DNA from: Nitrospirota bacterium
GTDB lineage: Bacteria > Nitrospirota > Nitrospiria > SBBL01 > JAADHI01
Length of the DNA: 64,000 nucleotides
NCBI GenBank assembly: GCA_029261155.1
Contig: JAJDBW010000061.1
Coordinates: forward strand, 62,001 to 126,000
Direction: 5' to 3'
In this document: in pieces, positions 1-64,000 of the stretch
How positions within the stretch are numbered: the first letter of the stretch is position 1
Layout of the letters: the number at the start of each line of letters is the position of its first letter
The notes under the pieces: model-generated
The model's input: only the letters and a program-made list of their open reading frames with translations
The model's database searches: none
Told to the model about the DNA's origin: nothing
Translations under genes and position numbers: made by a program

Positions 1-2
1 TC

Positions 3-764
3 CAGTTGGGTGTCCTTTATTCTCCGATCGATGGATGGAGCCAAGGCAGAGAAAACAGACTCATGTTGGCCGCGGCATCGAATTTACGCTTTCCGATGAA
101 TGAAGTCATTGCGGAATATAAAAAACAACGGTCAACCCAGATCACGGTCTCCTATGGCGCATCGGGAAGCCTTGCCGCACAAATTATCGCCGGGGCACCT
201 TATGATCTTTTTTTTTCCGCTGATGAAGAGATGCCTATAAGACTGAGTGAGGCAAAGCTTGTCTTAGCCGATTCCTATTTTATTTATGGAAGCGGACAGA
301 TTGTCCTTTGGGTTCTAAATCAATCGCCGATTGATCTTAATGAGGAAGGCATGAAGGCCTTGCTTCACCCCACCGTTAAAAAAATTGCGATTGCTAACCC
401 CAGATATGCACCCTACGGGATGGCCTCAATCGCCGCTTTGAAATCGATGGGTTTCTATGAAGACTTAAAATCAAAACTGGTCTTCGGCGAAAATATCTTC
501 CACACGGCTGAATTCGTCCGTAAGGGAGGTGCCGAAATCGGTATTCTTTCATATTCCCTCGCCAGCGCGCCACCGCTTGAAGCCTCAGGACGACATTGGC
601 CTGTTCCACTAAACCTTTATCCGAAATTCAATCAAGCCGCAGTGATTTTGCGGCGAAGCCAGAATATACGAGAAGCACAATCCTTCGTAAAATTTATTCA
701 AGAGGAAGACGGCCGCGCCATTTTCGCCAAATACGGCCTCTTAGATCAAAGGCTTGCGCCATGA
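3..764 (+). CDS. modA: Molybdate ABC transporter, periplasmic binding protein ModA (5' end cut by window)
   Basis: Substrate-binding protein that captures molybdate (or tungstate) in the periplasm and delivers it to ModBC. The visible product has the ModA pattern: an AAASNL strand near the N-terminus, then YGASGSLAAQI and GAPYDLFFSAD, which form the oxyanion site in this family, and a C-terminal FAKYGLL. The frame is open to the first base of the window. An in-frame TTG lies at base 6, but no signal peptide is visible, so the true start and export signal are most likely upstream of the window. It overlaps modB by an ATGA, which indicates translational coupling in a modABC operon. Confidence 0.93.
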   Translation, partial: QLGVLYSPIDGWSQGRENRLMLAAASNLRFPMNEVIAEYKKQRSTQITVSYGASGSLAAQIIAGAPYDLFFSADEEMPIRLSEAKLVLADSYFIYGSGQIVLWVLNQSPIDLNEEGMKALLHPTVKKIAIANPRYAPYGMASIAALKSMGFYEDLKSKLVFGENIFHTAEFVRKGGAEIGILSYSLASAPPLEASGRHWPVPLNLYPKFNQAAVILRRSQNIREAQSFVKFIQEEDGRAIFAKYGLLDQRLAP

Positions 765-1447
765 GTTGGGAGGCCCTCTGGTTATCGATAAAACTCGCCT
801 CCGTAACAGCCCTATTGCTCCTCATCATCGGAATACCTCTGGCCTATTGGCTTGCTTTTTCGAAATGGAAATGGAAATTTTTGGTCGAGGCACTCGTGGC
901 CCTGCCCATCGTCCTTCCGCCAACAGTCCTAGGATTCTACCTCTTAATTGCACTTGGATCACAAAGCCCAGTCGGTCGTATCTATCAGCGCATTTTCGAC
1001 TCGACTTTGATATTTACATTTAAAGGTCTGGTCATCGCATCAATTCTATACTCGCTTCCTTTTGCGGTGCAGCCCCTTTCCATGGCTTTTTCAGGCGTTA
1101 ATACTCGGCTGATTCAAATTTCATCGCTCTTAGGTGCATCTCCCTTAAAGACTTTTATGAAAATTATTCTCCCGCTCTCGCTGAACGGTGTTTTGATGGC
1201 CTTTGTCCTAAGCTTTGCGCATACCATTGGTGAGTTCGGCCTTGTGCTCATGGTTGGAGGCAATATCCCTGGTGCCACACGAACCATCTCCATCGATTTA
1301 TACGACCAGGTCCAGGCCATGAACGACCAAGCCGCGTCTGAGACGGCACTTTTTCTACTCATGCTTTCCTTCTTCTTTTTGTCTTTGATCTACTTTATCG
1401 ACCGAAAAAAAGGACCTTACTTCCCCGGTTTTAATCGTACATATTAA
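761..1447 (+). CDS. modB: Molybdate ABC transporter permease ModB
   Basis: Integral membrane permease of the molybdate importer, 228 residues. The ATG at 761 overlaps the modA stop as ATGA, so it is preferred over longer in-frame extensions. The product has about five hydrophobic segments. The cytoplasmic EAA-type coupling loop is visible as SSLLGASPLKTF, followed by HTIGEFGLVLMVGGNIPG, which is very typical of ModB. It pairs with modA and modC in one operon, with modC starting ten bases after its stop. Length is normal for ModB. Confidence 0.95.
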   Translation: MSWEALWLSIKLASVTALLLLIIGIPLAYWLAFSKWKWKFLVEALVALPIVLPPTVLGFYLLIALGSQSPVGRIYQRIFDSTLIFTFKGLVIASILYSLPFAVQPLSMAFSGVNTRLIQISSLLGASPLKTFMKIILPLSLNGVLMAFVLSFAHTIGEFGLVLMVGGNIPGATRTISIDLYDQVQAMNDQAASETALFLLMLSFFFLSLIYFIDRKKGPYFPGFNRTY

Positions 1448-1457
1448 TGTTGAATTT

Positions 1458-2549
1458 ATGATGGATTCTGCCCTCTTTGTTGACTTGGATTATCGCTTTT
1501 CAAAGGGAGGCCAGCTCAAAGTTTCCTTTTCCATTGCTTTAGATATGCCATCCACAACCGTCATTTTCGGTCCCTCCGGGAGCGGAAAAAGCACCTTGCT
1601 GCATTGCCTCGCCGGGATCGAAACACCCGATACCGGCAATATCCGATTGGGTGATCTCGATTGGTTCAATAAATCTAAAAATCAGAACCTCCGCCCTCAG
1701 GATCGTTCCGTCGGCCTGCTTTTTCAAGACTATCCCCTCTTTCCTCACCTGAATATATTTAAAAATACAGCCTATGGACTACACGGACTATCGAAGCAAG
1801 AACGCAAAGAAAGGGTTCAATCCTGGATGGATTTATTTGGTTTACGAGGCAAAGAAAACAGGTATCCGGATGAACTTTCAGGTGGAGAACGGCAACGGGC
1901 GGCCCTGGCTCAAATTTTAGCGTCGCAGCCCCGTCTTCTCTTATTGGACGAACCCTTTTCAGCGCTTGACCTTCACGCCCGTAACAACTTACATGAAAAA
2001 CTTCGAACCTGGATCCACGAACAGAAAGGGACTGTGATCATGGTTACACACGACCTGTCCGAAGCCCTGGCCTTCGCCGATCGTTTTATTATTTTATCGG
2101 AAGGGAAAATCTTGCAGGAAGGAAGTCCGATGGATATCTTTAGCCGTCCAGCGCTACCTTCAGTCGCAAAAATCGTCGGCATTGAAAACGTGCTCCCTGG
2201 AAAAATCTTTTCGACAGAGGGGGACATGCTGACGCTGGCGGTCGGAAAAGCACATCTAGTTGCGAGTGGATTGGGACAGCCTCAGCAACCCTGCTTTGCC
2301 GCTATACGCGCAGAGGAAATCGTATTGGAAATCGGAAAGGCAGCTCAGAGTAGCGCACGCAACCGGATAAACGGTGTTATTTTAGAAATTATCTCGCACG
2401 GACCTCATGCGAAAGTGAAGATCGATTGCGGATTTCCACTCACGGCCTCAATTACCCAACAGTCGGCTTTGGATCTTTCACTCAAGGCTGGAATGGATAT
2501 CGTCGCCGTTATTAAAGCATCTGCCATTCACGTACTGCCTGCACCCTAG
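1458..2549 (+). CDS. modC: Molybdate ABC transporter ATPase ModC
   Basis: ATPase that powers ModAB molybdate import, 363 residues. The nucleotide-binding domain has Walker A GPSGSGKST at residues 38-46, a Q-loop FQDYPLF, the LSGGERQR signature, Walker B LLLLDEPF and the switch His in VTHDLSEA. The last ~70 residues form a TOBE-type domain, which binds oxyanion in ModC. It is the last gene of modABC. A strong hairpin terminator about 60 bases after the stop separates it from the convergent htrA gene. Confidence 0.95.
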   Translation: MMDSALFVDLDYRFSKGGQLKVSFSIALDMPSTTVIFGPSGSGKSTLLHCLAGIETPDTGNIRLGDLDWFNKSKNQNLRPQDRSVGLLFQDYPLFPHLNIFKNTAYGLHGLSKQERKERVQSWMDLFGLRGKENRYPDELSGGERQRAALAQILASQPRLLLLDEPFSALDLHARNNLHEKLRTWIHEQKGTVIMVTHDLSEALAFADRFIILSEGKILQEGSPMDIFSRPALPSVAKIVGIENVLPGKIFSTEGDMLTLAVGKAHLVASGLGQPQQPCFAAIRAEEIVLEIGKAAQSSARNRINGVILEIISHGPHAKVKIDCGFPLTASITQQSALDLSLKAGMDIVAVIKASAIHVLPAP

Positions 2550-2610
2550 TCGCGCACAAAAAACATAGGCCTTAAAATACGAAGCGATGATAAAGATCGC
2601 CTGCGTACAT

Positions 2611-2645
2611 AAAAAAAGGCCCTCCCATTCGGGAGGGCCTTTTTT
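2611..2645. terminator. Bidirectional intrinsic terminator between modC and degP
   Basis: A perfect 10-bp G+C-rich stem (2617-2626 with 2631-2640) encloses an ATTC tetraloop. A run of A precedes it and a run of T follows it. It can therefore stop transcripts arriving from both convergent genes. Confidence 0.9.
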
Positions 2646-2667
2646 CGATGTTGATGTGCTTCTCGGT

Positions 2668-4047
2668 CTATTCTTCCGCTCTCGGTTTCAAGACGATGAA
2701 GAAGGCCCGGCCTTCCCGCGTCACGCGCATCAGGACGGTTTCAGCGGCCTTGGTCTCTTTCATCATTTCGGTGAATTCTTTTGCATTTTTGACCTTTTTT
2801 CGATTCACCTCTTTAATGAGATCGCCTTCTTTCAGACCTTCCGTTGCGGAAACGGACTCTTCATCGACCTTCGTAATCACAACACCTTCTTCGTCTTCAG
2901 CCAGGTTATATTTTTTGGCGATTTCGGCACTGATAGTTTGAACCGAGAGGCCAAGAAATTTATCCGGCTCACTTGGGATCGAGGCGGTTACGGCTTCGTC
3001 TTTACGTTCGACCAGGTGAACATCTAAGGTCATATTTTTCCCATCGCGCAAAACTTCAATCTTGATTGTCTCTCCGGGAAAATAACCTGCGATGACACGC
3101 GCCAGGGTATTTGGCGTATCAACCTTCTTTTTGTTAACCGACAAGATGATATCTCCGGGGGAAATCCCACCTTTATCCGCCGGATCGCCTTCGAAAACTT
3201 CATTAATCAGTACCCCGGAGCCTTCTTTCACATTAAATTTTTGCGCCAGTTCAGTCGTTAAAGGCTGAATCCCGACGCCCAGCCACCCCCGACTCACCCG
3301 TCCACGTTCCCTGAGCTGCGTCGTAACCGATTTCACCATATTGGAGGGGATGGCAAAACCAATCCCTTGCGCAAAATTGATGATCGCCGTATTAATGCCG
3401 ACGACTTCTCCACGGATGTTAAAAAGCGGGCCCCCTGAATTTCCAGGGTTGATTGAGGCATCGGTTTGTATAAAATCCTCATAGCGGCTGAGGTTGACAT
3501 TTTCCCGTCCGAGCGCGCTGATCACCCCAACCGTAACCGTACGGTCCAAACCAAAGGGGTTTCCAACGGCAATCACCCACTGCCCAACTTTAATTTTCGA
3601 AGAGTCGGCAAGGCTCACGGAAAACAAATCTTTTTCGGCTTCGATTTTGACCAAGGCCAAATCCGTATCCGGATCTTTTCCGATTACGGTGCCCTTAAAT
3701 TTCGTTTTATCGGAGAGCCGGACTTCGACGACGGAAGCGTCGCCAACCACGTGGTTATTCGTGACAATGTACCCCGCCTTATCGATAATCACACCCGAGC
3801 CCGATCCGGGCGGCGCTTCGCGAGGTGATCCCTGCGGTCTGCGTGGATTCGGTTCAGGAGGTCCAGATGTAGATGGGGAGATATTGACGACGGATGGTTT
3901 TACTTTTTCGGCAATGGCGATAAATGTCGACTGGAATTGCTCGATGAGCTTAATGCCTTCTTCCAGGTCCGACTTCGCATGAGACTCTGCAACCATTCCC
4001 GGAATCAAGAAGATTAAGGAAATGATTAAGATGATTCGCTTCAGCAT
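2668..4047 (-). CDS. degP: Periplasmic serine protease HtrA/DegP family (Do-like)
   Basis: Trypsin-like protease/chaperone of the envelope stress response, 459 residues. The ATG at 4047 is chosen because AAAGGAGGG lies six bases upstream and a signal peptide (basic MLKR, hydrophobic core, cleavage near SHA) begins there. A longer in-frame start at 4116 lacks both. The catalytic triad is visible: His99 in TNNHVVG, Asp129 in DTDLALV and Ser204 in GNSGGP. Two PDZ domains follow (about 275-350 and 370-455), the DegP/DegQ arrangement. It is convergent with modC and stands alone. On the minus strand a TATAAT lies about 80 bases upstream (4125-4130), without a good -35. Confidence 0.94.
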   Translation of the reverse strand: MLKRIILIISLIFLIPGMVAESHAKSDLEEGIKLIEQFQSTFIAIAEKVKPSVVNISPSTSGPPEPNPRRPQGSPREAPPGSGSGVIIDKAGYIVTNNHVVGDASVVEVRLSDKTKFKGTVIGKDPDTDLALVKIEAEKDLFSVSLADSSKIKVGQWVIAVGNPFGLDRTVTVGVISALGRENVNLSRYEDFIQTDASINPGNSGGPLFNIRGEVVGINTAIINFAQGIGFAIPSNMVKSVTTQLRERGRVSRGWLGVGIQPLTTELAQKFNVKEGSGVLINEVFEGDPADKGGISPGDIILSVNKKKVDTPNTLARVIAGYFPGETIKIEVLRDGKNMTLDVHLVERKDEAVTASIPSEPDKFLGLSVQTISAEIAKKYNLAEDEEGVVITKVDEESVSATEGLKEGDLIKEVNRKKVKNAKEFTEMMKETKAAETVLMRVTREGRAFFIVLKPRAEE

Positions 4048-4478
4048 GATCCCTCCTTTACCATAGAGCTGAATGAGCGGTACTTTACTTATAAACCTCA
4101 ACGAAGTATAAACCAAAAATTGGCATTATACAATAACTTGTATTCAAGCCCTCCATCAAAATCCTCGGCATTCCTAATAAACTTAAATCATCAATCCACA
4201 TTGCTCATCACCTTAAAAATAACCCATAAAAAGAAATCTTTTCCTGAAAAATGGCACGAATCGGTAGCGGAAGGTCCCCCGGCTTTGGTGTCTCAGTCTC
4301 CTTCACGCATGACAAAATGCGTTAAGACAGTAAGGCTAAGCAAAAGAATTAGAAGACCAAAGTTATCCTCTGCCCAGGTTTGACAGGCCAGAGCCTATAC
4401 GATAAACTCGCGCCAGTGAACAACACGCGCCCCTTCCCAATGCTTTGATCCAGGCCGATTAACTAGAACTCAGTCGAG
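4048..4478. other. Intergenic region between divergent degP and the FAD oxidoreductase
   Basis: About 430 bases without a convincing gene. An 87-codon open frame at 4120-4383 has no ribosome-binding site and no recognisable protein pattern. The right end holds the sigma-70-like promoter listed separately. The left end must hold the degP promoter. Confidence 0.5.
4380..4408 (+). promoter_or_regulatory. Candidate sigma-70 promoter for the FAD oxidoreductase/synthase pair
   Basis: TTGACA at 4380-4385, a 17-base spacer and TAAACT at 4403-4408. The predicted transcription start is about 60-65 bases before the ATG at 4479. This is a sequence match only. Confidence 0.45.
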
Positions 4479-5651
4479 ATGAATACAAAAATAAAAATCG
4501 CCGGCGCGGGCCCTGCAGGACTCAGCGCTGCGATCTGTTTGGCAAAAAAAGGATATCCAGTCGAAATTTTCGAGGCAAGAGACTGTGTCGGTGGACGTTT
4601 TATCGGTGACTTCCAAGTGATCGAAAATTCAAGCCGCGACGAAGATATTTGCGAGCTCTTAAAACGGATTGGCATCTCGACCGAATTCTTTTTCAAGCCC
4701 GTCCACCAATCTATTTTTTATGACCACAAGCTAAAACCCACACCGGTAAAAAGTCGGAAACCCTTCGCTTACTTTATTCGGAGAGGTTCGGAAAAAGGGG
4801 CACTGGATGCTGGTCTATTGGCCCAGGCCCTCGAGGCCGGTGCAAATATCGCCTACAATCAACGTGTCGCACCCGATGCCGTGGATATTGTCGCAACGGG
4901 ACCGACGGTTCCGGATGGACTGGCAAAAGAGATGACTTTTTCATGTGATTTAGGCGAAACGGTTTCGGTGCTCTTCGACCATCGCCTTTCGCCCGGGGGA
5001 TACAGCTATCTCTTCGTGCTGGATGGCCAAGCCACTTTCGGCTGCGCCATCACGCGCGATTTTGACCATATTAACAATTATTTCAATGCGAGTTTCAATC
5101 GCTTTCAAGAAATCCATCCCTTTTCCACGGCCAATGAAAAAACAGGCTACTCATTTATGAATTTCTGTATTAAATCGAGCGCCCAAGAAAATCACCGGCT
5201 CTATGCCGGTGAAGTGGCTGGCTTTCAGGATTATCTTTTTGGCTTGGGGATTCGCTACGCCCTGACAACGGGTTTTGCTGCGGCGGAAAGCATCATCCAA
5301 AAAGAAGACTATGATCTGCTTTGGAATAAAGAGATCGGTCAGGCGCAAGAAACCAGCTTAGTCAACCGCTTCCTTTATGAAAAAGGAGGCAATGCCGGCC
5401 TGAGAATGTTTATCGCACAAGCTGGGCGACAAGACTTAAAGACTTACTTAAATAAATGGCACCGCCCCAATTCCATCAAAAAACTCCTCTACCCTTTTGT
5501 AAAATGGGCTTTGGGTGAAAAAAATAACTGCCAGCACCATATTTCAAAGCATTGGTGCCGCAGCAAACCGACCTCCACGATTAAAACCCAACTCGGCCCA
5601 ACACAATCTCCAAGCGATCGTCAGGGCCCAATGGACCCGATCGAATCATGA
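4479..5651 (+). CDS. FAD-dependent oxidoreductase, geranylgeranyl-reductase-like
   Basis: Flavoprotein of 390 residues. The N-terminus has a Rossmann dinucleotide-binding fold with GAGPAGLSAA at residues 9-18 and an acidic residue at the end of the second strand (EIFEARDCVGG). The middle and C-terminal parts resemble the geranylgeranyl reductase/FixC group of oxidoreductases rather than a carotene desaturase. It overlaps the following squalene/phytoene synthase by ATGA, so the two are probably co-translated. A role in reducing or oxidising an isoprenoid is the simplest inference; the substrate cannot be told from sequence. The last ~50 residues are polar and look unstructured. Confidence 0.75.
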   Translation: MNTKIKIAGAGPAGLSAAICLAKKGYPVEIFEARDCVGGRFIGDFQVIENSSRDEDICELLKRIGISTEFFFKPVHQSIFYDHKLKPTPVKSRKPFAYFIRRGSEKGALDAGLLAQALEAGANIAYNQRVAPDAVDIVATGPTVPDGLAKEMTFSCDLGETVSVLFDHRLSPGGYSYLFVLDGQATFGCAITRDFDHINNYFNASFNRFQEIHPFSTANEKTGYSFMNFCIKSSAQENHRLYAGEVAGFQDYLFGLGIRYALTTGFAAAESIIQKEDYDLLWNKEIGQAQETSLVNRFLYEKGGNAGLRMFIAQAGRQDLKTYLNKWHRPNSIKKLLYPFVKWALGEKNNCQHHISKHWCRSKPTSTIKTQLGPTQSPSDRQGPMDPIES

Positions 5652-6508
5652 GCACTTCTCTTGCCGAAGCCCAAAAATACTGCGCAACTTTAACCCAACG
5701 CGCAGGCCCGCATTTTTCCGTAGGCTTCCGATTTCTCCCAGCGAAAAAGCGCAAGGCCATCTATGCTGTTTATGCCTTTTGCCGTTATGCAGATGATATT
5801 GTCGACGAAAAACAAGAACAGCCGATCGAAGAACTCCTGGCATCCTGGGAAGCGGAATTGGATCGATGTTATGACCATAAACCGAGCCACCCCATCACCA
5901 TCGCCCTTTCCGAGGCCATCCGCTCCTATCCCATTCCGAAGGCAGGATTTCAGGGTTTGATTGAAGGGTGCCGCATGGATCTTCGCTGCAATCGCTACCC
6001 TACTTTTGAAGATCTGATGGTGTATTGCGATCTGGTTGCGACAACGATTCGAGATCTCTCCCTTCCCATCTTTGGCTACAAAGGAGACGAGGGACAGAAA
6101 CTCGGTCGCGCACTTTCGACTGCACTTCAACTCACGAATATCGTCCGGGACGTCGGCGAGGACCTTGACCGAAACCGTATTTACTTGCCCCTCGATGAAA
6201 TTGAAAGCGCCGGTTATTCAGAATCGCAACTCCTTAAACGGATAAAGAACAAGGCTTTCTTAAAACTAATGGCTTTTCAATGCAAACGTATTCGTACTTA
6301 CTTCGATGAAGCCGCTCAGCTCATTCCCTTAATCGATGCCGACGCCCAAGTGGCCATTGCCTTGATGCGTAACGTCTACCTCGCCTTAATCGACCGAATT
6401 GAAGCCAAGCCCTACGATGTGTTGGATAAACAAATTCGCCTCTCCTTAAAAGAAAGAGGATATGTCCTACTACAAACCCTTAAAAAGAAAGCCCCCTCCC
6501 CTGCTTGA
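5648..6508 (+). CDS. Squalene/phytoene synthase family protein (HpnD- or CrtB-like)
   Basis: Head-to-head prenyl synthase, 286 residues, normal for the family. Both Mg-diphosphate Asp-rich motifs are present: DDIVDE at residues 49-54 and RDVGED at 167-172, followed by LDRNRIYLP. The N-terminal pattern around SVGFRFLPAKKRKAIYAVYAFCR is closer to HpnD/phytoene synthase than to HpnC. The ATG overlaps the preceding flavoprotein stop. The family makes presqualene diphosphate/squalene from two farnesyl diphosphates or phytoene from two geranylgeranyl diphosphates. No other hpn or crt gene lies in the window to choose between these. Confidence 0.88.
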   Translation: MSTSLAEAQKYCATLTQRAGPHFSVGFRFLPAKKRKAIYAVYAFCRYADDIVDEKQEQPIEELLASWEAELDRCYDHKPSHPITIALSEAIRSYPIPKAGFQGLIEGCRMDLRCNRYPTFEDLMVYCDLVATTIRDLSLPIFGYKGDEGQKLGRALSTALQLTNIVRDVGEDLDRNRIYLPLDEIESAGYSESQLLKRIKNKAFLKLMAFQCKRIRTYFDEAAQLIPLIDADAQVAIALMRNVYLALIDRIEAKPYDVLDKQIRLSLKERGYVLLQTLKKKAPSPA

Positions 6509-6545
6509 GGAAACCGGGCATATCTTATTTGATGACAATCAGGAT

Positions 6546-6575
6546 TTGACTCCGTTTGAGGGCCTATGTCATACT
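6546..6575 (+). promoter_or_regulatory. Candidate promoter of the thiC-thi4 operon
   Basis: TTGACT at 6546-6551 and CATACT at 6570-6575 with an 18-base spacer. The predicted start is just at the 5' edge of the TPP riboswitch, as expected for a riboswitch-led transcript. The -10 is imperfect. Confidence 0.4.
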
Positions 6576-6580
6576 CCCTC

Positions 6581-6672
6581 CTAATTTCAGGGGTGCCACA
6601 AAGGCTGAGAGTTCCGGAGAAACGGAGCAACTCTTCGAACCTGCTCTGGGTAATGCCAGCGAAGGAAATAGC
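6581..6672 (+). promoter_or_regulatory. TPP riboswitch (THI element) upstream of thiC
   Basis: The conserved THI-box parts are all present in order: GGGGTGCC near 6590, GCTGAGA at 6604-6610, then GAACCTGCTCTGGGTAATGC and CAGCGAAGGAAA. P1 can form between AATTTC at 6583-6588 and GAAATA at 6665-6670. Thiamine diphosphate binding should repress the downstream genes. A terminator hairpin directly follows, which suggests transcriptional attenuation. Confidence 0.95.
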
Positions 6673-6688
6673 GTTCGTTATCTTTGTT

Positions 6689-8640
<1,952 letters not shown>

Positions 8641-8685
8641 CGTCCCTTGAACCGAACACGATCATTGAGCAAGGAGTTCCTCATC

Positions 8686-9492
8686 ATGGAAGAAAGAGAG
8701 ATCGCCCCTTTAAAAGAAGCTGAGATCACCCGCACCATTGCACAAGAATCCTTTAAGGCCTTCGACCAAGTCATCTCGTCGGATGTGTTGATCGTCGGGT
8801 CTGGGCCATCCGGCCTGATCTGCGGTGCTGAGTTAGCTTCTGCGGGCTACAACGTGGTCATCATCGAGCAATTGAATCACATGGGGGGCGGATTTTGGAA
8901 CGGCGGGTACTTGATGAACAAGGCTGCCATCGCGCACCCAGCCCAAGAGATTCTGCTCAAAATTGGTGTCCCTTGCAAGGAAATCACAAAAGAGATGTAC
9001 ATCGTCGACCCGCCCCATGCCACGGCCAACCTCATCCGCCATGCCTATGATTCCGGGGCCAAAATCCTCAATATGACCAAGGTCGTGGATCTGGTGATCC
9101 GCGGCGAAGACCACCGCTTGGAAGGCCTGGTCGTCAATTGGTACCCCTTGGAGGTCATGGGTCACGACGCCGCCCACGTCGATCCCATCGCCCTGGAATC
9201 GAAAATCGTTGTCGATGCAACCGGCCACGATGCGGTAACGCTCGACCTGCTCGCAAAAAGAGGGCTCTACGAAGCCGTGCCGGGAAACGGCGCGATGTGG
9301 GTTGAACGGTCTGAAGAGATGGTCATGAAAAAAACGGGTGAGCCTTATCCAAACCTGTTTGTGGTCGGACTTGCAGTCGCCGCCGTTTATGGCAGCCCGA
9401 GAATGGGTCCGTCTTTCGGGGCGATGCTGCTTTCGGGAAAAAAAGGGGCGGGATTGATCAAAAATAAGCTCGGGACGCTCTCATCGAAATAG
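8686..9492 (+). CDS. thi4: Thiamine thiazole synthase Thi4, sulfide-dependent (His) type
   Basis: FAD/NAD-fold enzyme that builds the thiazole phosphate of thiamine from NAD and glycine, 268 residues. AAGGAG at 8671-8676 supports the ATG at 8686 over an in-frame TTG at 8647. The dinucleotide motif is VGSGPSGL (37-44). At the position of the sulfur-donating Cys of the yeast suicide enzyme, this protein has His164 in AAHVDP, as in archaeal Thi4 that uses free sulfide and turns over. It shares the riboswitch-controlled operon with thiC. No thiG, thiS or thiF is in the window. Confidence 0.93.
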   Translation: MEEREIAPLKEAEITRTIAQESFKAFDQVISSDVLIVGSGPSGLICGAELASAGYNVVIIEQLNHMGGGFWNGGYLMNKAAIAHPAQEILLKIGVPCKEITKEMYIVDPPHATANLIRHAYDSGAKILNMTKVVDLVIRGEDHRLEGLVVNWYPLEVMGHDAAHVDPIALESKIVVDATGHDAVTLDLLAKRGLYEAVPGNGAMWVERSEEMVMKKTGEPYPNLFVVGLAVAAVYGSPRMGPSFGAMLLSGKKGAGLIKNKLGTLSSK

Positions 9493-9549
9493 GAAGAAAT
9501 GTACAAGACCGATCGACGCGTTTTATTTTTAGCAGTAGGCCAGAAAACC

Positions 9550-9578
9550 TTGACATTATAAGCCCTGTTTGTTACTTT
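9550..9578 (+). promoter_or_regulatory. Promoter of tRNA-Phe
   Basis: A perfect TTGACA at 9550-9555, a 17-base spacer and TACTTT at 9573-9578. This lies 11 bases before the mature tRNA 5' end. Confidence 0.6.
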
Positions 9579-9588
9579 CACCGCCGTT

Positions 9589-9664
<76 letters not shown>

Positions 9665-9721
9665 TTTTTCTTCCGTCGAATCTAAAGATCCCCTGTCCAC
9701 CCTCTTTCTATCCCTTATCGT

Positions 9722-10846
9722 TCAACATTGAGTTGAAACGCGCGTAGAGCGCATCTCCTTAAATTCAGTGAACTTTTCAGACACATAAGCCGAGATCTTA
9801 CTTTTAAAGATCTCCTTGTCAAACTTCTCTGCATGCCGCCGTATTATTTTAGGATCGAATTCCATTGTCGTAAATTTTTCGATAGCTTCAATAAGAGATT
9901 CAGGCGTCTGTTCTTTAAAGAAAAGCCCTGTGGTCCCATCCACCACCGTTTCTAGGGCACCTCCTCCTGCATAAGCAATGATGGGTTTCCCCGATGCCAT
10001 CGCCTCCACCGGTGCAATGCCAAAATCTTCGAGGCCTGAAAAGATCAATCCGCGCGATTTGCTCAGATAATGTGCCACTTCATCTTGAGAGACCTTCCCT
10101 AAAAATCGAATGTTGCTATTCGCCATCTTTTTAAGTGTGTCCATATAAGGTCCCGCCCCAATAATGATAAGCGGAAGTCCGAGCTGATTAAAGGCTTCTA
10201 TAACAAGGTCAACTCTTTTGTAGGCATTTAATCTAGAGAGTACTAAGAAATAATCTTCATGTACATCGGAAATATAAAATGAAGAAATTTCGACGGGAGG
10301 AAATATCACATCTGCATTGCGGTGATAGACCAATTTAATCCTATTCCGAATGTGATCGGAAATGCCGATAAAATAATGAACACGTTTTACCGTATTAATA
10401 TCCCAGCGTTTTAATCGAGCAAGGACCCAGGGGAGGATGAGTTTAAAAAATGGATTGATGTTTTCGCGTGATAAATAAGCCTCCGAATCCCAGACAAAGC
10501 GCATGGGCGAATAGCAATAACAGATATGGCAAACATTTTCTGGAACCCGTACTCCTTTAGCAAATGCGCTACTACTGCTTAATACGAGATCAAAGCCGCT
10601 TAGGTCAAAGCTTTCAATGGCGGAAGGGAAGCACAGAAGATATTTCTTAAAATGCCGTTTGATGAAAGGCAGGTGTTGCATGAAGGAGGGCCTAACGTCA
10701 AAAGTAGAAAAACCAGCGGGAAGGTTTTTCGGTTGGAAAATTGAAGTATATATTGGCGCATCCGGGAAAATCTCATGAAGCGCTTCGACCACTTTTTCGG
10801 CACCACCGTACTGATTAAGATAATCGTGGACGATGGCGACTTTCAT
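9722..10846 (-). CDS. GT4-family glycosyltransferase
   Basis: Cytoplasmic retaining glycosyltransferase with GT-B fold, 374 residues. The N-terminal HDYLNQYGGAEKVVEAL pattern and the C-terminal EX7E-type donor site (SGLEDFGIAPVEAMASGKPII) place it in GT4. The family includes mannosyl- and rhamnosyl-transferases that use nucleotide sugars. It is the last gene of the minus-strand polysaccharide cluster and probably adds one residue to the repeat unit or the primer region. Donor and acceptor cannot be read from the sequence. Confidence 0.88.
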   Translation of the reverse strand: MKVAIVHDYLNQYGGAEKVVEALHEIFPDAPIYTSIFQPKNLPAGFSTFDVRPSFMQHLPFIKRHFKKYLLCFPSAIESFDLSGFDLVLSSSSAFAKGVRVPENVCHICYCYSPMRFVWDSEAYLSRENINPFFKLILPWVLARLKRWDINTVKRVHYFIGISDHIRNRIKLVYHRNADVIFPPVEISSFYISDVHEDYFLVLSRLNAYKRVDLVIEAFNQLGLPLIIIGAGPYMDTLKKMANSNIRFLGKVSQDEVAHYLSKSRGLIFSGLEDFGIAPVEAMASGKPIIAYAGGGALETVVDGTTGLFFKEQTPESLIEAIEKFTTMEFDPKIIRRHAEKFDKEIFKSKISAYVSEKFTEFKEMRSTRVSTQC

Positions 10847-10902
10847 GATATAACCATATTCCTGAACGCGGAAATTCTTTTTAGTAAAGGATACTATCTC
10901 TG

Positions 10903-12039
10903 CTAGTTTTTAACGACATGATTATAAACATCCAGGGTTTTAGATGCACATTTTTCCCAGGTAAAGATCTTTGCTCGTTTTATCCCCGCCTGAGTCAAAA
11001 GGTCTCTCTGGACAGGGTTCGTGAGAAGATTCTCCATTTCTCGCGTTAACTGACTTACATTATGTGGATCAATAAGAATGCCCGCACTTCCGAGAACTTC
11101 GGGAAGTGAAGAAGTATTGGAAGTAATTACTGGTGTTCCACAGGCCATTGCTTCAAGAACCGGAAGACCAAACCCCTCGTATATTGAAGGATAAACGAAC
11201 ACGGTGGCGCCGCCATACAGCGACGGGAGATCACTTTTTGGAATGTATCCTGTGATATAAGTCGTAGACTTTATTCCCAATCCCTGAATTTTTTTCTCTA
11301 GGTCTTCCATCAACCACCCGACGCCACCCGCTAGTACCAAGGGAAATCTATTTCGCAAAACACTCGGGAGTTCGGCATAGGCATTGAGCAATGTGACTAT
11401 ATTTTTACGAGGCTCTAAAGTTCCAACAGATAAGACGTAAGACCCATGTTTTAGACCATATTTTGACAGTATCAAATTTTCTGTGTTAGGCGAAAAGGGT
11501 TTGAAACTATCGTCCACGCCTAATGGCGTTACTGTAATCTTCTCTTCCGGAAGATTTAATTGCTTGACTAAATCTCTCTTCGTTGCTTCAGAGATGGTTA
11601 TGAAATGATTTGCACGATCTAATCGTGGATAGAAATATCGTTCCATGTATCGGATTCGCTCTTTAGGATGAGTCTCAGGATAGAAATAGAAGGACAGATC
11701 AAAGATCGTTACAACTGTAGGCCCATCGAAGCGCATCGGCACGTAATTGGTTTCATGGTAGAGATTGTATTTTTTCCTAAATTGGCCCCAATAAAACAAG
11801 AGGTCAAGTGTTCGGCGATATACAGGATAGATCAACCTGTATTGTTGGATAAATTTCCTAGCACTTACATATGGTTCTATGGGTTGTTCTTTGAGATGAT
11901 CACTCCACTCAATTCCATAATAAAAAGAGAGGTCCAAATTAATATTTATGTCTAGTAAGGCCTTAGAAGTTTGATAAACATAGTTTCCAACCCCACTTTT
12001 GGGGGCTAGAAGGGGAATCCCATTTATGATTACATGCAT
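10903..12039 (-). CDS. GT4-family glycosyltransferase (mannosyltransferase-like)
   Basis: GT-B fold enzyme of 378 residues. The N-terminal NGIPLLAPKSGVGNYVYQTSKAL is the acceptor-side glycine-rich motif of WbdB/MtfB-like GT4 enzymes. The donor site is VYPSIYEGFGLPVLEAMACGTPV with the EX7E pair intact. TPLGVDDSF is another typical block. It lies 56 bases upstream of the second GT4 gene and belongs to the same polysaccharide locus. A mannose or rhamnose donor is plausible because gmd is in the locus, but this is inference. Confidence 0.88.
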   Translation of the reverse strand: MHVIINGIPLLAPKSGVGNYVYQTSKALLDININLDLSFYYGIEWSDHLKEQPIEPYVSARKFIQQYRLIYPVYRRTLDLLFYWGQFRKKYNLYHETNYVPMRFDGPTVVTIFDLSFYFYPETHPKERIRYMERYFYPRLDRANHFITISEATKRDLVKQLNLPEEKITVTPLGVDDSFKPFSPNTENLILSKYGLKHGSYVLSVGTLEPRKNIVTLLNAYAELPSVLRNRFPLVLAGGVGWLMEDLEKKIQGLGIKSTTYITGYIPKSDLPSLYGGATVFVYPSIYEGFGLPVLEAMACGTPVITSNTSSLPEVLGSAGILIDPHNVSQLTREMENLLTNPVQRDLLTQAGIKRAKIFTWEKCASKTLDVYNHVVKN

Positions 12040-12161
12040 ATCATACTAACTAATTAGGCTAAGATACCCCTTTTATAAAATAATAGACATCTTGAATATG
12101 TGTGTGTCAGATATATAAATCATCGAAACTACCAAGTAACGACATAAGATTATTAAGTGAA

Positions 12162-13400
12162 TTATATTATTTCAATCTCGGGAAATGGGAAAATGAATTT
12201 TCCGCCACTCGCTAAAAAATCTTTTTCTCTGCGGAGTATACCATCCTTGAAATGCCATGGTAATACTAAAAAATAGTCAGGCTGTATCGCACGTGCTTCC
12301 TTTTCGGAAATAATAGGTATATGTGTGCCAGGAGTTACACGACCAAATTTCTCTTCGTTTACTTCTGCGATCGCAGAGATATCAGATGACGTGAAACCAC
12401 AAAATTGCAGAACCACATTTCCCTTAGTTGATGCACCATAGCCCAGGATTTTTTTCCCATCCGAGTTGAGAGTGCGAATGAGTCGAGTTAAATCGTCACG
12501 ATGTCTAAATACGCGTTCTTCAAATTCTCGATATGGACGCGGGGTACTCAATCCCATTCGATCTTCTTGATCTAATAACCATTCAATGACAGCATTATTG
12601 GCCTTTAATGAGGTATTCGATCGTTTTGTAGCAGTGATTGCAAAACTCCCCCCGTTTACAGAATTCATAAAAACATCTATAAGCCGAAGTTCAGCGGCCT
12701 CAAGAATCAACTTGATCACTCCTAGTGAATAATACTCTAAGTGCTCATGACATATCGTGTCGTAAGAATTCAGACGTAACATAGATGGCATATAACTTTG
12801 TTCGAAATGCCAAATGCCATCATCAGCAAGGGTAGATTCTATTTGTTTCGCAAACTTAATTGGAGAGTCAAGGTCGTAAAGCATCGCGATAGAAGTAATT
12901 ATGCTAGCAGGTTTTTTCTCTTTGGAATGATACGCCTCGATTGAAAAAAATTCCGGAACGAGAACAATTTCTGAGGGGTAATGCTCAAAAAACTTTGTTC
13001 CAGTGGGATCAATCCCAATGCGCCGAATGCCTTTAGATCTGTAGGCTTTTAATGTTGTCGCATCATTACTTCCTATATCGAGTACTACATCACCGGTCGA
13101 TAAGGGTTTAAGTTTTTCTAGATAAGCAATTTTGTCAGTTAAATGAGTGACCATCGTTTGATTCAGTCCAGAGCGATATCCATAGTTATCGCCATAGAGT
13201 TCCGAAGGATCGTAAGAATGATTTAACTGTAGCAACCCACTATCAGGAGACCACACTAATTCGAGAGGACCAACCGTGATATTATCATGTGGATCCTTTG
13301 GAAAAACACCAGTCAATGCTTGATGTCCAAGATTTAGAACGGAGATTAAGTTTTTTTTCCCACTTACTCGACAATTTGTTATCTGTTTATAAGAATTCAT
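12162..13400 (-). CDS. SAM-dependent sugar C-methyltransferase-like protein
   Basis: Class I methyltransferase, 412 residues, of the three-domain group (putative Zn-binding, methyltransferase, C-terminal) that includes NDP-sugar C-methyltransferases. The SAM motif is VVLDIGSNDATTL near residue 107, and the C-terminal domain carries GYGASTKGNVVLQ. The N-terminal zinc motif is degraded: CRxC reads CRVS, and the second pair reads SPDS where CxxC is expected. AGGAAGGA lies six bases before the ATG. It sits inside the polysaccharide locus, so it probably methylates a sugar nucleotide or the glycan. Confidence 0.78.
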   Translation of the reverse strand: MNSYKQITNCRVSGKKNLISVLNLGHQALTGVFPKDPHDNITVGPLELVWSPDSGLLQLNHSYDPSELYGDNYGYRSGLNQTMVTHLTDKIAYLEKLKPLSTGDVVLDIGSNDATTLKAYRSKGIRRIGIDPTGTKFFEHYPSEIVLVPEFFSIEAYHSKEKKPASIITSIAMLYDLDSPIKFAKQIESTLADDGIWHFEQSYMPSMLRLNSYDTICHEHLEYYSLGVIKLILEAAELRLIDVFMNSVNGGSFAITATKRSNTSLKANNAVIEWLLDQEDRMGLSTPRPYREFEERVFRHRDDLTRLIRTLNSDGKKILGYGASTKGNVVLQFCGFTSSDISAIAEVNEEKFGRVTPGTHIPIISEKEARAIQPDYFLVLPWHFKDGILRREKDFLASGGKFIFPFPEIEII

Positions 13401-13441
13401 ATGTGGTCCTTCCTACAGAAAGAGAACTTTTATTGCTAAGA

Positions 13442-14587
13442 TTAAGATCTACGTCGAAGCCACGCAGACAGGTTAGGTAATTTTATTAGGACTCGTAACA
13501 GAAAACCTTTTAGCGTTGGTGATTTTTCTACTAACGATCTACAAAACTTCAGGATTTTCGAAGATCTGCTCCCTCGCTCTTTCGTCTTATCTCTAGTGAT
13601 TTCTGGGTTATCCATATCATTATGGGCTGTATCTATCGAAGATTTAATTCGATCCTCAAGTCTCTTAATTGAAAGCAAATTATTCGATCTGATTTTGTCA
13701 TTGAATGAGATGGCCTTAGCAGGTTTGTGGCCTGAAGCCTCAATATCTAGAGGTTTTTTTAACAAAATATGCACAGAGCAAAATAAGAAACCTTCGTGAA
13801 ATAGTACAAGGTTTGGATAAGCTGATAGTTTGTCATCTAAAGTTTTAATGTTTTTGGCAGATTTCAAAAAATCTACCAAAACTTTTCTAGTCTCAAAGGT
13901 TTTTTCGGATGGGAGATTATCTGGGACATCTATTAATGAAAGGCCCGAAGGACGAACAATATGTTTTTCTATCATATTTGGAGTAAATAGAATACAATTA
14001 TCATCAAACCAGCCTTTCCCTTCAGGCCCATTCAACCAGAACTCCGTCGAGATCGAGGCAAAACCACCAGGTTTCAGTATTCGACCAATTTCTGCAGCAG
14101 CTGCTTCGACTGATTCTAAGCCACCAAAATGTTCGATTGATCCAGACGAATAGACACCATCAAAGAAATTAGATGGAAGATTAAGTGCTCTAGCATCTGA
14201 ATGAACAGGGATAATATGCCCTGCCTGCTTATAAAATTGAGTGTAAATCAAGGGATCGACCATATATCCACCGGGTGCAACATCCGACCAAGGTGTGTCC
14301 TCTAAATATCTATCTACTGGAAAAACAATCGTCTCATAATCGGCAAGTAGTTCGGTAAGCAACTCTGTTCCGGCACCGATTCCTGCAAAAACTTTCCCTG
14401 GTTTTAACAAATTGAAGCTTTCAAAAGAATATAACGCCATAGCCGTTTCCCAGTTCTTTGAATCAGGAATAACTTGAGGTTCATCGATACCCAATATGCC
14501 CATTTCAATTTTAGCGATCTTTTGTAGGTAAGGCGATAAAGCGTTATTAAAAAAATCTTCTAAATCTATTGCTTTACTAAATTTCAT
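13442..14587 (-). CDS. SAM-dependent methyltransferase
   Basis: Protein of 381 residues with a Methyltransf_11-like core. Motif I is degenerate (FAGIGAGTELLTELLADY), followed by PVHSDARALNLPSNFFDGVYSSGSIEHFGG and GRILKPGGFASIS. The C-terminal ~110 residues are basic and predicted helical, ending in LRRRS, and might bind membrane or a partner. Its place between the two-domain glycosyltransferase and another methyltransferase points to glycan or sugar-nucleotide methylation. The target is unknown. Confidence 0.75.
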   Translation of the reverse strand: MKFSKAIDLEDFFNNALSPYLQKIAKIEMGILGIDEPQVIPDSKNWETAMALYSFESFNLLKPGKVFAGIGAGTELLTELLADYETIVFPVDRYLEDTPWSDVAPGGYMVDPLIYTQFYKQAGHIIPVHSDARALNLPSNFFDGVYSSGSIEHFGGLESVEAAAAEIGRILKPGGFASISTEFWLNGPEGKGWFDDNCILFTPNMIEKHIVRPSGLSLIDVPDNLPSEKTFETRKVLVDFLKSAKNIKTLDDKLSAYPNLVLFHEGFLFCSVHILLKKPLDIEASGHKPAKAISFNDKIRSNNLLSIKRLEDRIKSSIDTAHNDMDNPEITRDKTKERGSRSSKILKFCRSLVEKSPTLKGFLLRVLIKLPNLSAWLRRRS

Positions 14588-14613
14588 GTTTAATCCCTAT
14601 TTTTCTCTATTGT

Positions 14614-16998
14614 TCATACATCAAGAATATTTCGAAACATTCGTTGAATATTGTATTTATTTTCAAATAACTTTCTGTTGTATGTAGATATGAAATTAAG
14701 ACTACTCCGATTGGAATAAAAGTTTAAGATTTTATTCTTCAGATCTTCAATGAAATTATTATCGTCAATAACACATTTATCTTGGACCATTAGATAACCA
14801 CTTCCCCTGTTAGTTAATAATGGACGCCCAAGAGATAAAGCACGAGGTATTATATGACTAAGCTGACCACGATCTTGCCTGCGACAAGCGACGACAATAT
14901 CCGAGGCTATCATTAGAGCGTCAAAAACATCTTCCTCTTCAGGATTTTCAAAATAAAGACAGTCCAAGATCGCCAAATTTGAAAAAGATGTTTGAATAGC
15001 TTGTAGTATATTTTGATCATGAATTACGCCACATACCAAAAATAATATGTTTGATATTTTGCTAGAGATCCGATGATAATGACATGCATTGGATACCGCT
15101 TCGGCAATTTTATCAATATATTTGTTATCAGTTATGGACCCAAATATTCCAATGACTAGGTCATTACTGGAAATTTTTCTCCGTCTCCTCCATAATCGGG
15201 CGATTTTAATCCCTGAAATGCTCCCTCTATCATGAATACCAATGTCGACATAGGATTTTTTAATGACTAGTTCATTTTTACTTAAGAGTTTTTTAGATTT
15301 TTCAGCCTCAGGTGTCAAATGGCTGACACATTTAACACCGCGTTCTTTTAGCCAGGCATGATTATACCCAACAATGCTCTGCTCAAATTCAAAATAGTTC
15401 ATGTAATGCGATTTAGATATTTCAGACTTAAGAGGTTGATCATCTCCCACAAAAAATCTATCGATGAATTGAGTTATATTTTTATAGTTAAAATATAAAT
15501 GATAAATTCCATATAAATAAGTATGATCATGGATAATAACAACATCATGTGGTAAGCCATGGTTTTTTAAGAGTTCGACTCCAAACCACAATTTATTGGA
15601 TATTGCAAGATGGAATATTGTAGGTATTTTTTCATCCAAGTCTTGGGCGAAATTCAAGTGGCTTTTTATACGAATGTTGGCGCATGAATTAAGCTTATTG
15701 ATATTAACATCCGAAGTATACATAATTATATTCTTATCTGTTCCAAGTGGAATGCTTCCTGCGTAATCGGCGACACCGCAAAATTCTCCAGGCATATTAC
15801 ATGCCATTTTTGAAATAATTTGATTGTGAAACTCCATAAAATTTTGAGCCGCTTTATCTATGACTTGTGTTATAATTTTTGGAGCTTCTTTAGACCAATG
15901 GTTTAAATAAAAACTACGGAGATCTTCAAACGAACGAATCGTATTAGATGATTCTTCGGTATTAATAAATTTAATAATTGACGATAAATCTTGAATTTCT
16001 GAATTGACGGGTAAAAATAAGACAATGTCTCCCTCATTTTCTTTTAATGGAGCGGTAATTTCTCTGTTCACTTTAATGTCACTACATACAACTCGCGAGC
16101 CCAGAAAGATGGCTTCGAGTAAGGGAATACCGAAACCTTCTTCTTTAGATAAATGGAAAACGGTTTTGGCATCCCTCTGATTTGCAATCTTTTCTATTTC
16201 ACTAATTGAGTGGTTAAATTTCAATTGATTTGTCTCGTCTGGAAATTGAGACATTAAGGAAAAAAGTTGACCACTTGTTGGTACACACAACGAATATCGT
16301 AGTTTATCCACCTTTAGAATACTGTTAAATAATTTAAGGGCAAATAGAGGATTTTTTGAGTGATGATGTCCAATAATTGAAAAAATATCTTTTGTTTTTA
16401 CGTTCTCCCCAAGCTCGTATTGGATATATTCCTTATCAAGGCATGGATAAATCACATCAACTTGATTCTTACTTATGCCAAGATACTCAAAAATCAGATC
16501 TTTAGTGAACTCAGATATTGATATGATGTAGTTTGCCTTAGACAATCTTCTCAAACCATTTCTGTAGTATTGTTTAGAAATGGGATGCACGTCTGGAAGA
16601 TATTCACTTGGATACCTGAGAGGTATTAAGTCATACGCAATTGAAATAACCGGGCATATCGTTATATCTAACCGCATTGGAGGAATAAACGGTGTTGCAT
16701 CAATATAGGCAAATGCTTTTTGTTTACGTAAAATATTTTCAATTTCATAAGATGATTTATGAACATCATTGTCGTCATGGTTTTCTGGCGCAATACCTAT
16801 TGTGTCTGTATTTTTTATAAAAGAGTACAACTTATCATTCTTGTTTAATTTACTATTCTTGTACATTATTAAAGTAACATCAACATTTTCAGAAGCGATC
16901 ATCCGTATAATAAATTTTACGTACCTACCCATACCTCGATCATGGGCTTCTGTACTAAATACTCGTCCATCAACAACAATTATTCGGTTCCTTTTCAT
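14614..16998 (-). CDS. Two-domain glycosyltransferase (WbdA-like polymerase candidate)
   Basis: Protein of 794 residues. The first ~380 residues form a GT4 domain with GMGRYV near the N-terminus, SISEFTKD, and the donor motif HLSKEEGFGIPLLEAI (EX7E). The second half is another GT-B-like domain with GIHDRG and IGIFGSITDNKYID, but its donor site reads RQDRGQLSHIIPRALSLGRP without the EX7E pair. Fused GT4 domains polymerise O-antigen in WbdA-type enzymes, and this gene follows the methyltransferase/coiled-coil gene exactly as wbdA follows wbdD. Its ATG overlaps that gene's stop (TAATG). The codons are strongly A+T-rich. Confidence 0.78.
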   Translation of the reverse strand: MKRNRIIVVDGRVFSTEAHDRGMGRYVKFIIRMIASENVDVTLIMYKNSKLNKNDKLYSFIKNTDTIGIAPENHDDNDVHKSSYEIENILRKQKAFAYIDATPFIPPMRLDITICPVISIAYDLIPLRYPSEYLPDVHPISKQYYRNGLRRLSKANYIISISEFTKDLIFEYLGISKNQVDVIYPCLDKEYIQYELGENVKTKDIFSIIGHHHSKNPLFALKLFNSILKVDKLRYSLCVPTSGQLFSLMSQFPDETNQLKFNHSISEIEKIANQRDAKTVFHLSKEEGFGIPLLEAIFLGSRVVCSDIKVNREITAPLKENEGDIVLFLPVNSEIQDLSSIIKFINTEESSNTIRSFEDLRSFYLNHWSKEAPKIITQVIDKAAQNFMEFHNQIISKMACNMPGEFCGVADYAGSIPLGTDKNIIMYTSDVNINKLNSCANIRIKSHLNFAQDLDEKIPTIFHLAISNKLWFGVELLKNHGLPHDVVIIHDHTYLYGIYHLYFNYKNITQFIDRFFVGDDQPLKSEISKSHYMNYFEFEQSIVGYNHAWLKERGVKCVSHLTPEAEKSKKLLSKNELVIKKSYVDIGIHDRGSISGIKIARLWRRRRKISSNDLVIGIFGSITDNKYIDKIAEAVSNACHYHRISSKISNILFLVCGVIHDQNILQAIQTSFSNLAILDCLYFENPEEEDVFDALMIASDIVVACRRQDRGQLSHIIPRALSLGRPLLTNRGSGYLMVQDKCVIDDNNFIEDLKNKILNFYSNRSSLNFISTYNRKLFENKYNIQRMFRNILDV

Positions 16999-18023
16999 TA
17001 GTTATTTTCTATATTCTTGTCAGTAAATAATAGCCTAATGCGACGCATTAGGGTCAATAATTTTTCTAAGTATTTCTTTGTCTTTAGTAGTAAGGTTTTA
17101 TTCAACCGTGCTTTAGTATCCTCTAGTTCCCTATAGGTTTTATTCAACCGTGCTTTAGTATCCTCTAGTTCCTTATAGGTTTTATTCAACCGTGCTTTAG
17201 TATCCTCTAGTTCCTTATAGGTTTTATTCAACCGTGCCTCTGCAACATCTAACTTGCTATTAGTTCTATCGAACTTTATTTGTAATTGAGATGATTCCTT
17301 TTCATATCTTTCAAGATCACTATTTAGTGAGCTATTAAAGGAACATGTGCGATCTATTACGATATCATCTAGAAAACCTGGTGGAAGAATGAAATGTTGT
17401 TTTAAATATAGGTGTTCGGAGGCTGAATAAAATTCATTAATACCATCAAAATAGAGTAACTCATATTTACTAGATGCCAAAAACTCCTGGCATTTAGTAT
17501 CAATTCTTTTGCGGTAAATAGGGTCAATCGCCTCAATGACAACTATCCATGGCCGATGAATTAAAAAGTTACAACTTTTCAATATATCTAACTCGGCTCC
17601 TTCTGCATCAATCTTTAAAAAATGAACATCCTTTCCCTTGATAAGTTGGAATATAGCATCCAAGGTTAGGATTTCGATGTCAGTTTCTTTGACGAGATAA
17701 CCAGATTTGATGTACCACTTTGCTAAGCTAGAATCTAAGGTACTAAGACCAGAGGGTTCGACTTCGAAGAAAGTTGTCATTCCTGGTGTGTTTCCTAAAC
17801 AACAGCGCATCGTAATATCATTAGGGCGATCTTTGCTAAGTAGTCTGAACATTGACAATTCAGGCTCAATATTTATACCAGTCCAGCCTGCATCATAAAA
17901 TGTTTTAGTTACAGACCCTTTTCTGGAATGATGTGCACCAACATCAATGTAGCTGCCGCCTTTTATTCCGTTTAATGCTCTCCAGAGAATTACATCCTCG
18001 AAGTTTTGAGAATACGATATCAA
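16998..18023 (-). CDS. FkbM-family methyltransferase with C-terminal coiled coil (possible chain terminator/ruler)
   Basis: Protein of 341 residues. Residues 1-215 are an FkbM-type SAM methyltransferase: SYSQNFEDVILWRAL, YIDVGAHHSRKGS (SAM site), GINIEPE and FLKIDAEGAELDIL. Residues 232-310 form a long coiled coil that ends in three near-identical 14-residue units (two heptads each) of the type LNKTYKELEDTKAR. A basic amphipathic tail (311-331) follows and could touch the membrane. The gene lies between wzt and the two-domain glycosyltransferase and overlaps both. In E. coli O8/O9a this place is held by WbdD, whose methyltransferase caps the chain and whose coiled coil sets its length. The same job is inferred here. 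Confidence 0.82.
   Translation of the reverse strand: MISYSQNFEDVILWRALNGIKGGSYIDVGAHHSRKGSVTKTFYDAGWTGINIEPELSMFRLLSKDRPNDITMRCCLGNTPGMTTFFEVEPSGLSTLDSSLAKWYIKSGYLVKETDIEILTLDAIFQLIKGKDVHFLKIDAEGAELDILKSCNFLIHRPWIVVIEAIDPIYRKRIDTKCQEFLASSKYELLYFDGINEFYSASEHLYLKQHFILPPGFLDDIVIDRTCSFNSSLNSDLERYEKESSQLQIKFDRTNSKLDVAEARLNKTYKELEDTKARLNKTYKELEDTKARLNKTYRELEDTKARLNKTLLLKTKKYLEKLLTLMRRIRLLFTDKNIENN
17094..17237 (-). repeat. 42-bp tandem repeat, 3.4 copies, inside the FkbM methyltransferase gene
   Basis: Copies at 17094-17135, 17136-17177 and 17178-17219, then an 18-base partial copy to 17237. Copies two and three are identical and copy one differs by a single base (C for T). Each unit encodes 14 residues, exactly two heptads, so a change in copy number keeps both the reading frame and the coiled-coil register. 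Confidence 0.95.
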
Positions 18024-19252
18024 GAAACACCCCGCTTCACATCAATACAAATATTTGTTGGCAGCCACGTTGTGCCTAAAAAATGGTCTTTATTAGTATT
18101 TGTCACTTTGAATAACAGTGCTCTTTCGATCCATTTGTAATTGGAAAATAGTGTTATACCATCGGTTTCTACCAATGCGATTGAGACAGAATAACTTCCA
18201 GGACCAAGGTGAGCGACAAATGTACATTTAAAAGCCACTTCATCTCCGTTAAAGAGATCTCTGGTAATTTGATTGGAATAATTGGTGTTTGTTCCAAATA
18301 TATCTTGCCCGAATCTATCTTTTATCATGAAGCCAAAGGTAAGTGCTGGGATAGCTGACTTTACTTTGCATTTTGTGTTTATAGTATAGCTCTCTCCAGT
18401 AAAAATAGATTCGATTGCTTGATTGTTGCAATCTGATATATAAATATCTAGTAACTCAACCTCATCCGAACCATATTCATATGATAATTTATTATCGCTT
18501 TCCGAAATTTTTAGCGTGTCACTTTTTTGTGAATTCACCAGAGCAGTATAGCGTTCAGAAGCTGATTCTGCATTACCACTAAACAATAGTTGTCCATTAT
18601 GTAATATAATCGCATTTTCGCACAACGCTTTCACAGATCCAGCATCATGAGACACAAATAACAACGCTGTTCCTTCCTCTTTAATTTGTCGAATACGATT
18701 AAAGCTTTTGTGCTGAAAATATAGATCTCCTACAGAAAGAGCCTCATCGATAATCAATAAGTCTGGACGTTTAGCGGTGGCTACAGAGAAAGCAAGGCGC
18801 ATTGCCATCCCGCTTGAATACGTTCTAAGGGGTTGGTCGAAAAAAGACCTCAATTCAGAGAATTCATACACATACTCAATTAAAGAAGTGAGTTCGCCAA
18901 CATCATTACCCATGAGTAACAGAGAATATTCAGCATTTTTTCGTCCGCTTGCTTCTGGATTGAACCCCATACCAAGTTCTAAAATAGCAGATACAGAACC
19001 GTTTATTTTAATTGTTCCCTCGGTTGCTTGTAATGTTCCCGCCACTATTTTCAACAGGCTACTCTTTCCGGCCCCATTAAGGCCTAGAATCCCTATCGCA
19101 TCACCATGGTTTAAGTGTAAACTTACATTTCGGAGGACCCAGTGTTCTTTTGATGGCTTAAACGCGAGACCGAAAAAAGCTCCAATTCGTTGCCAATCAG
19201 GCTTGTAGATCTTATAGGATTTTCCAATATCCTCTACGATAAGCAGGCTCAT
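18020..19252 (-). CDS. wzt: O-polysaccharide ABC transporter ATPase Wzt with C-terminal carbohydrate-binding domain
   Basis: ATPase of the ABC exporter that moves undecaprenyl-linked polysaccharide to the periplasm, 410 residues. The N-terminal domain has Walker A GLNGAGKS (57-64), the signature YSSGM (145-149), Walker B LLIIDE (165-170) and the switch His in VSHDAGS. Residues ~260-405 form the Wzt_C beta-sandwich, which in O9a-type systems binds the modified non-reducing end of the glycan. It overlaps wzm and the FkbM methyltransferase gene by ATGA on either side. This domain implies a capped chain made before export. Confidence 0.92.
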   Translation of the reverse strand: MSLLIVEDIGKSYKIYKPDWQRIGAFFGLAFKPSKEHWVLRNVSLHLNHGDAIGILGLNGAGKSSLLKIVAGTLQATEGTIKINGSVSAILELGMGFNPEASGRKNAEYSLLLMGNDVGELTSLIEYVYEFSELRSFFDQPLRTYSSGMAMRLAFSVATAKRPDLLIIDEALSVGDLYFQHKSFNRIRQIKEEGTALLFVSHDAGSVKALCENAIILHNGQLLFSGNAESASERYTALVNSQKSDTLKISESDNKLSYEYGSDEVELLDIYISDCNNQAIESIFTGESYTINTKCKVKSAIPALTFGFMIKDRFGQDIFGTNTNYSNQITRDLFNGDEVAFKCTFVAHLGPGSYSVSIALVETDGITLFSNYKWIERALLFKVTNTNKDHFLGTTWLPTNICIDVKRGVS

Positions 19253-20043
19253 AAAGCATCAACCATTTCCGCGTTCGCACGGCGAAAAAGGAATAAGCTC
19301 AACAGCATCAATACTAATGCTAGGACAGCAATGATTGCTAAGGTTCCTAGTTCAGGCTTAGCTCCGTATACAAGCACGTTGTGATAAGCTTTTGTTATAG
19401 GGTACATAGGGTTAGCGTTCAATAAATGGCGATATTTTTCCGGAATGATATTTTCTGGATATGCAATGGGTGTAAACCAAAACCATATTTGGAGAATGAT
19501 GGGCACGACCTGCCCAATATCCCGCAAAAAAACATTCATCACTCCAACAATAAGGCCGATGCCGACCGCAAGTGTGATCACCTGTAGAGTAAGAGGTATG
19601 AGCCATAGCATTCCTAGATTTGGATAGTGGCCAAGCATCAAAAAAACACCGAACATAGAAACGAACAGGAGGAAATTGTTTAGAAGACAAGACCCAACAA
19701 CTATAGTAGGAAGAGCAATACGGGGAAAAGTCATCTTCTTCATTAGGTTGCCCTGTTCGATGAAGAGCGTAAGGCATCGACTTATGATTTCACTGAAAAG
19801 ATTCCAGGCAAGTAAACCAGCCATCAAGTAGAGGGCATAGCCATATTTATTATTGATACTGGGCAGCCTAGCAGCGAGCACATTCGAGAGAATAAGTGCA
19901 TAAATGGCAACCTGGGCGAGAGGATTGATGATCATCCACAATCCACCCAGCGTGCTCCTTGCAAACCGACTGGCAAGTTCGTTTCTGATGGAGCTAATAA
20001 CAAAGTGGCGATATTTAAATAGACTTCGAAAAACACTAAGCAT
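19249..20043 (-). CDS. wzm: O-polysaccharide ABC transporter permease Wzm
   Basis: Six-helix ABC-2 type permease, 264 residues, partner of Wzt. AAAGGAAATTG directly before the ATG at 20043 decides the start; the longer frame to 20079 has no ribosome-binding site. The conserved N-terminal block RNELASRFARSTLGGLWMIINPLAQ (typical of Wzm/KpsM) and FTPIAYP near the C-terminus are present. It is the first gene of the wzm-wzt-methyltransferase-glycosyltransferase operon. Confidence 0.93.
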   Translation of the reverse strand: MLSVFRSLFKYRHFVISSIRNELASRFARSTLGGLWMIINPLAQVAIYALILSNVLAARLPSINNKYGYALYLMAGLLAWNLFSEIISRCLTLFIEQGNLMKKMTFPRIALPTIVVGSCLLNNFLLFVSMFGVFLMLGHYPNLGMLWLIPLTLQVITLAVGIGLIVGVMNVFLRDIGQVVPIILQIWFWFTPIAYPENIIPEKYRHLLNANPMYPITKAYHNVLVYGAKPELGTLAIIAVLALVLMLLSLFLFRRANAEMVDAL

Positions 20044-20406
20044 CAATTTCCTTTTATATACAATGAAAAATGAATCCATTTAATGAACTATTATAACTGC
20101 AACCTAAGACCATACGAACCGAAAAAAAGAAATATCCTGAATCCCTTTGTGATTCATTTTGTAATTTATTTGGTGTCTTATTTGTTTGTCGTTAAGATAC
20201 TATTTCGGTGAATAATAATATAGGTGAGAGGCCGCATATTAAAGACCACTAATTTTGAAATTATTCAGTTTAAGGAAAGACTTTTGGTGATTAATTGCTG
20301 ACAAAATTGTCCACGGATTATTTTACAAGTAATGAAATAACGATCTGACCTATCGAAAATAACTCCATGATAAATTTCTTATCCATTAATATTACCCCAA
20401 AAAAGA
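20044..20406. other. A+T-rich intergenic region between gmd and wzm
   Basis: About 360 bases with no gene-like frame, no JUMPstart/ops element and no clear terminator. Apart from the possible -10 listed separately, nothing could be recognised. Confidence 0.5.
20090..20095 (-). promoter_or_regulatory. Possible -10 element of the wzm operon
   Basis: A perfect TATAAT on the minus strand 47 bases before the wzm ATG. The -35 at the standard spacing is poor (TTCGTA), so the call is weak. Confidence 0.3.
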
Positions 20407-21724
<1,318 letters not shown>

Positions 21725-24160
21725 TCATCCAAACTGCTGGGGATCGATCTCGATTTCTATTTGAATCCTTCCTTTTGTGATGTTTCGCCACTGGTCCATT
21801 GCAGGCTTAAGGACTTTGGCGATGTGTTGCTGGTCCTTCCCTTTGATGAGAATTTGATAACGGTAGTATTGCTTGATCCGAAGCCGTGATGCGGGGGCGG
21901 GACCCAAGACGCTTAGCCCCTTCCCCGAACTGAGTTTTTTAAGGCATTCAGCCAGGGAGGTGGCTTCTCTCACAAGCACATCCTCCACACGGTGTTTAAG
22001 GAGGACCAAGGCCAGTCGGCAATAGGGCGGATAGTTGCTTTCCTTGCGTGCGTGGATGCTCTGCTTGTAAAAACTTGGATAATCTTGTCGTGTGGCGGCC
22101 TCAATGGCAATATTTTCGGGCTGAAAGGTCTGAAAGAAGACTTCGCCGGGCAGCGCGCCCCGTCCTGCGCGACCGGCAACCTGGGTTAAAAGCTGAAAAG
22201 TCCGTTCGGAGGAACGGAAATCCGGAATGTGAAGCGACTGGTCGGCCGACAAAACACCGACAAGAGTGACTTTTTGGAAATCGTGGCCCTTCGTGATCAT
22301 TTGTGTGCCGATCAGAATATCGGTTTCCTCCCGCTCCATGGCCCCTAATATCTTGGCCTGGGCCCCTTTTTTCTGCGAGGTATCGCGATCGAGCCTTGCG
22401 ACTTTTGCTTTCGGAAAAAGTGCGCGAATATGCTCTTCCACTTGCTCGGTTCCAATCCCAAGGGCATGAATCTCAGTTCCCTGACACTGGGGACATAGAC
22501 TCGGAGAAGCGGTTTGGTATCCGCAATAATGGCAAGTCAGGCGATTGATTTCTTTGTGATAGGTCAGGGACACGCTGCAATGGCGGCAAGGCGGCGCATA
22601 TCCGCAATCGCGGCAGAGCAAAAAGGGAGAAAATCCTCGCCGATTCACAAAGAGAAGCACCTGTTCCTCCGCATCAAGTCGTTTCTTGATGGCGTCTACC
22701 AGGGCTTTCGTGAAAAAAGGGCGTAGCCATGCGGCCTTTTCTTTCAAGTCGATCAGATGAACAAGGGGCAAAGGCCGGGCATCAATCCGTTCGGGCAGCT
22801 GTAGCAGAGCATATTTTCCGCTTTGTGCGTTGTAATAAGACTCGAAGGAAGGCGTTGCCGAACCCAGGATGACAACAGCCCCTTCGTCTCTACCCCGCAC
22901 CAAGGCCACATCCCGGGCATGGTATCGACTGCCTTCCTCTTGCCGATAGGACGCATCGTGTTCTTCATCGACAATGATGGCCCCAAGCGATTGAAAGGGA
23001 GCAAAAATCGCCGATCGCGCGCCAATGGCCACATCCACTTTCCCTTCACGTATCCGTCGCCACTCGTCGTAGCGCTCCCCTGCCGAAAGCCCACTGTGGA
23101 GCAAAGCAACGCGATCTCCAAAGCGTTCGTAAAATCGCGCGGCGATGGAGGCCGTTAAACCAATTTCTGGTAGAAGCAAGATAGAAGGCTTACCCCCGGA
23201 AGCGACGGCTTCAATGGTTCGAAGATAGATCTCGGTCTTTCCGCTCCCGGTAACACCATAGAGCAACATGGGCGAAAAAGCCCCTTTATCGATCGCCGAG
23301 GCAATAACCGCCATCGCGGCCTTCTGGTCTTTATTGAGAGAAATCTCCCCTTTTGCAGGATAAGCGATTCCCTGACCGGGATTCCGAGACACCCCTTCAT
23401 CCACCTGCATCACGATCCCTTTTTCATGAAGACGCGCCATCGCCGCGCGCAAGGAAGAGGAGGGAAGGGTATTGATATAGATCTCGCCCCCATTCTTTCG
23501 CAGAAGATTCAAGACTTCCGCTTGTTTCGGCGCAGACCTTTCTAGAGAGACGATCAGCTTTTCGATCTCCTGGGGAATTGCTTTTAATATCGCCTTTTTC
23601 TGCATCTTGGGTTTCACGGGAGAAGCAAGAAGCACCCAGCTTTCGAGGATACATCCTCTTTTTTTCAAGGCAGACAACGATCGCTTCAAGTCTTTCGCGC
23701 CAAGTTCCTTCCGAATCTCCGTTTCCCAGAGCGAATCTTTATTTTTTAAGTGTTCTAAAATTTCAAGCTGCAGAGAAGACCGGATTCCCTTCTTCTTCGC
23801 CTCCACCGTGTCGCTCAGTCTGAATCGTCTGCGCGGGAGAGCATGAATCCCTTGAGGCAATGCGGTTTTAATCAAAGCGCCAAGCGGACTCTGATAATAA
23901 ACAGAAATCCAAAGCAATAGCTTAAAAAGCTTGGACGAAAGCAATGAATTTTCGTCCAAAATGGCGAGCACCGCCTTGGTCGTCGGCACCTCCGGCTGAT
24001 TGACATTTTGGACAAAAAAGGCAAGCTTCCAGCCCTGAGCAAAAGGCACCATTAAGCGGGTGCCCTCACTCAAGACCGTCTTCTGAAGCGAATCGGGAAG
24101 GTGGTAGTGATACCGCCCATCCGTTTCGGGAAGCACGCATTCTATATAACGTCGGCTCAT
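21725..24160 (-). CDS. priA: Primosomal replication protein N' (PriA helicase)
   Basis: Superfamily 2 3'-5' helicase that restarts stalled forks and loads the replicative helicase, 811 residues. The N-terminal 3'BD/winged-helix region is followed by Walker A GVTGSGKTEIYL, the DEEHDASY box and the SATPS motif. A zinc-binding insert carries eight Cys in the pattern C-C-C-C (CRDCGYAPPCRHC) and C-C-C-C (CHYCGY, CPQCQG). QVAGRAGRG is motif VI. Its start overlaps the upstream glnE half-gene by ATGA, an unusual operon partner. Confidence 0.97.
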   Translation of the reverse strand: MSRRYIECVLPETDGRYHYHLPDSLQKTVLSEGTRLMVPFAQGWKLAFFVQNVNQPEVPTTKAVLAILDENSLLSSKLFKLLLWISVYYQSPLGALIKTALPQGIHALPRRRFRLSDTVEAKKKGIRSSLQLEILEHLKNKDSLWETEIRKELGAKDLKRSLSALKKRGCILESWVLLASPVKPKMQKKAILKAIPQEIEKLIVSLERSAPKQAEVLNLLRKNGGEIYINTLPSSSLRAAMARLHEKGIVMQVDEGVSRNPGQGIAYPAKGEISLNKDQKAAMAVIASAIDKGAFSPMLLYGVTGSGKTEIYLRTIEAVASGGKPSILLLPEIGLTASIAARFYERFGDRVALLHSGLSAGERYDEWRRIREGKVDVAIGARSAIFAPFQSLGAIIVDEEHDASYRQEEGSRYHARDVALVRGRDEGAVVILGSATPSFESYYNAQSGKYALLQLPERIDARPLPLVHLIDLKEKAAWLRPFFTKALVDAIKKRLDAEEQVLLFVNRRGFSPFLLCRDCGYAPPCRHCSVSLTYHKEINRLTCHYCGYQTASPSLCPQCQGTEIHALGIGTEQVEEHIRALFPKAKVARLDRDTSQKKGAQAKILGAMEREETDILIGTQMITKGHDFQKVTLVGVLSADQSLHIPDFRSSERTFQLLTQVAGRAGRGALPGEVFFQTFQPENIAIEAATRQDYPSFYKQSIHARKESNYPPYCRLALVLLKHRVEDVLVREATSLAECLKKLSSGKGLSVLGPAPASRLRIKQYYRYQILIKGKDQQHIAKVLKPAMDQWRNITKGRIQIEIEIDPQQFG

Positions 24161-25764
24161 TTCGCGCCTGGGCTTTGTGGATAAAAAATGGCCTGAAAAA
24201 TACGATGGACACGCTCGGTATTAAAATTGAGATCCGCTTTCAATTGCGCCTCGGCTGTTTTTTGACCTTGATCTAGATAGCCAAGGCTTCTAGCAAGCGA
24301 TTGCCGCTGGCTCGGATCGCCGGGTATCAGGTGGGTCTGCCGGTCATTTTCCATTTGAAGTTTATTCTCAACATCCCTCAAAAAAAGATAGGCTTTGCGT
24401 AAATCCGTTTCCGAGGCCTTGGCGAGCTGTGCTTCTTTCGCCATCCATCGCAGTGCATCAATTGTATTTACTTTTCGGAATCTTAAATCACTTGAACAAA
24501 AGGAAAGTACTAAAGATTGGGCAATAAACTCGATCTCCCGAATCCCCCCGTAGCCACGCTTCACATCTCGATATTCTAGATCGTCTGTCGCGATAGATTC
24601 ATCGATTTTCACTTTGCAATCGCGCACCTCCGCAAAACCTTCGGGACCAAAAGGGCTGTAGACAAAATCGCCAGCCAAATCCAAAAATGCGCGGCCGAGA
24701 GATCGGTCTCCGGCCACAAGCCGTGCGCGCAGTAGGGCCAAACGTTCCCAGATCTCGCCCCGATTTTTATAATAGCGGCGATAGCCCTCCATAGGTAAGG
24801 CGATCGCGCCGGCATCCCCTTCCGGCCGTAAGCGAAGATCCACCCGGTAGACATAACCTTGCTCCGTTCGCTCGTTCAAGGCCGCGGTAATCTCCTGGGC
24901 AAGACGTTCATAATAGCGTGTTCTACCCATCCTCGCCTTTCCTTTTTGCCCTTTTGTTTCCCCTTTACCGGAGGCATAGAGGTAAATCAGATCGACATCG
25001 GAACTAAAATTTAACTCCCGGCTTCCCAGTTTTCCCAACGCGATTACAGTAAAACCCGAAGCTCGCGCTTTCGAGGCATCGCTTTCGTCTACGGGTTTGC
25101 CAAAGGTCTGCCGAAGGGCGCGTTCGCAAATCGCGTAAGCCTGTTCGATCAGAACGTCGGCAAGATTGGACAGTTCGCGAAGGGTCCGTTCAACACTCGC
25201 CTCGCGAAGTAAATCCCGCACGCCGATTCTAAGAATCTCCTTCCGCTTAAAAATGCGCAACATGTCCAATCGGCTCGACTGGGATTTAACCAAGCCTAAG
25301 GATGCCCGAAGCTCCTTTCTGTAGTCCGATTTTCCTTTTGGAAGACGCAGACCCTCGGGGCTAAAAATCCAATAAAAATACTCTGGATTTCGAATAAGGA
25401 CATCTGAGAGAAAAGGGCTTGCTCCGAAAACGAAGGCCAGCTGATGGAGAGTGCGGGGCGAGGCTTGCAGATACGAAAAAAAATGTGTTTTACTGAAAGT
25501 CGTTTTGCAGAAACGCTCGAAGTTGTTCAAGGCTTGGTCCGGATTCGGCGATTCTGAAAAGGCCATTAAGGCCTCTTCGAGAAATTCTGAAAAAATGAGC
25601 CTTTCTACCGGATCACATGAGATTAATTGAAGGTTCATATCTGCTTTTTTATATTCTCGAATACCGAAAGGCGTCAACAGTGCGGCCACCTGTTCGTCAT
25701 CGAGTTTCGGGGCAAGCAATAAATCTTTTATGTTAAGGGGTGTCGGTTTCATGCGGCGCATCAT
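24157..25764 (-). CDS. Half-length GlnE: N-terminal (adenylyl-removing) type nucleotidyltransferase
   Basis: Protein of 535 residues that matches only one half of the usual ~940-residue GlnE. The nucleotidyltransferase core has ALGKLGSRELNFSSDVDLIYLY (residues 242-263) with both catalytic Asp (256, 258), then YRVDLRLRPEGDAG. The ELNFSSD form resembles the E. coli N-terminal domain that removes AMP from glutamine synthetase. A C-terminal helical domain (GGIREIEFIAQ) completes the unit. The other half is the divergent gene starting at 25920. The start is uncertain: ATG codons at 25764, 25761 and 25752 lie on or just after a TATAAT, so a near-leaderless start at 25752 is possible. Confidence 0.82.
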   Translation of the reverse strand: MMRRMKPTPLNIKDLLLAPKLDDEQVAALLTPFGIREYKKADMNLQLISCDPVERLIFSEFLEEALMAFSESPNPDQALNNFERFCKTTFSKTHFFSYLQASPRTLHQLAFVFGASPFLSDVLIRNPEYFYWIFSPEGLRLPKGKSDYRKELRASLGLVKSQSSRLDMLRIFKRKEILRIGVRDLLREASVERTLRELSNLADVLIEQAYAICERALRQTFGKPVDESDASKARASGFTVIALGKLGSRELNFSSDVDLIYLYASGKGETKGQKGKARMGRTRYYERLAQEITAALNERTEQGYVYRVDLRLRPEGDAGAIALPMEGYRRYYKNRGEIWERLALLRARLVAGDRSLGRAFLDLAGDFVYSPFGPEGFAEVRDCKVKIDESIATDDLEYRDVKRGYGGIREIEFIAQSLVLSFCSSDLRFRKVNTIDALRWMAKEAQLAKASETDLRKAYLFLRDVENKLQMENDRQTHLIPGDPSQRQSLARSLGYLDQGQKTAEAQLKADLNFNTERVHRIFQAIFYPQSPGAK

Positions 25765-25791
25765 TATACAGTCTGCTCATGAGGAGCGCAA
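25765..25791 (-). promoter_or_regulatory. Candidate promoter of the glnE-half/priA operon
   Basis: Minus-strand TATAAT (25763-25768) with TTGCGC (25786-25791) at a 17-base spacing. The -10 overlaps the first possible ATG, so transcription would begin near 25756. The -35 is only half-matching. Confidence 0.35.
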
Positions 25792-25919
25792 TTTACCTGG
25801 TGCTGAAACTTGTCCGAAGGCCCTGTCATTTGCGTTAGAGTCGAAGAGTGACTTTTCTTCCCCCAGAAGTTAGTATCGTTCTGGCGCCTCGTTCTTAATC
25901 CGGAGCAGGCCATAAAAAC

Positions 25920-28133
25920 ATGTTAAAAAAAAAGAAGGCCACCATTACTGCGCTTTGCAAGGATTTCGATCCGAAAGCCTTGGAAGAAATCCTCCGACAC
26001 TTTAGCAGGGATTACTTTCAGTTTTGCACCCCTGAGGAAGTGGCCGCGCATCTCCATTTATCGCAGTCCCTGAGGCCCGATTCGCCGCTGACGCTTCGCA
26101 TTCGCCAAGAATCCGCCGAGTCCTACACAATCGTCGTCATTGCCTACGATTATTTTTCCGAGTTTTCCATACTCTGCGGGCTGATCTCCGCCTTCGGTTT
26201 CAATATCGAAGCGGGATCGGTTCAAACTTTGTCGGACGGCGAGGGACGAAAAAAGATCATCGACCTCCTTCGCGTCCGCTTAATCGGCTCGACGGCCTTC
26301 GATTCTAGGGCCCGAGGCTTATTCGAGGCCGAGCTTTTACGACTCATCGGTCTCCTAGACAAAGGTCATTTCAGGGAGGCCCGCAAAGCGGTAAACCATC
26401 GTCTCGTCGAAAATTTTTCTCGAATGCACGGAGAAGCCGGCTCCGGCGCAGGCCCCTTAAGCGGACTCTTAAGCCCCATCGAGATCCATTTCGACAACAG
26501 TCACAGCGATCAATGGACGACGCTCAGCATTCGGGGGCAAGACACCCCCGCCTTTCTCTATGCCTTTTCGAATGCTCTTGCCATGCGGAATATTTATATC
26601 CATAAAATTAAGATTGATCAAAACGGGTCAGCAATCCATAACCGGCTCTCGATCTCCAACCGGCGGGGACGACAAATTACAGGCAAGGCCGAACAAAAGG
26701 CCCTCAAGATTTCGGTCGTCCTAATCAAACAGTTTGTTCATTATTTGAGCGTCGCGCCCGACCCGATGATGGCCATACAACACTTTGATCAATTTTTGGA
26801 TAAAATCCTCGAAATGGCAAACTCCCGCCCGCTTATTGCCTTTTTGAAGAAAAAAGAAACCATGGCCTTGCTTGCCCGCTTCTTTGGCAGCAGCGGTTTT
26901 CTCTGGGAAGATTTCTTGAGACTCCGCTTCGACGATTTCTTTCCCATCCTGGAAGACCTCAAACGAAAGCCCGTCCGCATCGGCAAAAATGCCATGGCGA
27001 GGGCAATCGGCCGTCGCCTCGCTTCAGTTTCAGATTTCGAGGCCAAGAAAAAAGTCCTGAACGACTACAAGGACGAAGAGATGTTTCGCATCGACATGCG
27101 TCACCTCCACGAACCGCATTATGATCTCCTCCCCTTTTCGGGAGCCCTCAGCGACTTGGCGGAAGTGGTGGTCGAAACGGCCTATAAAATCTGCGACGAA
27201 GACCTCGTCGCCCGGCACGGTCACCCACTGCACAAAAGCGGAGACGGATCGACTGTTTCCTTTTCCATCTGCGCCTTGGGAAAATTTGGAGGGCGCGAAT
27301 TGGGCTATGCCTCCGATATTGAGTTGGTCTTTATTTATGAAAGCGATGGACGCACATCTGGATCACAAGCTATTGAAAATAAAATTTATTTTGAAAAACT
27401 TTCCCAAAAGATCATCGACTTTATTCAAGCCAGGCAGGAAGGTATTTTTGCCATCGACGCACGTCTCCGTCCCTATGGTCAGTCCGGTCCATCTGCGGCT
27501 TCTTTAGACGTCTTTCAACTCTATTACTCAGAGGAAGGCAAGGCCGCGCCTTTTGAACGGCAGGCACTCATTAAACTCCGGGTCGTCGCGGGCAGTCCCG
27601 CTTTGGGCAGGCAATGTGAGGCCTTTCGAGATGACTTTGTATATGGTAATCAACCTTGGAATAGGGAAGACGCGCTGGCACTCCGGAAAAGGCAGATGGA
27701 CGAATTGGTGCCAAAAGGCAAGGTGAATGTAAAATACAGTGCCGGAGGCCTCATCGACATCGAATATCTCTGCCAGTATCTCCAGATTATTCATGGAAAA
27801 GACCAAGCTTCCATTCGGACGCCAAATACCCTGAAAGCATTGGCGGCCTTGGAAACGGCCGAGATTCTTGATGTGAATATAGTGAAGGATTTGGACGCGG
27901 CTTATCGATTTTTCCGCGCCCTCATCGACGCCCTTCGCATTGTGCGCGGCAATGCAAAGGACCTCCTCATTCCGGAAACAGATTCGGAGGAATTCGTCTT
28001 TTTATCGAGAAGGATGGGTAAGGGCGGGCGGGATTGGGAAAAAGGGAGCCGTTTGCTGGAAGCGGAACTCCGACGACACCTCTCCACAACGCATGACCAT
28101 TTTCAAGCGCTTTTCCCCTCCGAAATCCTTTAG
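25920..28133 (+). CDS. ACT-domain/GlnE C-terminal-like (adenylyltransferase-type) fusion protein
   Basis: Protein of 737 residues with an unusual layout. Residues ~68-125 and ~198-265 look like two ACT-type regulatory domains. Then comes a nucleotidyltransferase domain with CALGKFGGRELGYASDIELVFIY (451-473) and AIDARLRPYGQSGPSA, closest to the C-terminal adenylylating half of GlnE (GKLGGWELGYSSDLDL in E. coli). The second catalytic Asp is replaced by Glu468. GGLIDIEYLCQYLQ marks the helical partner domain. The gene is divergent from the AR-like half. The ACT domains could sense glutamine directly, as in GlnD; that is inference. No strong ribosome-binding site precedes the ATG. Confidence 0.75.
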   Translation: MLKKKKATITALCKDFDPKALEEILRHFSRDYFQFCTPEEVAAHLHLSQSLRPDSPLTLRIRQESAESYTIVVIAYDYFSEFSILCGLISAFGFNIEAGSVQTLSDGEGRKKIIDLLRVRLIGSTAFDSRARGLFEAELLRLIGLLDKGHFREARKAVNHRLVENFSRMHGEAGSGAGPLSGLLSPIEIHFDNSHSDQWTTLSIRGQDTPAFLYAFSNALAMRNIYIHKIKIDQNGSAIHNRLSISNRRGRQITGKAEQKALKISVVLIKQFVHYLSVAPDPMMAIQHFDQFLDKILEMANSRPLIAFLKKKETMALLARFFGSSGFLWEDFLRLRFDDFFPILEDLKRKPVRIGKNAMARAIGRRLASVSDFEAKKKVLNDYKDEEMFRIDMRHLHEPHYDLLPFSGALSDLAEVVVETAYKICDEDLVARHGHPLHKSGDGSTVSFSICALGKFGGRELGYASDIELVFIYESDGRTSGSQAIENKIYFEKLSQKIIDFIQARQEGIFAIDARLRPYGQSGPSAASLDVFQLYYSEEGKAAPFERQALIKLRVVAGSPALGRQCEAFRDDFVYGNQPWNREDALALRKRQMDELVPKGKVNVKYSAGGLIDIEYLCQYLQIIHGKDQASIRTPNTLKALAALETAEILDVNIVKDLDAAYRFFRALIDALRIVRGNAKDLLIPETDSEEFVFLSRRMGKGGRDWEKGSRLLEAELRRHLSTTHDHFQALFPSEIL

Positions 28134-29131
28134 CGTGAAACCAGCTTGAGCGAACTGATGTCCGACTTTTTATAGGTGCTGGAGAAAGTACCCGCGCTCA
28201 TACGCTTCTCGCATTGAATCTCCTGCTGGGAGACACCAATGAGGTAGCATCGTACATCTTTCCCGTTTGTATTCATTAAGATGACTTGCGCACCCACATG
28301 CTGCTTCGCCTCGGCGAAGGTAATGTCTCGATCCCGCGCGACATGCGGATTCTGCATCTGCAAAACAAAATCAGGGATAACCCCTTCAAGAGGAGGATGT
28401 GCTGGGGAAGATTCTATTTTAATCGCACCGGGGACTGGCGGTGTATTATCGACATTCGGCAGGGCCACGGGCGTGGCCTCCTGTCCTGGATTCAGGTTTG
28501 GAAGACCGCTTTCCCCTAAAATAACGGCTTCGCCTTGGAGATCGTCCTTTTTAGAGGGTGTTGGTGTGTTCAGCACCACGGCCTGTTTCGTTTTTAAATC
28601 ATTTAACATCTTAATTAATTCTTGTCTTTGCTCGGGTTTAAGGTCTCCACGTCCGAGATGGGCCTCGGTATCTTCGATTAAAGTCGCGACTTCAAGTCCC
28701 GACATTTCATTCGTCTGAAAATCGAAGTAACGACGAAATAAGACCAAAGTGGCCTTATCGCCTTCCGTTTCCGCAAATTCCTCCAAAATGTCAAAGGTCT
28801 GATCGGCCATTTTTCCCCCAAGGACGCGACCGGCCTCCTCTTGGCTCACCTTCCCTTTCTCGACATCTTTCGAAAGTTGAACAGTACTTTGAACAAGATC
28901 GGACGACACCAGCTTATAAGTCATCAGCCCGACGGAAAGAAAAAGAGAGGCCAGATAAAGCGCGAAGGGTTTCTTTGCGGATTCCCAATGCTTCACCGCA
29001 AAGACGATGGCGGCAATGGGCGAAAGAAACATAACGCCAAGGCCCCATCCGGTGCTCACTTTAAAAGCCCGGACCAGAAGCCAAATATATCCAACAAACA
29101 TGAATAACGAAAAGAGTCCGATCGTAGCCAT
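28130..29131 (-). CDS. Membrane-anchored protein of unknown function
   Basis: Protein of 333 residues, not recognised. It starts with two or three hydrophobic segments (residues ~3-22, 28-46, 54-72). A charged helical region follows (~75-185), then a Pro-rich linker (~190-265). The C-terminal ~65 residues look like a small beta-rich domain (VGAQVILMNTNGKDVRCYLIGVSQQEIQC) and probably lie on the same side as the linker. Its stop codon overlaps that of the convergent ACT/GlnE gene by four bases. It lies in the same direction as the transglutaminase operon, with an 89-base gap, so it may or may not be co-transcribed. Confidence 0.6.
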   Translation of the reverse strand: MATIGLFSLFMFVGYIWLLVRAFKVSTGWGLGVMFLSPIAAIVFAVKHWESAKKPFALYLASLFLSVGLMTYKLVSSDLVQSTVQLSKDVEKGKVSQEEAGRVLGGKMADQTFDILEEFAETEGDKATLVLFRRYFDFQTNEMSGLEVATLIEDTEAHLGRGDLKPEQRQELIKMLNDLKTKQAVVLNTPTPSKKDDLQGEAVILGESGLPNLNPGQEATPVALPNVDNTPPVPGAIKIESSPAHPPLEGVIPDFVLQMQNPHVARDRDITFAEAKQHVGAQVILMNTNGKDVRCYLIGVSQQEIQCEKRMSAGTFSSTYKKSDISSLKLVSR

Positions 29132-29220
29132 AAGCGTTTCCTTTTATTATTGGGTTTTAGTTCTCAAACGGATAAAAAATGCAATGTTTCAAGTCTATCG
29201 GATAATCTCTCCCTGTCAAT

Positions 29221-31500
29221 TTAAGGGGCATAGGCCCATCGGCGGATCCGATCATAGGCGGAAGAAACGGCTTCTAGGGTAGCATGCTCAGGGAGATGGG
29301 CCCCATAACGCGCTTGCTGAAAGCAGTCAGTCAGGGTGCGGACTTCCTCTGCCGCAGCCTGAAATTGCCCGCTCAAGAGCGCCTCATATTCCCTTGGGGT
29401 AAAGGCCGAAGGCCGCCGACAGCCTTTCTTCTGGAAGACCCGTTCCATTTCTAAATAACAGAGGCAAACAAAGCGTTTTGGATCTTTTTCCCGCCATGCG
29501 CGAATTTGCCACCACCGGAATCGTGTATAAAAAAATCGCACGAAGACTTCATAAACCAGATAAACGATCAACAGAAACCCAAGTACCCTTAGAAAGTGTT
29601 CGAGGCCTTCATCCTTGAACCACTGCCAAAATCTCGAAGCAAGCGACTTTAAAAAAGCGACAACCTCACTTAAGAAAGTTTGCGTGCGCTGGAACCCGTC
29701 TGAGATCGACTGAAGTATCCCCGCCCACCAGGCGTTTCGGTTTGTCTCAATGGCGGTTTTAATCCGGTCGCCGATATACTTCGTCAGCGCCGTAAAACCC
29801 AGGGTATTGTGCTTGGGAAGCGGCAGGTCCGAACCCGGCGTGGGTTCGAAAGCGACCCAGCCATAGTTCGGGAAATAGGCCTCCACCCAGGCATGGGCAT
29901 CGAGGCGCCGCACCTCGTAATAACCGGTGATCGGACTGTAATCGTCTGCGACATAGCCGGTGACCAAGCGGGCCGGAATGCCGAGGGTGCGCAGGAGCAC
30001 CACCATCGCAGAGGCGAAATATTCGCAATGTCCCCGTTTTGTCTCGAAGAGAAAACGATCGAGGGTATTTTGATCCGGATCTTCCAAGACTGTATCGAGG
30101 GTGTATTGATAGTCCGCTTTCAAACGGACTTCAATCTGCTTGGCCTGCGCAAAGGGATCGGATATCCCCTCCGTCAGGGTCTCCCCAAGTTTTTTTATTT
30201 CTGACGAGAGAAGGTCCGGCAATTGAAGATAAGGCGCGGGGTCCGGCAAGGGCACTTTTCCGCCCGAAGGGTGGCCATCGACCAGCTGCATTTTCGAAAA
30301 CGCGGAATAGATCGTTCCCTTTCTTAAGGCCGCCGGCGAATACACACTGTCGTGCGCATCTATTTTGATTTGCTTTGCGGAAAACCAAAGTGTCTCCGGA
30401 CGATAGGCGGCGAAGAGCAGCGGCGGAAGCAAGGCTTTAATCCGGTAGGTTTGGCCCAGCTCAATGACCTTAAGGCTTGTTAGGTCCCAGGCGGTTCGAG
30501 TGAGATCAAAACGGTTTTCGTCGGGGAAAAGATCTTCTTTCTCTTTAAGCCCATCTTCCCAAACGCGTCCATCGAAAGTGGAAAAGACCTTTCCCCGCGC
30601 ATAAAAAGGAAAAGCCGACCGCACGGTAAATACGATGTCGTTGAGGAAACAAGATTCTCCTGGCTGATTAATATCGAACTTCCTTTGAAAACCGCCATAC
30701 TGACTTTCATCCAAGAAGTCCGGCTCAGGCTTTGGTCCATCATCGCTTTTCTTGTCATCCGGTACGGGAAATTCTCCAGAAGTGTTTTCATCATTTCCGG
30801 AACCATCGTCACTCTCTTTATTTTCCTCTTCATCCCAATCAGTATTGGAATAATACCAAGCCCCTCCGGAAGGAAAGGCCTCGATTCCAGCGGGGACCGG
30901 CTTCGGAACCAGGAAATAGAGGAGGATCGCAAGCGCGACAATAGAAAAAGTGACATTCCAGCCTTTGACTGGGAGATGTCCGCCTGCCAGCAATTTATCC
31001 CGATCGCCTCCTTGCGCGATCGATAGTTTTTGATCGACATGGTCTGTGAGCAAGACGAAGATGCCCGACAAGACATAACAAAAGATCTGGATTAAAAATC
31101 CGCTTTCTTCCGAGGCGCTGGCCGCGTAGATGAACAAAACCACGGACATCCCATAACTAAAATAAAGCTCCCTACGTGTCGAAAGCGTAAAACAGCGTGC
31201 CGCTTGTATCCAGACCAAGAATCCCACCAAGGCACGATCGAGAGAAATGGATCTGATTTCCATGATAAGCAGAAGCAGCCCAAGAAAGAGGAAGAGATTC
31301 GAGGTCACCGAAAGGGTCTTGCTCTTGCTCAGACGATACTGCCATCCGCCCATTAAGGCCAGGCCGAGAAAGGTGCTCCAAAAGATGAAGGACAGCACGC
31401 TTCTCAAAAAGCTTTGATCAAGCGTTACCACCGCAAAGGTGGCAAAAAGCAAAAGGAAGTAAGTGGCAATATAAACCGGTTTGTAGTGTATGGTTTTCAT
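29221..31500 (-). CDS. Transglutaminase-like membrane protein (TgpA family)
   Basis: Protein of 759 residues. The start at 31500 overlaps the DUF58 stop (TAATG), which is preferred over a longer frame. The N-terminus has about six membrane segments (DUF3488-type, to ~200). An acidic low-complexity loop follows (~220-260). The transglutaminase core has Cys492 in RGHCEYF, His536 in DAHAWVE and Glu552 in FEPTPG where Asp is usual. Another membrane helix lies near 655-675, and a DUF4129-like tail ends the protein. It forms an operon with the DUF58 and MoxR genes, a common trio of unknown exact function. Confidence 0.9.
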   Translation of the reverse strand: MKTIHYKPVYIATYFLLLFATFAVVTLDQSFLRSVLSFIFWSTFLGLALMGGWQYRLSKSKTLSVTSNLFLFLGLLLLIMEIRSISLDRALVGFLVWIQAARCFTLSTRRELYFSYGMSVVLFIYAASASEESGFLIQIFCYVLSGIFVLLTDHVDQKLSIAQGGDRDKLLAGGHLPVKGWNVTFSIVALAILLYFLVPKPVPAGIEAFPSGGAWYYSNTDWDEEENKESDDGSGNDENTSGEFPVPDDKKSDDGPKPEPDFLDESQYGGFQRKFDINQPGESCFLNDIVFTVRSAFPFYARGKVFSTFDGRVWEDGLKEKEDLFPDENRFDLTRTAWDLTSLKVIELGQTYRIKALLPPLLFAAYRPETLWFSAKQIKIDAHDSVYSPAALRKGTIYSAFSKMQLVDGHPSGGKVPLPDPAPYLQLPDLLSSEIKKLGETLTEGISDPFAQAKQIEVRLKADYQYTLDTVLEDPDQNTLDRFLFETKRGHCEYFASAMVVLLRTLGIPARLVTGYVADDYSPITGYYEVRRLDAHAWVEAYFPNYGWVAFEPTPGSDLPLPKHNTLGFTALTKYIGDRIKTAIETNRNAWWAGILQSISDGFQRTQTFLSEVVAFLKSLASRFWQWFKDEGLEHFLRVLGFLLIVYLVYEVFVRFFYTRFRWWQIRAWREKDPKRFVCLCYLEMERVFQKKGCRRPSAFTPREYEALLSGQFQAAAEEVRTLTDCFQQARYGAHLPEHATLEAVSSAYDRIRRWAYAP

Positions 31501-32732
31501 TAGATAAACTGTGCGCTCAAGTCCTGCCCTTTGCGAATCCAATGGGGAACGAAACCTTGGCTCAATAAGCGGTCGGCCAAGACCGTGGCATCCCGATTTT
31601 CATCCCATGAATGATTTAAGAATGAGGCCCGATCCAAAAAGATACCCATTGGCCGCACCTGCTTGGCTTGAAAGAGATCCAGGGCCTGAAAATAAGCGTC
31701 TTTATCGATTCGGTGTCCGGAGAAAAAAAGCAGAGCCGTGGTTCCGTCTTCGATCCGATTTGCGGCCTCTGTCATGGCCGCGGGATAGTCGAGATGGCCA
31801 TCCGATTGAAGCTCGGCCAAGGCTTCGAGGATCTCGGCAAAATGAGACAGGCCACTTGCGCTTGGAATATGGCTTATCTTTTGGCCGTAGGCAATAAGCT
31901 GTATGCGATGGCCTCGGGCCAAGGCGTATTTTGCAATAGATGCGGCGATTTTAATCGCATATTCGAAGGTGCTTTCCTTCTCCTTCCCGACATTGGCACC
32001 CCGATGGAGATCAAGAATAATGGTCATTTCCGTCGATCCGCGCGTTTCGAATTCCTTAGTAATCAATCGCCCATGCCGGGCCGTTGAGGGCCAGTGAATG
32101 TGTTTCAAACTGTCTCCCCGCCGATACTCCCGCGTGCCGAAAAAGACATCGCCGCCCCCGACCTTACTTAAGGCCTCGACACCACTGTGCCGAAGATGAG
32201 AAGCCGAAAGGATGGGGAGATTCGCGACCTCGAACACTTTCGGATAAACCAAGATCTCTGTTTCTTCATTTGGCATGTTTCGGTTTACCGTAAAAATCCC
32301 GAGCGGATAAGCCGATTGAACCCGCAGCGGCCCGACCCGAAAACGCCCGCGCTTCCAACATTCAACCTTCAAATCAAAACTGCGCTGGCTGCGACCGGGA
32401 AGATCGCCCACAAAGCTCAAGGCCTCCCGCGCTTCCGGCGCCGCAAAGGGCAGGGCATCGACCACCTCGACCATGTGGCGGCTTGTCCACCCCTTATTAT
32501 TTAGACGAATCCGAAGGTCCACCACGTCCCCTTCGAATGCGACCGATTGGACGGACCGTGATGCCTTCAATCCCCTCAGCGCATGCCGTGGAAGCAGATA
32601 AGCCAGCACCAAGGTCGCGCCTAGCAAAGCCCACATCATATAGAGCAGATTGATGCCACGATTCCATGCGGCCAAAAAGGTAAAAAGGATGAGGAGAACG
32701 AGGACGTTGCGTTTGCTAAGATGTTTCTTCAT
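31500..32732 (-). CDS. DUF58 domain protein (von Willebrand A-like)
   Basis: Protein of 410 residues. Two hydrophobic segments near the N-terminus are followed by the DUF58 block GTREYRRGDSLKHIHWPSTARHGRLITKEFE and a vWA-like C-terminal domain. The start at 32732 overlaps the moxR stop as TAATG; the longer frame to 32837 lies inside moxR. DUF58 proteins are usually partners of MoxR ATPases, which are thought to remodel them. Here the three genes moxR, DUF58 and transglutaminase are translationally coupled. Confidence 0.92.
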   Translation of the reverse strand: MKKHLSKRNVLVLLILFTFLAAWNRGINLLYMMWALLGATLVLAYLLPRHALRGLKASRSVQSVAFEGDVVDLRIRLNNKGWTSRHMVEVVDALPFAAPEAREALSFVGDLPGRSQRSFDLKVECWKRGRFRVGPLRVQSAYPLGIFTVNRNMPNEETEILVYPKVFEVANLPILSASHLRHSGVEALSKVGGGDVFFGTREYRRGDSLKHIHWPSTARHGRLITKEFETRGSTEMTIILDLHRGANVGKEKESTFEYAIKIAASIAKYALARGHRIQLIAYGQKISHIPSASGLSHFAEILEALAELQSDGHLDYPAAMTEAANRIEDGTTALLFFSGHRIDKDAYFQALDLFQAKQVRPMGIFLDRASFLNHSWDENRDATVLADRLLSQGFVPHWIRKGQDLSAQFI

Positions 32733-33673
32733 TAGGCAGCGACAGGTGCGGGAACGGTGTTGAGGATCTCTTCGACAAGCTTCTCCGCACTGTGCCCTTG
32801 AAGGCGGGATTGCGGTTTGACAATGAGACGATGGCAAAGCACGGGCGCCGCGACTTCCTTTACCAAATGTGGCTCCACAAAAGAAAGTCCGCGCAAGTAG
32901 GCCAGGGCCTGCGCCGCGCGCATCAGGGCCAAAGAGCCCCTTGGGCTCGCCCCCAGTTGGAGATGGGCATGTTCCCGGGTCGCGCCGACGAGGGCTGCGA
33001 TATAGTGTTTAATTGTCGGATCGATGTGCACAGTCACAATGGCGTCTTGCATGCCTTTAATCTCGTCCTGGGAGATGACTTTATCGAGGGCGGTGATGGG
33101 ATGAGTCTTCGCCTGCATTTCCATGATCGCCACTTCTTGCTCCGGTGAAGGATAGCCCATGCTAATTCGCATAAAAAAACGGTCGAGCTGGGCCTCCGGC
33201 AAAGGAAAGGTGCCCGCCAATTCGATGGGATTTTGCGTGGCGATGACCATAAAAATATCGGGCAAGCGATAGGTCTTGCCATCCACTGTGACTTGCCGTT
33301 CTTCCATGGCTTCGAGAAGGCTCGACTGCGTTCGAGGGGTCGTCCGGTTAATTTCGTCGGCCAGGAGAATGTGCGTGAAAACGGGCCCTGGCATAAATTC
33401 AAACTCCCCGGTTTTTTGATTGTAGATCGAGACCCCGGTCACATCGGAGGGCAGGAGATCGGGTGTAAACTGAATCCGCTTATAACGCAGGGCCAAAGAT
33501 TTGGCGATCGACCGCGCCAACATCGTCTTCCCTAAACCCGGCACGTCTTCAAGTAAGAGATGCCCTTTGGAAAGCAGCGTCACTGTCGCCAGCTCAATCA
33601 CATTTCGCTTGCCGACAATCACCTTTTCAATATTTTCGTAGAGCGTCGTGATCTGGCCGTTCAATTTTGACAT
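32732..33673 (-). CDS. MoxR-family AAA+ ATPase
   Basis: AAA+ chaperone-like ATPase, 313 residues. Walker A is VPGLGKT, Walker B is HILLADEINR, followed by sensor 1 ATQNP and EAQLDRFFM, all typical of MoxR. GGAG six bases before the ATG at 33673 supports the start over the longer frame to 33763. It is the first gene of the MoxR-DUF58-transglutaminase operon and probably acts on the DUF58 protein. Confidence 0.95.
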   Translation of the reverse strand: MSKLNGQITTLYENIEKVIVGKRNVIELATVTLLSKGHLLLEDVPGLGKTMLARSIAKSLALRYKRIQFTPDLLPSDVTGVSIYNQKTGEFEFMPGPVFTHILLADEINRTTPRTQSSLLEAMEERQVTVDGKTYRLPDIFMVIATQNPIELAGTFPLPEAQLDRFFMRISMGYPSPEQEVAIMEMQAKTHPITALDKVISQDEIKGMQDAIVTVHIDPTIKHYIAALVGATREHAHLQLGASPRGSLALMRAAQALAYLRGLSFVEPHLVKEVAAPVLCHRLIVKPQSRLQGHSAEKLVEEILNTVPAPVAA

Positions 33674-33802
33674 TTCCGGCTCCGAATACTTTGATAAGAC
33701 AATAAAAGGATAGCAGATTCTTTTCGAACGTCTACCCCAAACAAAGGGGAAGGCCGAGCGCAATAGGAGAGAAATGGACTGTCTAAGGGATTGAAGCGCG
33801 GT

Positions 33803-36343
33803 TTATTCCGCCCGCAGGACTGCGAGCGGCTTTTCACCTAAAACTTTATAGGTCGTCAAAAACCCGGTGAGCAGGGTCAGCACAATTGTGGCCAGCCCGC
33901 CCAGAGCGAGGGTGGCCCATTCCATTTGCCAAGGGATGTCGAGAAAAAAATGGACGATACCCCAAGACACGGCAATCGATAGGCCGCCGCCGACCAGCGC
34001 GGCCAGTGTGCCTAATGCGGCATATTCCACGGCCATCATGGCCATGAGGTCGGGTCGCGTCGCACCGAGGGTTTTAAAGAGCACCATTTCGTGAACACGT
34101 CTTGCGCGTGTGGCGGCGATGGCGCCGGCGACCACGATCAGGCCGACGGAGAGGCAAAGCAGGGCCATGAAATGCACGGTCCGGGAAATCTCCCGGAGAA
34201 TTTTGGAGATGGTTTCCAGGACCTCGCGAATCGGGATGACGGTGATATTTGGAAATTCGCCGATCACCGCATTTTGGAGCGGGAGATCCACCGAGCGATC
34301 GGCACTCACTGTGGCCACATAGGTTTCGGGTGCGCCGGCCAAGGCCGCCGGAGGAAAGATAAAATAAAAGTTCACCGCCATGCTGCCCCAATCAACCTCG
34401 CGGATGCTGCCGATCTTGCCTTTCACCATCACCCCTTGAATGTCGAATTCCACTTCGGAACCCAGTCCAATCCCCAGATGTCGCGCCGCCTCCTCTTCCA
34501 CGGAAATCAGCCCCTCAGCGGATGCCTCGCCCCACCACGCGCCTTTTTTGACGATGTTGTACTCCGGCAAGTTTTCTTGATAGGTCAAAACATATTCCCG
34601 TGTGAAATACCAACGGTCTTGCCGGTCATCCAAGTCCATCTCGCTGACCTTCTTGCCGTCGATGGCCCGGAGACGCGAACGGATTAAGGGTGTTAATTCG
34701 GGCGGCCCATTCAAGTTTTGTTTCGACAGGACCGTTTTGAGGGCTTCGCGCTGATCGCTTTGGATGTCGATTAAAAATAGACCCGGCGCCTTGGCGGGAA
34801 TATTCTGTTCAAGCTGGGACAATAGACGACGCTCGACTTGCGCCAGGGTCAGGAGAATCATCACTCCGACGCCAAGCGAAAGGAAGATCGTAGTGACCTG
34901 CCGGCCCGGCCGAAAGAGGTTGCCCAAACCGTAGCGAAAGACCAAACGCTTCGGCGGCCGCATTTTTTTGAGCAGGCGAAGCATCACTTTGCCGAAGAGC
35001 ATGAGCAAGGCAATCGAAACCCCAAGAGCAGCGAGCAGCGACGCGCCAAGCCGCCAAGAACCGGCTTGCCAAACCGCAAGCACGATCCAGCCCAGGCCCA
35101 TAACGGCAGCAAGCAACACGGGTTTACGCCAATTCCGTCCAATCAGCCCGATCAGCGCGATCAGCGCATTCGGTCCAACTTCGACGCTGTGCCGGAAGAC
35201 CCGCGCAGGAGATATTTCGCCGACAACGCGCAGGGGCCAAAGGGAAAAAAGAAAGGTCGTCAAGAGACCCATGGCCATGCCTTGAATCATGGGTAAATAG
35301 GTCATCTGAAAAGCAAAACCCGGCGGAAGAAAACCGGCAAGCAGGTTCTCCAAGGCAAAAAAAATGCCCATGCCCAATCCGATGCCGATCAAGCTGCCAA
35401 GACCGCCCAAGGCAAGAGCGAGAAGGAGATAGATCAAAAGAATACTTTGGGCATTGCCTCCCAAGGATTTCAAGATGGCAATGGTTTCGATACGCTCACT
35501 TAAATAGGCATTGATGTTACCCGCCACACCGATACCGCCGATCATCAGGGTAATCAATCCGACGAGGCCAAGATAGGTGCTGAAGTTTCCCAAAAACCGG
35601 GCCAGGCGCGGACGGACTTCGCGATAGGTTTTAATTTCCGCCTGTTCTTCAGAGAGCGTTCCCTCCAAAGAGGTCTTGAGTTTCTCCGGCGGCCAGGCGG
35701 ACATGCCTTTAACTAAAATTTTTCGGCGGATCCGGCTCCCCGTTTGAACCAGGTCGGCAATCTTCAAACCCTCTTGCGAAAGAAGGACGCGCGGCCCCAG
35801 ACTGAAAGGACCGGCCACGCGATCCGGCTCCCGCCTAATCACGCCCCGGATATTAAAACGGCCTTCCCCGATTGACACCTGATCGCCCACTTTGAGTTGA
35901 AGTCGAATGAGCAGGCCTTCTTGGACCCAGACCGAATGGGCATCGGCAAAGGGGTCGTCCGCGCTCGGGTCGGTGTCGAGACGGCCATAATAGGGATAGT
36001 CGGGTTCGACCGCCTTGAGTTCAACCAATTGCGTTCTTCCGTTTTCTTCATTGGCCGCCATGCCGACCAGTTCGCTCACGCGCATGAAGGCCACACCCAC
36101 TTTTTCGAGCTCGGCGAGGACCTTTTCACCCTCATCGCTAAGGAGTCGGCTGAGACGAATCTCGACATCGCCCGCCAGCAGGTTCCGGGCCTCGTGTTCG
36201 GTCATGGCTTCGAAGTTGGCGGCGATATTCCCGACACCGACGATGGCCCCGACGCCAATGGCGATGGAGGCGAGGAAAAAGACAAAGCGCTTGGCCGTCC
36301 CGCGCATCTCCCGTCGAACCATTTTAAGGACAAAGAAAGACAA
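33803..36343 (-). CDS. ABC transporter permease, FtsX/YbbP family
   Basis: Large permease of 846 residues, the size of YbbP. It has one N-terminal helix, a soluble periplasmic domain, then FtsX-type helix groups near 260-380 and 700-840, with extra helices between. The start appears to be a TTG at 36343 with GAAGG six bases before it; the next ATG is 21 bases inside. The start follows the stop of the ATPase gene by a few bases at most. YbbAP-type exporters are proposed to extract lipophilic molecules from the inner membrane; the substrate here is unknown. Confidence 0.9.
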   Translation of the reverse strand: MSFFVLKMVRREMRGTAKRFVFFLASIAIGVGAIVGVGNIAANFEAMTEHEARNLLAGDVEIRLSRLLSDEGEKVLAELEKVGVAFMRVSELVGMAANEENGRTQLVELKAVEPDYPYYGRLDTDPSADDPFADAHSVWVQEGLLIRLQLKVGDQVSIGEGRFNIRGVIRREPDRVAGPFSLGPRVLLSQEGLKIADLVQTGSRIRRKILVKGMSAWPPEKLKTSLEGTLSEEQAEIKTYREVRPRLARFLGNFSTYLGLVGLITLMIGGIGVAGNINAYLSERIETIAILKSLGGNAQSILLIYLLLALALGGLGSLIGIGLGMGIFFALENLLAGFLPPGFAFQMTYLPMIQGMAMGLLTTFLFSLWPLRVVGEISPARVFRHSVEVGPNALIALIGLIGRNWRKPVLLAAVMGLGWIVLAVWQAGSWRLGASLLAALGVSIALLMLFGKVMLRLLKKMRPPKRLVFRYGLGNLFRPGRQVTTIFLSLGVGVMILLTLAQVERRLLSQLEQNIPAKAPGLFLIDIQSDQREALKTVLSKQNLNGPPELTPLIRSRLRAIDGKKVSEMDLDDRQDRWYFTREYVLTYQENLPEYNIVKKGAWWGEASAEGLISVEEEAARHLGIGLGSEVEFDIQGVMVKGKIGSIREVDWGSMAVNFYFIFPPAALAGAPETYVATVSADRSVDLPLQNAVIGEFPNITVIPIREVLETISKILREISRTVHFMALLCLSVGLIVVAGAIAATRARRVHEMVLFKTLGATRPDLMAMMAVEYAALGTLAALVGGGLSIAVSWGIVHFFLDIPWQMEWATLALGGLATIVLTLLTGFLTTYKVLGEKPLAVLRAE

Positions 36344-36344
36344 C

Positions 36345-37019
36345 TCAGGCCTTCAAGCGATCGTCGACGATTTTCCCGTCGCGCAGGGTGATGACCCGAT
36401 CGGCCTGGGCCGCAAGCACTGGATCGTGGGTAACGAGGACCAAGGTACTACCTTGGTCGCGATGCAAACGAAAGAGCAGGTCCATGACGCGTTTTCCGTT
36501 TTCGGAATCCAGGTTGCCGGTCGGCTCGTCGGCCAATAAGAGCGCCGGCGCACCGGCATAGGCCCGCGCCACGGCGATGCGTTGTTGCTCCCCGCCTGAT
36601 AGCTGCACCGGATAATGGTGGGCCCGTTCGGAAAGGCCAACCGCATCCAGAAGTTTCAATGCCTCAACGCTGGGATTCGCCTCCCCTTGAAGTTCAAGTG
36701 GCACTTGAACGTTTTCCAAGGCGGTTAAAGTCGGGATCAAATGGAAGGACTGAAACACCATGCCGATCTTCTCGCGCCGAAGGACGGCGAGCTGATCCTC
36801 GCTCAGCTCGTCAAGGGCGATGCCGTCGAGACGGATCGATCCCCCACTGGGCCGATCCAATCCGGCAATCAAACCTAAGAGGGTCGACTTGCCGCTCCCC
36901 GAAGGTCCCACAATGGCTAAAAGCTGCTTATCGGGAATCACCAAATCGATCCCGGAAAGAATACGCACCGCGTGTCCGGCGCTGGACAGCGACATACTTA
37001 AATTGTTCATTTCAATCAT
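36345..37019 (-). CDS. ABC transporter ATPase, YbbA/LolD family
   Basis: ATPase of 224 residues. It has Walker A GPSGSGKS (38-45), Q-loop VFQSFHLIPTLTALENV, signature LSGGEQQR, Walker B LLLADEPTGNLDS and switch His VTHDP. The NLDS extension after Walker B is typical of the MacB/LolD/YbbA group. It is coupled to the following FtsX-type permease. A TesA-like esterase lies divergently nearby, as tesA does to ybbAP in E. coli. Confidence 0.93.
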   Translation of the reverse strand: MIEMNNLSMSLSSAGHAVRILSGIDLVIPDKQLLAIVGPSGSGKSTLLGLIAGLDRPSGGSIRLDGIALDELSEDQLAVLRREKIGMVFQSFHLIPTLTALENVQVPLELQGEANPSVEALKLLDAVGLSERAHHYPVQLSGGEQQRIAVARAYAGAPALLLADEPTGNLDSENGKRVMDLLFRLHRDQGSTLVLVTHDPVLAAQADRVITLRDGKIVDDRLKA

Positions 37020-37155
37020 CAGCGCTTCCCAAAATCAAAAAAATGAGACACCTAAACCAAGACAACGCACAGCGCGAAAGCCTTAGAAACCTAGGGAGTA
37101 GATTAACAGCATACTTGTCTTTGGCTTGAGACTTAGGATACCAGGGAAGGCAGGC

Positions 37156-38319
37156 TTAGACACGCTTAAACTGTTTGCTGAGTGAAAGCCCTTGGCCTTG
37201 GTAGGAAGAGCCGATGCCGCTCCCGTAAATCTTTTCCGGGCGCCCCCAAAGCTGTTCGTAGATGAGGCGGCCGACCACTTGACCATCTTCCAGCAGAAAA
37301 GGCACTTCGTGAGAGCGAATTTCCAGCACAGCATGGGTCCCTTTGATATCGTTATTCCCGTAGCCGAAACCCGGATCGAAAAATCCGGCATAATGGATGC
37401 GGAATTCTCCCACGGAAGGATCGTAGGCCACCATCTCCGCTGCATAATCTGTCGGAATCCGAAGCTTCTCCTTCGAGAGCAGGATGTAAAAATCGTCCGG
37501 ATTTAAGACGATGGATTTTGTCTTGGGTGCTTGAATCGGCTCCCAAAATTCGAGGGGATCATAATGATCAATAAGACTCAGGTCGATCAAGGGCGAATGA
37601 CGTTTAGCGCGATAACCCACAACCTGCGAGCCTTGGCTCCCTTCAAGATCGATAGAAATACGAAGGCCTTCGGAAATATAGGCATCTTTGGCTTGATCGT
37701 CTTTCAGATACACCAGGGTTTCTTTCTTATCGAGTTTGTTGAGCTGGATATCAGAGGGCGGGTGATCGATGCCACGAATAAACCGAAGCTGGTTTAACTT
37801 TGTGCCTTGGCCTACGACCACACTGAAGGTCCGGGGCACAATTTCGACATAGAGTCCCCCTTTGTAACCGGCTTCGATGCGCTCGAATTCAGTCCCGTAA
37901 TCCGTCAGCAGGCGGGTGAAGATGTCCAGGCGGCCGGTGGTGCTCTTCGGATTGGCTCGGCCTGAGATTTCGGGTGGAAGTCGGAGGGATTCCATAAGCG
38001 GCACGATGTACACGCAGCCCCGTTCAAGTACGGCGGGACGCGAGAGATCGATCTCGTGCATCCGGAGGTCTTCTATTTTCCGGGTGACCGAGGCTTGCTT
38101 GCCGGGTAGAAAGCTGGCCCGCACCCGGTAGGCTACAGAGCCGAGTCGCAAATCGCAGCTCGCGGGTTGAATCTGGCCCTCCTCGATCTCCTCGGAGGCA
38201 AATAAATAGCCCGCAGTTATGAGTTCCTTGATTTTTTGTACGGGAAGCACCCCTTTGTGGTGGAACGCGGTGAGATCTCTTTCGAGTTCCGGAAACAAGC
38301 TTGCCGTTTTGCCATCCAT
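37156..38319 (-). CDS. 2'-deoxycytidine 5'-triphosphate deaminase, double-length form
   Basis: Nucleotide-metabolism enzyme that deaminates dCTP to dUTP, 387 residues, about twice a normal Dcd. Two tandem dUTPase-like beta barrels are visible. The first carries SCDLRLGS and the substrate motif SGRANPKSTTGRLDIFTRLLTDYG. The second carries AGFFDPGFGY, a typical C-terminal half motif. This two-domain form is known from various Gram-negative bacteria. AAGGA lies six bases before the ATG. It stands alone between ybbA and the divergent esterase gene. Confidence 0.88.
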   Translation of the reverse strand: MDGKTASLFPELERDLTAFHHKGVLPVQKIKELITAGYLFASEEIEEGQIQPASCDLRLGSVAYRVRASFLPGKQASVTRKIEDLRMHEIDLSRPAVLERGCVYIVPLMESLRLPPEISGRANPKSTTGRLDIFTRLLTDYGTEFERIEAGYKGGLYVEIVPRTFSVVVGQGTKLNQLRFIRGIDHPPSDIQLNKLDKKETLVYLKDDQAKDAYISEGLRISIDLEGSQGSQVVGYRAKRHSPLIDLSLIDHYDPLEFWEPIQAPKTKSIVLNPDDFYILLSKEKLRIPTDYAAEMVAYDPSVGEFRIHYAGFFDPGFGYGNNDIKGTHAVLEIRSHEVPFLLEDGQVVGRLIYEQLWGRPEKIYGSGIGSSYQGQGLSLSKQFKRV

Positions 38320-38489
38320 AGTCAGTCCTTATCGCCATGCTGAGGGTCGAATTTTCGATGCACTAGGCTCGATATTAAAGGAAAGCGCCCTTCTTGGCAA
38401 GCGTACAATCCATTGAAGTCCGGAGGTTCATGCGATACACTAGTAAAAATTTCCCTTCCCCTATATTTTCACGGTCTATCGGGTATTGC

Positions 38490-39158
38490 ATGGTCTTAAG
38501 GTTCACACGTCTCCGTCTGGTTCTCGGCAGTCTCTTTATCTTATCTGCCATCTATTTTCTAACGTCCCAGAACACCGCCCTACCGGGGGAAGAAGGGGTG
38601 ATTGTCGCCTTTGGCGACAGCCTTACAGCGGGCTACGGGATCTCCTCCGATGAGGCCTACCCCGCCCTCTTGGCTAAAAAACTGAATGCCGCGGGTTACC
38701 GTTACCGGGTTATTAATGCGGGTGTCAGTGGAGAAACCACAGCAGGCGGACTCCGACGGCTCGATTGGATTTTGAAAAATCGCCCCGACATCGTCATTTT
38801 AGAATTGGGCGCAAATGACGGCTTGCGCGGGCTAGATTTAGGGGAAATGAAAAAAAACCTAGCCAAGATGATTTCGCGCTTTCAAGAAGAAGGCGTCCGG
38901 GTGGTCCTTGCGGGGATGAAGATTCCACCAAACTACGGCAAGGCCTATACACAGGAATTCGAAAATACCTATGTCGAACTCGCCGAAAAATACGGCATCG
39001 CTTTGATTCCCTTTTTTCTAGAGGGCGTGGCAAGCAAGCCCTTTCTCAATCAGCGCGACGGCCTTCATCCCACGGCAAAGGGTTATCAGATTATCCTCGA
39101 TCACATCTGGCCAGTTATAGAAGAAGTTGTTCAATCGGAACCGGTCGGCATAAAATAA
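38490..39158 (+). CDS. SGNH arylesterase / TesA-like lysophospholipase
   Basis: Periplasmic GDSL hydrolase, 222 residues from this start. Block I is FGDSLTAGYG with Ser44, block III GAND with Asn109, and block V DGLHPT with Asp190 and His193. Starting at the ATG at 38490 gives a clear signal peptide (MVLRFTRLRL plus a hydrophobic core). An alternative ATG at 38430 is preceded by GGAGG at only three bases. The family hydrolyses acyl esters and thioesters. It lies near ybbAP, as tesA does in enterobacteria, with the dCTP deaminase gene inserted between. Confidence 0.87.
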   Translation: MVLRFTRLRLVLGSLFILSAIYFLTSQNTALPGEEGVIVAFGDSLTAGYGISSDEAYPALLAKKLNAAGYRYRVINAGVSGETTAGGLRRLDWILKNRPDIVILELGANDGLRGLDLGEMKKNLAKMISRFQEEGVRVVLAGMKIPPNYGKAYTQEFENTYVELAEKYGIALIPFFLEGVASKPFLNQRDGLHPTAKGYQIILDHIWPVIEEVVQSEPVGIK

Positions 39159-39184
39159 CGGTTGCTGAGGCCACATTTCCGCGG

Positions 39185-39733
39185 AAAGCCTTCCGACTCC
39201 CCATTATCGGGCTCATCGGATCGGGCCGGTCTCGCCATGAGGATCTGAGTCTTGGACTGTGTCGGCGGCTCGCAAAATAGGGATGCCATCTTTTAACGGG
39301 AGGCGGCCAAGGGCTTATGGCCGCAGTGAGTCAAAGTTTTTGTGAAACCCAGCCTCGAAAAGGCCTGGTTTTGGGCCTCCTTCCTTCACGGGAGAACGAT
39401 CCCCTTTGCCAAACCAAGGCCGACTACCCCAACGATTGGGTCGAAATTCCCCTTGCGACTCATCTGCCTTTTTCGGGAAAGGATGGGAAACATTCTCCTT
39501 CCCGAAATCACATTATCGTCCTTTCTTCTCATGTTTTGATCGCACTCCCCGGTGGATGAGGGACCTTGAGCGAAATGAATCTCGCGCTTCAATACCAGAG
39601 ACCCATCTTGGCTTATGGCGTGAAAGAGGAAAGACTCAGACAATTACCGGGAGAAAGACCTTTGGGAAAAACGCTGCTGGAACTTGAAGACTTCCGTGTG
39701 GAAAAACGAGCAAAGGGTGGAAGAACGCTGTAG
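39185..39733 (+). pseudogene. Rossmann-fold nucleotide-binding protein (TIGR00725/LOG-like), interrupted by two in-frame stops
   Basis: One continuous reading frame encodes a recognisable Rossmann-fold protein. It runs PIIGLIGSGRSRHEDLSLG, then after a TAG at 39278-39280 GCHLLTGGGQGLMAA, RNHIIVLSSHVLIALPGG, and after a TGA at 39557-39559 GTLSEMNLALQYQRPILAYG, ending at a TAG at 39731. The GGG..GLM and ALPGGxGTLSE motifs define the LOG/TIGR00725-type fold. No frameshift is needed; only the two stop codons break it. No ATG start is visible in frame. A pseudogene is the simplest reading. It is convergent with the HDOD gene. Confidence 0.8.
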
Positions 39734-39761
39734 GGGATTAAAATTTTTAGATTGGAAACAA

Positions 39762-40997
39762 CTAAAAAGAATCAGTGAGGTTTTTGGTCCATTTCGTGGC
39801 TTCTTGTTCCGCTTCATAAAGCTGCTCCATCCCGATATTGCATTGTTGGCTTAAGGCACTGACGACAGCAGTGTCTGATTTTTCCAGGCCTTCAATGAGC
39901 GATAGAATCTGACCGAGATCCCCTTCGCGGTCTAGAAGTGCCGCCGTGACGGCATCCGCCAAACCCATTTGCTCCACAATTTCCGCCATCGGCTTCTTCA
40001 TGAGTGAATCGATGAGCGAAAGGATGCCCGTCATAAAGGCATGGTCCGCTGTTGGTTTATCTCCCCCAATCGCTCCGCTCTCGACAAGTAATTCCATAAA
40101 CCGTCCCCGCATCACCGCAGTATTAAGCAAGGGATTACGATGCTCCAGTTTGTCGCCATTGGAAAACATGAGCACTTGCGCCCAGCGATTCAAGCGATCT
40201 CGTCCTAGCAAAACAATCGCGTGCCGAACGGAGTTAATCTTTTCCCGAGTGCCTATGGAGACAGAGTTAACCAGTGTCAGCAGGTTATAGCTTAAACTTG
40301 GACTCTCCCGAAAGGTCTTTTCGATTTCGCTTAAACCGTCTCCCCGCAACATTTGATTTACCAATTTCATCACAACGACGTTTTCGAGATTTAATCGATT
40401 TCCAGATAAGATCACCGGTTTCGCAAAATAATAGCCTTGAAAGAAATCGAAGCCGAGTTTTTTTGTGTATTCGTGTTGCGCAATGTCTTCCACTTTGGCG
40501 GCTAATAATTTCAAGGGAAGCCCTCGCAAAGGGGCGAGGGCCTGAGTCAAAGCACCATTCGATGCACCTTCGATATTCACCTTAACAATATCGATGGACT
40601 CAAGAAGCGGAAGAGGAGCGGATATCGATTCGGAACCGCAAAGCGCAAGGGAAAAACCCATTTCTTTTAAACTTTTGCAGCGTTGGAGAAGGGTACTTTC
40701 GATATCGATCGATTCGAGGAGTTCGATGACAACCTGTTCCTTCGGCAGTAATTCGATCATATCACTCATCAGAATTTCTGCATTGACATTGAAAAAGGCC
40801 TTATGGCGCTTACCGACGACTTCGCCTAAACCGAAATCACTCAAGGTGTTCACTATCGCACCTGCCGACGATTGCGTGATATCTTTGATGCTCGTTTGAC
40901 CTCGATCCTTCGAGCGAACTAAAATTTCGAATCCCACAATGTTGCTGGTATTGTCCAAGATCGGTTGCCGACCCAAATATATTTTCTCGCCACTCAT
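39762..40997 (-). CDS. EAL-like/HDOD signalling protein (YuxH type)
   Basis: Protein of 411 residues. The N-terminal half is an EAL-like domain: YLGRQPILDNTSNIVGFEILVR replaces EAL by EIL, and most catalytic acidic motifs of active c-di-GMP phosphodiesterases are lost. The C-terminal half is an HDOD domain (LLTLVNS through AFMTGILSLIDSLM). Such proteins are regulators, not enzymes. The ATG at 40997 has GGAAA upstream and is preferred over a TTG at 41009. It ends the motility cluster, 54 bases after motB, and may link c-di-GMP or stress signals to the stator or chemotaxis. Confidence 0.88.
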   Translation of the reverse strand: MSGEKIYLGRQPILDNTSNIVGFEILVRSKDRGQTSIKDITQSSAGAIVNTLSDFGLGEVVGKRHKAFFNVNAEILMSDMIELLPKEQVVIELLESIDIESTLLQRCKSLKEMGFSLALCGSESISAPLPLLESIDIVKVNIEGASNGALTQALAPLRGLPLKLLAAKVEDIAQHEYTKKLGFDFFQGYYFAKPVILSGNRLNLENVVVMKLVNQMLRGDGLSEIEKTFRESPSLSYNLLTLVNSVSIGTREKINSVRHAIVLLGRDRLNRWAQVLMFSNGDKLEHRNPLLNTAVMRGRFMELLVESGAIGGDKPTADHAFMTGILSLIDSLMKKPMAEIVEQMGLADAVTAALLDREGDLGQILSLIEGLEKSDTAVVSALSQQCNIGMEQLYEAEQEATKWTKNLTDSF

Positions 40998-41051
40998 TTT
41001 AGTTTCCAAAAGCTTTCGTCCTCCTATTCGGATTCAACGCTTTCTTTTTCG

Positions 41052-41732
41052 CTAATTTAACAAGACCAATTCAACACGATTATGCTTTGACGTATTTCCA
41101 TTCGTATCCTTGCCTTTAAGTGGTTGGGTATCGGCAAGACCAATGACCGAGAGACGTTTGGGGTCGATGACGCCCTTGCTTTCGATATAACGCGCGACCC
41201 GGCCCGCTCTCGCGATAGATAAATCCCAATTGTCCGAATAAAGGGCTGACTTTGGCGGCTGGCTTCCCGTATGCCCCGTGATTTGAATTAAAAAGTCTCC
41301 GCCTTGAATGAGGTCAATAATTTCATCAAGAACCGCTGCAGATTCGGGTAATAATTCTGCGCCAAAAGGAAATAAAATACCACTTGATACGGTGAGCACC
41401 ACGCCCCTGTTTTCAGAGCTCACGACGATTTTATTTTTAAATGGTTTACTGAAAAGCAGCCTTTCAATATCTTGGGGTGAGATGGCCTTGGCGCTTGGAG
41501 ACTGCAAGGCCATGGGATCCGGATTCGTCAAGGGCATTCGTCCGCCCGGAAGGAGAATGCCCAGCCCGCCTCGTCTGAAATAACCCAGCATCTGTTCTAA
41601 TTTTCCTTGGTCGAGGGACTTCATCGCAAAGAGCAACACAAAAAAAGTGAGGAGCAGGCTGAGGAGATCGGAAAAAGTGGCCATCCACGCGTTGGGATCC
41701 CCCTCATCCAGGGCTTGTTTTTTACGTCCCAT
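41052..41732 (-). CDS. motB: Flagellar stator protein MotB (ion-binding Asp present)
   Basis: Stator B subunit, 226 residues. The single membrane helix reads WMATFSDLLSLLLTFFVLLFA, with Asp22 as the proton/sodium-carrying residue. A plug/linker region follows, then an OmpA-like peptidoglycan-binding domain (ITGHTGSQPP, NWDLSIARAGRVARY, NRVELVLL). It starts one base after the stop of a second, different motB-like gene, and both follow motA. This copy is the one expected to conduct ions. Confidence 0.93.
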   Translation of the reverse strand: MGRKKQALDEGDPNAWMATFSDLLSLLLTFFVLLFAMKSLDQGKLEQMLGYFRRGGLGILLPGGRMPLTNPDPMALQSPSAKAISPQDIERLLFSKPFKNKIVVSSENRGVVLTVSSGILFPFGAELLPESAAVLDEIIDLIQGGDFLIQITGHTGSQPPKSALYSDNWDLSIARAGRVARYIESKGVIDPKRLSVIGLADTQPLKGKDTNGNTSKHNRVELVLLN

Positions 41733-41733
41733 T

Positions 41734-42435
41734 TTATTCTAATCCAACAAGGACGATGCGAACCCGTCGATTGATCGCCCTGTTTTTTGGCACATCGTTG
41801 GGCATGAGCGGTTGAAATTCTCCATACCCGACGGCAGTCATCCAATTTTGGTCCACCTCTTTTTTCTCTGAAAAATAACGCATAACGGCCATGGCGCGCG
41901 CGGCCGAAAGCTCCCAATTCGATGGGTATTTGGAATTTGAAATGGGTCGATTATCGCTATGGCCCTCAATCCAAATATCTTTGTGGCGACTTTTCAGAAT
42001 ATCGGCAATTCCATTTAATAGATTTTCGGCACTGGGGAGGATTTCGGCCTGACCGGAACTAAATAGAACCTTCTCCGCCAAATTAATGATCAAGTTATTC
42101 CCCTCTTGTTTTAATGTCATTTCTTCGGGAACAACATCTCCATCGGAGATCAGCTTCCTAAATTCTTTCGCAAAATCCACTTTCTGTTCTTTAGGGGTAA
42201 TAAATGAAGGACCGGGAAGAAGCAGTTTTTGCCCATCTGTTATCTGCAAGCCCGAAGGGAGGAGTCCGAATTTTCCGACAAGAGAGCCCAAGGCCCGTTT
42301 TATTTTTTTTTCGTCGTTCGCCCCGATGGAGTTTAGGAAAATAAAAAAAATAACGAGGATGAGGTTCAGGGAAACCATCATCACCAACAAGCCCGCGCCA
42401 GGATCTTTCTCCGGCTCTGCCTCTCTCTTCGCCAT
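41734..42435 (-). CDS. MotB-like stator paralogue lacking the ion-binding Asp
   Basis: Protein of 233 residues with the same layout as MotB: a short cytoplasmic tail, one membrane helix (GLLVMMVSLNLILVIFFIFL), and an OmpA-like C-terminal domain (IEGHSDNRPI, NWELSAARAMAVMRYF, NRRVRIVLV). Asn24 stands where the ion-binding Asp of MotB should be, and no other acidic residue lies in the helix. It is placed between motA and the Asp-containing motB, so all three are likely made together. It may form mixed B-subunit dimers or have a purely structural role. Confidence 0.88.
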   Translation of the reverse strand: MAKREAEPEKDPGAGLLVMMVSLNLILVIFFIFLNSIGANDEKKIKRALGSLVGKFGLLPSGLQITDGQKLLLPGPSFITPKEQKVDFAKEFRKLISDGDVVPEEMTLKQEGNNLIINLAEKVLFSSGQAEILPSAENLLNGIADILKSRHKDIWIEGHSDNRPISNSKYPSNWELSAARAMAVMRYFSEKKEVDQNWMTAVGYGEFQPLMPNDVPKNRAINRRVRIVLVGLE

Positions 42436-42485
42436 GGTTTATGTATTCACTCTGAATCAAATTCCAGGACCCTGACCGAAGTCCC

Positions 42486-43259
42486 CTATTCTTCTTTCTC
42501 CGCAGGGCCGCCGCGTTCTTTGGGAGATAAAAACACATTGAGTTTCTGTTCCATGATCCTCGGGTTCTCGCCCGCTGCAATAGATAAAACGCCTTCCATA
42601 ATGAGCTCTTTAACGAGCATTTCTTCCAGGTTTCGTTTCTTCAGTTTTCCTGCCATGGGAAGAAACAGCATGTTGGCCATCAAGGCACCGTAAAAAGTGG
42701 TGATCAAGGCGATGGCCATGGCCGGGCCGATGGAACTGGGATCTTCAAGCTTCTGTAACATTTGAACCAAACCAATCAGCGTGCCGATCATACCGAGCGC
42801 GGGTGCAAAAGTGCCCAAGGTGGTAAAGAGTTCGGCACCCAAACGGTGTCGCTCCGTCACGTAATCTATTTCTTTTTCAAGAACCGCTTTAATGGCATTG
42901 GCTTCGATCCCGTCGACAAGCATTTGGAGGCCCTTCGAGTAAAAGGCATCGTCTATTTCTTTGATTTTTGGCTCAATCGATAAAATACCGCCTTTTCGGG
43001 TCAAGGTCGCCATTTCAACCAGAGAATCAATCAACTCTTTTGCCGATTTCAATTTATGGAGGAAGATATTTTTGACGACTGGGAAGACACCCATCACATC
43101 TTTAAGGGGGTAGTTAATGAGCGTCACGCCAAACGTGCCGCCGATGACAATCGCTGCGGAAGCGGCGTCCCAAAAAATAAGGAGACTTCCACCCGCTAAG
43201 ATGCCATAGAGCACAAGGCCGAATGCCGAGACTAATCCTATGAGCGTTGCCAAATCCAT
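42486..43259 (-). CDS. motA: Flagellar stator protein MotA
   Basis: Stator A subunit, 257 residues with four membrane helices (about 3-22, 30-50, 146-170, 182-205) and a large cytoplasmic loop. TLGTFAPALGMIGTLIGLVQML contains the conserved Pro of the third helix, and IALITTFYGALMANMLFLP forms the fourth. The C-terminal tail ends in charged residues. It precedes the two motB-type genes in the same operon, downstream of the PilZ gene. Confidence 0.95.
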   Translation of the reverse strand: MDLATLIGLVSAFGLVLYGILAGGSLLIFWDAASAAIVIGGTFGVTLINYPLKDVMGVFPVVKNIFLHKLKSAKELIDSLVEMATLTRKGGILSIEPKIKEIDDAFYSKGLQMLVDGIEANAIKAVLEKEIDYVTERHRLGAELFTTLGTFAPALGMIGTLIGLVQMLQKLEDPSSIGPAMAIALITTFYGALMANMLFLPMAGKLKKRNLEEMLVKELIMEGVLSIAAGENPRIMEQKLNVFLSPKERGGPAEKEE

Positions 43260-43322
43260 TTACGTTCTCCGAATCGATGTCATGCGTCCCCGAAGGGGCT
43301 TAGTTTGTCCTACTGAAGCCAT

Positions 43323-43715
43323 TCACTCCATACTCATTTTTTCACGGTTTTTTTCAATCTCTGCTTCAACCAGATCGGCCTTATCCGCAGCGTTGTAGAG
43401 CACAAGACGATAGAGGTGGCCATAACTCTCAAGGCTAAGATGACTGAGTATCTGTGCGCCCATACCCAGTTCGCTGGCGTAGGCCACCTTCACCTTTACA
43501 CACACTTTTGCATCGCTTTCAGGTCCGCCGATCAATAGATCAACGCGGCACTGTGTGCCTGTAACAAAAGGCTCCGCGCATTCAACAAAAAACCCCTTCA
43601 TGCTCACGTCTTCCGTTTTTCCGGATCGCTGTTCACCATTCGAAACCGCAGTGACTTGCGCATCGACTTTAACCGGTATACGCACAAACTCTCTTTCTTC
43701 TAAGCCGCTATCCAT
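43323..43715 (-). CDS. PilZ-domain c-di-GMP-binding protein
   Basis: Single-domain protein of 130 residues. Both c-di-GMP-binding motifs are intact: RxxxR (Arg8 to Arg12) and DxSxxG (Asp36, Ser38, Gly41). The position between cheZ and motA suggests it acts on the motor or stator when c-di-GMP is high, comparable in idea to YcgR, although it lacks the YcgR-N domain. Confidence 0.9.
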   Translation of the reverse strand: MDSGLEEREFVRIPVKVDAQVTAVSNGEQRSGKTEDVSMKGFFVECAEPFVTGTQCRVDLLIGGPESDAKVCVKVKVAYASELGMGAQILSHLSLESYGHLYRLVLYNAADKADLVEAEIEKNREKMSME

Positions 43716-43753
43716 AGATCAGCACCTCATCTCGTCTCAAAATCAATTGGGCT

Positions 43754-44419
43754 CTAAAATCCATATGCTTTAAGCACAGAATCCACAAGTGCCTGATTGA
43801 GGCTTTTCTTTTTGGAGCGCTCTTCCACTTCCTTTATAATCTCCTTTTCACGAACTTCTGAAATACCGGTCTTCCCTTTATCCTTGCCAAAGGCGATAAT
43901 CAGCTTAAGCAAGCGGGATTGGAGGTTCTGCAACATCGTCTCCACTTCCTTTAAGTCTTGTCCGGCGGGATCTTGGAACGAAAGTGTCCCCACAAGATTC
44001 AGCATGACATCCTTATTGCTTCTAAGTAGCGCGCTTAATGCGGTAATGTCTTCCTTCACGGTCATCGTATTCTTAAGGCTCTCGTCGAAGAGGGTCGCTT
44101 TCAATGACTCGAGCTTTCCTGACATCAATTCATGATTGCCAATAATTTTTTCCGCATCGTCTAAGATCAGCTGTGTCGCCTCTTCCGTTTTACGCGTCAC
44201 TTCATGAATCTGGTCGGAGCTTCGCGGGAGATCGATATACACGTCGTCGATGAGGGTCGCGTTACCGCCGACTTTCTGTGACATTAAACTAATGTATTTT
44301 GTAAGATCACCAACTTCCTCGTAAAGGCCATCTCCATTCTCCTGGATCGGCTTTTGTGGATCGGCTTGAGGTGGCTGTTCCGCTTGAGCTTCTTCGGAAA
44401 GATCTTTATCTAAATCCAT
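43754..44419 (-). CDS. cheZ: CheY-P phosphatase CheZ
   Basis: Phosphatase that speeds dephosphorylation of CheY, 221 residues. The long helical hairpin contains SFQDPAGQDLKEV with Asp150 and Gln154, spaced like the catalytic Asp143/Gln147 of E. coli CheZ. The C-terminal tail LVDSVLKAYGF resembles the CheY-tethering helix. GGAGG lies seven bases before the ATG. It follows cheY, as in proteobacteria. Confidence 0.92.
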   Translation of the reverse strand: MDLDKDLSEEAQAEQPPQADPQKPIQENGDGLYEEVGDLTKYISLMSQKVGGNATLIDDVYIDLPRSSDQIHEVTRKTEEATQLILDDAEKIIGNHELMSGKLESLKATLFDESLKNTMTVKEDITALSALLRSNKDVMLNLVGTLSFQDPAGQDLKEVETMLQNLQSRLLKLIIAFGKDKGKTGISEVREKEIIKEVEERSKKKSLNQALVDSVLKAYGF

Positions 44420-44447
44420 ACACTATCCTCCATCTAACTTCTTATAC

Positions 44448-44825
44448 TTAGGGGAAAATTTTATCAATTTTGGTTTTAAGTGTTTCCGCAGTAAAGGGTT
44501 TTACGATGTAATTGGTGGCACCCGCACGAATGGCTTCCAGCACATATTTCTGTTCCGCTTGTGCTGTGACCATGAGTACAGGTGTCTTCCCTAAATTCGG
44601 ATCTTCTCGAATGGATCTGAGAAGTCCCAGGCCATCCATGTTCGGCATGTTCCAATCCGTAATCACCAAGTCGACTGGTTTTTTACGAACCTTATCAAAT
44701 GCATCCTGACCATCTTCCGCTTCTTCAACATTTAAAAACCCCAATTGTTTTAAAGCATTCCTAATTATCCGTCTCATCGTCGACATATCGTCCACAACAA
44801 GAATATTCATGTTCGTATCTGGCAT
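44448..44825 (-). CDS. cheY: Chemotaxis response regulator CheY
   Basis: Single receiver domain, 125 residues. The acidic pocket is Asp12/Asp13 and the phosphorylation site is Asp57. MVTAQAE carries the conserved Thr, and VKPFTAETL the conserved Lys. AGGAGG five bases before the ATG at 44825 decides the start over an in-frame GTG six bases upstream. CheY-P should bind the N-terminal peptide of FliM, which is present in this window. Confidence 0.97.
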   Translation of the reverse strand: MPDTNMNILVVDDMSTMRRIIRNALKQLGFLNVEEAEDGQDAFDKVRKKPVDLVITDWNMPNMDGLGLLRSIREDPNLGKTPVLMVTAQAEQKYVLEAIRAGATNYIVKPFTAETLKTKIDKIFP

Positions 44826-44867
44826 ATCCACCTCCTGGAAGGGCGTCCCAACTTAAATTTCTTTCTT

Positions 44868-45692
44868 TCAGTTATTTATTTTTTTATAAAAATGTCTTCC
44901 CGTGCTTCCCACACCGACAAACTTTGATTCCATCCCCAAAAGGGTTTCAGAAGCCCCAAGAAGAACATATCCGGAGGGAGAAAGTAGATTCCGCATCCGA
45001 TCGAGTACCCTCTCCTTCGTTTCTTTATCGAAGTAGATAAGGATATTTCGACAGAAAATAATGTCCATAGTTCCGAGCGCACCAAAATCCGAAAGAAGAT
45101 TAATTTTCCTAAAGGACACTAATTTCCTAACCGCATCATGAATGCACCACATGCCGTTACTTTTTTCAAAATATTTGTCCAGATAATGTGGCGGGAGCCC
45201 GCGTTGAACTTCATAGAGAGAATACATGCCAATTCGGGCCTTTTTTAAAACCGGTTCCGAGATATCTGTCGCGATGATTTCAATATCCCAGCCTCTTAAA
45301 GCCCTCGCCATTTCGTTAAGCAGGATGCCGATGGAGTAAGGTTCTTGACCCGTTGAACTGGCAGCGCACCAAATCCGAATACGCTTTTCATCCTCCTTTG
45401 CTTTTAAGATCTCCGGAAGGATCTCCGATTTTAGAATATCGAAAGGCTTCTGATCCCTAAAGAATGACGTCTCGTTCGTCGTCATGGCATCGACCACTTT
45501 TTGCCGCAAAAGTGTATCATCGTTATGCATTAACTTCCGGCCAAGGGCTTCTATAGATGTAAAGCCCTCGTGCATGACAATTGGCTCAAGACGCGTTTCA
45601 ATTAGATACTGTTTAGAGGCATCGAGAACCAATCCACTTTCCTTACGAAGAAGTTTATAAAAATAGTCTAGAATTTCCAGCTTTAAGGCCAT
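44868..45692 (-). CDS. cheR: Chemotaxis protein methyltransferase CheR
   Basis: SAM-dependent enzyme that methylates glutamates on chemoreceptors, 274 residues. The N-terminal all-helical domain is followed by TTNETSFFRD, a CheR hallmark, then WCAASSTGQEPYSIG (SAM site), IIATDISEPVL and IIFCRNILIYFD. It lies between cheB and cheY in one direction. No chemoreceptor gene is in the window. Confidence 0.96.
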   Translation of the reverse strand: MALKLEILDYFYKLLRKESGLVLDASKQYLIETRLEPIVMHEGFTSIEALGRKLMHNDDTLLRQKVVDAMTTNETSFFRDQKPFDILKSEILPEILKAKEDEKRIRIWCAASSTGQEPYSIGILLNEMARALRGWDIEIIATDISEPVLKKARIGMYSLYEVQRGLPPHYLDKYFEKSNGMWCIHDAVRKLVSFRKINLLSDFGALGTMDIIFCRNILIYFDKETKERVLDRMRNLLSPSGYVLLGASETLLGMESKFVGVGSTGRHFYKKINN

Positions 45693-45725
45693 GGGCTTAC
45701 GCTCTTCAAATTCAAAAATAAATCC

Positions 45726-46799
45726 TTATCCCTTAAGGGAAAAATAACCCTGAATTGCCATTGAAATTTGATCCAAAGGAAGAACGGATTCCACCAAACC
45801 TTCTTTCACGGGTCCGGAGGGCATGCCCCAAACCACACTTGTCGCCTCGTCCTGCGCAATTGCGGTGGCGCCTTTTTCCTTCATCATACGCAAACCTTTA
45901 AGACCGTCATGTCCCATTCCCGTCATAATCAGACCCAATGCATGTTCGCCATAGACCTTCGCAACCGAACGAAAAAGGACATCCACCGAAGGGCGACACG
46001 AATTTTCAGGCGCTTCTTCGCTAAGCGCAAGCATCACTTTACCCGATACACTTCGAATAAAGAGGTGATATCCTCCGGGAGCAATATAGGCAACGCCAGG
46101 TTCTAGGACCATGCCTTCTTCACCCTCTTTCACTGCGATTTTCGAGTCCGTATCAAGCCGTTTCGCCAGTAATTTTGTAAAAAGTGGGGGCATATGCTGC
46201 ACAATAAGGATGGGTACCGGAAAATTTCCTGGAAGTTCTGGCAGTAATTTAGAGAGCGCTTCAGGGCCTCCTGTGGAAATGCCTATTGCAACAATCTCTG
46301 GCGGGCGACCAACCTTGGGTCCAATCGATAGCGCTTTTGGTGGAGGACTCGGTGTTTTGGTAAGGGCTAAACCCGGAAGTTTATTCTTAAACTGTTTAAT
46401 TTTCGGAATGAGATCGAAAGCGACTTCTTGTATCCCATCCCGAAATCCCGTAATGCCTGAACTCGACATTGGCTTACCAATATAATCGTGGGCGCCAAGG
46501 GAAAGGGCTTCAATGGTTTGGGTCGCACCCCTTTGGGTCAGGCTACTGAACATAATCGTCCAGACACGGCTTTGAATTCGACGGAGTTCACGAAGCACCT
46601 CAAAGCCGTCACACACCGGCATTTCAATGTCGAGCACCAAGACATCCGGCTTGAGCTCTGCTATTTTTTTGAGCGCAATTTGGCCATCGGACGCCGTCCC
46701 CACAACATTGATTTCGGAATCCGATTCGAGTGCTTCGGTAACGGCTTTACGCACCACAACGGCATCGTCAACCACCAAAACACGGATTGCCTCAGACAT
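45726..46799 (-). CDS. cheB: Chemotaxis protein-glutamate methylesterase CheB
   Basis: Receiver plus methylesterase, 357 residues. The receiver has Asp11/12 and phosphorylated Asp57. A Pro-rich linker (about 145-165) leads to the esterase domain with the Ser175 (ISTGGPE), His202 (QHMPP) and Asp298 (MTGMGHDG) triad. It removes methyl groups added by CheR and gives adaptation. It is downstream of cheW. Confidence 0.96.
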   Translation of the reverse strand: MSEAIRVLVVDDAVVVRKAVTEALESDSEINVVGTASDGQIALKKIAELKPDVLVLDIEMPVCDGFEVLRELRRIQSRVWTIMFSSLTQRGATQTIEALSLGAHDYIGKPMSSSGITGFRDGIQEVAFDLIPKIKQFKNKLPGLALTKTPSPPPKALSIGPKVGRPPEIVAIGISTGGPEALSKLLPELPGNFPVPILIVQHMPPLFTKLLAKRLDTDSKIAVKEGEEGMVLEPGVAYIAPGGYHLFIRSVSGKVMLALSEEAPENSCRPSVDVLFRSVAKVYGEHALGLIMTGMGHDGLKGLRMMKEKGATAIAQDEATSVVWGMPSGPVKEGLVESVLPLDQISMAIQGYFSLKG

Positions 46800-46952
46800 G
46801 CCTATCCCCTTTTTGGTCCATCAGCGCCTTCTTTTTGTCTCGGATTTCTTGTAATAAAGGTTTCATTTTATCGTCTCAATTTTATTATCCATAGGTACTA
46901 TAAATCCTAAAAGACAGATTTGACTTGTGATGCGTAACTACACCGAGGTAGG

Positions 46953-47513
46953 TCAAGCTGCGACATCCTCAATCCTTGTCACCAAGTCACTATCCAACGC
47001 AAGGAGCAGACAATCCTTCAGTTTATAGATACCCTTAATCACCTTTGCTAAACGCTTATCCAACGTGGGTGGTGTCTCTTCAAATAAGTCAGGACGAACT
47101 TCTATCACCCCTCCGATTCGATCGACCAAGAGGTTGACTTGCCCATCCTCAGTTCGAACGACGATACTCATTTCTTCATCTTGTGGAGACCCTTCTTTAA
47201 ACCCCAAGCGTTTTCTCAAATCGAGCGTGATAATGATGTGACCGCGCAAATTGATCAATCCGGCGATTTCGGAAGAGGCTAAAGGGACACCTGTCATTTC
47301 CTTGCTTTTAAAAACCTCTTGGACTTTCTCTACTTCGATACCCAAATAATGGTCCCCAAGATAAAAGGTGACATACTGGCGATTGTAGGCTTCTCGAGGA
47401 TCCGCAATCGCATCACGCCGTTCCTTTCCATCAGGCGGGTCAGATTTTTCCACACGCCGGTCACTCTTTCGGTTTTCATGATCTTCTACATGATCCAATG
47501 GAAGTAATGGCAT
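46953..47513 (-). CDS. cheW: Chemotaxis coupling protein CheW
   Basis: Scaffold that links CheA to receptors, 186 residues. The CheW fold begins near residue 48 (YVTFYLGDHYLGIEVEKVQEVF) with INLRGHIIITLDLRKRLG. About 45 charged residues precede it, which is longer than usual. AAAGG six bases before the ATG at 47513 favours this start over an ATG six bases upstream. It sits between cheA and cheB. Confidence 0.93.
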   Translation of the reverse strand: MPLLPLDHVEDHENRKSDRRVEKSDPPDGKERRDAIADPREAYNRQYVTFYLGDHYLGIEVEKVQEVFKSKEMTGVPLASSEIAGLINLRGHIIITLDLRKRLGFKEGSPQDEEMSIVVRTEDGQVNLLVDRIGGVIEVRPDLFEETPPTLDKRLAKVIKGIYKLKDCLLLALDSDLVTRIEDVAA

Positions 47514-47542
47514 TCGCATTCCTTTCTAGTTTTTAAAAAATC

Positions 47543-49849
47543 TTAGGCGGCTTCGTTTTCAAACCAGCCCGGCACAACCATATCGATTAACTGATCGGAA
47601 TCCAGTACATCCGTGGTCATACCCGCAATAACCAAGGATCCTTTTACGCCAGCCTTATTAGTTGGAGAAGGATGAATCGCCGCATCCGTATTCACAATAT
47701 CGATGATGCGACCGACCATGAGCGCAATATTCCTTTCGTTTCTCGAAAACACTATGGCAGGGAGATTTTGCCCCTTACTTTCCAGGGGTGCGAGACCAAG
47801 AAGGTCTGCAAGACCGACAAGCGGGAGCAGATCGCCCCGATACTGAATCACATCAAAACCCCCGGACTTTTCTATTTTTTCCGGATTAATTTCTTCGAGT
47901 CGCGCGACTTCGGAAAGCGGAATTGCGCAACGATCGTGTTCACCCACTGAAAAAAGAATCATCGGCTCTTTATTGAATTTAATTTCTTCTTCCTCTTCTT
48001 CTTGCATCGCTTTTCGCGTTTCCCCCGCATCTTGGAGCAGACCGCCTTCTTGCGCAATCCCCATGGCATCGAGAATTAAAGCCACTCGGCCGTCCCCCAT
48101 AATTGTGGCACCGGCGAGATAGGAAAGGTGTTTCAATTGTTTACTTAAGGGCTTTACCACGATTTCTTCGCTGTCTTTCACCTTGTCGACAAGAAGACCG
48201 TAGGACCGTTCTCCTGCTTTTAAAATCACAATGTTTGATCCGATATCGCCCGGATCGTCTTCATCATTGTTCTGTTTCACCGGGAGCGCGGACTTTAAGC
48301 GCAAAACCTTGTTTAAATTAAGAAGTGGAAGAAGCTTGCCTCGCAAGCGGTAAAAATCAACGCCGTTGATTTCTTCCATTTGAAGGTCGCTTTTCCGATC
48401 GATATGAACGAGTTCCACCAAAGTGGCTTGCGGAATAGCAAAGGGTTCTCCGCCCGAGACGACCATGAGGGCCGGAATAATGGCCAGCGTTAGCGGAATT
48501 TTAATCCGCATAAAGGTCCCCCGACCCACTTGGCTGGATAGATCGATCGTTCCGCCGATTTTTTCAATATTGGTTTTAACAACGTCCATCCCGACGCCGC
48601 GGCCCGACACATTGGTGACTTTCTTCGCCGTTGACAGTCCGGGATGAAAAATAAGGCGAATACTGTCCCTATCATTCATCTGTGTAAGCGCTTCCTCTGA
48701 GATCAAGCCGTTCTGGAATGCTTTTTGTTTTACACGTTCGACATCGATACCGGCACCATCATCCTCAATTTCGATATTGATTTGCCCGCCCTCATGATAA
48801 GCCTTTAGATGAAGCGTTCCTTTCGGGGACTTTCCCAAACGTACTCTTTCCTCCGGTACTTCAATTCCGTGATCCGCAGCATTTCGGATGATGTGCGTCA
48901 TCGGATCCTTAATGGCTTCCAGAAGTGTTTTATCCAATTCTGTGTCCTTGCCCTCCATAACCACGTCAATTTCCTTTTGGTTCGACCGGGCTAGGTCTCG
49001 GACGACTCGAGGAAACTTGTCCCACAGGTTTTTTATGGGTTGCATCCGTGTCTTCATGACTTTATCTTGGAGCTCAGTTGTAATGAGATTGAGCTGCTGA
49101 AGTGTTGCGTTGTTCCCTTCGGATAATTTATTACCGCCTTCCCCCCTAATTTGTTGGAGGAGTTGGTTTCTCGCCAAGACCAATTCGCCGACCATGTTAA
49201 TCAATCGGTCTAATAAATCCACATCGACACGGATGGTCGCATCGGCTAAGGACGGCATTTTTATTTTCGACTTTATATCCTCAGCAGGAGATTTTTCTTG
49301 AGGTAGGCTTGGAGGCTGCGCTGGCTTGTCTTTTTCCTCCTCTACTTTTTCGACCAAGGCCGGTTTGTCTATATTGTTTTCCTCCTCCAGTTCTCGGATC
49401 TTGCTTATTTCTTCAGCAGAGGCCTTTGTCTCATCGGTCTTCACTGTAAGTTCCGCAGTCTCGGACTGTGCGAGGAAAGCATCCAGACTTTCCCGCATCG
49501 CCGTGTAGTTCTTTTCGGGTTCTTCGCCGGTCTCCTCGATGGACTCCAAGAGTTCCTTAATCGCATCGACCGCCTCCAATAGAATGGTAATCCCTTCCTC
49601 CGTCACGGGGATCTCTTCCGCGCGCATGCCGGACAGAATGTTCTCTGCACCATGGGACACCATTTCGAGATTCGGCAAACCGAGGAAACCACAGGTACCC
49701 TTGATCGTATGAATGGTGCGAAAAATACTTCCGATCAAGTCTTTGCTTGTTGGATCATTTTCAAGTTCGACAAATTCTTGATCGAGCCGGCCGACGCCTT
49801 CACCACATTCGATCAAAAAGTCCCTTAGAATACTATCGTCTTCGTCCAA
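47543..49849 (-). CDS. cheA: Chemotaxis histidine kinase CheA with two CheW-like domains
   Basis: Central kinase of chemotaxis, 768 residues. A TTG at 49849 is chosen because GGAGG lies six bases upstream. Order: Hpt domain with phosphorylated His47 (FRTIHTIKGTCGFLG), an acidic linker without a clear CheY-binding P2 domain, dimerisation helix, HATPase (HIIRNAADHGIE, DDGAGID, GRGVGMDVV), a CheW-like domain (~470-610) and a second CheW-like domain (~630-760, starting ILFSVGEHDRCAIPL). The second one is extra compared with E. coli CheA. It heads the che gene run. Confidence 0.95.
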   Translation of the reverse strand: MDEDDSILRDFLIECGEGVGRLDQEFVELENDPTSKDLIGSIFRTIHTIKGTCGFLGLPNLEMVSHGAENILSGMRAEEIPVTEEGITILLEAVDAIKELLESIEETGEEPEKNYTAMRESLDAFLAQSETAELTVKTDETKASAEEISKIRELEEENNIDKPALVEKVEEEKDKPAQPPSLPQEKSPAEDIKSKIKMPSLADATIRVDVDLLDRLINMVGELVLARNQLLQQIRGEGGNKLSEGNNATLQQLNLITTELQDKVMKTRMQPIKNLWDKFPRVVRDLARSNQKEIDVVMEGKDTELDKTLLEAIKDPMTHIIRNAADHGIEVPEERVRLGKSPKGTLHLKAYHEGGQINIEIEDDGAGIDVERVKQKAFQNGLISEEALTQMNDRDSIRLIFHPGLSTAKKVTNVSGRGVGMDVVKTNIEKIGGTIDLSSQVGRGTFMRIKIPLTLAIIPALMVVSGGEPFAIPQATLVELVHIDRKSDLQMEEINGVDFYRLRGKLLPLLNLNKVLRLKSALPVKQNNDEDDPGDIGSNIVILKAGERSYGLLVDKVKDSEEIVVKPLSKQLKHLSYLAGATIMGDGRVALILDAMGIAQEGGLLQDAGETRKAMQEEEEEEIKFNKEPMILFSVGEHDRCAIPLSEVARLEEINPEKIEKSGGFDVIQYRGDLLPLVGLADLLGLAPLESKGQNLPAIVFSRNERNIALMVGRIIDIVNTDAAIHPSPTNKAGVKGSLVIAGMTTDVLDSDQLIDMVVPGWFENEAA

Positions 49850-50160
49850 GGCCACCCTCCATTTTCTTTCGGCGCTTAACACTTTGGGTTATATCAAGTG
49901 CAAGTCTATATTTATATTCTGGATTCAATTTTTATCCTTCAGTTTCATTATATCAAGTTTCATTTTATCGGCTAGGACAGGGGTTTTAGGCTTCTTCTTT
50001 ATCTTTATCGGCGTTTTATAAGAATACCTAAAACCTTTAATTCAGAAATAGAACGTCATTTACCTTAAAAATCTTTATTGACCACTACTTATATTGATAT
50101 TCCACAAAGAGACGATAAAATAACCGGCAATTAAACCCGTCTTTTTGTTTCGAGTTTGAA
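49850..50160. other. Intergenic region between fliA and cheA
   Basis: About 310 A+T-rich bases with no gene. It is the largest gap inside the motility cluster and holds two sigma-28-type -10 octamers, listed separately. A new transcript for the che genes could begin here. Confidence 0.5.
49965..50012 (-). promoter_or_regulatory. Two sigma-28-type -10 octamers upstream of cheA
   Basis: The exact FliA consensus -10 GCCGATAA occurs twice on the minus strand, at 50005-50012 and 49965-49972. The -35 partners are imperfect: TAAA is present before the second copy but only 12 bases away (15 expected), and TTAG precedes the first at 15. Lying upstream of cheA and just after fliA, a FliA-dependent promoter is plausible. 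Confidence 0.4.
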
Positions 50161-50988
50161 CTAATTCTTAGTGCTCATCATCTTTTTTAAGCGCATAATG
50201 GCCTTGGCGTGGATCTGGCACACCCTGGATTCCGTCACTTTTAATGTTCGCCCGATTTCTTTCATGGTCAGCTCTTCATCATAATAGAGGGAGACCACGA
50301 GACGTTCTTTTTTGGGTAAGATGTCGATGGCCTTAAGAAGGCGATCACGATCGTCCTGGGTGAGCAAGGAAAGTAAGGGATTTTCGCTTTTCGGGTCGGC
50401 CATGGACTCAATAAACTGCCACTCCGCACCATCCTTTATCCCAAGATCGTCGAGACTCAGCAAGGTTGCGCCACTGGCTTGATATAAGAAGGTGTCAAAT
50501 TCCTCTTGAGACATCCCCAGGGCCTCGGTCAGTTCTTCTTCCGTTGGCGGCTGCCCATTTTCTTTAATGAAGGCCTCGCAAGCCTTTCTCAATTTGGACG
50601 CCTTATCATGGACAGACCGAGGGATCCAATTGAGCGCGCGGATTTCATCCAGCATCGCGCCACGAATTCTAAATTCGGCATAGGTTTTAAAACGGGCGCT
50701 AATGGACGGATCGTAACGCTCGAAGGCATCCATAAATCCAATCACACCGGCATGGGTCAGATCTTCCACATCTAAGGAAGGCGGAAGTCGAAAGGCCAGG
50801 CGCTGAGCGATGAAACGGATCATCGGCGCGAACTCCTCCAAGATTTCGGACATCTTCGATTTATCCAATGGCATCAAACCGTTGTCTTCGGATTGGATCG
50901 CGGATTTTTCGAGCTTGTTTGATTTCTTTTCTTGTCGAGTCTTCAACACTTCTCCATCGAATTCGAACCGTTTAAGAGCCGTTTCCAT
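50161..50988 (-). CDS. fliA: Flagellar sigma factor FliA (sigma-28)
   Basis: Sigma factor for late flagellar and chemotaxis genes, 275 residues from this start. Region 2 has FRLPPSLDVEDLTHAGVIGFMDAFERYDP and FKTYAEFRIRGAMLDEIRALNW. Region 4 has LPKKERLVVSLYYDEELTMKEIGRTLKVTESRVCQIHAKA. The ATG at 50988 overlaps the flhG end by 46 bases; a TTG at 51000 and an ATG at 50874 (no overlap, length 237, closer to typical FliA) are alternatives. It ends the flhB-flhA-flhF-flhG-fliA run. Confidence 0.93.
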   Translation of the reverse strand: METALKRFEFDGEVLKTRQEKKSNKLEKSAIQSEDNGLMPLDKSKMSEILEEFAPMIRFIAQRLAFRLPPSLDVEDLTHAGVIGFMDAFERYDPSISARFKTYAEFRIRGAMLDEIRALNWIPRSVHDKASKLRKACEAFIKENGQPPTEEELTEALGMSQEEFDTFLYQASGATLLSLDDLGIKDGAEWQFIESMADPKSENPLLSLLTQDDRDRLLKAIDILPKKERLVVSLYYDEELTMKEIGRTLKVTESRVCQIHAKAIMRLKKMMSTKN

Positions 50989-51821
50989 AGAAATTGGCAA
51001 TTCCCTTTGGGGAGATCATTACTGGGCCATTGCATCACTTTGTCGGCCAAGTCTGTAAAGACAACACTTGATCGTGCGCCCGGAAACAATTCGACAACGG
51101 CCTTCTGTTCGAACACCGCCATGCGAAGATAGTCGTCTTGCGGGATAAACCCGACATAATCGATGCCGATGTCGAGAAAACGATCGGCGACCAAGCTTAA
51201 TTTTCGATACACATCGAGGGATTGCCGGGTCGAGCGTGCCATGTTCACCAATAACTTAAATCGTTTCTCACCGTGGCGAAGCGATAAGATTTTCATGATG
51301 GCATACGCATCGCTGATCGAGGTTGGCTCCGGAGAGACCACAACGACAATATCCTGGGCCACCGTGTTAAAGTACAAAACGTTCGAAGAAATACCGGCGG
51401 CCGTATCTATAAGAAAAACATCCACCGCATTTTCCAGGCGGTCAAGTTCGGACAGCAGCACCAGTTTTTGTTCAGGTGTTAAGTGCGTAAAATCTTCCGA
51501 TCCCGAACTGGTTGGGAGAATTTGTATGCCACAAGGTCCTGGGATCATAATTTCAGGGAGGGTCTTCAAACCGAGGATGACATGCTCAAGGGTATATTTG
51601 GGCACAACGCCAAATAAAACATCCAGGTTACCCAGTCCTAAGTCGGCATCGAGGATCACCACGGATTTTCCCATTTTTGCAAGAGAGACCGCTAAATTCC
51701 CAACCACGTTGGTCTTGCCTACACCGCCCTTTCCACTCGTAACCGCAATGACTTTTGGATTACGATGCACTGCCTCCCTTTTATTCAAAATCACGCCTTC
51801 CGATTGTTCAACATTCGCCAT
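50943..51821 (-). CDS. flhG: MinD-like ATPase FlhG (FleN)
   Basis: Deviant-Walker P-loop ATPase that limits flagellar number, 292 residues. SGKGGVGKTNVVGNLA is the deviant Walker A, followed by VVILDADLGLGNLDVLFG and DVFLIDTAAGIS. The C-terminal part has an amphipathic tail. AGAGGA lies eight bases before the ATG. It follows flhF, its usual functional partner, and partly overlaps fliA. Confidence 0.94.
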   Translation of the reverse strand: MANVEQSEGVILNKREAVHRNPKVIAVTSGKGGVGKTNVVGNLAVSLAKMGKSVVILDADLGLGNLDVLFGVVPKYTLEHVILGLKTLPEIMIPGPCGIQILPTSSGSEDFTHLTPEQKLVLLSELDRLENAVDVFLIDTAAGISSNVLYFNTVAQDIVVVVSPEPTSISDAYAIMKILSLRHGEKRFKLLVNMARSTRQSLDVYRKLSLVADRFLDIGIDYVGFIPQDDYLRMAVFEQKAVVELFPGARSSVVFTDLADKVMQWPSNDLPKGNCQFLWKRLLNGSNSMEKC

Positions 51822-51897
51822 CTAATCAATCCTCTTATTTCGCAGCACTTCGATTTTCATTCTTCCAATACCCAGTATCCTGTTAAACAAGGCCGTT

Positions 51898-53133
51898 CTA
51901 TTCCTGTAAAACCAATTCTGAGAAAAGTTGGGGCGTTGCCGCTTCAATGTCTTGCGGCACTCGCCGGCCCGTCGTAAGAAAAGACAAGGGTTTCCGCTTT
52001 CTCGCCAAGATGGAGAAAAGCGGGCCGTAACGCCGGGTTTCATCTATTTTCGTAAAGAGGAGCGAATCGATAGGAAGGATGGAGAAACCATCAATCGTAT
52101 CGCTCATATCGCTCGCTTTGGTATTCGCCGATAACACCAAGTGTGTCTCAATGGGCATCTCCTCATTGGACAAACCGTTCAGGTTCTTAAGCTGATTTGG
52201 ATCGAGCGGGTTGCATCCCACTGTGTCTATCAAGATCAAGTCCCTGCCGCTACAGTTAGACACGATATCTTTGAGCTGGCTCAAGGAACGCACCCCCTCT
52301 GCCGGAATACCGAAGTCTTGGGCAAAGCGCATCAAGCGTGCTTCGTCCCCGCTTTCAAAGGGATCGTAAGCAATAAGCCTTACTTTTCGATTTTCTTGAA
52401 CTTGTCGGGCCGCAATTTTTGCCAGGGTCGTTGTTTTTCCAACGCCGGTGAGTCCCACCAAGGCCAAGGCTCTTGGCCTGTCCGATAGGGAAAGGGCTGA
52501 AAGGCTTTCAAATCCACCCTTAACTTCCACAGTAGACGACAAGACCTCTTTTAAAGCCTGACTCAGTTTTTCCGGCACTTGTAGATCCATGGAGGTCAAG
52601 TGTGCCTTTACACCCTGACAGAGGCTCTTTGCCATTTCTGAATCGATGCCATTGGCTCTGAGTTTCTGGAAGAGCTCAAAGAGACGTTCATGATCACTAA
52701 AGAAGGGGTCTTCGTAACGCGTTTCGCTAAGGACTTTTAAAACGGTCTTCATTTCCAGCCAGGTCTCGTGCATTTTCCCGTTCTGCTTGGCTTCCGGTTC
52801 TGATTTGGGTTCATTTAGCTTCGAGAGTTGACCTTTGATCGACTGGAGCTCTTGATAGATATCGCCTTGTATCGCGGTAACCAACTGGGTTTCGAAAGGC
52901 GCTTCTTTTTTTTCTGTCACGTTTACCTTTTCGACTTGTTTTTCTACAGGCCTCTCTTGCGTCTGAAGACCCTCCGTTGCTGCGGTCACCTCGATCATTC
53001 GTCGGGACAAACCGCGTTGATCTTTCGCTTGCGTTTCTCGCGTTAATAAAATGACCGCTTCCGGACCCAATTCCCGGTGGATCGTCCGAAGAATTCCAGA
53101 CATCTCTTCGCCTTTAAACTTCCTGATTTGCAT
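51898..53133 (-). CDS. flhF: Flagellar GTPase FlhF (SRP-type, with altered motifs)
   Basis: SRP-family GTPase that places the flagellum, 411 residues. The N-terminal basic region (MQIRKFKGEEM) is typical. The P-loop is GLTGVGKTTTLAKI (227-240) and the base-specificity motif is TKIDE. The box that normally reads DTYRIGA is DPFESGD, and G3 reads DTVGC (303-307) instead of DTAGR. GAGG lies seven bases before the ATG, and the start overlaps the flhA end by 20 bases. Confidence 0.92.
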   Translation of the reverse strand: MQIRKFKGEEMSGILRTIHRELGPEAVILLTRETQAKDQRGLSRRMIEVTAATEGLQTQERPVEKQVEKVNVTEKKEAPFETQLVTAIQGDIYQELQSIKGQLSKLNEPKSEPEAKQNGKMHETWLEMKTVLKVLSETRYEDPFFSDHERLFELFQKLRANGIDSEMAKSLCQGVKAHLTSMDLQVPEKLSQALKEVLSSTVEVKGGFESLSALSLSDRPRALALVGLTGVGKTTTLAKIAARQVQENRKVRLIAYDPFESGDEARLMRFAQDFGIPAEGVRSLSQLKDIVSNCSGRDLILIDTVGCNPLDPNQLKNLNGLSNEEMPIETHLVLSANTKASDMSDTIDGFSILPIDSLLFTKIDETRRYGPLFSILARKRKPLSFLTTGRRVPQDIEAATPQLFSELVLQE

Positions 53134-55216
53134 CCATCAGCCTCACGGTTTCAAGCGATTGCAAGTTAACCTGGTTTGATATTTCGTTCGACGAAAGGAC
53201 GACGAGGTTTGGAATAAAACGCTCCGCCATTCGACGAAGATGTATGCGAATCCCCGGAGAACACAGGATCACAGGGTGATGACCCTTCGTCGCCACGCTT
53301 TCGGAAGTGCGGCGGATTTGCATGATAATCTGTTGCGAAAGGGAAGGATCAAGAGATAACCTTTCTTCCTTGCCGTCTCGATCAATGGCTTCTGAAATCG
53401 CCCGGTCGAGTTGCGGATCGATGCCGATCACCATCAGATTGCCATCGGTGCTTTGATATTGCTTTGTAATGGTACGGGCCAGTGCTTGCCGGCAATAGCC
53501 GGTGAGTTGATCGCTGTCTTTGATCGAAGCGGCAACATCGGCAAGCGTCTCTAATATGGTTCGGATATCTCGAATGGGCACCCGTTCTTTCAAAAGGTTC
53601 CCCAGAACCTTGACCACACCACCCAGAGTCAGCAAATTCGGGATCAGCTCTTCGATCACTTTTGGATTTCCCTTACCGAACTGATCGAGTATTTGCTGTG
53701 CTTCCTGTCGCCCCAGCAACTCATGGGCGTGGTTCCGAACCGTTTCCGTCAAATGCGTTGCAATGACGGAAGGCACATCGACAACGGTATAGCCCTCAAT
53801 TTGCGCGCGTTCCTTCACCTTTTCCGTAATCCATAAAGCCTGTAATCCAAAGCAGGGCTCTTGTGTGGGAATCCCTTCAATTCCGTTTTTATTGCTTCCA
53901 CTGGGATCCATCGCGAGGAAATGATTCGGAAGGACTTCTCCCCTGCTGATCTCGATCCCTTTAACGACAATGATGTACTCGTTGGGTTTAATCTGTAAGT
54001 TGTCTCGGATATGTATCGGTGGGACAACAAAGCCCAGTTCAAGGGCCAATTGCTTCCGGATGGCCGAAATACGTTTAAGCAGTTCTCCACCCTGCCCCTG
54101 ATCCACGAGCGGAATCAAACCGTAGCCTACGTTTAATTCCATCAGATCAAGCGGAGTCAGCCACTCATCGTCTTCCGGCACCTTGGTCTCTTCGACCTTG
54201 GGCTCAAGAGACACAAGGGCCGCCTGCGTTTCTTTTTGCAAAGCCGAATAACCGATAAAACCGATTCCCGCCGCTAAAAAAAGAAAGGCGAGATGCGGCA
54301 TTCCTGGAATTAAACTGAAGACGAAAACGACAAGGGCGGCGCCAATAAGGGCTCGAGGATGAACAACCATTTGCCGAGTGACATCGGTGCCGAGGTTCGA
54401 CTCCGATGCCGCGCGCGAAACAACAATACCCGCGGCGGTGGAAATAATGAGCCCCGGAATTTGTCCGACCAGTCCATCTCCAATACTCAAAAGCGTGTAG
54501 TTTTGGGCGGCAGCAGCCACATCCATGCCCTGTTGAAGCACGCCAATGACCAAGCCCCCCACGATATTCACCACGATAATCAGAATGGCCGCAATGGCAT
54601 CCCCCCGAACAAACTTGCTCGCCCCGTCCATGGCGCCGTAAAAATCAGCCTCTCGTGAAATGGACTCGCGCCGTTTTCGGGCCTCTTTCTCATCAATCAT
54701 CCCGGCATTAAGATCGGCATCGATGCTCATTTGTTTTCCCGGCATCGCATCCAACATAAAACGGGCCGAGACTTCGGCAATACGTCCCGCACCCTTCGTA
54801 ATCACCACGAAATTAATGACTACTAAGATTAAAAACACGACCAAACCGACGGCATAATTTGACCCGATCACTAAGTTGCCGAAGGTTTTAATTACATCCC
54901 CAGCCGCAGCAGCACCCGTATTTCCGTTCAATAGAATCGAGCGTGTTGTTGCGATATTCAGAGAAAGCCGGTAGAGGGTGATAATTAACAGGATGGATGG
55001 AAAAGCTGAAAATTCGACAGGCCGTACGGTATGCATGGCCACAAAGAGGATAACCAAGGCCGAACTGATACTAAAGGCCAACAGCAAGTCGAGTAGCAGA
55101 TTGGGAATAGGCAAAATCATTAAGAGCAAAATGCCCACGACACCAATCCCCATGAGGGCATCGCCGTTACGACTCACTCTTACAATCGGTTCTGCTTGTG
55201 TTATCGAATCAGCCAT
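53114..55216 (-). CDS. flhA: Flagellar export gate protein FlhA
   Basis: Core of the flagellar type III export gate, 700 residues from the ATG at 55216; a TTG at 55261 would add 15 residues and neither start has a good ribosome-binding site. The N-terminal half has about eight membrane helices and the FHIPEP loop block (VITKGAGRIAEVSARFMLDAMPGKQMSIDADLNAG). The C-terminal cytoplasmic domain includes VVDVPSVIATHL. It lies between flhB and flhF. Confidence 0.96.
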   Translation of the reverse strand: MADSITQAEPIVRVSRNGDALMGIGVVGILLLMILPIPNLLLDLLLAFSISSALVILFVAMHTVRPVEFSAFPSILLIITLYRLSLNIATTRSILLNGNTGAAAAGDVIKTFGNLVIGSNYAVGLVVFLILVVINFVVITKGAGRIAEVSARFMLDAMPGKQMSIDADLNAGMIDEKEARKRRESISREADFYGAMDGASKFVRGDAIAAILIIVVNIVGGLVIGVLQQGMDVAAAAQNYTLLSIGDGLVGQIPGLIISTAAGIVVSRAASESNLGTDVTRQMVVHPRALIGAALVVFVFSLIPGMPHLAFLFLAAGIGFIGYSALQKETQAALVSLEPKVEETKVPEDDEWLTPLDLMELNVGYGLIPLVDQGQGGELLKRISAIRKQLALELGFVVPPIHIRDNLQIKPNEYIIVVKGIEISRGEVLPNHFLAMDPSGSNKNGIEGIPTQEPCFGLQALWITEKVKERAQIEGYTVVDVPSVIATHLTETVRNHAHELLGRQEAQQILDQFGKGNPKVIEELIPNLLTLGGVVKVLGNLLKERVPIRDIRTILETLADVAASIKDSDQLTGYCRQALARTITKQYQSTDGNLMVIGIDPQLDRAISEAIDRDGKEERLSLDPSLSQQIIMQIRRTSESVATKGHHPVILCSPGIRIHLRRMAERFIPNLVVLSSNEISNQVNLQSLETVRLMDANQEV

Positions 55217-55299
55217 GTTTTTTAAATGATGAGGTCCTTCTATTAAAGCGTCGGTGGACAATAGGATTCGTGCGAGCGTCTATGCTGCGTCGTGGGGAT

Positions 55300-56370
55300 T
55301 TATCCACCCTGCCGACCTTTTCCTCGCAATTTGTAGACATAGGCCAAAATTTCGGCGACAGCACGGTAGATACCCGCCGGAATTTCCCGGCCAACCTCAA
55401 CGGTTTTAAAAAGCATTTGCGCGACCGGCTTGTCTTCAACAATGGGAATGCCATGTTCCCGCGCAATTTCTCTGATCTTTTCCGCAACGAAACCGGCGCC
55501 CTTTGCCACAACCCTGGGCGCACCCATTTCGGTGGGTTGGTAGCGCAAAGCCACGGCCAAGCGAGTTGGGTTCGTCACAACAACATCGGCCTTCGGGACA
55601 TCTGACATCATTCTTTTTCGCGCAATATCGCGTTGTAAGCTCCGGATTCGGGATCGAACCAAGGGGGTGCCTTCCGATTGCTTCAATTCGTCTTTAATCT
55701 CCTGACGGGTCATTCGCATTTTTCGTTCGTTTTCCCACAATTGATATCCAAAATCGACCGCGCCAATGCCTGTAATGACCATGCCCATCCAAAGAATCAG
55801 GTGACTTACCTTCTCTCCGATTCCTTCCAAAATACCGCCTTCGGATTGACTAAAGCCCAAGATCTCAGCCAAGTCTCCTCGGATAATGAGGTAAGAAATA
55901 GAACCGACAATCAAAAACTTCAAAAGGGTCTTGGCCAGATTGACGAATGCCCCTATAGAAAAAATGCGTTTAAATCCGGCGATCGGGCTGATTCGAGAGA
56001 ACTGCGGTTGAATAGGTTCGGTCGTCCAGAGAACGCCATGCTGAAAAACGACTGAAAAAATACTCACCAAGGCCATAAGGCCGACAATGGGGATGAGCAT
56101 ATAAAAGATTGTGGTCAATCCATTTTGAATCAGACCCGGAAAGGTAGATTCCGTAATCACTGTCGTTCCCGACGAAGAAAGAGATTGCACCATGACCTCT
56201 TTTAATGTCGAAAATAGATGTCCGCCTCTTGCTTTAAAGATTAGAATCACCGCGAGAATTAAAGCGGCCGACGAGATATCTCGACTGGTCGGGACTTGTC
56301 CCTTCTTTCTCGCATCTTCGCGCCGTTTAGGCGTTGCTTTTTCGGTTCGCTCTTGATCGTTATCAGGCAT
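55300..56370 (-). CDS. flhB: Flagellar export switch protein FlhB
   Basis: Substrate-specificity switch of the export gate, 356 residues, four membrane helices and a cytoplasmic domain. The N-terminal ERTEKATPKRREDARKKGQVPTSRD is classic FlhB. The autocleavage motif, normally NPTH, reads NPTR here (residues 267-270, VVTNPTRLAVALRY). AAAGGT lies six bases before the ATG. It is between fliR and flhA in the same operon. Confidence 0.95.
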   Translation of the reverse strand: MPDNDQERTEKATPKRREDARKKGQVPTSRDISSAALILAVILIFKARGGHLFSTLKEVMVQSLSSSGTTVITESTFPGLIQNGLTTIFYMLIPIVGLMALVSIFSVVFQHGVLWTTEPIQPQFSRISPIAGFKRIFSIGAFVNLAKTLLKFLIVGSISYLIIRGDLAEILGFSQSEGGILEGIGEKVSHLILWMGMVITGIGAVDFGYQLWENERKMRMTRQEIKDELKQSEGTPLVRSRIRSLQRDIARKRMMSDVPKADVVVTNPTRLAVALRYQPTEMGAPRVVAKGAGFVAEKIREIAREHGIPIVEDKPVAQMLFKTVEVGREIPAGIYRAVAEILAYVYKLRGKGRQGG

Positions 56371-56373
56371 GGT

Positions 56374-57150
56374 TTACCTTTGCATTCCTAATAAAAATAG
56401 AGGCACGACTTCCCGTAAATGTGCAATTTCTCGCTGCAGTATGGAAGCAAACAAGGGAAGCGAAACACCTAAGACAAAGAGGCCTAAGGTGATCGTAATT
56501 GGAAAACTAAAAAGCAACACGTTTAACTGAGGGACGACCCGGCCGAGAATACCGATGGCCACGTTGGCCATTAATAGGGAAACGATAATCGGCATGCTGA
56601 TTTTCATACCGAGAAAAAACATTTCTCCGGCTAGTTTCATCATAAACCCAACGATCGAACCGGATGGATAGAATGCGAAGGACGGGATCCATTGAAAGCT
56701 TCTCACCATATTTTCTATTAAGATGTAGTGACCATTGACCGACATAAAAATTAAAAGTGCGACAAGTCCTTGAAATCGAGCGATGAGAGAGACTTGTTGA
56801 TTTGATACAGGATCGAAGAGATTCGCCGCGGCAAAGCCCATCTGAATGCCAACGATCGAGGATCCAATTTCAACCGCACCGAAAATCATGCGGACGCCTA
56901 AGCTGATGGTCACACCGATCATCACCTCACCCGCAAGACCAATAGCCAATTGAGCCATATTTAAAGTTCGCGTTTCGACTTCGATCAATTGGAAAAGAAC
57001 GACGGCAATCGATAGGACAATCAAGGCTTTCACCATGTTAGGGACACCGGCGCCACCGATTAGCGGAATCGCGAAAAAAAACGCGGCGACACGGGCCAGG
57101 ACAAAAAGAAATGCACCTTGGTTTTCGATAATGGCATCAACGATCGTCAT
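56374..57150 (-). CDS. fliR: Flagellar export gate protein FliR
   Basis: Membrane component of the export gate, 258 residues with about six hydrophobic segments. Typical FliR blocks are FLFVLARVAAFFFAIPLIGG near the N-terminus and VQMGF-type GIQMGFAAANLFDPVSNQQVS in the middle. It begins eight bases after fliQ and ends four bases before flhB. Confidence 0.94.
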   Translation of the reverse strand: MTIVDAIIENQGAFLFVLARVAAFFFAIPLIGGAGVPNMVKALIVLSIAVVLFQLIEVETRTLNMAQLAIGLAGEVMIGVTISLGVRMIFGAVEIGSSIVGIQMGFAAANLFDPVSNQQVSLIARFQGLVALLIFMSVNGHYILIENMVRSFQWIPSFAFYPSGSIVGFMMKLAGEMFFLGMKISMPIIVSLLMANVAIGILGRVVPQLNVLLFSFPITITLGLFVLGVSLPLFASILQREIAHLREVVPLFLLGMQR

Positions 57151-57157
57151 TTCTTTT

Positions 57158-57427
57158 TCAGCTCACATACAGGGCTAAGTTCGTTAATATTTTGCTTGCA
57201 AAACCAATCACCATGCTCACCATCCAAGGCAAAAAGAATGCAAGTGCGACACCCGCTGCCAAGATTTTGGGCAGAAAAGTTAAGGTCGATTCATTGATCT
57301 GTGTCACCGCTTGAAAGAGACTAACCAAAAGCCCCGCGGCGAGGCTTGCACCCAGAATGGGGGCCGCCAATAAGATCGCCACTTCAATTGTTCTTTGCAC
57401 TAATTCGACGACCAGTTCTGGTGTCAT
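57158..57427 (-). CDS. fliQ: Flagellar export gate protein FliQ
   Basis: Small two-helix component of the gate, 89 residues, the normal length. GAGG seven bases before the ATG at 57427 decides the start; the longer frame to 57532 runs into fliP. TPELVVELVQRTIEVAILLAAPIL and FQAVTQINESTLTFLPKILA are typical. It lies 97 bases after fliP and before fliR. Confidence 0.94.
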   Translation of the reverse strand: MTPELVVELVQRTIEVAILLAAPILGASLAAGLLVSLFQAVTQINESTLTFLPKILAAGVALAFFLPWMVSMVIGFASKILTNLALYVS

Positions 57428-57524
57428 CCTTCTACCTCTCTCAGGGGTCGAATGCGGTAACAGGGAGAAATAAAACGGAGAGCACATCTTTGCTTTAGAA
57501 ATTTTAGAGTCCTTCGATAGTGGG

Positions 57525-58316
57525 TCATGCAAACCCTTTCACAAGCGACCCGACTAAGAGGAACCAGCCGTCGGCCAAGACAAATAGAATAAGTTTAAAG
57601 GGGAGCGATATCATGACCGGAGGCAGCATCATCATGCCCATAGACATTAAAACGCTGGCCACGACGATATCGATGACGATAAAAGGAAGATAAACGAGAA
57701 AACCGATCTGAAAGGCCTTGCGGAGCTCGCTGATCATAAAGGCCGGGATCACGGCATATGTGGGAATATCGGCAGGGGTCTTGGGTTGTGGCAACTTTGA
57801 GATGCTCACAAACAAGGCCAAGTCTTTTTCCCTCACCTGATTCAACATAAAAACGCGAAAGGGATCAATTGCCAGTTTCAGTGCTTCTTCTTGCGGAATT
57901 TTTTCTTCAAGATAGGGTTGGATTGCTTCGCTGTTCACCCGCTCCCATACCGGCGCCATGATCAAAAAGGTTAAGAAAAGGGCCAAGCCGATCAAGATCT
58001 GATTCGGCGGGGCTTGCTGGGTTCCGAAGGCCTGCCGCATAAACGATAAAACGACGACAATGCGCGTAAAGGAAGTCATCATGATAAAGATCGCCGGTGC
58101 GAGGGATAAGACAGTGAGCAAAACAAGCACTTGAATGCCAACTGAAAAACGATCCGCCGTGCTGTCTTGAAGGTTGAACGAAACCAAAGGGGCTTTTTCC
58201 TGTGCAAAAACGGAAGAAAAGCTCGGCATGATTATGAGGAAAAGAAAAAGAAACAACGCGACGAGGAATCGCTTCTGGATGACACTAGGCTTGATTTGAG
58301 TTTGAATGAGACTCAT
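57525..58316 (-). CDS. fliP: Flagellar export gate protein FliP
   Basis: Membrane gate protein with a cleavable signal peptide (about 38 residues), 263 residues. Typical blocks: MMTSFTRIVVVLSFMRQAFGTQQAPPNQILIGLALFLT and MSMGMMMLPPVMISLPFKLILFVLADGW. It overlaps fliO by ATGA. Four membrane helices are visible after the signal peptide. Confidence 0.96.
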   Translation of the reverse strand: MSLIQTQIKPSVIQKRFLVALFLFLFLIIMPSFSSVFAQEKAPLVSFNLQDSTADRFSVGIQVLVLLTVLSLAPAIFIMMTSFTRIVVVLSFMRQAFGTQQAPPNQILIGLALFLTFLIMAPVWERVNSEAIQPYLEEKIPQEEALKLAIDPFRVFMLNQVREKDLALFVSISKLPQPKTPADIPTYAVIPAFMISELRKAFQIGFLVYLPFIVIDIVVASVLMSMGMMMLPPVMISLPFKLILFVLADGWFLLVGSLVKGFA

Positions 58317-58627
58317 GTCCTCACAATATCCTTCGACTGTTCCTGCAAGTCAGAAGAAAGCTGGGAGCGGTCTAATCTGGTAATTAAAGAAATCTGATTT
58401 GGCGTGATACCGACCACCAGAAATTCCTTACCCACTTCGATAATGGAGATCTCCCGTTTGGGTCCGAGGTAGGCCGTAGAAAGCACTTGTATTAAGGGTG
58501 CCGCGCGCCACCGGCTTAAGCCAGACCGAAGAAAGCGCTTTGCGATATAGGCCACAAAGACAATCAAGGCCAAAACGATCAGAAGCGAAGACAACATCTT
58601 GATTAAACTGGAGTAGGGATCGGTCAT
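58313..58627 (-). CDS. fliO: Flagellar biosynthesis protein FliO
   Basis: Small bitopic protein that helps FliP assembly, 104 residues. One membrane helix (SSLLIVLALIVFVAYIAKRF) precedes a beta-rich domain with YLGPKREISIIEVGKEFLVVGITPNQISLI, typical of FliO. It sits between fliN and fliP. Confidence 0.88.
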   Translation of the reverse strand: MTDPYSSLIKMLSSLLIVLALIVFVAYIAKRFLRSGLSRWRAAPLIQVLSTAYLGPKREISIIEVGKEFLVVGITPNQISLITRLDRSQLSSDLQEQSKDIVRT

Positions 58628-58638
58628 CTCGCAGGTCC

Positions 58639-59115
58639 TTACCGATTTAATTGATTAATCCGTTCGACTGTGCTCACAATGTCAGTCAAACGGACGCCAA
58701 ATTTCTCATTCACCACAACGACTTCACCGCGCGCAATCAAGCGTTCTCCAATTAAAACATCCATGGGCTCACCTGCCATTTTTTCGAGTTCAACCACCGA
58801 TCCTTGACCGAGTTGGAGGAGTTCCTTGATCAACATTTTTCTATTCCCGAGGTTCACCGTAATCTGCAACGGGACATCGAGTATAAAATCCAAGTTTCCC
58901 AGTGAGGATTCTGGGGCTTCCGGTTCGAGTGGGAGCAAGGGCGCAGGTTCGGGCGCATTCGCTTCTTCTGCCTTGTCCATTTTATCTTGAGCTTCCGAGG
59001 CATCCTCTTTAATCACATTTGTCTCATCGCCTTGGGTAACAAGTGGGTCTCCAACTTTCGCCGCCGCGCTTTCACCTGCTACATTTTCGCCAGATCCTAC
59101 GGGTTCATCCGCCAC
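58639..59115 (-). CDS. fliN: Flagellar switch protein FliN
   Basis: C-ring switch protein, 158 residues. AGGAGG six bases before a GTG at 59115 decides the start, inside the end of fliM. The first ~75 residues are acidic and look disordered. The SpoA domain follows (VPLQITVNLGNRKMLIKELLQLGQGSVVEL through DVLIGERLIARGEVVVVNEKFGVRLTDI), which is characteristic of FliN. Confidence 0.95.
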   Translation of the reverse strand: MADEPVGSGENVAGESAAAKVGDPLVTQGDETNVIKEDASEAQDKMDKAEEANAPEPAPLLPLEPEAPESSLGNLDFILDVPLQITVNLGNRKMLIKELLQLGQGSVVELEKMAGEPMDVLIGERLIARGEVVVVNEKFGVRLTDIVSTVERINQLNR

Positions 59116-60106
59116 TGTTCCCCTCCTTTTGATCAACGGTCATGGATGTCACCTGTACGGCGACATTTCCGTTATGACGACCGGGCCGTCCTTCGAAAAT
59201 TGTTTTCCCCTCGACCTTCATTTCTAATCCGTCGTTAACGCCTTTATTTAAAAGAAGCGTATCGCCAACCGTGAGATCAATAATCTCTTTAACGCTTAAT
59301 GTGACGCTGCCCACTTCGACGGTGAGTTTGAGGGCAGAATGAACAAGTTGTTCAGAAAAGCGCTGCTTCCACTTTGAATTTTCTTCGAGTTGGTCGCTTT
59401 GAAAACCGCCGTATAGCTTTTCTCGGATAGGTTCTATAGTGGGGTAAGGGAGTCCGACAAAGACCTCTCCGCCTTCGCCTTCCAATTCCACCTTAAAAAC
59501 ACTCGAGACAATGACTTCCGAAGGCGCAATAATGGATGCGAATTGCGGGTTTATTTCCGATCGCGAGTGAGAAATCGATACGGCAAAAACGGGTTTCCAA
59601 GATTTTTGAAGATCAATCAGCATTTGATCGACAACTTTTTTAATAATCCCCTGCTCAATCGTCGTAAAGTCGCGGCCTTCGATTTTGACGTAGGTTTGTC
59701 CCTTGCCTCCAAAATAAAGATCGACAAGACGATAAATGAATTTCGCATCGAGGATGAGCAATGCATAACCTCGAAGCGGTTCGACTTTAATAATATTAAT
59801 GCTGCTGGGAAGGGGGATTTTTCTCATAAAGGCATCGAACTTCGGAATATCGACAGCGCCGGGAACAACATCGACATCCCGTTTTGAAAATGTTGAAATT
59901 GACATCTGGGAAAAGCGTGCGAAGCGTTCATTAATAATATCCAAGCTTGGCATGCTGCCACGAATGATTCGCTCTTGGTTCGAGAGGTCGTAGGCGTGGA
60001 TGCCACCTTCGTCATTCAGAGGTTCTTGTTCCGTATCAACGGCGCCATCCGAAACCCCTTGCAGGAGTGCTTCGACTTCATCTTGTGATAGGATTTTTTC
60101 GGCCAT
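59105..60106 (-). CDS. fliM: Flagellar motor switch protein FliM
   Basis: C-ring protein that receives CheY-P, 333 residues. The N-terminal ILSQDEVEALLQGV is the CheY-P-binding peptide. The middle CheC-like domain includes DLYFGGKGQ, and the C-terminal SpoA domain GSVTLSVKEIIDLTVGDTLLLNKGV. It is coupled to fliN by overlap. Together with CheY and CheZ in the window it gives a complete switch pathway. Confidence 0.96.
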   Translation of the reverse strand: MAEKILSQDEVEALLQGVSDGAVDTEQEPLNDEGGIHAYDLSNQERIIRGSMPSLDIINERFARFSQMSISTFSKRDVDVVPGAVDIPKFDAFMRKIPLPSSINIIKVEPLRGYALLILDAKFIYRLVDLYFGGKGQTYVKIEGRDFTTIEQGIIKKVVDQMLIDLQKSWKPVFAVSISHSRSEINPQFASIIAPSEVIVSSVFKVELEGEGGEVFVGLPYPTIEPIREKLYGGFQSDQLEENSKWKQRFSEQLVHSALKLTVEVGSVTLSVKEIIDLTVGDTLLLNKGVNDGLEMKVEGKTIFEGRPGRHNGNVAVQVTSMTVDQKEGNSGG

Positions 60107-60181
60107 ACTTAAATTCTCTGTGTGCCTAGACGACGAGCAGTCTTTTCCCTGATCTTATTGTGTGCTCGTGAAGGGTAGGAA

Positions 60182-60667
60182 TTATTGTGTGACAAAATCG
60201 GTGAAATAGACCTTCGTCACCTTGTTGTCTTCGAAAAGGCCATTGACACGCTGAACTATTTCATCCTGAAGCTCCATCTTTCCTTCCGTGGTTCGAATAC
60301 TCTTTGAATCCTTGCTACTCAGGAGGATCAACATGGAATCTCGAATCTGGGGAATATGATTATTGATGGTGTCCGCATATTTCGCCTTTGTAAGTTGAAG
60401 CTTCATTGATACTTTCAGATAGCGTAGCTCACCCGCATCCGCCAAATTGACGATGAAGGGATCCAATTCGTAAATTGCCCCGGCGTCGGCTTCTGCTGTT
60501 TCTTCGGCTTCGGATTCAGCCTCCACTTGGGCAGCACCCTCAGACCCTTTCGCCGGTTCTCCGCCCTTTAAAAAGAAGAAGCCGCTTCCGGCACCTAAAA
60601 GAACAAGGACGCCAACGATGGCGATTAATTTGCCCTTCCCTTTTTTCTCTTTATCCTCATCCGCCAT
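60182..60667 (-). CDS. fliL: Flagellar basal-body-associated protein FliL
   Basis: Inner-membrane protein that surrounds the stator, 161 residues. A basic N-terminus and one membrane helix (LIAIVGVLVLLGAGSGFFFL) are followed by an acidic linker and the FliL domain (YELDPFIVNLADAGELRYLKVSMKLQL, VYFTDFVTQ). GGAG seven bases before the ATG supports the start. It is the first gene after the flgE terminator, so it probably starts the fliL-fliA operon. Confidence 0.94.
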   Translation of the reverse strand: MADEDKEKKGKGKLIAIVGVLVLLGAGSGFFFLKGGEPAKGSEGAAQVEAESEAEETAEADAGAIYELDPFIVNLADAGELRYLKVSMKLQLTKAKYADTINNHIPQIRDSMLILLSSKDSKSIRTTEGKMELQDEIVQRVNGLFEDNKVTKVYFTDFVTQ

Positions 60668-60762
60668 TTTCTTTCTCCACCATGTAGAAATCTTGGGGAA
60701 AGTGTTTTGAATCCACTTTTCGTGCTTGCGCCAAGCACATCCCCTTTGAGCAAAGAAATAAG

Positions 60763-60778
60763 AGCAATCTCCATGCCG
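60763..60778 (-). promoter_or_regulatory. Candidate sigma-54 promoter of the fliL operon
   Basis: Minus-strand CGGCATGGAGATTGCT: GG at -24 and GC at -12 are exactly ten bases apart, and TTGC is intact; the outer bases of TGGCAC differ. Transcription would start near 60752, about 85 bases before fliL. Sigma-54 commonly drives middle flagellar genes. Confidence 0.45.
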
Positions 60779-60898
60779 TTTTAAAGAGGCCGCAAATGCA
60801 TACCTAGAACGGCCTACATTTACTTATCGAAGGAATTAGAACGTTTCGAGACATTGTGAGACGTCAAGAGAAATGAGAATGACGTCATATTCTTGACG

Positions 60899-60941
60899 AA
60901 AAAAAACCCCTCCTTCACGATGAATTATCGAAAAGAAGGGG
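60899..60941 (-). terminator. Intrinsic terminator after flgE
   Basis: On the minus strand a long hairpin (CCCC...GGGG, with an inner CGAT/ATCG stem and AATTC loop, one mismatch and two G-T pairs in the middle) is followed by eight T. It lies 17 bases after the flgE stop and should separate the fliK-flgD-flgE transcript from fliL. Confidence 0.85.
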
Positions 60942-60957
60942 CGGAAAAATTAGTGAT

Positions 60958-62253
60958 TTATCGTCTTAAATTGACCAATTCGTTCAGGATGTCATCGGTC
61001 GTGGTAATCACACGCGAGTTGGCTTGAAATCCCCGTTGATATTCGATCATTTTGACAAATTGTTCCGCTAAATCCACATTCGACAATTCCAGAGAATTCC
61101 CAAGCACTTTCCCTCGACCGGCCGTTTGAGGATTTCCCGCGATCGGCTGACCGGAAGAGGTACTAATAATAAATAAATTATCTCCCGCTTTCTCTAAACC
61201 TTGTGAATTATTGAATCGCGCAACTTGAAGTTGCGCCATGGTCCGGCTTCTTCCGTTCGAAAACAAACCGGTAATTTCGCCGTCTATATCGACGGAAATG
61301 GACTGCAAGGCGCCGTCGGGCGAACCGTCTTGCGACTGATTCAAAACCGTGGAAGCCGAACCGAATTGCGTGATCCCGTCTAGGCCCGTGCCCGCCTCTC
61401 CGGTGACATTTGTCCCTAGATCGAAGGTGACGATTTGATTTTGAATCGGGTTCCCGGAGAAATCGAAGCCGCCGAGTGGATAGGTGATCGCACTTTCCGC
61501 TTGCAGGGTTCCGTCGGGCCCGAAGGTCAGTGTGCCATTGGCCATAATTTCCGCGCTCCCCGTCGCGGAATCCGCCGCATCGACAACAGCGAAAAATTCC
61601 CAGGTATTCCCAGCGACGGCGTTTGCGGATTTTCTGAAATAAAGATTGACCTGATGCCCTGAACCCAAAGAATCGAAAACGGTCAGGCTGGTTGAAAAAT
61701 TTGAGGTGGTCGAGGGCGTCGCCACGGCAAAAGCGGCCGGAATGGTCGCCCGCGAATCGAGATTTGCCACAACTTTAATATCCGTCGAGGAAATGGGTGG
61801 GATTGTCGTTGAGCTCAAATCGATGTCCCCGACCACACCGGTTGATGCACCCGTCACGTCAAATTGCGTTCCTTGAAGTCTTAGACCATCCGGATTTTCA
61901 ATAATGCCATCCTGGTCCAAACGAAACGTACCGGCCCGTGTATAAAATTCCGAGCCGTCCAGATTATGCATAATAAAAAACCCGTCCCCTTCGACAGCGA
62001 GATCCAGCACATTTCCGCTCGATTCGAATGAGCCTTGCGAAAAGTCGGATTTGATATTATTCACAAAAACGCCACGACCGATTTGCCCCTTACTCGCAAC
62101 ACCGACACTGCTAATAATATCCGAGAAGGTGACGGAACTGCTCTTGAAGCCCACGGTATTGAGATTCGCAATGTTGTTACTTACGACGGAAAGCCCATTA
62201 CCAAAGGCATTTAATCCACTGACGCCGGTAAAAAGCGAAGTTAATATGGCCAT
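60958..62253 (-). CDS. flgE: Flagellar hook protein FlgE
   Basis: Hook subunit, 431 residues. The N-terminal FTGVSGLNAFGNGLSVVSNNIANLNTVGFKSS and C-terminal SNVDLAEQFVKMIEYQRGFQANSRVITTTDDIL are the conserved D0 helices of the flagellar rod/hook family, and the middle holds the variable hook domain. AAGGAGG eight bases before the ATG is a strong ribosome-binding site. A terminator follows the stop. Confidence 0.96.
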   Translation of the reverse strand: MAILTSLFTGVSGLNAFGNGLSVVSNNIANLNTVGFKSSSVTFSDIISSVGVASKGQIGRGVFVNNIKSDFSQGSFESSGNVLDLAVEGDGFFIMHNLDGSEFYTRAGTFRLDQDGIIENPDGLRLQGTQFDVTGASTGVVGDIDLSSTTIPPISSTDIKVVANLDSRATIPAAFAVATPSTTSNFSTSLTVFDSLGSGHQVNLYFRKSANAVAGNTWEFFAVVDAADSATGSAEIMANGTLTFGPDGTLQAESAITYPLGGFDFSGNPIQNQIVTFDLGTNVTGEAGTGLDGITQFGSASTVLNQSQDGSPDGALQSISVDIDGEITGLFSNGRSRTMAQLQVARFNNSQGLEKAGDNLFIISTSSGQPIAGNPQTAGRGKVLGNSLELSNVDLAEQFVKMIEYQRGFQANSRVITTTDDILNELVNLRR

Positions 62254-62306
62254 ACCTTCTTCCTCCTTTATGAGATTTGCAGCAAAATTTAAATCATATC
62301 AATTGA

Positions 62307-62924
62307 TTAAGCGGGCTGAATCGAAATAACTCCCGATGCAGGCACCTTTTCACCGTTGACCCTTAAAAATGGCATGCCCCCTTCAAATGAAACGCTCGTG
62401 ACCTGGCCTGTGCTAAAGGCCGTCCCTTCTATCGGCGACCCTAGCAGGCTCTTCCCGGAAACCTGAAAATCATAGGTGCCGTCGGGAAGCCGATTTCCGT
62501 TTCCATCACGGCCATCCCAAGAGAGTGACTGAAACCCGGCCTTTTGTGGCCCGGCTTCCAAGACTCTGACGATCGCGCCGACTTCATCGAAAAGTTGCAC
62601 CAAAACAGCTTGGGAATCCTCATTGATCTGATAGTTAAGTACCGGCTGGCTGTCCGGGGACAAGATCACCGATTTCCCTTCTACTTGAACCAATTTTCCA
62701 ATCAATTCGGCAGCCCCATATTTATTAAGCGAGGTATTCACATCGACCAAGGACCCGAGGGTGTCATTGATCCCATTCATTTGTTCGAGTTGAGTAAATT
62801 GGGCCAACTGCGTCACGAACTCTGTGCTATCCATCGGCGCGAGTGGATCTTGATATTGCAACTGCGTGGTGAGTAGCCTCATAAAGACATCCTTACCAAG
62901 CGCATCGATTCCGGAAACAGCCAT
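62307..62924 (-). CDS. flgD: Flagellar hook capping protein FlgD
   Basis: Scaffold protein for hook assembly, 205 residues. The N-terminal KDVFMRLLTTQLQYQDPLAPMDSTEFVTQLAQFTQLEQM is the FlgD signature. The C-terminal part has the FlgD Ig-like/Tudor domains (LSWDGRDGNGNRLPDGTYDF). It is between fliK and flgE, the usual order. Confidence 0.95.
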   Translation of the reverse strand: MAVSGIDALGKDVFMRLLTTQLQYQDPLAPMDSTEFVTQLAQFTQLEQMNGINDTLGSLVDVNTSLNKYGAAELIGKLVQVEGKSVILSPDSQPVLNYQINEDSQAVLVQLFDEVGAIVRVLEAGPQKAGFQSLSWDGRDGNGNRLPDGTYDFQVSGKSLLGSPIEGTAFSTGQVTSVSFEGGMPFLRVNGEKVPASGVISIQPA

Positions 62925-62949
62925 TTCACCCCCCTTTATTTTCTACAGC

Positions 62950-63999
62950 TTACCCATAGACATTAATGAGACCTTGCCTTGGCAATCCAAGGGACCTTGG
63001 AGAAAACCCTCCCATCGGTCGTTTTAACACGGGCTCCGAAACCGATTGTGGGTTTTGCTCAGCCGGAAAGGCATCTCCCTTTTCCTCGAAAAATTTTCCC
63101 GTGTCCCCGACATCAACCGAAAACTGATCGACCTGAAAACCTTGCTCCGCTAAACGCTCTCGCAATTGCGCCTGGTTTGCCTCAAGAAGCAATTTGACCT
63201 GTGGATCCCCTGTTAAAATATGCGCATGCACGACACCCCTTTGTACCGAGACTTCAACCTGTATCGATCCAAGCGTTTCCGGCTCAAGTTGAAAACGGAT
63301 CTGTTCAACTTTGCCAGGTTGAAAGACCTTAAGCTGCTCACTCACTTGGGAAATAAGGGCCTCTTTTTGCGATAGGCTTAGGGCCACATTCTTTTGGGCA
63401 TTTTCCATAGGTGTCGTTTGTTGAAGGCCCAAGACATCGGATGACAACATTTTAATACTGCCTTTCGAGATCTCCGGTCGAATCTTAGACTCGGCATTTT
63501 TCTCACGATTCATGTCAGGCATGGCATCGGATAAAGTCCCCTCTGCCAACACAGAATTTTTTCCTTCAGCCTTCAGCATGCCTTCCTGAACCATTTTGGA
63601 TGCCGTTTGTGCTTCGATTTCGGCCTTCTTTTCTTGTAAGGCGGAGTTTAGCGGTTTGTTCACGATTTCCTGGATATCTTCTGTTTCTAGGTTGATATCC
63701 ATTTCACTGTCCATCGCTTCAATGTCTTTTAAGGACAATGCACCCTCTAAATTTTCTTCGCCGCCTGCTTCACTTTTCTGAACCTCCGTTCCCGGATTGA
63801 GTATTTCTTCGGTCAGGGGCTCTGCCCCTTCTATTCCCAATAAAGAGAGGTTCTCTTTTTGTAAAAACGCCCCATCCCCTAATGGATCCTCAAAATTTTC
63901 AAGCAGAACCGCTTGCCCTCCAGCAAACACGACTGGGTTGGGCGATAGAAATTGAGAAGCTTCGGGGAGTCCGCTAAGCCAGGAATCGCTTTCTTCACC
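62950..63999 (-). CDS. fliK: Flagellar hook-length control protein FliK (5' end cut by window)
   Basis: Secreted ruler that sets hook length. The visible C-terminal part has the Flg_hook domain: KVEQIRFQLEPETLGSIQVEVSVQRGVVHAHI and LLLEANQAQLRERLAEQGFQVDQFSVDV. The region before it is polar and low-complexity, typical of the ruler part. The frame stays open through the window edge. An in-frame GTG at 63930 has no ribosome-binding site, so the true start is outside. It precedes flgD. Confidence 0.88.
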   Translation of the reverse strand, partial: GEESDSWLSGLPEASQFLSPNPVVFAGGQAVLLENFEDPLGDGAFLQKENLSLLGIEGAEPLTEEILNPGTEVQKSEAGGEENLEGALSLKDIEAMDSEMDINLETEDIQEIVNKPLNSALQEKKAEIEAQTASKMVQEGMLKAEGKNSVLAEGTLSDAMPDMNREKNAESKIRPEISKGSIKMLSSDVLGLQQTTPMENAQKNVALSLSQKEALISQVSEQLKVFQPGKVEQIRFQLEPETLGSIQVEVSVQRGVVHAHILTGDPQVKLLLEANQAQLRERLAEQGFQVDQFSVDVGDTGKFFEEKGDAFPAEQNPQSVSEPVLKRPMGGFSPRSLGLPRQGLINVYG

Positions 64000-64000
64000 C

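Follow-up and report, generated by a model that had tools for sequence, protein, structure and literature searches.

Gene content of the locus

The window, by which we mean the whole stretch of 64,000 nucleotides that was analysed, carries a polysaccharide cluster on its minus strand. According to the open reading frame calls and the Pfam and NCBIfam matches, transcription runs from gmd through wzm and wzt to a gene for an FkbM-family methyltransferase with a coiled coil, followed by genes for a large glycosyltransferase, a second methyltransferase, a C-methyltransferase-type enzyme and two GT4 glycosyltransferases (Table 1). The genes wzm and wzt as well as wzt and the FkbM gene overlap by 4 bp, and the overlap between the FkbM gene and the glycosyltransferase gene is 1 bp. 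The order of the four genes from wzm to the large glycosyltransferase and their overlapping arrangement had been described in the initial annotation of this DNA, and the reading frames and Pfam domains agree with it. The end of the locus, which had been set at position 20043, corresponds to an internal start of wzm; the open reading frame begins at 20079.

Table 1. Features of the polysaccharide cluster, with positions in the window
Feature	Position	Strand	Evidence
gmd, GDP-mannose 4,6-dehydratase	20407..21420	-	TIGR01472 2.1e-134, above its cut-off
wzm, ABC-2 type O-polysaccharide export permease, 276 aa	19249..20079	-	Pfam ABC2_membrane 1.9e-22
wzt, export ATPase with C-terminal carbohydrate-binding domain, 410 aa	18020..19252	-	Pfam ABC_tran and Wzt_C; Aquifex aeolicus Wzt match
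Wzt_C domain, predicted methyl-cap reader	18065..18481	-	Pfam, residues 258-396, 1.1e-32
FkbM-family methyltransferase with coiled coil, 341 aa, TTG start; predicted chain terminator/ruler	16998..18023	-	PF05050, TIGR01444, AlphaFold2
Predicted continuous helix/coiled coil, residues 229-339, basic amphipathic end	17007..17339	-	AlphaFold2, heptad score, tail charge/moment
In-frame 42-bp tandem array, 3.5 copies, 99% identical	17093..17237	-	Tandem Repeats Finder
GT4-type glycosyltransferase, 794 aa, probably two catalytic modules; predicted polymerase in WbdA-like position	14614..16998	-	Pfam
Second class I methyltransferase, same operon, basic C-terminal tail, 381 aa	13442..14587	-	Pfam Methyltransf_11 9e-10
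Sugar C-methyltransferase-type enzyme, 412 aa	12162..13400	-	Pfam Methyltransf_13/23/14
GT4 glycosyltransferase	10903..12039	-	Pfam Glycos_transf_1 6e-37
GT4 glycosyltransferase	9722..10846	-	Pfam Glycos_transf_1 8.6e-29

The glycosyltransferase of 794 amino acids had been described as a two-domain enzyme. Pfam supports this for the first half, where Glycos_transf_1 and Glyco_transf_4 match residues 22-322; the Glycos_transf_1 match to the second half lies below the cut-off (E 0.0069), and thus the two-domain architecture is only likely. A structure prediction of this protein from its single sequence reached a pLDDT of 32 and was set aside. The C-methyltransferase-type enzyme recurs in other FkbM-type loci, with close relatives in four of them (L048, L096, L097 and L034; 705-724 bits).

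The presence of gmd suggests that a GDP-6-deoxyhexose is supplied as building block. The same genome encodes WecA-type and WaaL/Wzy_C-type genes, which is compatible with an LPS O-antigen as product. The GC content is 35-41% across the polysaccharide cluster compared with about 50% in its surroundings, which would fit a laterally acquired cluster. A common insertion site was not found in a genome of the same genus (G001) and one of the same family (G002), since the contigs are split: in the former, the flanking genes priA and thi4 and the wzt locus are on three separate contigs, and in the latter, wzt is on a different contig from priA and thi4.

The FkbM-coiled-coil protein as a candidate chain terminator

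The assignment of the methyltransferase to the FkbM family, already made in the initial annotation, is confirmed by PF05050 (Methyltransf_21/FkbM), which matches residues 27-173 (8.9e-22, 78.5 bits against a cut-off of 22.7), and by TIGR01444 (4.2e-13, 50 bits against 37.7). In an alignment of 30 rows the residues D27, G29, E53, D139 and E141 are invariant and are putative S-adenosylmethionine-binding positions. The AlphaFold2 model calculated with this alignment as input has a mean pLDDT of 89.3; in it, a compact methyltransferase domain is followed by one helix of 111 residues (229-339). Heptad scoring marks residues 223-339 as coiled coil, and spans of at least 35 residues were detected by this scoring in none of the 82 control GT4/GMD reading frames. 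A coiled coil is thus predicted for this part of the protein, and the feature on which the earlier reading had been staked is present in both predictions. A net charge of +5 across residues 311-341 likewise supports the basic tail described before. The hydrophobic moment of this tail is up to 0.56 and its mean hydrophobicity about -0.2, compatible with a contact to the membrane. A motif near the tail, SxSWRxTxPLR, is found in 40 of 64 relatives and is absent from the window protein, which speaks against the reading that we prefer below.

The FkbM protein does not belong to the WbdD family. It is FkbM by both Pfam and NCBIfam and has the class I fold alone in common with WbdD. A search of PDB sequences with the protein found no WbdD chain at E values up to 1, and a structural search with the model returned generic class I methyltransferases only. 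The resemblance to WbdD of E. coli O8/O9a lies in the arrangement: the gene lies downstream of wzm-wzt and upstream of a gene for a GT4 polymerase with several modules, the methyltransferase is followed by a coiled coil, and Wzt has a C-terminal domain predicted to read the cap. With 341 amino acids the window protein is shorter than O9a WbdD (708 amino acids, PMC3482155). The lack of a kinase domain had been pointed out before, and indeed Pfam and AlphaFold2 found only the FkbM domain and the helix in the 341 residues; however, this is not a distinctive property, since only O9a WbdD is a kinase-methyltransferase and its E. coli O8 counterpart has methyltransferase activity without a kinase (PMC3482155).

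Two general features of coiled-coil terminators are present, namely a catalytic domain followed by an extended predicted coiled coil, encoded beside wzm, a Wzt_C-bearing wzt and polymerase glycosyltransferases. Similar combinations of terminator module, coiled-coil ruler and polymerase occur in Klebsiella pneumoniae with ORF6 of O7, WbbB of O12 and ORF7 of O4 (PMC11231755). In O7 and O12 they are fused into one chain, O7 ORF6 being a fusion of methyltransferase-kinase, coiled coil and glycosyltransferase (PMC11231755), and the same holds for FkbM proteins from two other loci (L038 and L048), in which FkbM, coiled coil, GT4 and GT4 (and GT2) modules form one chain, encoded by a gene that overlaps wzt by 4 bp. 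The chemistry of termination is different, with methylphosphate in O7 and Kdo in O4 and O12 (PMC11231755) compared with an FkbM methyltransferase in the window.

We propose, with a probability of roughly 0.78, that the FkbM-coiled-coil protein is a methyl-cap chain terminator with a ruler, which would work in the manner of WbdD but with an enzyme of another family. The steps that we infer from sequence and predicted structure are the following. The ABC-transporter route would make an exported polysaccharide, probably an LPS O-antigen, the chain of which would be polymerised on a lipid carrier by the GT4-type enzymes. The FkbM domain would O-methylate the non-reducing terminal sugar, stopping growth. 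The coiled coil would serve as ruler, together with recruitment of the polymerase: it would keep the methyltransferase site at a set distance from the membrane-side polymerase, so that only chains with enough reach are capped. Wzt_C would read the methyl group by binding the methylated end, and this would license export through Wzm/Wzt. The length of the ruler might shift by in-frame tandem duplication of whole heptads. Known terminators bear a coiled-coil ruler (PMC11231755), and export depends on capping (PMC3482155); in related systems it is established that such terminators set the chain length and that Wzt reads the cap (PMC11231755, PMC3482155, PMC9445017).

Wzt partners and recurrence in other genomes

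The window Wzt aligns over its full length with Wzt of Aquifex aeolicus (8dku/7k2t; residues 6-400, E 6.7e-77), whose Wzm/Wzt transporter (8dku, 8dky) handles a polysaccharide with a 3-O-methyl-mannose/rhamnose cap. According to PMC9445017, the Aquifex domain binds 3-O-methyl-mannose and not mannose, with L300, T346, A348 and W362 forming the methyl pocket and N313 and H350 contacting the sugar, the latter at O2. This pocket is mostly kept or conservatively replaced in the window domain: N313, A348 and W362 are retained, L300 is replaced by M, T346 by S and H350 by V. Among the 33 Wzt_C domains linked to FkbM genes, Asn313 is kept in 32, Ala348 in 31 and Trp362 in 32, whereas the equivalent of His350 is Val in 30 of the 33. 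The loss of this sugar contact in the window domain counts against the proposed reading.

The 33 Wzt_C domains linked to FkbM cluster strongly in trees calculated from 153 such domains: 3-5 changes of the FkbM label are enough, while shuffled labels require about 30, and none of 500 shuffles came as low. All but one of the 33, the window domain included, fall into a set of 37 rows with SH-aLRT values of 95-98, and the Aquifex domain binding 3-O-methyl-mannose is placed just outside it. This suggests that Wzt_C is fitted to this particular cap. The clustering may instead reflect joint inheritance, since the Wzt ATPase domains cluster with FkbM nearly as tightly (6 label changes); the Wzt-FkbM module is inherited together. 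Among the rows of the set without FkbM are those of L237 and L244, whose wzt genes are followed by another methyltransferase-like protein. That this protein is WbdD was considered and dropped, as the L237 protein had no WbdD match in the PDB search.

When 84,980 species genomes were scanned, at least 538 relatives were found, of which the best 80 were kept, and in 30 of these best 80 a Wzt_C-bearing wzt directly precedes the FkbM gene. The named hosts among the relatives are Gammaproteobacteria, Betaproteobacteria, Clostridia and one epsilonproteobacterium, and two further Nitrospirota loci (G034 and G014) also have the FkbM gene directly after a Wzt_C-bearing wzt. The next gene encodes at least 700 amino acids in 25 of the 28 FkbM-type loci where it could be read (median 1201); in the single case examined (L031) its product is a three-module GT4 protein. 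Thus, the position to which the initial annotation had attached importance, with wzt in front and the gene of a large protein behind, recurs in many genomes, or the protein is fused to polymerase domains.

Alternatively, the sugars that FkbM methylates while the chain is made could be internal or side-chain residues, and the coiled coil could be a tether to the export and polymerase complex that measures nothing. In class relatives, other loci encode FkbM proteins that lack the coiled coil, and FkbM-coiled-coil proteins occur in genomes without Wzt_C (10 of the 11 checked, which had been picked from loci without adjacent wzt), as would be expected for such a function. However, three observations speak against it: the FkbM gene strictly adjoins wzt genes of a distinct Wzt_C branch whose pocket is of the methyl-sugar type, polymerase modules are fused behind the coiled coil, and the length varies in a ruler-like manner by whole heptads (see below). 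We consider it unlikely compared with capping of the chain end.

That Wzt_C loci generally carry FkbM was ruled out by a Nitrospirota survey, in which FkbM directly adjoined the Wzt_C gene in 0 of 80 loci (one was located at +731 bp), and by a gammaproteobacterial sample, in which it was found at 3 of 40 Wzt_C loci, two of the matches being weak and one being the locus chosen as centre. In Nitrospirota the position after wzt is taken by other methyltransferases in about 23 of 66 loci, by sulfotransferases in 7 and by TylF-type proteins in 6, the rest including glycosyltransferases. This slot would be a place for varied capping chemistry.

In Nitrospirota, the gene next to wzt most often encodes a protein of the Methyltransf_11 type (23 of 66), and the second methyltransferase of the window, a class I enzyme with a basic tail, is of this type. 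The cap could in principle be added by this enzyme, in which case the FkbM protein would be a scaffold or act on another target. Its gene, however, sits behind the FkbM and glycosyltransferase genes, and among the FkbM-type loci examined a strong relative is present in L042 only, making a role as the capping enzyme very improbable and leaving the FkbM domain as the preferred candidate.

The locus had been interpreted initially as a separate solution for terminating and measuring an exported polysaccharide. What holds of this is the use of another methyltransferase family, linked to Wzt_C domains that form one branch with an O-methyl-sugar-type pocket; varied terminators are, however, already an accepted theme (PMC11231755). 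The capping-ruler principle is known, and an FkbM enzyme in place of the usual terminator represents a variant of it. The chemistries of chain termination and the Wzt carbohydrate-binding domains were surveyed by Mann, Kimber and Whitfield (2019, Glycobiology 29:822; title as given in PMC11231755), and this survey may already list FkbM terminators. In a search of literature outside subscription papers, no paper with wzt or O-antigen terms was found that also mentions FkbM. In several phyla, the cap-measure-export logic of a few enterobacterial O-antigens would make use of a different family of methyltransferases, and the recognisable Wzt partner would allow terminator and reader types to be called from sequence.

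Heptad-sized repeats within the coiled coil

Within the coiled coil lies a tandem array that the initial annotation had missed. Its 42-bp unit encodes 14 amino acids, that is two heptads, and the copies differ by one base, making them more alike than protein constraint demands. Arrays with a period that is a multiple of 21 bp were found in 18 of 74 FkbM genes, the window gene included, compared with 24 of 1051 other genes of the same loci; most of the arrays in the rulers of relatives have such a period. Counted from where the methyltransferase domain ends, the SxSWR motif lies between 40 and several hundred residues away. After thinning at 60% identity, this distance equals 5 modulo 7 for 12 of the 24 sequences (p about 0.0005 for so large a class under uniformity), and at 70% identity for 15 of 35. 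The modulo-7 test was picked after the arrays had been seen, and the comparison set of unrelated coiled-coil genes is small (0 of 12 with such arrays); therefore we regard the heptad-quantised ruler length as a strong lead and not as proof.

The terminator coiled coil could be an evolvable length dial, in which in-frame duplication or loss of 21n bp shifts the ruler by whole heptads with the register kept and slippage gives lineages discrete steps of polysaccharide length; the window array would then be fresh and its copy number would be expected to vary by strain. We put this forward tentatively. The array could also be a by-product of the repetitiveness of coiled coils or of short-read assembly and have no functional meaning. 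Heptad-sized indels are favoured in all coiled coils, the comparison covers few coiled-coil genes of other kinds, and the window genome is a draft of 90 contigs in which the 145-bp array is near short-read length, so that its copy number may be wrong. Against a mere by-product stand the frequency of 21n-bp arrays in FkbM genes from independent assemblies, the preference for 5 modulo 7 in the more strictly thinned set and the near identity of the window copies beyond protein constraint, and this explanation appears rather doubtful to us, though far from negligible. Relatives on plasmids offered no usable pairs differing in repeat number.

No paper tying coiled-coil repeats to O-antigen chain length was found in the literature outside subscription papers, and we know of no report of such heptad arrays at the DNA level. 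In our view, the new element is the heptad-quantised ruler. If heptad-sized DNA repeats do alter ruler length, natural series of rulers would make the molecular-ruler model directly testable, and a route for the stepwise evolution of surface polysaccharide length would be given.

Arrays of 42 bp are also present in the genes directly after wzt in the same-genus and same-family genomes, with 100% and 96% identity, respectively; the array-bearing gene of the former encodes a fusion of methyltransferase and glycosyltransferase.

Arrays and Wzt domains in relatives

Like the coiled coil of the window protein (14 amino acids, two heptads per unit), the genes immediately following wzt in the nearest relatives, the same-genus genome G001 and the same-family genome G002, hold arrays with a 42-bp period (100% and 96% identity, respectively). 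Heptad arrays may be a general trait of terminators.

A terminator swap is possible in Legionella bozemanae, because the FkbM-coiled-coil gene there follows a wzt whose C-terminal domain falls outside the FkbM-linked Wzt_C set. In Dyella (G315, loci L022/L239), one contig carries three wzt genes bearing Wzt_C within about 20 kb, and an FkbM-coiled-coil gene comes after one of the three.

Features in the window and in related loci
Feature	Location	Strand	Remark
Thi4-family thiazole synthase gene	window 8647-9492		adjoins polysaccharide cluster
C-methyltransferase-type enzyme	window 12162-13400		gmd upstream
GlnE + GlnD_UR_UTase gene	window 24157-25764	-	one domain of each
GlnE + GlnD_UR_UTase gene	window 25920-28133	+	one domain of each
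FkbM-coiled-coil gene	L056:6492-9260 (L. bozemanae)		wzt 33 bp upstream
Methyltransferase/GT fusion, unlike window FkbM gene	L162:6488-11890 (G001)		directly after wzt
Methyltransferase/GT fusion, unlike window FkbM gene	L174:1403-5965 (G002)		directly after wzt

Possible sugar methylation

The C-methyltransferase-type enzyme has close relatives in four FkbM-type loci (L048, L096, L097 and L034) and a partial one in G001. Lying downstream of gmd, it may make a 3-C-methyl 6-deoxyhexose, for example a virenose-type sugar.

A divergent GlnE-domain pair

E. coli GlnE is one fused protein of two units, whereas in the window two divergently transcribed genes share the same domain pair, possibly encoding separate adenylyl-removing and adenylyl-transferring proteins.
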